The notes beneath the pieces were generated by a model. That model searched no databases. It was given only the letters and a program-made list of their open reading frames with translations, and was not told the origin of the DNA. The position numbers and the translations under genes were made by a program. A stretch of DNA of 35,788 nucleotides from Candidatus Poribacteria bacterium (GTDB lineage Bacteria; Poribacteria; WGA-4E; WGA-3G), in assembly GCA_022822215.1 (NCBI GenBank), contig JAJECD010000236.1, forward strand, positions 1 to 35,788, in the 5' to 3' direction. This document shows, one piece after another, positions 1-35,788 of the stretch. Within the stretch, counting starts at the first letter, position 1. Each line of letters starts with the position of its first letter.

Positions 1-2
1 AG

Positions 3-734
3 GTGATTTCAGAAGAGACGGGTATCCGATTAGAGAATATCGTCGTCGGTATGCTTGGCACAGCGCGCCGCGTCGTCGTTGACAAAGATAACACAACGAT
101 TGTTGGAGGTAGTGGTGCGAAAGAGGCAGTTGAAGGACGAGTTGCACAGATTCGGACGCAAATAGAGGAGACGACTTCCGAATACGACCGCGAGAAGTTA
201 GAAGAACGGCTCGCTAAACTTGCGGGTGGTGTCGCTGTTGTTAACGTCGGTGCTGCTACGGAAGTCGAGATGAAAGAGAAGAAGGCTCGGTTTGAAGATG
301 CGCTCGCCGCAACGCGCGCCGCTGTTGAGGAAGGCATCGTTCCGGGGGGTGGGACCGCACTCTTACGCGCCTCAGCATCTCTCAGCCAACTGGAATTGGA
401 TGGCGATCAAAATACGGGGCTTGATATTGTTCGGCGCAGTTTACTCTCACCGGTGCGTGCGATCGCAGAGAATGCTGGGTTGGAAGGTTCAGTTGTGCTC
501 GCGAAAGTACAGGATGGTGTAGGCAATTACGGTTTCAACGCAGCGACGGATGAATACGGCGACATGCTCGAAGCAGGGATCGTCGATCCAACAAAAGTTG
601 TCCGTTCAGCACTTCAGAACGCCTCCAGCATTGCTGGCTTGCTCTTAACGACAGAAACCCTTGTTACAGAGATTGAAGAGCCACCCGATGCTGCTCCTGC
701 CGCAGCCGATCCGCATGCTGGGCACTTCCATTAG
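3..734 (+). CDS. groL: Chaperonin GroEL (Hsp60), C-terminal portion, 5' end cut by window edge
   Basis: Protein has GroEL apical/equatorial signatures: [29 protein letters not shown]-type stretch, [57 protein letters not shown]. Confidence 0.97.
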
Positions 735-746
735 GAGATTTATCGG

Positions 747-790
747 TAGGTGTGCTGCCCAAGCGCACCTATCACCTTTGTATGTGATAG
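747..790. terminator. Two overlapping hairpins between convergent groL and the downstream minus-strand gene (putative bidirectional terminator)
   Basis: taggtgtgc (747-755) pairs with gcgcaccta (763-771, one wobble); ctatcac (769-775) pairs with gtgatag (784-790). The stems share 769-771, so they are mutually exclusive. Confidence 0.5.
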
Positions 791-1299
791 CGGGGTTCCA
801 TCCCGCTGTCCCAATCACAATCCAAGCAGAACATCACTTTGGGTCCCAAATACTGGATGTTCTCGTTCCCACATTCTGGACACACCGTTACAGGCTTCTC
901 GATTTCGACCCCTTCTCCTTGAAAGATACTCAGATAATACACCTTCAATTCGCCTTGGTAACGGTGCCCCATTGGGCAGCGTATCGAATGTGAGGCGTCA
1001 TTTTCAAAGCGTTCAATTGTCTCTCGAAGGAACGTCAAACGGTGGTGGCAAATTGGACACGGATTCGGGATTAATTCCTTGAGGATAACCAAATCCGTAT
1101 TGTTTTGTTCAATAGAGAGCGGCAAAGCGAGATGATGTGCTACCTGCAAGTGAGATAGCCCTTGCGTGCCGAGTTTTTCCGAAAGTTCTGTAACAATTTG
1201 CGAATAACTTCCCGCACTCAGCACGATCTCTGTCGGGACCATTGTTCCACCCTTTAAGCTGGAAAGAAGCCGATAAATGCGTTCTAAAATGGGTGCCAT
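772..1299 (-). CDS. Hypothetical protein with two CxxC zinc-ribbon motifs
   Basis: 175-aa ORF; CPICH, CPECGNENIQYLGPKVMFCLDCDWD zinc-binding pattern. Confidence 0.75.
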   Translation of the reverse strand: MAPILERIYRLLSSLKGGTMVPTEIVLSAGSYSQIVTELSEKLGTQGLSHLQVAHHLALPLSIEQNNTDLVILKELIPNPCPICHHRLTFLRETIERFENDASHSIRCPMGHRYQGELKVYYLSIFQGEGVEIEKPVTVCPECGNENIQYLGPKVMFCLDCDWDSGMEPRYHIQR

Positions 1300-1325
1300 C
1301 CGCTATACCTTTCTACGAAAAAGAA

Positions 1326-1700
1326 TTAAACTGTCTTACCTTCGGTTGATTGGGAAGCAAGCACTTGGCTGTTGCTTCGTGCCAGAGATGATACACTCCG
1401 CTGCGAACGGTAGGCATCTGTCGGTTGATTGCGAAGCAGAATTAGGTCGTCTCCGTCCCGCTCAATCACATCGTTTGCCATCAGTGTTGTTTCAATTTTT
1501 CGCATACTCGTCATGAAACTGATAGTGACACGGGCTGTCGCTTCTAATTTGATTTGCCAACCCGTCGTTGTTTTCGTCCGCGTAAACCCTTCGTTAATAT
1601 CAAGCGACTGCATCTGTGCGGCGTTGATGATAACACCACTCTTTGCTTGTATTGCGTCTTGGGTTTTAACCGTGCTATCGTTATTATTTTCCGCTGCCAT
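1326..1700 (-). CDS. Hypothetical protein
   Basis: ORF with GGAG Shine-Dalgarno-like sequence before the ATG at 1700 and a good sigma70-like promoter upstream (1740-1768). Confidence 0.65.
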   Translation of the reverse strand: MAAENNNDSTVKTQDAIQAKSGVIINAAQMQSLDINEGFTRTKTTTGWQIKLEATARVTISFMTSMRKIETTLMANDVIERDGDDLILLRNQPTDAYRSQRSVSSLARSNSQVLASQSTEGKTV

Positions 1701-1739
1701 AGTATACTCCATGTCTATAATGGAATTTGAGTTGAACGT

Positions 1740-1768
1740 ATTTTATCATGCATATTTCGGATTGTCAA
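1740..1768 (-). promoter_or_regulatory. Sigma70-like promoter for the minus-strand gene
   Basis: On the minus strand: TTGACA - 17 nt - TAAAAT. Confidence 0.6.
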
Positions 1769-1865
1769 CATAGTTTTTATTCTTTTAGGGGTCATCGATT
1801 ATCGGTTCCGCTGACCGATTCCTACCGCGACAACCGACAGCCGGCAACTGATAACCAAATTCCGT

Positions 1866-1895
1866 TTGACATCTGTCTTCCAATTAGACTATAAT
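1866..1895 (+). promoter_or_regulatory. Sigma70-like promoter for the VWA/DUF4159/DUF4175 operon
   Basis: TTGACA (1866-1871) - 18 nt - TATAAT (1890-1895). Confidence 0.7.
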
Positions 1896-1921
1896 ATGTG
1901 GAGAAAGGAATTAGAAGAGGT

Positions 1922-4309
1922 ATGCGATTCACCTATTTTTGGCCCGGATGGGCAATTGCACTCGGCATTGGCATTGCCATCGGTATAACCGTGTTCGTCT
2001 ACTTCAGGGTAGCACGTCCGATGCGTCCGAGATATAGGGTTTTGCTGGTTGCGCTGCGAATCTTCGCAGCATCAATCTTGCTTGCTTGTCTCTTAGCCCC
2101 GGTCGTTATTGAGAAAAAGGATATTACACCACCGACACACCTCTCCATTCTGGTAGATACCTCTCGAAGTATGGAACTCGTGGGTGAACCCACTGATGAA
2201 ATGCACGCGTCGAGACTGAGTCAGGTAAATCAACTCTTGTTTAATGTGCCGAGCGGTTTCCTGCAGGCGTTACAGACTCGATTTGAGGTCCACCTCTATC
2301 CTTTCGATACCGGACTCCATCAAAGTGTTCCGTTTGCCCAAAGTCTTGATTCTGAAATGCCTCAGTTTGAACCTGAAGGGGCACTTACTGATATTAGTGG
2401 TGCGATACAAGAAGCAGCAGCGACATGGAAAGGGCAGCAGGCTGCAGGTATTGTGCTCATAACGGATGGTGGACACAATTCTGGGCAATTTCCTTTTGCA
2501 GCTATTGCTGGATTAGAGATGCCAATCTATGCGGTAGGGGTCGGGGCAGTTGAACCCTCAAAGGACGTTCAGATTCAACACATTGATTATGCACCGATTG
2601 CCTACACCGGTCATGAAAGCACTATCCGTGTGAATGTAACGCAAACCGGCTATACTGGTAAGACAACCCGACTGACGCTGCGTGAAGTGAACGGAAATAC
2701 CCTCGTAGATGCTGAAACGTTGACCTTTGGACCTGAGTCGCAGACTTCGACCAAACCCGTAGTGGAAGACATTCGGGCAAGTGCCACTACACAACAGGTG
2801 GTTGAGCTGAAGTTGACACCACAGACCGAAGGCAACTTCCAGTATACCGTCACACTTCCGGCACTTGACGGTGAACTGACGGAGGCGAACAATCAAAAGA
2901 CGTTTTCGGTGAAGGTGGTGAAGGCGAAACTCAACGTTTTCTATCTCGAAGGGAGACCCCGATGGGATTACACTTTCTTGAAACGGGCGTTAGCGCGCGA
3001 TCCAGATGTTGAAGCGACGTGTGCGATCTTGTCGCGTGGCAGGGCAAGGCGGGTGGCTACTGATGCAGCGATCGAACGTTTAGATGGTTATTATCCGCAA
3101 TCTACACTGGCATCCGAAGCACCGAGATTTCCAGAAACTCCCGCAGTGCTCTCTAAATACGATGTGCTGATTTTAGGAGATTTAGAGGACGCACATCTTA
3201 CTGAGGCGCAGCAACTCGCGATCGTTGATTTTGTTGAAGTCCAAGGCAAACCTATTATTTTTTTACCATCTCGGAATATGCTCGGTGTGAACGGGTTGAG
3301 AAACACGGAATTAACGCACTTATTACCGATTGATATACCCGCAAATGGATGTCGTGTACACGACGCAGCGTTCACCGTGCAGCTGACGCAATCTGGGCTG
3401 TTTCATCCGATGCTCCAAATGGCGGACAGCGAAAGTACACTGGGAAATAACGCTACGCTATGGCGAAACGTTCCTGTTTCCTTATCGCGGTTTTTTACCG
3501 GATTTCAGCTCAGAGGCGGTGCGACTGTCCTTATGGAGAACGGAGGCGGGACACCCGTTTTGGTGCTTCAGAGAGTGGGGTTGGGCAAAAGCCTGCTGAT
3601 CGCGGCGGAAGGACTCTGGAATTGGGATTTCGCTGTTAAGACTTTTAAAGACAATCGCTATCGGACAATCTATCCACGTTTCTGGGCACAGGTTATCCGA
3701 TGGATGGCGACGCATACTGAGGACGAGAAACTCTATCTCACTACGGATGCCACAACCTATACGATAGGGGACGTCGCTGAAGTTAGGGCGTATCTGTATT
3801 CTGAGACCTATCAGCAACAAACAGACGCAACGGTTCAGATTGAGGTGACTCCACCTGAGGGAACGCCGTTCCAACTCCGAATTCGCAGCGCGACTGGAAA
3901 CACGGACGGATCGGCATCGCAGCAGCGCATAACGTCCGACATCGGAAATCTCTATACTGCTAAATTCGAGCTCCTACAGAAGGGAACTTACCGGATTCGA
4001 GCCGTCGGCAGCAGCCGGGACTTAACGCTCGGTGAAGATCAAATTGATATTTATGCCCATCCGCAGCTTGCGGAATTGGAAGCTCCTCAACTCAATGAGG
4101 TTTTGCTGAAGGAACTCGCTGAACAGACGGGCGGTGCTTATTTTACAATAGCGGACGCGGCATCGCTTCCGGATAACATTCCGAATGTCCAAAATCCTGT
4201 GTTCGTTGATGCTGAACGTGAGCTCTGGGCACATCCGTTAATTCTCCTCGCTGTGGTCGGGTTGTTAGGTGCTGAATGGTTCTTACGTAAGCGGATTGGA
4301 TTGGTTTGA
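1922..4309 (+). CDS. Membrane protein with VWA-like domain (BatA / glutamine amidotransferase-like family)
   Basis: Two N-terminal TM segments; SILVDTSRSMEL (MIDAS-like DxSxS), IVLITDGGHNSGQ; C-terminal TM. ATG at 1922 chosen because the GTG at 1898 is upstream of the expected transcription start; AAGAGG lies before the ATG. Confidence 0.85.
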   Translation: MRFTYFWPGWAIALGIGIAIGITVFVYFRVARPMRPRYRVLLVALRIFAASILLACLLAPVVIEKKDITPPTHLSILVDTSRSMELVGEPTDEMHASRLSQVNQLLFNVPSGFLQALQTRFEVHLYPFDTGLHQSVPFAQSLDSEMPQFEPEGALTDISGAIQEAAATWKGQQAAGIVLITDGGHNSGQFPFAAIAGLEMPIYAVGVGAVEPSKDVQIQHIDYAPIAYTGHESTIRVNVTQTGYTGKTTRLTLREVNGNTLVDAETLTFGPESQTSTKPVVEDIRASATTQQVVELKLTPQTEGNFQYTVTLPALDGELTEANNQKTFSVKVVKAKLNVFYLEGRPRWDYTFLKRALARDPDVEATCAILSRGRARRVATDAAIERLDGYYPQSTLASEAPRFPETPAVLSKYDVLILGDLEDAHLTEAQQLAIVDFVEVQGKPIIFLPSRNMLGVNGLRNTELTHLLPIDIPANGCRVHDAAFTVQLTQSGLFHPMLQMADSESTLGNNATLWRNVPVSLSRFFTGFQLRGGATVLMENGGGTPVLVLQRVGLGKSLLIAAEGLWNWDFAVKTFKDNRYRTIYPRFWAQVIRWMATHTEDEKLYLTTDATTYTIGDVAEVRAYLYSETYQQQTDATVQIEVTPPEGTPFQLRIRSATGNTDGSASQQRITSDIGNLYTAKFELLQKGTYRIRAVGSSRDLTLGEDQIDIYAHPQLAELEAPQLNEVLLKELAEQTGGAYFTIADAASLPDNIPNVQNPVFVDAERELWAHPLILLAVVGLLGAEWFLRKRIGLV

Positions 4310-4342
4310 GGTGTTCAAGGGACAGAAAAGTGAGACATTATT

Positions 4343-5020
4343 ATGGGACGATTAATGAAGTGGCGACCCTCTTTTTTTCTCTGTTGCCTCCTATTTTCCG
4401 CAGCGATTGGCACGCCAGAAGCGGGTGAGAAGTTCACGATCGCCCAAGTCCACTATGGCGGTGGCGGCGATTGGTATGGAGACGCGACGACAATTAAGAA
4501 TTGGCTCCATCTCCTCCGCACCCGAACGGATATTGAAACAGACGAAGAGAGAGTAATTCTCAAGTTGACGGATCACATTCTTTACCACTACCCGATGCTC
4601 TACCTTGTAGGACACGGAAATGTCCGGTTGACTGAGAGCGAAGTTGAGATTTTGAGGGACTATCTCATGAACGGTGGGTTTCTGTTTGCCAACGATGATT
4701 ATGGACTTGACGAAAGTTTCCGCCGTGAAATGCGTCGTGTGTTTCCTAATCAGGAATTACAGCCTATACCGAACACACACCTGATTTACCGATGCTTCTA
4801 TGAACTGGAGGGGTTACCCAAGATTCATGAGCACGACGGCGAACCCGCACAAGGGTTTGGACTCTTTCACGATGGAAGAATGGTCGTTTACTACGTTTAC
4901 AGTGCTGACATCGGTGATGGACTTGAGGATGCCGATGTACATCCAGAGGATACGCCGCGGGTTCGCGAACTCGCAGCGAAAATGGCGGTGAATATTGCTG
5001 TTTATGCCCTAACGCACTAA
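4343..5020 (+). CDS. DUF4159 domain-containing protein
   Basis: Signal-peptide-like N-terminus; FTIAQVHYGGGGDWYGD..., YLVGHGNVRLTESEVEILRDYLMNGGFLFANDDYGLD is DUF4159-like. Confidence 0.85.
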   Translation: MGRLMKWRPSFFLCCLLFSAAIGTPEAGEKFTIAQVHYGGGGDWYGDATTIKNWLHLLRTRTDIETDEERVILKLTDHILYHYPMLYLVGHGNVRLTESEVEILRDYLMNGGFLFANDDYGLDESFRREMRRVFPNQELQPIPNTHLIYRCFYELEGLPKIHEHDGEPAQGFGLFHDGRMVVYYVYSADIGDGLEDADVHPEDTPRVRELAAKMAVNIAVYALTH

Positions 5021-5034
5021 TAACCATATACACT

Positions 5035-8000
5035 ATGAACACACAAGATGTAAATCGATCTTATGAAAACTTGATTAATCAGCTGCGTGCGATTCGGCGG
5101 CAGTGGCGATGGCTGATTTTCTCGGAAGGATTGTTGAAGTGTATCGGCATTCTGGCACTTGTCGGGACGGGTGTCCTCATCGTTTTTGCGTTGAGTTTAC
5201 GCATGTGGCAACTCCCATTCTCGCACTGGATGCGTATGGGTATGCTGTTGCTGTCAATAGGTGTTGCTGTCTATGCGGTTGTCCGCGCACTTGTGCTGCC
5301 GCTCCGTCGGAGATTGACGGATGCAGCGGTCGCAGCGCGCCTTGAATCGACGCAAGCAGAAAGCGGGTTTGCATCCGAAAATCGAATCTTGAGTGCCGTC
5401 CAACTCTGGAGTGCGTTAGCAGATAACCGACTCGGGTATGCCCCGGAATTCATTGAGCACCTGATTCTTCAAACCAGCAGAGATATGGAACAGGTACAGT
5501 CCAAACAGGTGTTTCAGTCCGAGTTTCGGAAAATCAGGCGGAATGCGGGGGTCGCTGTTGCGGGTATAGGACTTCTTCTAATCACATTCTTTTTCTTACC
5601 GACTGCTTTCGTGGACTTCGCACACTCGTTTCGGGCATTACCCACAACGCTCCAGGCGGACGCCGAAGGTCTAAAAAATCTCATTCAGATTACAGAAATT
5701 CAGCCGGGTAACACTGGCATCGAACGAGGCAGTGACGTTAACATCACTGCCCAAGTAAACGGACACTTCGGCGCGCCTGTTGAGCTCTATTACCGCGTCG
5801 GAGAAGCAGATGCAGCAGCGTCAACGACAAAATGGGAATCTGTGCTGATGCAAAGAACCGCCGCCCCTATAGATCGTAACGAGCAGGTTTCCGCCCTTTC
5901 CTTGTTATACCGTGTGACGCTTGAGAAGGTGAGTCGTCCGCTCCAGTACTACGTTTCTGTGGAAGCGGCAGTGTCCGAGCGGTATCAACTGACAATCAGC
6001 GATGAGCCGGTTGTCACACAATTTCAGTATCGACTCAACTATCCACCTTACACGCAGCTCCAACCGCAGACGCTACCGACAAACACGGGTGATATTCAGG
6101 TGCTTTTCGGCACAGAGGTCGTCTTCACAGGGGAGAGCAACAAACCGCTTGAGAAAGCGTCCCTTGTATTTGAGGTATCTGACGCTGCGCCGTTAGCGGT
6201 TAAAGCGGCAGCGACAGGTCAGTCCAGCGAAGAATCGGTGGAAGAAGGGCAGGTCCCAGAAACGACTCAAATGTCCCGTGGCATCCAAGGTGCTTTTATC
6301 GCGCAACAGAGCCAGAGATACCAGATCCGTATCACCGATGTTGAAGGTTTCATGAATCGTGCCCCAATTAACTATACACTCACCGTTTTTGAAGATGCCG
6401 TCCCCGATGTCGCTATCGTCGCCCCGGCGCGGGATACTGTCTTAGATAATAGCATGTTGGTGGAGCTGAAAGTGGAGGCAACAGACGACTACGGGATACA
6501 GGAGCTCCAACTCGTCTATCGTGTTGAGGTCGAGGGTGCTGAAGCAGTGAATGTCCCATTAAAACGTTGGGGAATTGAGGGGGCAGATGTCCGCAGAGCT
6601 GTCTTTCTGAGTTATACTTGGGATGTGGATCGGATTGGTATCTTTCCGGGTGAGGTGCTCGCCTATTACGTTCAAGCCTTGGACAACGATGCTGTCTCTG
6701 GACCCAATATTGGTAAGTCGCCTACCTACACGCTTCGTTTCCCATCGCTCTCAGAAATGTACGATTCGGTTGCTGCCGAACAGGAAGCGGAACAGCGTGG
6801 ACTCGATGAACTCTTTGACGAACAAGCAGATGCTACAGGGTTGGTCGATAGTCTCCTTGATACGATGAAACGGATGGGCAGAAGCAATCAAGAACTTACG
6901 CGCAACGATGAAAATCTCATGCAGCAGGTGCTTGAAAACCAGAAACAGATTGAGGAAGCAGCACAGCAATTAATCGAAGATATGAAGCAGACGGCGGAGG
7001 AGATGGAGCAGAATCAGCTCTTTGACACTGAGACGATCCAGAAATATCAGGAACTCCAAGACCTGATGGAGAAAGCCCTCTCTGAAGAGCATCAAGAGAT
7101 TTTGCAGAAATTATCTGAGGCGTTGGCGAACCCGCAGCTGACTGAACGACAAGGGGCAATGCGGGAAGCGAATCTCAGTCAGGAACAGTTTTTACAGCAA
7201 TTGGAACGCGCGAAATCGCTCTATGAACAGATCCTGCTTGAGCAGGAATTAGAAGCCGCTGCGAAACAGGCAACCGCACTCGCTGAACAACAGAAAGAAT
7301 TGATGGATACATTGGAGGCGAAGACTGAATCCGCACCTTTGAATGATCTCGCGCAAAAAGAGGATCGCGTGGGTGAGGAGTTCGGACAGCTCAGTGAGAA
7401 ATTAGAGGAACTCGGCACCGATATGAAGGTGCTCGCGAAAGACAACGAAAACGCGCCACCGCAGATAGAACGGCTCGGAGATGAAATTCTCCGCCTCAAT
7501 CGGTTTGCGCATGAATATCAGCTGCCCGAAATGCTTGATGCTACCAGTGCCAACCTGCGAAGTGGACAGAACAGCGAGGCACTCGAATCGGGACGTGGCG
7601 CACAACAGACCCTGATGGAACTCGCACAAGGCTTGGATAACGCTTTGGCGTTTATGGAAGGTGCGAACGCAAACGAGTCTCTAACCGTGATGCGTGAAGC
7701 CATTGAAAGTGGGCTTCATCTCTCGCATCTCCATGAAAAGGTTATTAACCAAACAAACGACATTCTCGTCGCCGCGCAATCGAATGCCTATATCCAGAGT
7801 GAAATCTTGAAATTGCAAGAACTCGCAGCGGATGAAATTACCACGGCAGAAGGGCTTACACAACTTTCAAGTAAACTCTGGGAATTAGGGGGGCGACAGA
7901 TACAGGTGCCACCTGAAGTCGTCTTACATCTCAATGCTTCAAACGATGCGCTTTCTCGTGCTGCACGCGCTTTAGAGGATAGGCAACCGAGCCTCGCGCT

Positions 8001-8652
8001 CCCGATTCAGAAAGCCGCACTTGCCGATCTCAATCAAGCGATCTTTGAACTCCTTGAGGCGATGGCACAGATGAACCAGCAGATGGGTGCTGGTGGATTT
8101 GAGGATATGATGCAGCAGCTCGAACAACTCGCCGAGGGTCAGGAGCAGTTAAACCAGATGGCTGAGCGTCTCAGTCAACAGATGCGTGAGCAGGGGCAAA
8201 CCCCTGGGCTACAACAGATGATGCAGCAACTCGCTGCGCAACAGCAGCTGATCCGAGAGGCAACACAACGTCTCGCAGAGCGTGCTGAACAGATGGCGCA
8301 AATGCTTGGCAGCCTTGAAGAGGTGGCTCAGGAGATGAATGCGGTTGAGAAATCGCTCCAGCAAGGGAGCCTTGATGATGAAGTGCTTGATAGACAAGCG
8401 CGGATTTTGACTCGGATGCTTGATAGTTTAAAATCGCTGCAGAAACGGGATGTCGGCAAGCAGCGGAAGGCGGAAGTCGCGAGAACTGCTGCGACCCCTG
8501 CACAGGAAGTTCCGCCTTTGCACCCCGACTTACTCGAAATCGTTCGGGAGTTAGAAGCTGCGCCGAATGCCAAGGAATTTGAGGATATTCCGTTTCAGTA
8601 TCGTGAACAATTGAGACAATACTTTAAGGCACTTTCGCAAAAGACTCAGTAG
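5035..8652 (+). CDS. DUF4175-family large membrane protein with long Gln/Glu-rich coiled-coil region
   Basis: 1205-aa ORF directly after the DUF4159 gene; two N-terminal TM helices, a beta-rich middle and extended coiled coil with MAQMNQQMG/QEQLNQMAERLSQQM repeats. Confidence 0.8.
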   Translation: MNTQDVNRSYENLINQLRAIRRQWRWLIFSEGLLKCIGILALVGTGVLIVFALSLRMWQLPFSHWMRMGMLLLSIGVAVYAVVRALVLPLRRRLTDAAVAARLESTQAESGFASENRILSAVQLWSALADNRLGYAPEFIEHLILQTSRDMEQVQSKQVFQSEFRKIRRNAGVAVAGIGLLLITFFFLPTAFVDFAHSFRALPTTLQADAEGLKNLIQITEIQPGNTGIERGSDVNITAQVNGHFGAPVELYYRVGEADAAASTTKWESVLMQRTAAPIDRNEQVSALSLLYRVTLEKVSRPLQYYVSVEAAVSERYQLTISDEPVVTQFQYRLNYPPYTQLQPQTLPTNTGDIQVLFGTEVVFTGESNKPLEKASLVFEVSDAAPLAVKAAATGQSSEESVEEGQVPETTQMSRGIQGAFIAQQSQRYQIRITDVEGFMNRAPINYTLTVFEDAVPDVAIVAPARDTVLDNSMLVELKVEATDDYGIQELQLVYRVEVEGAEAVNVPLKRWGIEGADVRRAVFLSYTWDVDRIGIFPGEVLAYYVQALDNDAVSGPNIGKSPTYTLRFPSLSEMYDSVAAEQEAEQRGLDELFDEQADATGLVDSLLDTMKRMGRSNQELTRNDENLMQQVLENQKQIEEAAQQLIEDMKQTAEEMEQNQLFDTETIQKYQELQDLMEKALSEEHQEILQKLSEALANPQLTERQGAMREANLSQEQFLQQLERAKSLYEQILLEQELEAAAKQATALAEQQKELMDTLEAKTESAPLNDLAQKEDRVGEEFGQLSEKLEELGTDMKVLAKDNENAPPQIERLGDEILRLNRFAHEYQLPEMLDATSANLRSGQNSEALESGRGAQQTLMELAQGLDNALAFMEGANANESLTVMREAIESGLHLSHLHEKVINQTNDILVAAQSNAYIQSEILKLQELAADEITTAEGLTQLSSKLWELGGRQIQVPPEVVLHLNASNDALSRAARALEDRQPSLALPIQKAALADLNQAIFELLEAMAQMNQQMGAGGFEDMMQQLEQLAEGQEQLNQMAERLSQQMREQGQTPGLQQMMQQLAAQQQLIREATQRLAERAEQMAQMLGSLEEVAQEMNAVEKSLQQGSLDDEVLDRQARILTRMLDSLKSLQKRDVGKQRKAEVARTAATPAQEVPPLHPDLLEIVRELEAAPNAKEFEDIPFQYREQLRQYFKALSQKTQ

Positions 8653-8705
8653 TTGCTGTCAAGGTTTTGTGGCACACTCGATGCTTGATTGTGGGGAGTT
8701 AACGT

Positions 8706-9902
8706 ATGCCTGATAAAGTCGAAGGACAACAAGCGCACATCTCGAGACGGCGTTTCTTGAAGAAGGCAACTACTGCCGCTGTTACAGCGACCGTTGCACC
8801 AGAGGTTTTAAATGCCTTTGGTGCGCAAACGAACAATGCGATTCGTAAAAATGTTCAAATCAATACGAAGGAGAAGAAAATGAAAACAGCAGTTAGCATC
8901 GTTGAAGATGCTTTCTACATTAATGGTGAAATTACCTATCCGGGACGTTTCTACGAAGATAATAAAATCGAAGGATTGCTTATCAACACCCGCATGGTGC
9001 AGGGCATCTTCGATGATAGGAACCCAGAAACCATTCATCTGTGGGAATATCCAGATACAGGCGAATGGGACGCTGAGCGTAATACGCGTGAATTCTTAGC
9101 GGCGATGCCGACGTGGCGCGCTCACGGGGTGCTGGCGTTCACTATTAACCTCCAGGGGGGGAGTCCCGAAGGTTACTCTAAAGCACAACCGTGGCATAAC
9201 TCCGGTATAGAAGTCGATGGGAGTCTCAGGGATGATTATCTCTCGCGGCTTGAACGCATTATCGACTTTGCTGATGACCTCGGTATGGTTGTCATTCTCG
9301 GTTATTTCTATTTTGGGCAGGACCACCGACTCACCGACGAAAACGCCGTTATACGGGCTGTAGATGACGCAACTGGGTGGCTCTTTGACAAGGGATATAC
9401 CAATGTGATCATTGAGGTTAACAACGAATGTAATGTGAGATATTCACACGAAATTTTACAACCGCATCGTGTGCATGAATTGATTGAACGGGTGAAAGCA
9501 ACGACACGCAATGGCAATAGATTCCTCACGGGAACGAGCTATGGTGGTGGTCGAGTGCCACTTGAGAATGTTGTCCGATCTTCCGATTTCTTGCTTGTTC
9601 ATGGAAACGGTGTGAAGGATCCAAACCGTATTATCTCTATGGTTCAGGAAACACGCCAGGTGCCGGGTTACCGTCCGATGCCGATTCTGTTTAATGAAGA
9701 TGACCATTTTGATTTCGATAAACCGCTGAATAATTTTGTCGCTGCTGTGAGTCAATACGCTTCATGGGGCTACTTCGATCCGGGTGAAAACAACTACCAT
9801 GACGGTTACCAATCCGTGCCGGTGCAATGGCAGCTCAACACGCCGCGGAAACGTGCCTTTTTTCAGAAGGCTCGCGACATCACTGGCGGCTCTTCTGGAT
9901 AA
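8706..9902 (+). CDS. Tat-signal protein, glycoside hydrolase-like (TIM-barrel, clan A-type)
   Basis: N-terminal SRRRFLKKATTAAVTATVAPEVL; TNVIIEVNNECN resembles the N-E acid/base motif of clan GH-A enzymes. Confidence 0.7.
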   Translation: MPDKVEGQQAHISRRRFLKKATTAAVTATVAPEVLNAFGAQTNNAIRKNVQINTKEKKMKTAVSIVEDAFYINGEITYPGRFYEDNKIEGLLINTRMVQGIFDDRNPETIHLWEYPDTGEWDAERNTREFLAAMPTWRAHGVLAFTINLQGGSPEGYSKAQPWHNSGIEVDGSLRDDYLSRLERIIDFADDLGMVVILGYFYFGQDHRLTDENAVIRAVDDATGWLFDKGYTNVIIEVNNECNVRYSHEILQPHRVHELIERVKATTRNGNRFLTGTSYGGGRVPLENVVRSSDFLLVHGNGVKDPNRIISMVQETRQVPGYRPMPILFNEDDHFDFDKPLNNFVAAVSQYASWGYFDPGENNYHDGYQSVPVQWQLNTPRKRAFFQKARDITGGSSG

Positions 9903-9956
9903 TATCGGAAGCCGAATTTAAACCTACCTGAACGAATCGCAAGGAAAATTAAAAAT

Positions 9957-10727
9957 ATGCCACAAATTGATCCAACCTATTTTGCCATTGTTGTTGCTGT
10001 CGTCATTATGTTGGGGACGAGCATCCGAATTCTTAAAGAATATGAGCGTGCTGTTATCTTTCGCCTCGGACGTTTAACTGGGACCCGCGGTCCGGGACTC
10101 GTGCTTATGATACCGTTCTGGATTGAGCGGATGCAAAAGATTAGTCTGCGGGTTATCGTCAACGATGTTACCCCACAAGACGTGATTACGAAGGATAACG
10201 TCTCTGTGAGTGTCAACGCTGTGCTGACTTTTAGAGTGACGGAACCCAATCGGGCGGTGATTGAAGTAGAAGACTTCGGTTTCGCGATCAGTCAAACGGC
10301 ACAGACGACGCTGCGGAGCGTCCTCGGCCGCGCGGAACTCGATGACCTCCTCTCGGAACGTGAAAAGTTAAATCAGGATTTGGAGGATATTATCAAAAAG
10401 CATTGTGAACCGTGGGGTGTTGAGGTGCTGGCGATGGAAATCAAACACGTCGATCTCCCCGTTGAGATGCAGCGTGCGATGGCGAAGCAGGCGGAAGCCG
10501 AGCGGGAACGTCGCGCCAAAGTCACACACGCCACCGGTGAGTTTGAGTCTGCAGAGGTTCTCACTAACGCTGCAGAAATCCTCAGTAAAACTCCGACAGC
10601 CGTGCAACTCCGATTCCTTCAAGCACTGGTAGAGGTCAGTGCGGAGAAGAATTCAACCGTTGTCTTCCCGATTCCGATAGACCTGCTCAGTCCGTTTCTT
10701 GAGAAGTTGCAGCCGGAGGAGAAGTGA
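9957..10727 (+). CDS. Slipin / stomatin-like SPFH (Band 7) protein
   Basis: TM N-terminus followed by [64 protein letters not shown]. Confidence 0.95.
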
Positions 10728-10777
10728 GGAAGCCCCCTCGGTTGTCTTACGGGTAGTAGGCACACGCCGCTGTGCCG

Positions 10778-11422
10778 TCACACCAAATCAAGTGAGCCTG
10801 CGACCAAGACGAGATCCCGTACATCTACGATGCCGTCTTTGTTGACATCCGCGGGATGCTCTCCTTTCTGTCCAAAGTTTGCGGCAACAAAAACTAAATC
10901 AGAAATGTTTATGATGCCGTCTCCGTTGATGTCCTCTGGGCGTTTTTCGGGTTCGGGCATCGCATCCGTGAGTTGCCACAATAGCACCGTGCTGTCCCAA
11001 CTCCCAGTAGCGAGCGTTCCGCCATCCGGACTGAAGGCGACGCTGTTGACACCATCCGTATGCCTGGTGAGCGTGTGAAGTGTTCTGCCGGTTTCCACGT
11101 CCCATAAACGAATGGTATTGTCCGAACTGCCGCTTGCGCGTGTTTTTCCATCAGGGCTGAAGGAAATGCTATTGATCGTATCCGTATGCCCAATGAATAG
11201 GTCAAGTTCTTCACCGGTTTGTGTGTCGTATATCCAAACACCGATACGACTCGCGACTGCCAGACGTGTCCCATCTGCGGAATATTTTATCTCATGTATC
11301 GTCCCTTTATCGAGACGTATTATGGCACCTTCAGGGAGACCCCATTGGGTGTAGTCTTGGGCGAATGCACTTGGGATAGAGATTATTATAGTAAAGCCTA
11401 CAATTACTAAACTTTGGACAAT
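10778..11422 (-). pseudogene. WD40-repeat protein with C-terminal dockerin type I-like repeats; no normal start codon
   Basis: Frame is open from just after TAA (near 11425) to 10778: KIVQSLVIVGFTIIISIPSAFAQDYTQWGLPEGAI...HTDTINSISFSPDGKTRASGSSDNTIRLWDVETGRTL...DINGDGIINISDLVFVAANFGQKGEHPADVNKDGIVDVRDLVLVAGSL. Signal peptide is intact but no ATG/GTG/TTG precedes it in frame; only ATT is available. Confidence 0.7.
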
Positions 11423-11435
11423 TTTTTAGTGGATC

Positions 11436-11510
11436 CTACATTTCGCCCCGCTGGGGCTTGCCTCTTGGGGATGTAGCATTTCTATAGACATTCCGCCCCG
11501 CTGGGGCTGC
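11436..11510. repeat. Two copies of a REP-like GC palindrome, 50 bp apart
   Basis: CGCCCCGCTGGGGCT at 11444-11458 and 11494-11508. The first copy is also enclosed by ctacat (11436-11441) / atgtag (11471-11476). Confidence 0.75.
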
Positions 11511-11620
11511 GCTTGGGGGCATCTAAGTTTGTTTTTCTCTGAGTTGGGTTTGCGTAGGAAACTCACAGAGAAATCCGAAAACTCTTAAAATTGCTAAGTG
11601 AAACATCGGATCATCTAAGC

Positions 11621-12418
11621 ATGAACACACAACGGACAAGCAAGCAGATTCAATTTTACCGTGAAAATGGATTTCTGATTATTGACGATTTCCTGAACGG
11701 TGCCGAGTTGGCATCGTGGCAGGATACTGTTGACCAGGCTATCGCAGCACACGTAAGCCGTCTGGATACCCATCACAATCAGAGAGGCGAAGACGGTTAC
11801 TACAAGAATGTCTTCGTTCAATGCGTCAATTTGTGGAAGACGAGCGCGAAGGTTAAACAGTTGATTCTTGACCCCGAGTTGGGTAAACTGGCGGCAGATC
11901 TCGCCGGCACTTCAGGCGTGCGATTGTATCACGACCACGCCATGGTTAAACAACCGTGGGCAAATCCAACGAACTTTCATGTCGATAATCCGTATGACCC
12001 GTTTTATTCACATCAGGCGATTATGTTCTGGGTGGCACTTGATGATACAACAGTTCAGAACGGTTGTCTGTATTTTCTCCCCGGCACCCATAAGACAAGC
12101 GGCTTTGATATCGGTGGGAGTCTCGGAGAGGTCGGAATTGGTGAACTGTTTCGCGAGTATCCAGAGTGGTCAGAGATTGAACCCTATGCTGCTGAGATGA
12201 AAGCGGGAGCCGGTGTATTCATCAGCGGGATGGTCGCCCATGCAGCGGGTCCAAATATGACGACGCACCCCCGTCGGGCATTTGCTATGCTCTTTATGCC
12301 AGCAGATGCTACGTTCAATGGGAAGAAAAGCGCGTTGCCCGATGAAGTGTTTGCGAAGTTGGAAACCGGCGATGTGTTGGCGGATGATAAGCATCTGCCA
12401 TTGGTTTTTTCGTATTGA
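11621..12418 (+). CDS. Phytanoyl-CoA dioxygenase (PhyH) family protein
   Basis: NGFLIIDDFLNGAEL, NFHVDNPYDPF (HxD), FWVALDDTTVQNGCLYFLPGTHK, distal His in GMVAHAAGPN. Confidence 0.92.
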   Translation: MNTQRTSKQIQFYRENGFLIIDDFLNGAELASWQDTVDQAIAAHVSRLDTHHNQRGEDGYYKNVFVQCVNLWKTSAKVKQLILDPELGKLAADLAGTSGVRLYHDHAMVKQPWANPTNFHVDNPYDPFYSHQAIMFWVALDDTTVQNGCLYFLPGTHKTSGFDIGGSLGEVGIGELFREYPEWSEIEPYAAEMKAGAGVFISGMVAHAAGPNMTTHPRRAFAMLFMPADATFNGKKSALPDEVFAKLETGDVLADDKHLPLVFSY

Positions 12419-12455
12419 GATGGTCGTACATCGTCAGATCAGTCTTATTGGATAG

Positions 12456-12734
12456 AAAGTCAGCTCCCTTCGAGTTGAGAAACACTCGGTTCTGCAGTAT
12501 ATCTGGTGGACACCGTGTGCAGATTGCACGGAACGCACCCCGAGCGAAAAAGGAGCGAATGATGAGATACCGAATGACGGCCTCGAGGATGTCTTGGTGG
12601 ATGAGGGACATTGGGTGACACAAGGTACATACAATGCTTATGGAATTATCGTCTTGACGCGAAAATCGATGACGGGCGAGTTTGAAGTTGCCCGACCTTT
12701 GGATCCCAGGGCGTCTCCATATTTCTTTGATTGA
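12456..12734 (+). pseudogene. Possible remnant of a coding region (C-terminal fragment, no start codon)
   Basis: Open plus-strand frame translating to KVSSLRVEKHSVLQYIWWTPCADCTERTPSEKGANDEIPNDGLEDVLVDEGHWVTQGTYNAYGIIVLTRKSMTGEFEVARPLDPRASPYFFD*; composition is protein-like but there is no usable start. Confidence 0.4.
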
Positions 12735-12775
12735 GCGTTTGAATAAAATGGCAGTCCTTTTCACCTATGGTTCCA

Positions 12776-13705
12776 CTACGTCGCGTTCACGACCCCTTTG
12801 ATGTAACTACCATCTCCATTCGTTGCTTCTTTGAGAAGTGAGGGATAATCTTCAAGCTGGACGATGTGCGTTACAAGCGGTCTTAAGTCGATGTGACCAC
12901 GCGCAAGCATCCGGATCGCTGGTGGGAATGTATCCCGTATCTTTGCGCCCGGTGATGAGCTCACCAAATTAAACGCGGCACCGTGCCACTCTTGACCGTT
13001 GATTGTCACTTCTTCTCGAACACAACCGAAGAGATTAATGTGCCCACCTCTGCGAACAATTTTAGTGGCGAGGTTTAACCCGGCACCCTTGCCAGAACAG
13101 TCGAACACCACGTCAATTGGACGTGCCTTCAATGCTGGTACCAGTTCGGACACCTCAATTTCCTTAGGGTTATAGGTGATTTCAGCACCGAGCGACTTCG
13201 CCAGATTTAGCCGTTTCTCAACGAGGTCTATGGCGATGAGGTCATTCGTGTAGAATCGGCTCAGCGCTTGGATGAACATAAGTCCCATAAAACCACACCC
13301 AATGACTACGACGTTGTCAGCCGGTAGCAGCGGTGCCGTGTCAAGTCCTGTTACAACACACGAGACTGGTTCAACTAACCAGTATTCGTCTGCAATGTCC
13401 GATTCTGGAAGGACATATACGTTATCGGCAAGGCAGTTCTTAATACCGTCGAACCCCAACCCTGTGCCTGTCACACGCGTTCCCTCTTCAATCCCTTGAA
13501 CATTGCTCCCGACTTTTGTGACATAGCCGACCCCTTCATGACCCGGCGGCGCGTAACCGCCGTCCTGAAAGGTTGCTAAATCCCAAGCGCAGACCCCACA
13601 GGCGGCGCGCTGCACCTGTACTTCACCCGCCTGCGGATCAGAGACATCAATATCAATAATCTCGACGCCACCGTTTTCTCCATATCTAATCGTTTGCGTT
13701 TTCAT
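12776..13705 (-). CDS. Zinc-type alcohol dehydrogenase / medium-chain dehydrogenase-reductase
   Basis: CGVCAWDLATFQDGGYAPPGHEGVGYVTKVGSNV, VVVIGCGFMGLMFIQ; start at MKTQTIRYG. Confidence 0.92.
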   Translation of the reverse strand: MKTQTIRYGENGGVEIIDIDVSDPQAGEVQVQRAACGVCAWDLATFQDGGYAPPGHEGVGYVTKVGSNVQGIEEGTRVTGTGLGFDGIKNCLADNVYVLPESDIADEYWLVEPVSCVVTGLDTAPLLPADNVVVIGCGFMGLMFIQALSRFYTNDLIAIDLVEKRLNLAKSLGAEITYNPKEIEVSELVPALKARPIDVVFDCSGKGAGLNLATKIVRRGGHINLFGCVREEVTINGQEWHGAAFNLVSSSPGAKIRDTFPPAIRMLARGHIDLRPLVTHIVQLEDYPSLLKEATNGDGSYIKGVVNAT

Positions 13706-14009
13706 TTGATGTGCCTCCCTGTCTGTTTGCTTCCATGTATGACCGGAGCACGGTGTTAATTTGTGCTTCGTAATCAACGTTACGGGCTTTGAACCACTTT
13801 AAGATATCCTGATCGATACTTGTAAAGTGTGAAGGGAGAGGGGCGGTTTTCCAAAAAGTTTCATCGGTAGGTTGGACATCTTTATCATTAAGCGCGTCCT
13901 GATAAACTTCCGCATCGCTCATTGCATCGACCTTCTCCCAATCCGTTTCATCAGGAACGTGTGCCAGTTCTTCACGCGTATATTTGACTAAAGTAGATTT
14001 GTCTTTCAT
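13686..14009 (-). CDS. brnA: BrnA-like antitoxin
   Basis: Directly follows a BrnT-like ORF with 38-nt overlap; TDETFWKTAPLPSHFTSIDQDILKWFKARNVDYEAQINTVLRSYM is BrnA-like (FWxxA, D.DVLxWFK.....YQ..IN.LRxYm). Confidence 0.88.
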   Translation of the reverse strand: MKDKSTLVKYTREELAHVPDETDWEKVDAMSDAEVYQDALNDKDVQPTDETFWKTAPLPSHFTSIDQDILKWFKARNVDYEAQINTVLRSYMEANRQGGTSNENAND

Positions 14010-14250
14010 TTTTAGTTGCCTTCCTTGCTGAAATAATACGACGCGTGTAGCCGCGCCACGTATAAACCACATACAAGAGACGACCCGCGCTTCGGCCAAG
14101 GACAACGATCCTTTCTTCGCCGTAGTCGTATCGAACATCTACGCGCTCTATCCGATCAGGATCATCAAAGACGAGGGCAGCGCGTTTGAAACTAATTCCA
14201 CGTTTTTGGATACATTCTTGATTCTTCTGTTCGTCCCATTCAAATTCCAT
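13972..14250 (-). CDS. brnT: BrnT-like RelE-superfamily toxin
   Basis: FEWDEQKNQECIQKRGISFKRAALVFDDP...YGEERIVVLGRSAGRLLYVVYTWRGYTRRIISARKATKNERQIY matches the BrnT pattern. Confidence 0.92.
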   Translation of the reverse strand: MEFEWDEQKNQECIQKRGISFKRAALVFDDPDRIERVDVRYDYGEERIVVLGRSAGRLLYVVYTWRGYTRRIISARKATKNERQIYFSQIYA

Positions 14251-14300
14251 TATGGCTGGTTTGAGGCGTGTCTTATCCTAATTCTTACCAAGTTGTGTAC

Positions 14301-14329
14301 AGTATAACATACTTTGTGTGAATAGTTAA
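14301..14329 (-). promoter_or_regulatory. Sigma70-like promoter upstream of brnT
   Basis: Minus strand TTAACT - 17 nt - TATACT. Confidence 0.5.
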
Positions 14330-14342
14330 GGGAAATCTAATT

Positions 14343-15233
14343 CTACAAATTGTTAGAAGGTTCGATGAGATAGGGAACCTGCCAGTCGGTGTTCCGAATA
14401 TAGTGCCTCCAGAAGTAGATAGCACAAGGTATGAGAATCACAAACCCTATAAGCCCTATCCACCACAATTCTTGAAACCCTTCGATTGTCAGTTGTGACG
14501 AGGAATCGTCAGACTGTATCTCAAGCCACTCCATAATTGATGGGATACTATTATTTGCTATATGGATCACCGTTGGAATAAAGAGCGACTTCGTTCGGAT
14601 ATAAAAAATAGCCATCATACAACCGAAACAGAAACTACTAATAGGATCCGGATGTAGGATGGCAAAGATCAAAGACGACGCGAAGATACTTTTTGACACA
14701 CCCCACTTGAAACTCCATCGCGTCAACAAGATACCGCGGAAGAAGAACTCCTCGATAACTGGAGCAAGTAAGATAATTGTGAAGGAATCCAACAAATTCG
14801 CAAGAATATGTTTGTTACCGCTCGGCATAGCCCTGGCCGCACCACTTTCAATAAACTGCTCTTTGAAAAAATCAGGCATGAAGATGGATACAGGGAAGTA
14901 AAGCAGAAAAAGGCATGAAAGGGAAAGGATCACAAGTGGTACTGCCCACAGACTGTAACGCCCAAGCGTACGCCACGGCGGAAGCGTTCCGCACAATCGA
15001 CTGTAAGACAAGCCTGTGCCAGACAGCATACCGAGGGTAAAAAGAAGAAAGAAAACGTACAGCAGGAGATTGATTAAAGCCTCTCGAAGTGGAGACGACT
15101 CCCCTTTGAACCAGGCAGGCAAGAGTTCTCCAAGGATAAAAATACTAAGCATAGTCGCGATAAACGCTAAGATAGCATAGCCGACTAATGCTCTAAATCG
15201 GATGCTTTCAAAGGGATTTGAATCAATTTGCAT
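14343..15233 (-). CDS. CPBP family intramembrane glutamic endopeptidase
   Basis: Multiple TM segments; EEFFFRG (EExxxR), SLIFAILHP, PTVIHIANN motifs. Confidence 0.92.
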   Translation of the reverse strand: MQIDSNPFESIRFRALVGYAILAFIATMLSIFILGELLPAWFKGESSPLREALINLLLYVFFLLFTLGMLSGTGLSYSRLCGTLPPWRTLGRYSLWAVPLVILSLSCLFLLYFPVSIFMPDFFKEQFIESGAARAMPSGNKHILANLLDSFTIILLAPVIEEFFFRGILLTRWSFKWGVSKSIFASSLIFAILHPDPISSFCFGCMMAIFYIRTKSLFIPTVIHIANNSIPSIMEWLEIQSDDSSSQLTIEGFQELWWIGLIGFVILIPCAIYFWRHYIRNTDWQVPYLIEPSNNL

Positions 15234-15272
15234 ACTAATGTTTGCATCCCCACTGTTCTTGTGCTTTATCTA

Positions 15273-16433
15273 CTACCAGTTCGTATGGGATCCGTCCCGT
15301 CGGCGAAGATGTGGCGGTTCTGAGAATTTGAAGGTCTGGGACCTTACGAGTTCTTCATTAACTTCAACGCCCAAGCCGGGCCCGTCCGGGACGGGTATCG
15401 CTGCGCCTTCCAGCTTATGTTGCACGGGAAACAGATCTTCATCATAGTGCCCAGATGCCTCTGTTGGAGAAACCCGGATTTCTAACCAAGCGAAGTTCGG
15501 AACTGCTGCTGCGAGATGAACCGTCGCAGCCGTGCATATAGGACCTAACGGGTTATGGGGCATTAAGTCAATATAGTGTGTCTCCGCTAAACTCGCGACT
15601 TTCATTGCTTCTGTCAAACCACCGACGTTACAGACATCAAGGCGTGCAAAGTTCGTGATACCGCGCGCCAGATAGGGGAGAAACTGCCATTTACTGGAAA
15701 ATTCCTCACCAATCGCGAATGGAATATCGGTCATTGTCCGTAGAGACTCATACGCCTCTGGCGTTTCGTCTCGGATGGGTTCTTCCAGAAAATCAAGCGT
15801 ACCAGACGGCATACGCTGACAAAAGGACGCGGCTTCCGCAACGCTGAGTCGGTGATGGTAGTCGATACCGAGAACGGGTTCAGAGCCGATGGCTTCTCGT
15901 AGTGCGGTTAACCACTCCGCTGCGAGACTAATGGACTCACGCGGTTCAAAGATGTTTTCCTCACCCGGTTTTGCACGATGCAGTACGTTTGTGCGGATGA
16001 CGTTCCAACCGTTATCAAGCAATAATTGGGCATTTTCGATCAACTGCTCAACCGATGCTGCACCCGTTGTGGCGAAACACGGCACACGGTCTCGCTGTTT
16101 CCCGCCCAGCAGTTGATAAACCGGTACGTTCAACGCCTTTCCTACAATATCGTGGAGTGCGATGTCAATTGCTGAGATCGCGCCTGTTAAGGCACGACCG
16201 CCCTCGAAGTATTGGCTCCGATACATCTCTTGCCATAAGCCACCGATCCGCATCGGGTCACATCCGATGAGGAATTCGCGGTAGTGTCTGACTGCACCCG
16301 CAACAGCCAATTCTCGACTCGAAAGCCCTGATTCACCCCACCCGTAAATGCCTTCGTCGGTCTCTACTTTAACGATGTGTTGATTCCGATGTCCTACCCA
16401 AACAGGGAACGGTTTGATGTCCGTAATTTTCAT
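15273..16433 (-). CDS. Mandelate racemase/muconate lactonizing enzyme (enolase) superfamily
   Basis: GWGESGLSSRE, SAIDIALHDIVGKALNVPVYQLLGGKQRDRV, IDYHHRLS, FLEEPIRDE, MPHNPLGPICTAATVHLAAAVPNF. Confidence 0.95.
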   Translation of the reverse strand: MKITDIKPFPVWVGHRNQHIVKVETDEGIYGWGESGLSSRELAVAGAVRHYREFLIGCDPMRIGGLWQEMYRSQYFEGGRALTGAISAIDIALHDIVGKALNVPVYQLLGGKQRDRVPCFATTGAASVEQLIENAQLLLDNGWNVIRTNVLHRAKPGEENIFEPRESISLAAEWLTALREAIGSEPVLGIDYHHRLSVAEAASFCQRMPSGTLDFLEEPIRDETPEAYESLRTMTDIPFAIGEEFSSKWQFLPYLARGITNFARLDVCNVGGLTEAMKVASLAETHYIDLMPHNPLGPICTAATVHLAAAVPNFAWLEIRVSPTEASGHYDEDLFPVQHKLEGAAIPVPDGPGLGVEVNEELVRSQTFKFSEPPHLRRRDGSHTNW

Positions 16434-16615
16434 AGTGCATTTCTCCTTAAAATTTATCCTGAGTTTCTAATCCTTATACCAAATCGGTTGGTAGTTGTCA
16501 ATCGGTTTTTGTGTCTGCTGCCCGCTACTGACTGCTGATCGCCAAAAATCCTATCGCACTTGAATTGAATCAACAAGTCTGATACAATGCCAAAAAAGCA
16601 AAGGAGGACATTCAG

Positions 16616-17458
16616 ATGGCTGAAAACCAGATTAAAGTGGCAGCATGCCAATTACTCACAAGTGAGGATGTTTCTGCCAACACTGTCAAGGTATTGGAAC
16701 AAATCGAAGCGTGTGCAGAGATCGGGGTTCAGATTGCGGCATTCCCAGAAGGGTGTCTGTTCGGTTACTGCTGCCGTACAGATTATTGGAAACGTATCTC
16801 ACCACAGGTTTTTAAAGAGGCTGAAGCAGAAATCGCTGAAGCAGCACGTCGGCACGCGATGGCTGTTGTTGTTGGTTCAGCGCATCACGATGGCGCAAAT
16901 TGGCATAACGACCTCGCCGTATTCGATCAGCAAGGACTCCTCAAATACCGTTACGGTAAGACCTTTCTTGCAGGAGAAAAATGGTGCATCAATAACCGTG
17001 GCAAACTACCGATCGTTGAACTTGCGGGTGTTGGTTGTTGTTTTATTATCTGCCACGATGTCCGCTACCCTGAGTTAGTCAAGCTTCCAGCAGCGATGGG
17101 TGCACAACTCTGTATTTTTTGCTCGTGCGAATCGGGGCTGCTCTCGGAATATAAACTTTCTGCTTATCGCGCCATGCCGATTTCACGTGCGACGGAGAAC
17201 GGGGTCTATCTCCTGATGGCGAATACACCGGCGAATCCTGAGGACATCCGCTCCCCCGGATCATCGCACGGCAACTCGAAGATTATCCATCCTGATGGCA
17301 ACGTCATCAAAGAGGCGGGATTTTTTGGAGACACCATCATTGCTGAAACAATAGACATTTCACAAGCAACTGGCTCACAAGCGAAACGGACTTATGATGA
17401 GGATACCATCCTTCGAGAATGGTTCCGACAAGGCTGTGAGTTTGTTGTGAAGGTTTAG
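16616..17458 (+). CDS. Carbon-nitrogen hydrolase (nitrilase superfamily)
   Basis: FPEGCLFGY (Glu), YRYGKTFLAGEK (Lys), GCCFIICHDVRYPEL (Cys) catalytic triad contexts. Confidence 0.93.
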   Translation: MAENQIKVAACQLLTSEDVSANTVKVLEQIEACAEIGVQIAAFPEGCLFGYCCRTDYWKRISPQVFKEAEAEIAEAARRHAMAVVVGSAHHDGANWHNDLAVFDQQGLLKYRYGKTFLAGEKWCINNRGKLPIVELAGVGCCFIICHDVRYPELVKLPAAMGAQLCIFCSCESGLLSEYKLSAYRAMPISRATENGVYLLMANTPANPEDIRSPGSSHGNSKIIHPDGNVIKEAGFFGDTIIAETIDISQATGSQAKRTYDEDTILREWFRQGCEFVVKV

Positions 17459-17484
17459 CACAAAACATTTAAGGAAGAAGATTC

Positions 17485-18738
17485 ATGTCAGATCAAATCG
17501 TTTGTATCCGCGCTAATTCGCTCGTTGATGGGATCAGCACGTCTGCCAAAACGCATCAGGCAATCCTTGTGACCAACGGACGCATTGACGCTGTTGGTCC
17601 TCAAGAAGAGATTGCCAAAAAAACACCGCCTGACGCACAAGTTATTGACCTCGGTGCCGCGTGTCTCGCCTCGGGTCTCATCGACGGACATACACACCTG
17701 AGCCTTGCAGGTGACGGGCGGAACTATGTGCAGATGTTCTCTGAAACCGATGAGATGATGGTGTTGACTGGTGCGATGAACCTGCAATGCCATCTCGCCG
17801 CGGGGATTACGACAATCCGTGAGCACGGCGCGCGGAACAAAGTCGGATTTACGCTCAAAGAGGGGCTTGAACGCGGTTACATTCCTGGTCCACGTGCCTT
17901 AGTCAGTGGACGACCCATCACTTGCACAGGCGGACATTTCCATGTATGTAACGAGACAGCGGATGGTGAGGCGGAGATGCGCCGTTCCGTCCGCCGCTTG
18001 GTTCACGAAGGCGCGGATTATATCAAGATTATGGCATCAGGTGGTGGGACTGCCGGAACGATTCCGGGACGCGCCAGCTACTCTGTTGCTGAGTTGCACG
18101 CCGCTGTCCATGAAGCGCACCACTTCCACCGGCTCACAGTGGCACACTGCCGCGCGAAGGAATCGATGGTGCGAGCGGTTGAAGCGGGTATTGACCTGAT
18201 GGAGCATGCGGAATTTCTCGATCCGGACGGTGAACTCCGATTCGATCCTAAAATTGCGGAGATGATGGCGGAATCTGGTATCTGGATCAGTCCAACACTT
18301 CAAGCGTGGACAGGGTATCCGCGCATCGTTGAACTTCGCAAAAAACGGGACAGTGGAACAATTTCTGCCGGTGAAACGACTGAATTAAAACAAAGCGAAG
18401 CGCGGGCAGAAGTCCGATTGGACGTGATGCGGCGTATGCTCGACTATGACCTCCGGGATAGGATTGTGCCAGGGACTGATTCAGGTGTTGGCAATCTCGC
18501 ATTCGGGCATCTTGATTACGATTTGCAACTGCTTGTCGAAGTCGGATTTACACCGGCAGAGGCACTCATTTCAGCGACCCGTATCTCCGCCGAGGCAATC
18601 GGCATGGCAGATGAGATTGGGACGATTGCCCCGGGCAAAATTGCTGACCTCGTCGCTTTTGAGACTGATCCGACGAACGATGTGGGTACGTTTAGCCGAG
18701 TGGTTGCGGTGTTTCAAGCGGGGAAGCGGGTGAAATGA
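17485..18738 (+). CDS. Amidohydrolase family protein (imidazolonepropionase/prolidase-like)
   Basis: LIDGHTHLSLAGD, IMASGGGTAGT, TVAHCRAKESMVRAVEAGIDLMEHAEF, PGTDSGVG, GTIAPGKIADLVAFETDP. Confidence 0.95.
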   Translation: MSDQIVCIRANSLVDGISTSAKTHQAILVTNGRIDAVGPQEEIAKKTPPDAQVIDLGAACLASGLIDGHTHLSLAGDGRNYVQMFSETDEMMVLTGAMNLQCHLAAGITTIREHGARNKVGFTLKEGLERGYIPGPRALVSGRPITCTGGHFHVCNETADGEAEMRRSVRRLVHEGADYIKIMASGGGTAGTIPGRASYSVAELHAAVHEAHHFHRLTVAHCRAKESMVRAVEAGIDLMEHAEFLDPDGELRFDPKIAEMMAESGIWISPTLQAWTGYPRIVELRKKRDSGTISAGETTELKQSEARAEVRLDVMRRMLDYDLRDRIVPGTDSGVGNLAFGHLDYDLQLLVEVGFTPAEALISATRISAEAIGMADEIGTIAPGKIADLVAFETDPTNDVGTFSRVVAVFQAGKRVK

Positions 18739-18752
18739 GGCACAGTATGCAG

Positions 18753-19505
18753 TCAAAACTCATAGATGTCTTCACGCCGTTTTGCGACCTTATGTCGGAC
18801 GAGTGCTTGTAGGTCTTCCGGCATTTTTGCGAAGGTTTCAGGAAAAACGGGTTGGTGTCCGCCCTCGCGCATGAGATTCCACCAAGCAGGATAGTAAGCA
18901 ATATTCAGTGCCATACGGTGTTGATCGTCGGTTGTGTTCGCCCCCTGTCCGTGCCATGTCCCACCGTGCCATAACAACACAGAGCCACGCCGTCCGCAGA
19001 CAGGCACTGGATGACTCTCTGCAATATCGGATTGCGAGGGTCTACGCCGTGCGCGATGACTGAATGGCACAACGAGCGTCGCACCGTTCTCAACTGTGAA
19101 ATCCGTTATCATCCAAATCGAATTAATCATCCACGGCGTTTCTGGGAGGCGCGCTGGCAAGTCGTGCGTCGAATCGGAGTGAATGCCACCCTGTGGTGCG
19201 CGCGGTTTGACCCATTTTGTACACGCCTCACCGAGTCTTGCGCTCTCACCGAGAAAGTGACGGATGACTTGTAGCACCTGTGGATGCGCGATGCACTCCC
19301 AGCACATCTCATCGAGGTTGACTACACCGAAAAGCGTTTGATACAGTTCAGCATCTGGATCCTGAAAAGCCTGTCGATTCGTTGAGTCTTGATGAAGTTG
19401 GAAATACTTCTTCGCCATCGCGTCGGCTTGCGTTACGGGGATTGCGTCCTCAATTAAGCAATAACCGAATGTTTCGAGATGCTCTATTGCGTTTTGTTGT
19501 CGCAT
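18753..19505 (-). CDS. Phytanoyl-CoA dioxygenase (PhyH) family protein
   Basis: FGYCLIEDAIP, GGIHSDSTHDL (HxD), NGATLVVPFSHR, WHGGTWHGQGANTT distal His. Confidence 0.9.
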   Translation of the reverse strand: MRQQNAIEHLETFGYCLIEDAIPVTQADAMAKKYFQLHQDSTNRQAFQDPDAELYQTLFGVVNLDEMCWECIAHPQVLQVIRHFLGESARLGEACTKWVKPRAPQGGIHSDSTHDLPARLPETPWMINSIWMITDFTVENGATLVVPFSHRARRRPSQSDIAESHPVPVCGRRGSVLLWHGGTWHGQGANTTDDQHRMALNIAYYPAWWNLMREGGHQPVFPETFAKMPEDLQALVRHKVAKRREDIYEF

Positions 19506-20033
19506 TTACTGATCTCCGTTTCTCTTTTTGTTACGAAACACCAACATAAATCTGTTTTCTTCTATTTGCACAACGCGTTCTAAAAGAAAGTACTTCTCAA
19601 TAATGTGCTTAGCAAAAGGGACTGTCCAAAAGTAGGTTGGATACGCGTACGTACCTTTGTCAGGAATTGTCTTACTTCCTCCTATCAAACCCGTCTGCAC
19701 ATCATATCGCTCTGGAAGTGCTTTCTCCCCCGCTCTTTTGACTAATTCATCGTGCATAATGACAACGAACATACCCTTATCCGATAGAATCCGTTTCAGC
19801 TGGACTGATGCGAAGTCGATGCCTGTTGCTATTGCGCCCATGTCTGCCATGGCAAAGGTAAACCGTCCTGCATTGCAGCCCAAGTCTAATGCGCGCATGC
19901 CGGGTCTTACGAGTTTGCGCAAGTGGTCTTCATATCTATCAACGGCAAATTGGGATCTTGGATTGTCGGGATCGGTTGTCGGATGGACCCCTCCTGCATT
20001 GTAATGTTTTCGAGTTGCCTTGAATACGCTCAT
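19506..20033 (-). CDS. SAM-dependent methyltransferase-like protein, internally shortened
   Basis: MRALDLGCNAGRFTFAMADMGAIATGIDFA (motif I and following acidic residue) runs directly into ILSDKGMFVVIMHDE; the region normally between them is missing. Confidence 0.7.
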   Translation of the reverse strand: MSVFKATRKHYNAGGVHPTTDPDNPRSQFAVDRYEDHLRKLVRPGMRALDLGCNAGRFTFAMADMGAIATGIDFASVQLKRILSDKGMFVVIMHDELVKRAGEKALPERYDVQTGLIGGSKTIPDKGTYAYPTYFWTVPFAKHIIEKYFLLERVVQIEENRFMLVFRNKKRNGDQ

Positions 20034-20164
20034 GTGTCTCTTTTCCTTCAAATATCGCTTGCATTGTCTGGTGTTATCGTGTAAATTAGCAGATAGGATG
20101 CATCATACATTTTACCATAGTTTATCATGTAGGAAAAGAAAAAATAACTGGAATACAATACACT

Positions 20165-21289
20165 ATGAAGATTACTGGATTTGAAACGATACCCATTCAA
20201 GGTCGGGCGATGATCTTGAAAATGTTCACTGACGAAGGAATCATCGGCTACGGTGAACCGATGAACTACGAGCATTGGCGCGTCGTTGCACAAGCCGTAG
20301 ATGACATGGCGGCATACCTTGTTGGCAAGGACCCACTACAGATTGAAGCACACTGGCAGGCGATGTACAGATCAAGCTATAGCCGAAGCATGCCGGCGTT
20401 GGTCGGTGCCCTGAGTGGGATTGAGATGGCGATGTGGGATGTGTTCGGTAAGGTCGTCGGGATGCCGGTGTGGAAGTTATTAGGCGGTTCGGTGCGGGAT
20501 CGGATTCGCGTTTATACCGGTATAGGTGGCACAACACCTGAGGGATGTGCGAAGCGCGCGAAAAAAGCAGTTGAAACTGGTTTTCGTGCAGTAAAGATGG
20601 GAGCTTCGCCTCAGCCTGTCCGGTTTGTTGATACCCCAAAGGCGATTGACACGATGGTAGCACGGGTGGCAGCGGTGCGCGAGGCAGTGGGTGATGAGGT
20701 CGATATTGCTGTTGATCTGCATAGACGTTTGAGTCCAACGATGGCTGTCATCTTAGTAAAGGAATTAGAACCCTTCCGTCTCTTGTTTGCCGAGGAGCCC
20801 TGCCATCCGGAAAACAATGAACCACTGTTGACGTTGTCCCGCTCTACAACGGTGCCAATCGCGACCGGTGAACGGCATTTGACGAGGTGGGGTTTCAGAG
20901 AGGTAATCGAGCGTGAGATGTGCGCAATTTTGCAACCCGATATCCGACACTGCGGTGGGATACTGGAACTGAAAAAGATCGCGGCGATGGCGGAAATCCA
21001 CAATATGGCGGTCGCACCGCACAACGCCGCCGGTCCTATCGGGGTTGCAGCATCGGTACACGCGATGGCAACAGTGCCGAATTTGTTGATATGCGAGGGC
21101 GGACATCGGCGCGGAGAAGGGGTGTTTCAGACGCCTTTGGTGTTCAAAGATGGATTCATCGAACTTCCGACAGCCCCTGGACTCGGTGTGGATATGGACG
21201 ACGCAGCTATTGAGGCAATCCGGGATGAGACGTTTCGGTTGCGTGGGATGTTCTGGCACACAGACGATGGTGCTTTTGCAGATTACTAA
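20165..21289 (+). CDS. Mandelate racemase/muconate lactonizing enzyme (enolase) superfamily
   Basis: SGIEMAMWDVFGKVVGMPVWKLLGGSVRDRIRVY, VDLHRRLSP, LFAEEPCHPEN, VAPHNAAGPIGVAASVHAMA. Confidence 0.96.
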   Translation: MKITGFETIPIQGRAMILKMFTDEGIIGYGEPMNYEHWRVVAQAVDDMAAYLVGKDPLQIEAHWQAMYRSSYSRSMPALVGALSGIEMAMWDVFGKVVGMPVWKLLGGSVRDRIRVYTGIGGTTPEGCAKRAKKAVETGFRAVKMGASPQPVRFVDTPKAIDTMVARVAAVREAVGDEVDIAVDLHRRLSPTMAVILVKELEPFRLLFAEEPCHPENNEPLLTLSRSTTVPIATGERHLTRWGFREVIEREMCAILQPDIRHCGGILELKKIAAMAEIHNMAVAPHNAAGPIGVAASVHAMATVPNLLICEGGHRRGEGVFQTPLVFKDGFIELPTAPGLGVDMDDAAIEAIRDETFRLRGMFWHTDDGAFADY

Positions 21290-21311
21290 TCGTGTATCTT
21301 TGCGTAACACT

Positions 21312-21602
21312 TCAGGTCATTTTATTTCGATCCGTCGGGCGCGTTGAGAGGTTCGTTTTTGGGGGGATATCCCATGAGATGTGTCCGCAGCGTGGGCATC
21401 GCATCTCAAATTCGACGAGATTTCTGACAGTGCCTGTTTTTTCCGGTTTCCGTCGGGTTTGGCATTGCGGACACCGCACAGCACGGAATTCATCGGCATC
21501 GCTTTTGCCAAAGTAAGCACTGATCTTAAAGAGAATAAGTAGCAACACAACAATGAAAAAGCAAACGAGGCTGAAGATGAGAAAAGGGACAAGCGTTGGC
21601 AT
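21312..21602 (-). CDS. Small membrane-anchored zinc-ribbon protein
   Basis: N-terminal TM (VPFLIFSLVCFFIVVLLLILF), then CPQC ... CPRCGH. Confidence 0.65.
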   Translation of the reverse strand: MPTLVPFLIFSLVCFFIVVLLLILFKISAYFGKSDADEFRAVRCPQCQTRRKPEKTGTVRNLVEFEMRCPRCGHISWDIPPKTNLSTRPTDRNKMT

Positions 21603-21657
21603 GTGGCTTTCCTCACAAGAGTTAAGGCTGGAAAATAAATGTGGTTGTCGGTCCGCG

Positions 21658-22227
21658 TTAATCTGTCAGCAGTATGAGCGGCTTAACAGAATTCTGACGA
21701 TATGTGGCTTCTGTGACATTGTCGGCAAAGAAAGGGGCGAAAAATGCGTCAGCGATTTCCAAGAATGCGGGTAAGTCGAGTCCCATATAGTTCCCTAAAG
21801 CATCGTCACATTCAACAATAACTTGCCGTAATTTATCCCGTCCGGCAGTAGAAAGGGTGCGCAATGGGCGCAGCATTCGCATGTGATGTTTGATGAGGGA
21901 TGCTGAAACCTGAATCAACCCTTGAAGAAAAAGACGATACGTATCCTCTGCTTGGTGCCATAATCCTTCCCACGCTTCATGTGCTTCCCACCAGTAGGCA
22001 AAGTTGTACAAATCTACGCCGTAGCGGTAATCCTCATTTTCCTGCCAGCGTTCTGGCGGTAACGGATTATCATCGTGTTCTTCTTCGAGTCCATAACTGT
22101 GTCCGCGCGGATCTCGGATGGGATGCGGTGTGATGCCCGGGATATGCCTATACGGCGGGAACGGTTTTTCTGGGCAGTATCGATGCCAATTTGCATCAAA
22201 AGGTTCGGGTTGTTTAATAGTGTCCAT
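21658..22227 (-). CDS. DUF309 domain-containing protein
   Basis: GVDLYNFAYWWEAHEAWEGLWHQAEDTYRLFLQGLIQVSASLIKHH matches the DUF309 core (N-x-W/F-EAHE-WE...FLQGLIQ.a). Confidence 0.88.
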   Translation of the reverse strand: MDTIKQPEPFDANWHRYCPEKPFPPYRHIPGITPHPIRDPRGHSYGLEEEHDDNPLPPERWQENEDYRYGVDLYNFAYWWEAHEAWEGLWHQAEDTYRLFLQGLIQVSASLIKHHMRMLRPLRTLSTAGRDKLRQVIVECDDALGNYMGLDLPAFLEIADAFFAPFFADNVTEATYRQNSVKPLILLTD

Positions 22228-22242
22228 GTCGTCAGCGGTATT

Positions 22243-23622
22243 CTATATTCTGCCGACCCCGATGTAGTGAAAACCCGCGGCTCTTGCTTCTGCCGGTGAA
22301 TAGACATTGCGTCCATCAATGAGGATGGGTGTCTTCATCTGCTTGGCGAGTTTACGGAGTTGAAGCCTGTGGTAGAGATTCCATTCAGTGACAAGCACTA
22401 ACGCGTCTGCATCGTAGGCGAGCGCGTCTATATCTTCTGTGAAGTACAGGTTAGTGTTAGCAGACGGATCCTTTCCCCTTAAAGCACGCTGCGCATTTTC
22501 AATAGCGATCGGGTCGTGTGCACGAACAGTCGCACCTGCAGCAATGAGCTCGCGAATAATGTCAAGCGATGGCGCTTCTCTCACGTCATCCGTGTTGGGC
22601 TTGAAGGCGAGACCGAGGATACCGATAGTTTTACCTTTGAGTGTCTTCAGGACCCCTCGCAATTTTTCGATGATATGCGCGCGTTGGCGAAAATTAACGG
22701 TACGTGCAGCTTCTGTGATGGGCATCTCGTATCCGGATTGCACTGCGACTCCTAACAACGCTGAAGTATCTTTAGGGTAACAACTCCCACCCCAACCGAG
22801 GCCTGCTTGGAGGAACCGCTTTCCGATGCGAGTATCGAGTCCAATACCGCGCGCGACCTCCGTCACGTCTGCATTCACCTTTTCACAGAGTCCTGCAATT
22901 TCGTTGATAAAACTGATTTTGAGCGCGAGGAATGTGTTCGCAGCGTATTTAATCATCTCAGCACTGTTTGGATCGGTTGTCATCATCGGTGGGAGGTGGT
23001 AAGCCGATGGTCGTGGAAATTCACTCGGTGGATCAAACGTCTGTTCGAGAATCGGTTTATAGAGGCGACGTAATGTATCGACAGCTTTTTCACTATTTGC
23101 ACCGACGACGATCCGATCGGGATACAGTGCGCCTTGTAAGGCTAAACCTTCTTGTAGGAACTCCGGATTTGAAGCGACAGACACATTTCCCTGAATCCCA
23201 CGTGTCGAAAAAACAGACTCGACAACCTTAGCGACACGTTGGTTGGTGCCGATGGGGACAGTGGACTTAACGACAAGCGTATAGTGTCTATCGGGCAGAC
23301 AGACTTCTGCCACTTCTCTCGCCGCCTGTTCAACGTGCTGCGTATCGGCTTCCCCGTTCTTTTTCGGGGGCGTTCCGACAGCAATCAGAATCAGCTCTGC
23401 ATCCGGCACAACTTCAGCCACACTGGGTGTAAAGCGGATAGCGTGCTGCACCATTTCAAGCAGACCTTGGATGCCGGGTTCGTGGATCGGGCTTTTCCCT
23501 TCGTGTAGGAGGTCTAACTTGCTTTCGTCTTTCTCTACTACGGCGACATCATGATTAAGGTAAGCGAGTACAACAGCCGTGGTCAACCCGACGTATCCTG
23601 CACCTATAATTGCAATTTTCAT
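22243..23622 (-). CDS. ugd: UDP-glucose 6-dehydrogenase
   Basis: MKIAIIGAGYVGLTTAVVLA, KSTVPIGTNQRV, NPEFLQEG, SFINEIAGLCEKVNADV, GLGWGGSCYPKDTSAL, LGLAFKPNTDDVREAPSLDII. Confidence 0.97.
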   Translation of the reverse strand: MKIAIIGAGYVGLTTAVVLAYLNHDVAVVEKDESKLDLLHEGKSPIHEPGIQGLLEMVQHAIRFTPSVAEVVPDAELILIAVGTPPKKNGEADTQHVEQAAREVAEVCLPDRHYTLVVKSTVPIGTNQRVAKVVESVFSTRGIQGNVSVASNPEFLQEGLALQGALYPDRIVVGANSEKAVDTLRRLYKPILEQTFDPPSEFPRPSAYHLPPMMTTDPNSAEMIKYAANTFLALKISFINEIAGLCEKVNADVTEVARGIGLDTRIGKRFLQAGLGWGGSCYPKDTSALLGVAVQSGYEMPITEAARTVNFRQRAHIIEKLRGVLKTLKGKTIGILGLAFKPNTDDVREAPSLDIIRELIAAGATVRAHDPIAIENAQRALRGKDPSANTNLYFTEDIDALAYDADALVLVTEWNLYHRLQLRKLAKQMKTPILIDGRNVYSPAEARAAGFHYIGVGRI

Positions 23623-23755
23623 TTTTTTTACTATCAAATATGGGCATCGTTCCACTTCGTTTCACGATGGTTTTGGGTTAATTCCAACCGGAATGGGAGC
23701 ATGAACAGTTATTAAGAGTCTATAACTAACAACACATCCACCGATGAGAAGATAT

Positions 23756-23992
23756 TTAACTTGGTATGAATTTAGCAATCTCAAGAACTCTTTGAAGTCG
23801 CTCGGTAGTTGGATCGTAGCCATAGTTAATCTGCCGCATCAATTCGAGGGCTGCCATACGCTCTTGGGGCGTTTTAGAATGCCAATAGGCTTTGTCAACT
23901 TCGTCCGTTTCTTCAAAGGAGGACATCACAGAAAATGCTTCCTTATCCACTCTAAAACTATCAATTGCTCGCATTGTTCTCATACCTTTCAT
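23756..23992 (-). CDS. Small conserved-looking hypothetical protein
   Basis: 78-aa ORF starting directly at the MoxR stop codon; DKAYWHSKTPQERMAALELMRQINYGYDPTTERLQRVLEI. Confidence 0.7.
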   Translation of the reverse strand: MKGMRTMRAIDSFRVDKEAFSVMSSFEETDEVDKAYWHSKTPQERMAALELMRQINYGYDPTTERLQRVLEIAKFIPS

Positions 23993-25012
23993 TTATTCAA
24001 TAGGTGGTGGTTCGACGTTTTCCAGCAATCTATTGATAATATCTAAACTTGTAATACCGTCAGCCTCAGCGTTGAAATTCGTCAAAATTCGGTGGCGTAG
24101 GACGGGGATCGCAACCGCCTTGATATCCTCATAAGAAACGTGATAGCGTCCGTGGAGAATGGCGCGCGCCTTCGCACCGAGCACCAGATATTGCGATGCT
24201 CGGGGCCCGGCTCCCCATTGGACCCAATCTTGAATGAAGTCGTATGCATCTGGAGCAGGACGCGTCTGCCGATTCAACTCCACGGCATACTCTACGATCG
24301 CCTCGGCAATAGGGACTTTCCGGACGACCTGCTGTATTTGTAATACCTCTTCTCCAGTGATAACAGCGTTGATTTCGGGTTCATAAGCCGCTGTTGTTGT
24401 CATCACAATCTCTTTTTCAGAAGTTTTGTCTGGATAATCAAGCGTGATATGGAACATAAAGCGATCAAGCTGCGCTTCGGGGAGTGGGTAAGTCCCTTCT
24501 TGTTCAATTGGGTTCTGTGTCGCTAAAACAAAAAACGGACGTTCCAAGAAATAGGTTCTACCGCCTGCGGTGACCTGATATTCTTGCATGGCTTGTAAAA
24601 GTGCGGCTTGTGTTTTCGGGGGTGTTCGGTTGATTTCATCGGCGAGAACGATATTGGCAAACACGGGCCCCTTAATGAATCGGAAGGCGCGCTTACCTGT
24701 TCCATCTTCTTCAATAATATCGGTCCCGATAATGTCGGATGGCATTAGGTCTGGTGTAAATTGGATGCGGTTAAATGGCAATTTGAGAATCTGTGCGAAT
24801 GTGCTAATTAACAGCGTTTTTGCCAACCCGGGCACCCCGACGAGTAAGCAGTGTCCCTGCGAAAAGAGCGCGATAAGGAGCTGCTCGATAACCTCGTTTT
24901 GTCCAATGATGCGTTTTTTGAGTTCGGTTAGGATATTTTCTTTCGCTGTTTTTAGTGTTTCAGCGACTTCTATATCGGTTGCAGCGTGCGTGTCGGGCAT
25001 GTCGTTTTTCAT
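23993..25012 (-). CDS. MoxR-family AAA+ ATPase
   Basis: HCLLVGVPGLAKTLLI (Walker A), VLADEINRTPPKTQAALLQAMQE (Walker B), FVLATQNPIEQEGTYPLPEAQLDRFMF. Confidence 0.97.
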   Translation of the reverse strand: MKNDMPDTHAATDIEVAETLKTAKENILTELKKRIIGQNEVIEQLLIALFSQGHCLLVGVPGLAKTLLISTFAQILKLPFNRIQFTPDLMPSDIIGTDIIEEDGTGKRAFRFIKGPVFANIVLADEINRTPPKTQAALLQAMQEYQVTAGGRTYFLERPFFVLATQNPIEQEGTYPLPEAQLDRFMFHITLDYPDKTSEKEIVMTTTAAYEPEINAVITGEEVLQIQQVVRKVPIAEAIVEYAVELNRQTRPAPDAYDFIQDWVQWGAGPRASQYLVLGAKARAILHGRYHVSYEDIKAVAIPVLRHRILTNFNAEADGITSLDIINRLLENVEPPPIE

Positions 25013-25030
25013 ATATTTAAGATATAAGGT

Positions 25031-26089
25031 TTAGTCGTTTGAGACTCTCCACATCTGGAGTCCATCGAAATCGAAGTTAACATCAATAACGCGTGCCCCA
25101 GCATCTTCGAGTTTCTGGCGCACACTATGTTCGCGTGTCGGTTCACAGTAGAACAGGAGACACCCTCCACCACCGGCACCACACGCTTTTCCGCCGATAG
25201 CACCGTGTGCTGTTGCGATTTTGAAAAGCTGCTCAATCTGCTCATTTGTAACAGAGGAGTGTAATTTTTTCTGATTCTGCCAATTTTGGGTGAGGAGTTC
25301 GCCGAATTCAGTTAGGCGCCCTCGCATCAGTGCCGTTTTGGTCGCCTCAGCCGTGGTTTTGAGAGTTTCCAACGCGTCGCGAACACTTGGATCCGCGCTT
25401 TTGTAGGCGGTTGTCACGTTCTGGTGGATGTTGCCCGAGAGTCTCGATTTCCCAGTATAACAGAGAACGAGGTTTTTTTCAAGTTCGTAGCGAATGGGGG
25501 GAGAGAGTCTCAACAGGGAGGTTTTGACCTCTTCTCCTTGGAATTCCATAAAGTGAATACCGCCGAGGGCACTGGCGTACTGGTCTTGTTTTCCACCGAG
25601 TATACCGAGTTCATGGCGTTCGATAGTGCTGGCGAGTTCGGCGTATTCGTAGGGGAGATAGGTGGCTTCTTTGAGCGCGCCGAGGACGCTAACGAGGGCA
25701 ACCCCCATTGCTGCCGAAGTTCCCAATCCACTTCCAGGAGGGGCGTTCGACTGTGTGATCAGGTCAAATCCACCGATCTGTATGGACATTCGCCGGACCG
25801 CTGCCTTGACTAAATCAATGTTTCCATCGTATTCGAGTTGACGTACATCGTCGGCTTCAATGAAGGTATCGAAATCTGCGGAATAGATACGAATACTTTT
25901 ATCTAAAATCCGCTGTAATTCAACGGAATCGTCCTGCATTGTCTGGCGTTCACAGCGGAGCGTTGCATAAGCATATCGATTGATCGCTCCGTTAACGACC
26001 AACCCCTTTGAATGCTCGGTGAATAAAGCTACGTCGCTCCACCCTCCAGCAAAGTCAATTCGGACTGGAGCTCTCGCTCGGATTAGCAT
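25031..26089 (-). CDS. GHMP kinase (sugar kinase; heptose/fucose kinase-like)
   Basis: MLIRARAPVRIDFAGGWSD, NAPPGSGLGTSAAMGVALVSVL, GGKACGAGGGGCLLFYC. Confidence 0.93.
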   Translation of the reverse strand: MLIRARAPVRIDFAGGWSDVALFTEHSKGLVVNGAINRYAYATLRCERQTMQDDSVELQRILDKSIRIYSADFDTFIEADDVRQLEYDGNIDLVKAAVRRMSIQIGGFDLITQSNAPPGSGLGTSAAMGVALVSVLGALKEATYLPYEYAELASTIERHELGILGGKQDQYASALGGIHFMEFQGEEVKTSLLRLSPPIRYELEKNLVLCYTGKSRLSGNIHQNVTTAYKSADPSVRDALETLKTTAEATKTALMRGRLTEFGELLTQNWQNQKKLHSSVTNEQIEQLFKIATAHGAIGGKACGAGGGGCLLFYCEPTREHSVRQKLEDAGARVIDVNFDFDGLQMWRVSND

Positions 26090-26328
26090 GACGAGTCTCC
26101 TGACATCGGGTTTTATGAGCACGCTTGCAAAGAATATCTATAAATAATGCGGAAGAATAAACAAGCGAAACTACAGATCCGGCAAACCGGCAATAGACAT
26201 GTTCCCCTGCAAAGGATAATGAAAGCAAAAATTGTGGTAATAGTGAGCCGATGATCGTATTGAAATATCTTGCAAAGGCAGTCTCTGTCGAGAAAGTGGT
26301 AAAAAAGCGTTGGTGATAGATGTAACGC

Positions 26329-26383
26329 GGAAAAGCCGCAGCTACCCCGATTCGGAAACGGGGCATAGCCCCGCGGCTTTTCC
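26329..26383. terminator. Large composite hairpin between the HU gene and the GHMP kinase
   Basis: ggaaaagccgc (26329-26339) / gcggcttttcc (26373-26383), perfect 11 bp; inner ccccg (26345-26349) / cgggg (26359-26363). Confidence 0.6.
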
Positions 26384-26405
26384 CAGAAACTGAGCGAAAT
26401 AACCG

Positions 26406-26693
26406 CTAATCTGAGGAAGTAGCGTCGCGAAGCTTCTTACCAGCTTTGAAGACAGGGACTATCTTCTCGGGGATACTGAGCGGTTCGCCAGTCTGTGGAT
26501 TGCGACCTGTGCGAGCTGGCCGAACTTTGGCTTCAAATGTTCCGAAACCGATCAACCCAACAGAATCGCCGTTACTCAAAGCATCGCAAATAGTCGCAGC
26601 AAAAGCATCAACAGCGGCGGTTGCGTCTTTTTTGCTAAGACCGGCCTGTTCGACGATACTGCTGACGACATCGTTCTTCATTAATTTTGCCAT
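26406..26693 (-). CDS. HU family DNA-binding protein
   Basis: MAKLMKNDVVSSIVEQAGLSKKDATAAVDAFAATICDAL...IGFGTFEAKVRPARTGRNPQTGEPLSIPEKIVPVFKAGKKL. Confidence 0.97.
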   Translation of the reverse strand: MAKLMKNDVVSSIVEQAGLSKKDATAAVDAFAATICDALSNGDSVGLIGFGTFEAKVRPARTGRNPQTGEPLSIPEKIVPVFKAGKKLRDATSSD

Positions 26694-27289
26694 GTTAAAT
26701 GTTCCTCTAATTTTCAGCCCGAGCCAGAAAACGGGGCATCTGCCAAACAACGGTTCTCCCACATCGAGCGTAAATTGGATTTAGCAAAAAACTAATAGTA
26801 GTAATTATATTATACTATACAGATATAGATATGTCAAGATAAAATGCAGTTAATGTCAGAATTAGCTAGAATTATGGGGCGAAAATATCAAGAACTATCC
26901 CCGAAGCTGCCTTATAGAAACAGAAACCCAGCTAACTGGAGCCATTACAATTATCTATAGAAGCGATTTTTTGACGCTCGGAAGAGAGCTAACTGAAAAC
27001 TAAATGACTCTACCATTTAGCGAAGTTAACCTGACATAATACATAAGGTTTCTTAAAATTAATACCATAGATTGCGGAATTTGTCAAATTTTTTTGCTTT
27101 AAAGCCGTAAAGCATTTGATTAAATCAAATTTTTAGCGGAATGATTTAATTTTCAACGGATCCTTTACCTGCCTATGCGGAGTGGCTTTACCGAAATATT
27201 TGCTTTAAGCGGTATGTTTGTGGTAAAATTATAAGATATAGTTTACTGAAGGTTCCGCTTGAATAACACAATAAAGGAAAATATCAAAA

Positions 27290-28291
27290 ATGCATGAAAG
27301 TTACCGTGTAGCGGTTGTAGGCGCGACCGGCGCTGTCGGCAACACGATGTTGCAAATTTTAGAAGAGCGAGGCTTCCCTATTGCCGCCTTGAAACTTCTG
27401 GCATCGCACCGTTCCGCTGGTGAGATTCTGTCCTTTAAAGATGCCCCGATTATCGTTGAAGAATTAACGCATGATTCCTTTGAAGATGTGGATGTTGTCT
27501 TTTCATCGGCGGGTGCGTCTGTGAGTCGCGAGTTCATGCCGACAGCTGTGGAAAAAGGAGCACTCGTTATTGACAATACAAGTGCCTTCCGTATGGACCC
27601 AGCCACCCCGTTGGTTGTCCCTGAAGTCAATATGGAGGCTGCCCGGACGCACAACGGGCTCATTGCCAATCCGAATTGTTCTACCATTCAGATGATGGTC
27701 GCACTTAAACCGATTTATGACGCTGTTGGCATCAAGAGAATCGTTGTTTCGACCTACCAGAGCGTCTCTGGCAAAAGTGGACGTGCTGTTATAGAATTAG
27801 TGCAGCAAACGAAGGACGCTCTTGAAGGCGTACCGGTTACTTTAGATAAATTTCCGCACCAAATGGCGTTCAATGTCGCGTTTGATTGGCCCTTTTTAGA
27901 TTGTGGAGACAATGAGGAAGAGGTCAAAATGATCAATGAGACTCGGAAAATACTTGAGGATAACACAATTGGTGTCTCTGCTACAACGGTTCGAGTTCCA
28001 GTTTTCTACGCACATTCTGAATCCATAAACGTCGAGACACACGGAAAACTCACCGCAGCTGAAGCGAGAGAATGTCTCGCCACAGCACCGGGGGTGAAAC
28101 TTCTGGATGATCCGAGTAATCAGCAGTACCCACTTGCTATAGATGCCGCAGGCAAAGACGATGTTTACGTAGGTAGGATCCGGGATGATGCCTCGATAGA
28201 AAACGGCTTGAATCTTTGGGTAGTCGCGGACAACCTACGGAAAGGTGCCGCCTTAAACGCTATTCAGATAGCTGAAAACCTGCTATTATAA
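27290..28291 (+). CDS. asd: Aspartate-semialdehyde dehydrogenase
   Basis: VAVVGATGAVGNTMLQILEERGFP, NPNCSTIQMMVALKP (catalytic Cys), STYQSVSGKSGRAVIEL. Confidence 0.97.
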   Translation: MHESYRVAVVGATGAVGNTMLQILEERGFPIAALKLLASHRSAGEILSFKDAPIIVEELTHDSFEDVDVVFSSAGASVSREFMPTAVEKGALVIDNTSAFRMDPATPLVVPEVNMEAARTHNGLIANPNCSTIQMMVALKPIYDAVGIKRIVVSTYQSVSGKSGRAVIELVQQTKDALEGVPVTLDKFPHQMAFNVAFDWPFLDCGDNEEEVKMINETRKILEDNTIGVSATTVRVPVFYAHSESINVETHGKLTAAEARECLATAPGVKLLDDPSNQQYPLAIDAAGKDDVYVGRIRDDASIENGLNLWVVADNLRKGAALNAIQIAENLLL

Positions 28292-28306
28292 TCGGTTCAA
28301 AAAGAT

Positions 28307-29443
28307 ATGGAACTCAACCTTGCGACTCTCCAAGACTATTTGCGTAGACAACGGGCGGAGATCGGCGTATTTGAACCTGACACGGAGTTCCATATAGAAG
28401 AGATCGGCGATGGCAATCTTAATACGGTCTATCGTGTCTCGGATATAACGCGCCCAGAGCATTCTCTCGTCTTGAAACACGCGCCACCCTACATTAAAAT
28501 ATTGGGTCCCGATTATCCCTTGTCCGTTGAACGCTTGACTTATGAATCCCGCGCCCTGGATGTTTACAATCGGTTGGTGAGGGGGACTGTGCCTGTGCAA
28601 TACAGCTTTGATGCAGATGTAGCGGTCATAGCGATGGAGGACCTTCGAGACGCACGTGTGCTACGAGATGATCTGATTGCTGGGACTGTGGATATCGCAA
28701 TTCCTGAACAGATTGGGCGGTTTATGGCGGTCGTGCATAGTCAGACGTATCTTGATAACCTTGATAGTGGGACCGCGCAGCGTTGTAAACAACAGTTTGC
28801 GAACACCACTATGCAGTCGATAACGACTGATTATGTGTTCACCTTTCCGTATACTGACCATGAGACGAACTTCTGGACCCCCGGGTTAGAACCTGACGTT
28901 CAGCAGTTAAAAACGGATACGGACTTTTTGGAGCGAGCCGCACATCTTAAACAGGTTTTCCTAACAGCGCAGCAAGGTGTCACCCATGGAGACCTACATA
29001 CAGGCAGTGTTCTGGTCCAAGGCGACACAGCCAAAGTTATTGATGCTGAATTTGCCTTTTACGGTCCTATAGGATTCGACCTCGGATTATTTTGGGCGAA
29101 TTATCTCTTATCTTATTTTTCGCATCAGGACGCTTTGCGTGTGCAATCGGCACTCAAAACGGCGATTGTGCAAACATGGCACGCCTATACTGCTGAATTC
29201 AAAATGATTGATGCAGATTTGAGGATGGAGACATTACAAAACGTCTTCTATGATGCTGTCGGCTTTGCAGGATTGGAAATGCTACGTCGTCTTGTGGGTG
29301 CCGCGCATGTCAAAGATATAGAAGGTATCGTTGATATGTCTCGGAAACTGCGTGTAGAAAGAGCTGCGCTTCAATTCGGAACGACCCTTGTTAAAAACCC
29401 TCAATCTTTTCAAGATGTTACAGCGATAATTGAGAGGCTTTGA
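28307..29443 (+). CDS. mtnK: S-methyl-5-thioribose kinase-like phosphotransferase
   Basis: GDGNLNTVYRVSD, LVLKHAPPYIKILGPDYPLSVERLTYE, THGDLHTGSVLV, DAEFAFYGPIGFDLGLFWANYLL resemble MtnK signatures. Confidence 0.88.
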   Translation: MELNLATLQDYLRRQRAEIGVFEPDTEFHIEEIGDGNLNTVYRVSDITRPEHSLVLKHAPPYIKILGPDYPLSVERLTYESRALDVYNRLVRGTVPVQYSFDADVAVIAMEDLRDARVLRDDLIAGTVDIAIPEQIGRFMAVVHSQTYLDNLDSGTAQRCKQQFANTTMQSITTDYVFTFPYTDHETNFWTPGLEPDVQQLKTDTDFLERAAHLKQVFLTAQQGVTHGDLHTGSVLVQGDTAKVIDAEFAFYGPIGFDLGLFWANYLLSYFSHQDALRVQSALKTAIVQTWHAYTAEFKMIDADLRMETLQNVFYDAVGFAGLEMLRRLVGAAHVKDIEGIVDMSRKLRVERAALQFGTTLVKNPQSFQDVTAIIERL

Positions 29444-29547
29444 TCACAATCACAGTATCACTAAAAACTACGGATTGGAAGCCCAAAGATTTATCTTTGG
29501 TAGGAAAATCCGCCCTCTTGGAAAGGACCAAAGCGTTCATTTTTCCC

Positions 29548-29577
29548 TTGACGTTTGGTCTGAAATTGTGGTATAAT
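29548..29577 (+). promoter_or_regulatory. Sigma70-like promoter upstream of tnpB
   Basis: TTGACG (29548-29553) - 18 nt - TATAAT (29572-29577). Confidence 0.65.
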
Positions 29578-29580
29578 AGT

Positions 29581-29671
29581 TATATCGTGTTGGCAAGCAT
29601 TATGAGCATTACCGCTTGGTAATGTGCTTGCCTCCCACTCATAAGGGGATAAAGGCACGATACACGATATA
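29581..29671 (+). promoter_or_regulatory. Structured 5' leader of tnpB (nested stem-loops)
   Basis: tatatcgtgt (29581-29590) / acacgatata (29662-29671), 10 bp; ggcaagca (29592-29599) / tgcttgcc (29625-29632), 8 bp; attacc (29608-29613) / ggtaat (29618-29623), 6 bp with gctt loop. Confidence 0.7.
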
Positions 29672-29673
29672 CC

Positions 29674-30873
29674 ATGAAATTAACCTTTAAGTATCCTACG
29701 AAAACACAGGAAGAAACAGTGTTAGCGTGGCTTGACCATCTCTGCGAACTCCAGAACTCCGCACGCAATAACCGAAAGCATGCACACGAAGAAGAAGGTC
29801 GTTTTGTTTCGCGATATGACCAAGAGCAACTTTTGAAAGTTGCCCGTGAGAAATATGACGACTTTCGGGAAGTCCCTCAAGATTTTCAAGTTTCTATTCT
29901 CAAACGTGTTGATAAAGCATTTGATGCGTTCCGGAGACGGTGTAAAGAAGGTGCGGCGAAAAAAGGCTACCCTCGCTATAAAAAGCGTGTCCGTTCTTTG
30001 ACGTGGTGCTTGCGAAAGCACAAACTTAAAACCGGTGAACGAGTTCGTCAAAACCCGATCCGCGAAACAGGCTTTCGCCATAACCGCTTGAAAGTGCCGA
30101 AGTTGGGTGAAGTCAAGATACGGATGCACCGTCCGTTTGAAGGGGATCCGAAAGAAGTCACGCTCGTGAAAAAAGCAAGTGGCTGGTATGCTTATATTAC
30201 TTGTGAAATCCCCAACACTCCGAAAGTCGAACCGACGGATGCGATCGCTGTTGACGTTGGCACGACAAACTATCTGACGACTTCTGAAGGCGAAAAGGAA
30301 GATAACCCGCGTTGGTATCGCCAAGCAGAAGGATTGCTGCATAAACACAACCAGACGATGGCACGCCGAAAGAAAGGCTCTAAACGCTGGTATAAAGCGG
30401 GGCATGCCGTTGCGCTTCATCATGAACGAACTGCTAATAAACGCAAAGACTTCATTGGTAAACTCGTCTACAAACTTTTTCATCATTGCGAAAATAACGT
30501 GCTTATCACTGAAGACCTCAGCGTATCTAACATGGTTCAGAATAAGCACCTCAGCAAGAGCATTTCGGATGCGTCTTGGGGTAAATTTTTTGAATGGTGT
30601 GGGAACATAGCCGAAAGAGACGGTTTCCACTTCCATCAAGTTGCTCCCAAGAACACTTCGCAAACGTGCTCTGCTTGTGGTAAGAAATCGCCAAAGAAAC
30701 TCTCTTTAGCGATACGGACCTTTAATTGTAGTTTTTGTGGCACGGTTTTAGACCGAGACCACAATGCTGCGATAAACATACTCTTACGGGCGGCTTGCGC
30801 CCATCGTGGAGAGCGTTGGGTTACCACCCTCTATGAAACGAGAAACACAAACGAAGCACGGGACGCGGGCTGA
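29674..30873 (+). CDS. tnpB: RNA-guided endonuclease TnpB family protein
   Basis: AVDVGTTNYLTTSEG (RuvC I Asp), VLITEDLSVSNM (Glu), CSACGKK...FNCSFCGTVLDRDHNAAINIL (zinc finger plus RuvC III Asp). Full-length, no disruption. Confidence 0.95.
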   Translation: MKLTFKYPTKTQEETVLAWLDHLCELQNSARNNRKHAHEEEGRFVSRYDQEQLLKVAREKYDDFREVPQDFQVSILKRVDKAFDAFRRRCKEGAAKKGYPRYKKRVRSLTWCLRKHKLKTGERVRQNPIRETGFRHNRLKVPKLGEVKIRMHRPFEGDPKEVTLVKKASGWYAYITCEIPNTPKVEPTDAIAVDVGTTNYLTTSEGEKEDNPRWYRQAEGLLHKHNQTMARRKKGSKRWYKAGHAVALHHERTANKRKDFIGKLVYKLFHHCENNVLITEDLSVSNMVQNKHLSKSISDASWGKFFEWCGNIAERDGFHFHQVAPKNTSQTCSACGKKSPKKLSLAIRTFNCSFCGTVLDRDHNAAINILLRAACAHRGERWVTTLYETRNTNEARDAG

Positions 30874-30879
30874 GAGACT

Positions 30880-30936
30880 GCTGAACAACTGTTGTTCAGC
30901 GACCTCTTAACAAGCCCAAGTCTTTAGGCTTGGGTA
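30880..30936 (+). ncRNA. Putative 3' scaffold of an omega/reRNA ending at the element right end
   Basis: Directly after the tnpB stop: gctgaacaac-t-gttgttcagc (30880-30900) and cccaag...cttggg (30915-30920/30929-30934). Position follows the known TnpB RNA layout. Confidence 0.5.
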
Positions 30937-30958
30937 CATTGACTTTTTGAGAAGGACC

Positions 30959-31828
30959 ATGAGAGATTACTACGAGATCCTCGGTGTAGACCGAAGAGCG
31001 ACCCCAGAAGAAATTAAGAAAGCGTATCGCAAACTCGCAGTTCAGTATCATCCGGACAAAAATCCTGGTGACAAAGGGGCAGAAGAGAAATTCAAAGAAG
31101 CATCGAATGCCTATTCGGTACTCTCCGACCCAGAAAAGCGACGCGTCTATAACACACGCGGGCATGCTGGCGTGAATAACATGGGGTTTGAAGGCTATAC
31201 GACGATGGACGACATCTTCGCGAACCTGAACCTCGACGATATTTTTGGGCGCGGCGGGTTTGGTGGATTCGGTGGGTTCGGCGATGCCTTCGGCGATGCC
31301 TTTGGTCAACGGCGTACAACTGCGCCTACACGGGGACGCGACATCCGCATGAACATCAGTATCCCTTTCGGGGACGCAATATTGGGTAACAAGAAAGAGG
31401 TCACTGTCCGAGGAAAGCGGATCACCCTTACAATTCCACCCGGTATTGAGAACGGAAAAACCTTACGCATACGAGGTCAGGGCGAATCTCTTGGTATTGG
31501 CATGTCGGGTGATTTATTGGTAACGGTCTCTGTGCAGCCGCATCCGACATTGACCAGCGACGGCTTAGATTTGTTGACAGATGCAAAAATCTCTATGACG
31601 ACCGCAGCATTAGGGGGTTCGGTTCGTGTGAAAACGCTAACTGATGATGTGGATTTAAAGATCCCGCCGGGTGCGCAGCCTGGACAGCAATTACGTCTAC
31701 GTGGGCGGGGTGGAACGGATACCTCTGGACGGAAAGGGGATTTACGGGTGCGATTGGTTGTAGAGATACCGAAATCGTTGTCTCGCAAGCAGCGGAATTT
31801 GCTCAAGGAATTTGAGAAGACGCTGTGA
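30959..31828 (+). CDS. cbpA: DnaJ-type co-chaperone (CbpA-like, no zinc-finger domain)
   Basis: [39 protein letters not shown] domain, G/F-rich linker, DnaJ C-terminal domains with no CxxCxGxG repeats. ATG at 30959 preceded by gagaagga. Confidence 0.93.
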
Positions 31829-31930
31829 CAAATACAAACCAGCACCAAGCCAGTGTTATGTTTCTTTTAATTCAACGCCGCGTAGTATGTGATTCAGAGA
31901 TCCTACCAAAAGTAACAAAAAATAAGAACT

Positions 31931-32161
31931 ATGCCAACCCGACTTGAACTCATTCATAGTAATATAATGGAAGCAGAAGTTGATGCTATCGTGAACCCAA
32001 CAGACCTTGTTCTCAGTGGTGGGGGCGGTCTGGACCGGGTCATTCGTCAAGCTGCTGGTGAAGAGGTGGATCTGGCATGTGAGGGGATTCGCGAAAATTA
32101 TGGTGGTTGTCAAACCGGTATTGGATTTCGTTTGTTCTGCTTTCTCGGAGAAAAAAAGTAA
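31931..32161 (+). pseudogene. Truncated macro-domain (ADP-ribose-binding) protein
   Basis: LELIHSNIMEAEVDAIVNPTDLVLSGGGGLDRVIRQAAGEEVDLACEGIRENYGGCQTG is macro-domain N-terminal half; it then diverges into IGFRLFCFLGEKK*. Confidence 0.75.
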
Positions 32162-32386
32162 AAGCCCTATAAAGTTTTTGGTATAACATAGTATTGGAAA
32201 AGAGTAAGTGCCAAATGTTCACATGGAAAAAAAAGATTCAGCAGTTTGAAGCACTCCTTAACAATCTAAAAAATGACCTGTTGGCTTGAAAACCTTGCCG
32301 CAAAACGAAGACAAAAATCTATTTTCAAAGGAGATTGAAGGAACTTAAAAAAAACGTCGTAATATGAAAACTCAGGGAGTTTAACA

Positions 32387-32749
32387 ATGGAACTGGAAGG
32401 TTATTTTGACTTCATTCAAGAAGGGGTCATCCGGATTAAAGGGAATCGCATTGACATCGAGATTGTATTAGAAGATTATCTGGAAGGCGCGAGTCCGGAA
32501 GAAATTCTGCTACGCTATCCAACCTTAAACCTTGAAAAAATACACGCAACTATCCTCTACTATCTGGCGAAAAAAGAGGAAGTGGAAGCATATCTTGAAC
32601 GGGTGAGGCAACTTGACGAGGAAGCGGAACAAGAACAACTACGGAATCCATCACCTTTCGTGGTTGAATTACGGGAACGTTTCGCAAAGGCTTCCCAAGA
32701 ATTGCTTGAGGCTGAAGGCAAACGTACCAGATCGGCAGATGTCTTATGA
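32387..32749 (+). CDS. DUF433 domain protein, putative antitoxin
   Basis: GVIRIKGNRIDIEIVLEDYLEGASPEEILLRYPTLNLEKIHATILYYLAKKEEVEAYL matches DUF433; ATGA overlap with the next gene. Confidence 0.85.
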   Translation: MELEGYFDFIQEGVIRIKGNRIDIEIVLEDYLEGASPEEILLRYPTLNLEKIHATILYYLAKKEEVEAYLERVRQLDEEAEQEQLRNPSPFVVELRERFAKASQELLEAEGKRTRSADVL

Positions 32750-33105
32750 GACCTCGATTTCTCCTTGATGAAAACATGGATCGAGCGATTCAGCGGCAGC
32801 TCCAACGATTGAGTCCAGAAATAGACGTGAAGTTGGTGGGAGATGCGCAAGTGCCGCCACGAGGAACGTCTGATCCAGACATTTTGATGTGGATAGAAGA
32901 CAATGATTATATTTTGGTTACCAGAAACCGTAAGACGATGCCAAAGCACTTTAAGGAGCATCTGGCTGCGGGCAGGCAAGTCCCAGGAGTACTTTGCATC
33001 CGAAAATCTGTAGCGATGACAGAGCTCATCAATGTGTTATATCTGATTTGGTATGCTTCCGATGCTGAGGAGTATCGCGATAGGTTGGTATTCATCCCGC
33101 TATAA
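32746..33105 (+). CDS. DUF5615 PIN-like protein, putative toxin
   Basis: FLLDENMDRAIQRQL...GTSDPDILMWIEDNDYILVTRNRKTMPKHFKEHLAAGRQVPGVLCIRK: PIN-like acidic motifs (LLDEN, D.DIL..., NR). Confidence 0.85.
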   Translation: MRPRFLLDENMDRAIQRQLQRLSPEIDVKLVGDAQVPPRGTSDPDILMWIEDNDYILVTRNRKTMPKHFKEHLAAGRQVPGVLCIRKSVAMTELINVLYLIWYASDAEEYRDRLVFIPL

Positions 33106-33239
33106 TATCCAATGGGTTCGCTAAAACACTGAGAATCTATTAAATAATTGGTGTAGAGATATTGAAGTATAGATGATCGATTCATTTTTGACATCGGATT
33201 TCATCGAAATAGACATAAATGCTGTGCAAGAAATAACCT

Positions 33240-35558
33240 TTGTCGTATTGGTTGGAAGCGGATAATAATCTCCGCCGCAATGTGGAATATACGAGAAACC
33301 AATTGAAAAAGACTAAGATTTTTCATTCATTCGCCGAGTGTAATAAAGAGGTTCAACGTCTAAAACTTTTGCAAAAGCAGCATCCGCTTTGTCCTGAAGC
33401 TATACCGCTGGAACTGGCTGACTTAGATCAGTGGATAGTTTGGTCTTACGAAGTTTGTCGGTGGCAAAATGGGATGTTCGGTGTCGGTAAAGTTCCTTAT
33501 CAAGCCAGGAATCCCAATGAAAAAGCATCGAGAACTACGTCATTGGATTGGTGTGACTTGGAAACAGCTGTACAGTGTGTGAAAAATAATCAGTATCATG
33601 TTGATGGTATCGGCTTCGTTTTTTCGCGCGAAGACGGTCTCAGTGGTGTTGATTTTGATAACTGTCGTGACCCTTTAACAGGACACATCCGTAAAGAATA
33701 CCAATTTTGGATTGACGCACTCGGCGGATACGCTGAAGTTAGTCCTTCGCGTACTGGTGTAAAGGCTTGGGTGAAAGGAACTGTATCCGATAGATATTTT
33801 AAAACTGAAAAATCAACAGGATTCAGAATTCTGAATTTCGCGGGTGGTGAAATAGAAGTCTATCGGCGAGGCCAATACTTCACAGTTACAACGCAACGCT
33901 TAAAAGACGCGTGGTGGCTTGCTCCAGCTCAGACGGAATTGGATGTTCTCAGCGAATGGTCCCTGTCAAAGGTTAGCAGAGATATATCATACTACTTCTC
34001 GTCAGCACTCTTGTCTATGCAAGAAACTATGATAAGTGAGTTATCTTTGCCCGGACCTACGGATGAAGATGCGAAGCGCGAGTTGTCCTTGTTGCAGAAG
34101 TATTGGGATGAAATAAGTTATGGATATATTGATGAATCATCAATAACACAAGGAGTGGTAGAGATGCCCACTGATTTTGATCTATATCCTATTGGAGATG
34201 TATCTTATGTTAACATTGGTCAGTCTCGATGCCACCGATGCGGTAGGAAGTGTGAACCACAATATGAATTATGTAGTGATTGCTATAGGGACGGGGAACC
34301 TGAGTATAAGGTAAAGGAGGCAGTTTTTAACTATTTCTCCAAACCCAAATTTCAGAAAGATGGTTTTTTTCCAAAGTATGAACATAAGATTCGTATTGGG
34401 ACTTATACACCTCGCCCCGATGTCGTTCTTTTTGATCAACAAGGAAATTTGGCGGCTATTGCAGAGTGCAAACGGAGTGGAGTCACAAATTATGGAATTA
34501 AACAGTTAAAATCTTATCTCACCATGAGCGATGCGCAATTTGGGGTATTTGCTAATAGTACTGAACCGGATAAATGGATCTATTTTGAGAATTTGCGTAG
34601 ATATAATTTTAAACAAGATGTATCACGTTCTCAATTTGAAACAGAGATTGTTACAGATCGATCAATAGAGTCCATTCGTGAAGAGAAAGCCAGACTCGTT
34701 AGAGAAACCGAACAAGCAAATATCCAACTAACGAAAGAAGTTTGTTCGTTAAGTGTTAAGAAAGATCAATTGCAAAATGAGATGACAACACAGAAGCAAC
34801 AGCATATACTCCTAAAGCAACAATGTATGCGTCTATTACAAAAAATAAGTTTCTTAGAGCGAGACAAGGACAGGCTTGAGAAAAATCGAAATAAAATCAA
34901 GCTTGAGCGAAAAGTCCAGCGAGAAGCACTAAAAAAAATAAGTTCTGATTTAGATGGGCGTATTAAGCATAAAACCTCCCTAATTCAAGAACTTGAATCA
35001 AAATTGGGCGAACTAGAAGTAACATTTGCCCAAAAACCTATTTATGGAGAAATTGAAAAAGAACTTAAACGATTAAATGAACTGGAATCAGAAATCACGC
35101 GGAAGCAACAAGCAGTTGGAAGATATAAGGAAAAGTATGCTGCTTATGAAAAAAATAAAGTAGAAATCAATCAAAAAATACAACGACTCGTCCAAGTTTC
35201 GGAAAAAAGGGAATCTATTCTCAAGCAACTTAGGGTAGTAGTTAATCGATTAAAAACAACGAACCTTGAACAAGAGGCACAAATTGAAAGGCATCGGGAA
35301 CAATTAGTACAAGATTTGCGAAAGCAAGGATCTATTTCCACTCAACTTACGGCAGAAATCAACCAGTTAAAAGAAACGCAATCTAGATTGGAAACGGAAA
35401 TTATGGAAAAGACACAGCAATCCCCGGACGAGGAAAAAGAAATGCGTCCTGCTTATATACAGATTCAGGTACAAATTGATAAACTGGAAGCAGAAAAATC
35501 TAAACTTGAATCAGAAATTGGGCATCGAATTTTTATGCTTCAACTTCAGAAAGATTGA
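33240..35558 (+). CDS. Multidomain protein: primase-polymerase-like N-terminus + zinc ribbon + PD-(D/E)xK (HsdR_N-like) nuclease + long coiled coil
   Basis: QWIVWSYEVCRWQNGMFGVGKVPYQ...GIGFVFSREDGLSGVDFDNCRDPLTGHI...GGYAEVSPSRTGVKAWVKG (primase-polymerase-like); CHRCGRKCEPQYELCSDC; RPDVVLFDQQGNLAAIAECKRSGVTNYGIKQLKSYL (D...ExK, QxxxY); residues ~475-772 heptad-like. Start is TTG 33240 or GTG ~33282. Confidence 0.8.
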   Translation: MSYWLEADNNLRRNVEYTRNQLKKTKIFHSFAECNKEVQRLKLLQKQHPLCPEAIPLELADLDQWIVWSYEVCRWQNGMFGVGKVPYQARNPNEKASRTTSLDWCDLETAVQCVKNNQYHVDGIGFVFSREDGLSGVDFDNCRDPLTGHIRKEYQFWIDALGGYAEVSPSRTGVKAWVKGTVSDRYFKTEKSTGFRILNFAGGEIEVYRRGQYFTVTTQRLKDAWWLAPAQTELDVLSEWSLSKVSRDISYYFSSALLSMQETMISELSLPGPTDEDAKRELSLLQKYWDEISYGYIDESSITQGVVEMPTDFDLYPIGDVSYVNIGQSRCHRCGRKCEPQYELCSDCYRDGEPEYKVKEAVFNYFSKPKFQKDGFFPKYEHKIRIGTYTPRPDVVLFDQQGNLAAIAECKRSGVTNYGIKQLKSYLTMSDAQFGVFANSTEPDKWIYFENLRRYNFKQDVSRSQFETEIVTDRSIESIREEKARLVRETEQANIQLTKEVCSLSVKKDQLQNEMTTQKQQHILLKQQCMRLLQKISFLERDKDRLEKNRNKIKLERKVQREALKKISSDLDGRIKHKTSLIQELESKLGELEVTFAQKPIYGEIEKELKRLNELESEITRKQQAVGRYKEKYAAYEKNKVEINQKIQRLVQVSEKRESILKQLRVVVNRLKTTNLEQEAQIERHREQLVQDLRKQGSISTQLTAEINQLKETQSRLETEIMEKTQQSPDEEKEMRPAYIQIQVQIDKLEAEKSKLESEIGHRIFMLQLQKD

Positions 35559-35614
35559 GATTTCTTATGATGTGGTATGTACTTAATAACTGGAAATCTC
35601 ATCCGTAATATTCA

Positions 35615-35710
35615 ATGATAAACATCCGAAAGATACAGGTAGTTCTTATTGTCCTATTTGGTGGTCTGATGTATGTGGATTTCTTTATAAATCACGAAGG
35701 AAATACATGA
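35615..35710 (+). CDS. Possible 31-aa single-TM small protein
   Basis: MINIRKIQVVLIVLFGGLMYVDFFINHEGNT*; hydrophobic segment, but no clear RBS. Confidence 0.3.
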   Translation: MINIRKIQVVLIVLFGGLMYVDFFINHEGNT

Positions 35711-35763
35711 AATAGGATATAAGTGCCTCAATTGTTTCCACACTAAAAATATAAGGAGAGCAA

Positions 35764-35788
35764 ATGATCTCATTATCACAACGGAGTC
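35764..35788 (+). CDS. Start of a gene cut by the window end
   Basis: aaggagagcaa-ATG: strong Shine-Dalgarno followed by MISLSQRS..., open to the window end. Confidence 0.5.

Follow-up and report, generated by a model that had tools for sequence, protein, structure and literature searches.

A primase-polymerase-like domain joined to a PD-(D/E)xK nuclease and a coiled coil in Poribacteria: probably a modular defence nuclease of the variable dnaJ-aspC slot

The locus and the fusion gene

The DNA considered here, referred to as the window, is the whole of a 35,788-nucleotide contig from the genome (G000) of a sponge-symbiont bacterium of the phylum Poribacteria. Of the genomes searched, 37 belong to the same genus; all genomes used are metagenome-assembled or of unknown origin, and each species is represented by one genome. 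The relevant part of the window carries, in this order, asd, a gene of the MTR kinase/APH family, a TnpB-like gene, dnaJ, a macrodomain remnant, a DUF433-DUF5615 pair, the fusion gene that is the subject of this work and the start of aspC. The interval between the dnaJ family gene (30962-31828, + strand) and the aminotransferase gene aspC is called the slot below. Only the first codons of aspC (MISLSQRS; 35764-35788, +) fall in the window, and the remainder of the gene opens contig C337 of the same genome. Within the slot, the macrodomain remnant of 81 aa (31916-32158, +; 43 of the 118 profile columns) lies upstream of the DUF433 gene (32387-32749, +) and of the DUF5615/PIN-like gene (32746-33105, +), the two halves of the pair. 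The gene between the MTR kinase gene and dnaJ (29674-30873, +) is a TnpB/Cas12f-like IS605 OrfB gene.

The fusion gene (33240-35558, +) encodes 772 aa from a TTG start, and this open reading frame, with its coordinates and length, was confirmed to be real. The TTG at 33303 is a plausible alternative start and may be the true one, as suggested by the G064 homologue, the frame of which opens at residues aligned with QLKKTKIF. From the N- to the C-terminus, the product comprises an NrS-1-type primase-polymerase (AEP) domain (residues about 53-246; 33396-33977, +), a variable linker in which a helix-bundle domain was not detected (residues 247-319; 33978-34196, +), a CxxC...CxxC ribbon (34230-34283, +), an HSDR_N-type PD-(D/E)xK nuclease domain (residues 353-475; 34296-34664, +) and a coiled coil of about 297 residues (476-772; 34665-35555, +). 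An earlier note, made from the sequence alone, had proposed four modules in one 772-aa open reading frame, and all four were right; like that note, the present analysis found neither helicase nor methyltransferase in the protein.

The AEP domain

The assignment of the N-terminal block to the NrS-1-type or AEP-like domains, already made in the earlier note, is borne out by sequence and structure searches alike. Against the PDB, phmmer aligned residues 64-246 with NrS-1 primase chains (7rr3, 6a9w, 6k9a and 7rr4; E 2e-10), and in PHROG the block matched DNA-primase families (E 6e-29 and 5e-24). The AlphaFold2 (AF2) model of the domain, which like all models used here is of a single domain without DNA or partner chains, has a mean pLDDT of 92.5; in the Foldseek comparison with PrimPol structures that the same note had suggested, it matched the NrS-1 N300 structures, six entries in total (E 1e-13 to 2e-14, prob 1.00, TMq about 0.57-0.60).

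Among the residues that match the family are D138 and D140 (DxD), S168 (SPS loop), E206 (the motif III acidic residue) and Y213; the metal ligands of the AEP and its dNTP-binding loop are thereby retained. In NrS-1, the SPS-loop S108 and Y146 matter for catalysis, and G111 is a key residue (PMC8718748). The fusion differs from NrS-1 in having R171 for G111, K175 for H115 and Q212 for R145, the numbering of H115 and R145 being that of our phmmer alignment; K175 thus stands where an NrS-1-like PrimPol has the motif II His, and most homologues keep Gly at the position of R171. K175 and Q212 are no proof of inactivity, since Lys and Gln are also present at these positions in relatives that possess a helix bundle and a helicase, such as L017.

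The helix-bundle domain (HBD) itself is absent from the fusion protein: a profile built from nine relatives gave -0.9 bits, compared with 82-96 bits for three held-out controls. No helicase was found by Pfam. In NrS-1, mutations of the helix bundle abolish priming while primer extension is retained (PMC8718748). A replicative primase is therefore unlikely, the protein being without the helix bundle needed for priming and without any helicase, and a functional primase, considered as a candidate, is disfavoured by the missing bundle. As far as can be judged from sequence, priming by this AEP is unlikely, while binding of a nucleotide or primer-template, or extension, is possible.

The ribbon, the nuclease and the coiled coil

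The ribbon consists of two CxxC pairs, C331/C334 and C345/C348, as the earlier note had described, and in Pfam it gave only a sub-threshold match to DZR_2 (double zinc ribbon). The nuclease domain matched PF13588 (HSDR_N_2) with 31.2 bits, above the curated cut-off of 25, and its catalytic residues D394, E409 and K411 do not vary among 20 relatives. In the AF2 model (pLDDT 87.7) the core follows the order helix, three strands, helix, strand, and Foldseek matched it to proteins of the restriction-endonuclease fold, including HsdR (3h1t), NucS/EndoMS (up to 28% identity), DUF820 and Card1/Can2. Profile match, motif residues, topology and structural neighbours all agree with the HsdR_N-type PD-(D/E)xK fold proposed before, and the active site of the nuclease is intact in sequence and model.

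Residues 476-772 show a strong 3.5-residue periodicity (p 0.0005 vs shuffles). SMC models matched the protein over this coil alone, with 27 bits vs a cut-off of 567; this fits the roughly 300 residues of SMC-like heptads seen previously, and since the similarity is confined to the coil, no ABC ATPase heads of the SMC or Rad50 kind were found.

Relatives and conservation of the fusion

Besides the window genome, the intact fusion is present in two other genera of Poribacteria, represented by G064 (OY282383.1; 727 aa) and G077 (JAJDWA010000023.1; a 901-aa frame), both with the same module order, no stops and an AEP domain 72% and 56% identical to that of the window, respectively. In G074 (JAJEBZ010000135.1) the AEP part lies at a contig edge, beside the dnaJ side of the slot. 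The recurrence in two other genomes puts the architecture far beyond chance. An assembly or recombination artefact was rejected, the same fusion with the same borders being found in G064, a 5.5-Mb chromosome assembly, and in G077.

In pairwise Nei-Gojobori comparisons, dN/dS of the AEP and the nuclease was 0.28 and 0.33, respectively, between G000 and G064, and 0.19 and 0.21 between G000 and G077, a pair whose synonymous sites are near saturation. These ratios place both domains under purifying selection. In the coil, the window protein shares 49% identity with G077 but only 25% with G064; the C-terminal part has thus been exchanged separately, the coil being nearer to G077 and the AEP nearer to G064.

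The scans for relatives were based on seed patterns and miss distant ones. Among 17 named AEP relatives from lineages other than Poribacteria, none has an HSDR_N-like region; most possess a helicase in addition to a helix bundle, and in some haloarchaeal ones the chain finishes with a coil. In the latter group, the AEP proteins L080, L084 and L085 combine a helix bundle with a coil at the C-terminus and have no helicase; close relatives of them, annotated as hypothetical, are frequent on plasmids of haloarchaea. When phages, plasmids and viral contigs were searched, only relatives of the AEP domain were obtained (about 27-37% identity, none spanning most of the query), and in the scan made no relative of the ribbon-nuclease module was found on viral contigs. 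The single-protein scan of viral contigs gave nothing that would make the fusion a phage or plasmid gene, and this candidate was discarded. In G035 (JAJDUH010000026.1), an AEP domain 65% identical to that of the window is in frame with WD40 repeats near a contig end (L021:14306-15466, +); this gene lies outside the slot, and the G035 slot itself holds an OB-nuclease-macrodomain gene.

The dnaJ-aspC slot

The order of dnaJ and aspC is kept across the family, while the gap between them ranges from 24 to 7212 bp (median 950; 45 contiguous genomes) and measures at most 121 bp in seven genomes. The control gap between the MTR kinase gene and dnaJ does not exceed 331 bp in 57 genomes, a list that leaves out the window genome, in which the TnpB insertion lies in that gap. 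Among the slots read, those of at least 22 genomes contain the nuclease module, alone or joined to varied partners. Some forms start with the ribbon (ribbon-nuclease alone, or ribbon-nuclease-coil-TM-HHH) and others contain an OB module (OB-ribbon-nuclease with or without a coil, OB-ribbon-nuclease-macrodomain, and nuclease-OB); the AEP-ribbon-nuclease-coil form, found in few genomes, is one more member of this series. On the tree of the nuclease domain 12 architecture changes are needed and HHH was joined at least twice, while the AEP fusions group together with moderate support (89/84). What stays constant is the cutter, and what is exchanged is mainly nucleic-acid-binding modules. An HHH form in the G005 slot (L057:1421-2746, -) encodes a nuclease, a coil, a predicted membrane segment, a second coil and HHH; on the tree, the nuclease domain lies near the one from G014.

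Other occupants of the slot are toxin-antitoxin (TA)-like DUF433-DUF5615, ParE-like and macrodomain genes, and further ones without a Pfam match that we take to be Rpn/PD-(D/E)xK-like. DUF433-DUF5615 and macrodomain genes are frequent slot-mates, and in several relatives the macrodomain is fused to the nuclease. In one slot only, that of G076, a pair belonging to the known anti-phage system PARIS was found (AriA 6e-36, AriB 2e-14); this PARIS-like pair of AriA and AriB/DUF4435 lies at L065:1222-3389 (+). With a slot of 24-7212 bp between conserved borders and PARIS in one genome, the dnaJ-aspC locus behaves as a defence hotspot. The nuclease-macrodomain gene of the G025 slot is split by two transposase-like genes that resemble IS630 by eye (L061:690-1837, -).

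The gene neighbourhoods of homologues, in which the earlier note had proposed to look for defence islands, show a variable slot that contains PARIS in one relative. No phage or plasmid genes were found near the fusion, the position of which is syntenic, apparently long-held and not that of a recently acquired mobile island. A DNA methylase gene follows aspC in G064 and G005 and is absent there in G000, where no methyltransferase adjoins the slot, and in G012 and G001; a restriction-modification pair was rejected on these grounds.

The module also occurs outside the slot. In G003, two such HSDR_N-type modules lie within a lineage-specific insert of the RNA polymerase beta subunit, which is 2269 aa long (L024:2705-9511, -); in this genus the beta subunit mostly measures about 1740-1820 aa, and only the G003 frame matched the whole queried stretch. 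Since it is also found in such odd places, the nuclease module need not be a defence effector everywhere.

Function and alternative explanations

The fusion is probably a modular DNA-targeting defence nuclease, because its slot swaps DNA-binding parts on the same cutter and because the slot of one relative holds PARIS. More specifically, we lean, at about even confidence, toward a variant of a Poribacteria-specific modular PD-(D/E)xK nuclease family residing in the dnaJ-aspC defence slot, with the AEP as a recognition module and the nuclease cutting the DNA so bound. In the most economical mechanism, the N-terminal module would direct the nuclease to a DNA structure or replication intermediate, and the coil would keep the protein oligomeric. 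The AEP would not prime but would bind a primer-template or a 3'-end/ssDNA junction, perhaps with a dNTP, exposed by replicating phage or plasmid DNA, a target that we infer by analogy with the architecture of the paralogues; the OB and HHH modules of the sister proteins would take the same binding role. The coiled coil would dimerise or bundle the chains, and the HSDR_N domain would then cut the bound DNA, so that the invader is limited or the infected cell killed. An anti-phage or anti-plasmid effect of the fusion is what we infer from this. The proposal of the earlier note, a single-protein DNA-sensing nuclease that is perhaps anti-phage or anti-plasmid, remains the best reading, now with the variable slot, PARIS and the sister modules beside it; a known defence family was rejected, since PADLOC 2.0.0 matched the window protein to no described anti-phage system, and gave the fusion and its nuclease relatives no match beyond coil-like similarity.

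The main rival is a house-keeping, structure-specific repair nuclease resembling NucS/EndoMS, with damaged or branched host DNA recognised through its AEP, OB or HHH module; NucS/EndoMS are structural neighbours of the nuclease and the borders of the locus are stable, and repair proteins often contain OB and HHH modules. A repair function would however be hard to match with the strong presence/absence variation (the near-empty slots of seven genomes, the AEP form in few) and with a slot that also gathers TA-like genes and PARIS, and we rate it as rather unlikely. Somewhat less likely still would be a polymerase-nuclease in which the AEP extends primers or adds nucleotides and the product gates or guides the nuclease. 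The retention of D138/D140, E206, S168 and Y213, the presence of K175 and Q212 also in helix-bundle/helicase relatives and the primer extension by HBD-inactive NrS-1 mutants (PMC8718748) are in its favour, but R171 replaces the key G111, where most homologues keep Gly, and no partner supplying primers is known.

A TA-like or regulatory nuclease, working with the DUF433-DUF5615 pair or the macrodomain protein and not against invading DNA, would account for the frequency of these slot-mates and for the macrodomain fusions; the same genes, however, are also found where there is no HSDR_N gene (e.g. G006, G018, G022, G028), so that the pairing is not obligatory, and we consider this reading improbable. 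Bacterial AEPs are found nearly exclusively on mobile elements, fused to helicases, PriCT, zinc-binding or HTH domains, according to the available text of PMC5862659, and the AEP relatives outside Poribacteria are mostly primase-helicases, which could suggest the remnant of a mobile-element replication protein captured by chance. The lack of a helix bundle, of a helicase and of phage or plasmid genes nearby, together with the conservation of the fusion under purifying selection in three genera, makes such a remnant very improbable.

The defence reading can be extended into a more speculative form, to which we give a low probability: the slot would be a combinatorial nuclease locus, in which one PD-(D/E)xK chassis receives swapped recognition modules (AEP, OB pairs, HHH) and C-terminal modules (coils, membrane coils, macrodomain), and in the AEP version cutting would be gated by the binding or extending of a replicating 3' end, a new way of sensing phage replication. 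The domains are known, but their combination, encoded at a locus where one nuclease takes on changing partners, is apparently unreported: no AEP-PD-(D/E)xK fusion was found in the literature searched, which included the available text of PMC5862659. If the defence reading is true, a replicative primase-polymerase domain has been turned into the recognition module of a nuclease, and the sister proteins form a natural series that differs only in the DNA-recognition part while the cutter stays constant. Moreover, bacterial sensing of replicating foreign DNA would become directly testable, and a defence hotspot would be at hand in an uncultivated phylum abundant in marine sponges.

Comparison with known systems

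With the primase-polymerase of phage NrS-1 (PDB 6a9w, 7rr3; PrimPol group of the AEP superfamily) the fusion shares the AEP fold, the DxD motif, the SPS loop, the motif III Glu and a Tyr at the position of Y146; it differs in lacking the helix bundle and the C-terminal helicase, in having Lys for the motif II His and in being joined to a nuclease and a coiled coil. CRISPR-associated primase-polymerases likewise tie a primase-polymerase to prokaryotic immunity, in their case to CRISPR adaptation, as described in the available text of PMC8211822; no such tie was seen for the fusion. The HSDR_N domain of HsdR (PF13588; PDB 3h1t) has the same PD-(D/E)xK core and motif residues, whereas the fusion is without translocase, HsdM and HsdS and its nuclease is a stand-alone module re-used with many partners; no translocase was found in the protein and no methyltransferase or specificity subunits nearby, which sets it apart from type I restriction-modification. 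PARIS (AriA/AriB) shares the dnaJ-aspC slot in G076, but its proteins are unrelated and the location alone is in common. The OB-fold (XseA-like tRNA_anti_2)-HSDR_N and HSDR_N-HHH proteins of the slot share with the fusion the nuclease module, the locus and mostly the CxxC ribbon, and differ in carrying OB or HHH DNA-binding modules where the fusion has its AEP.
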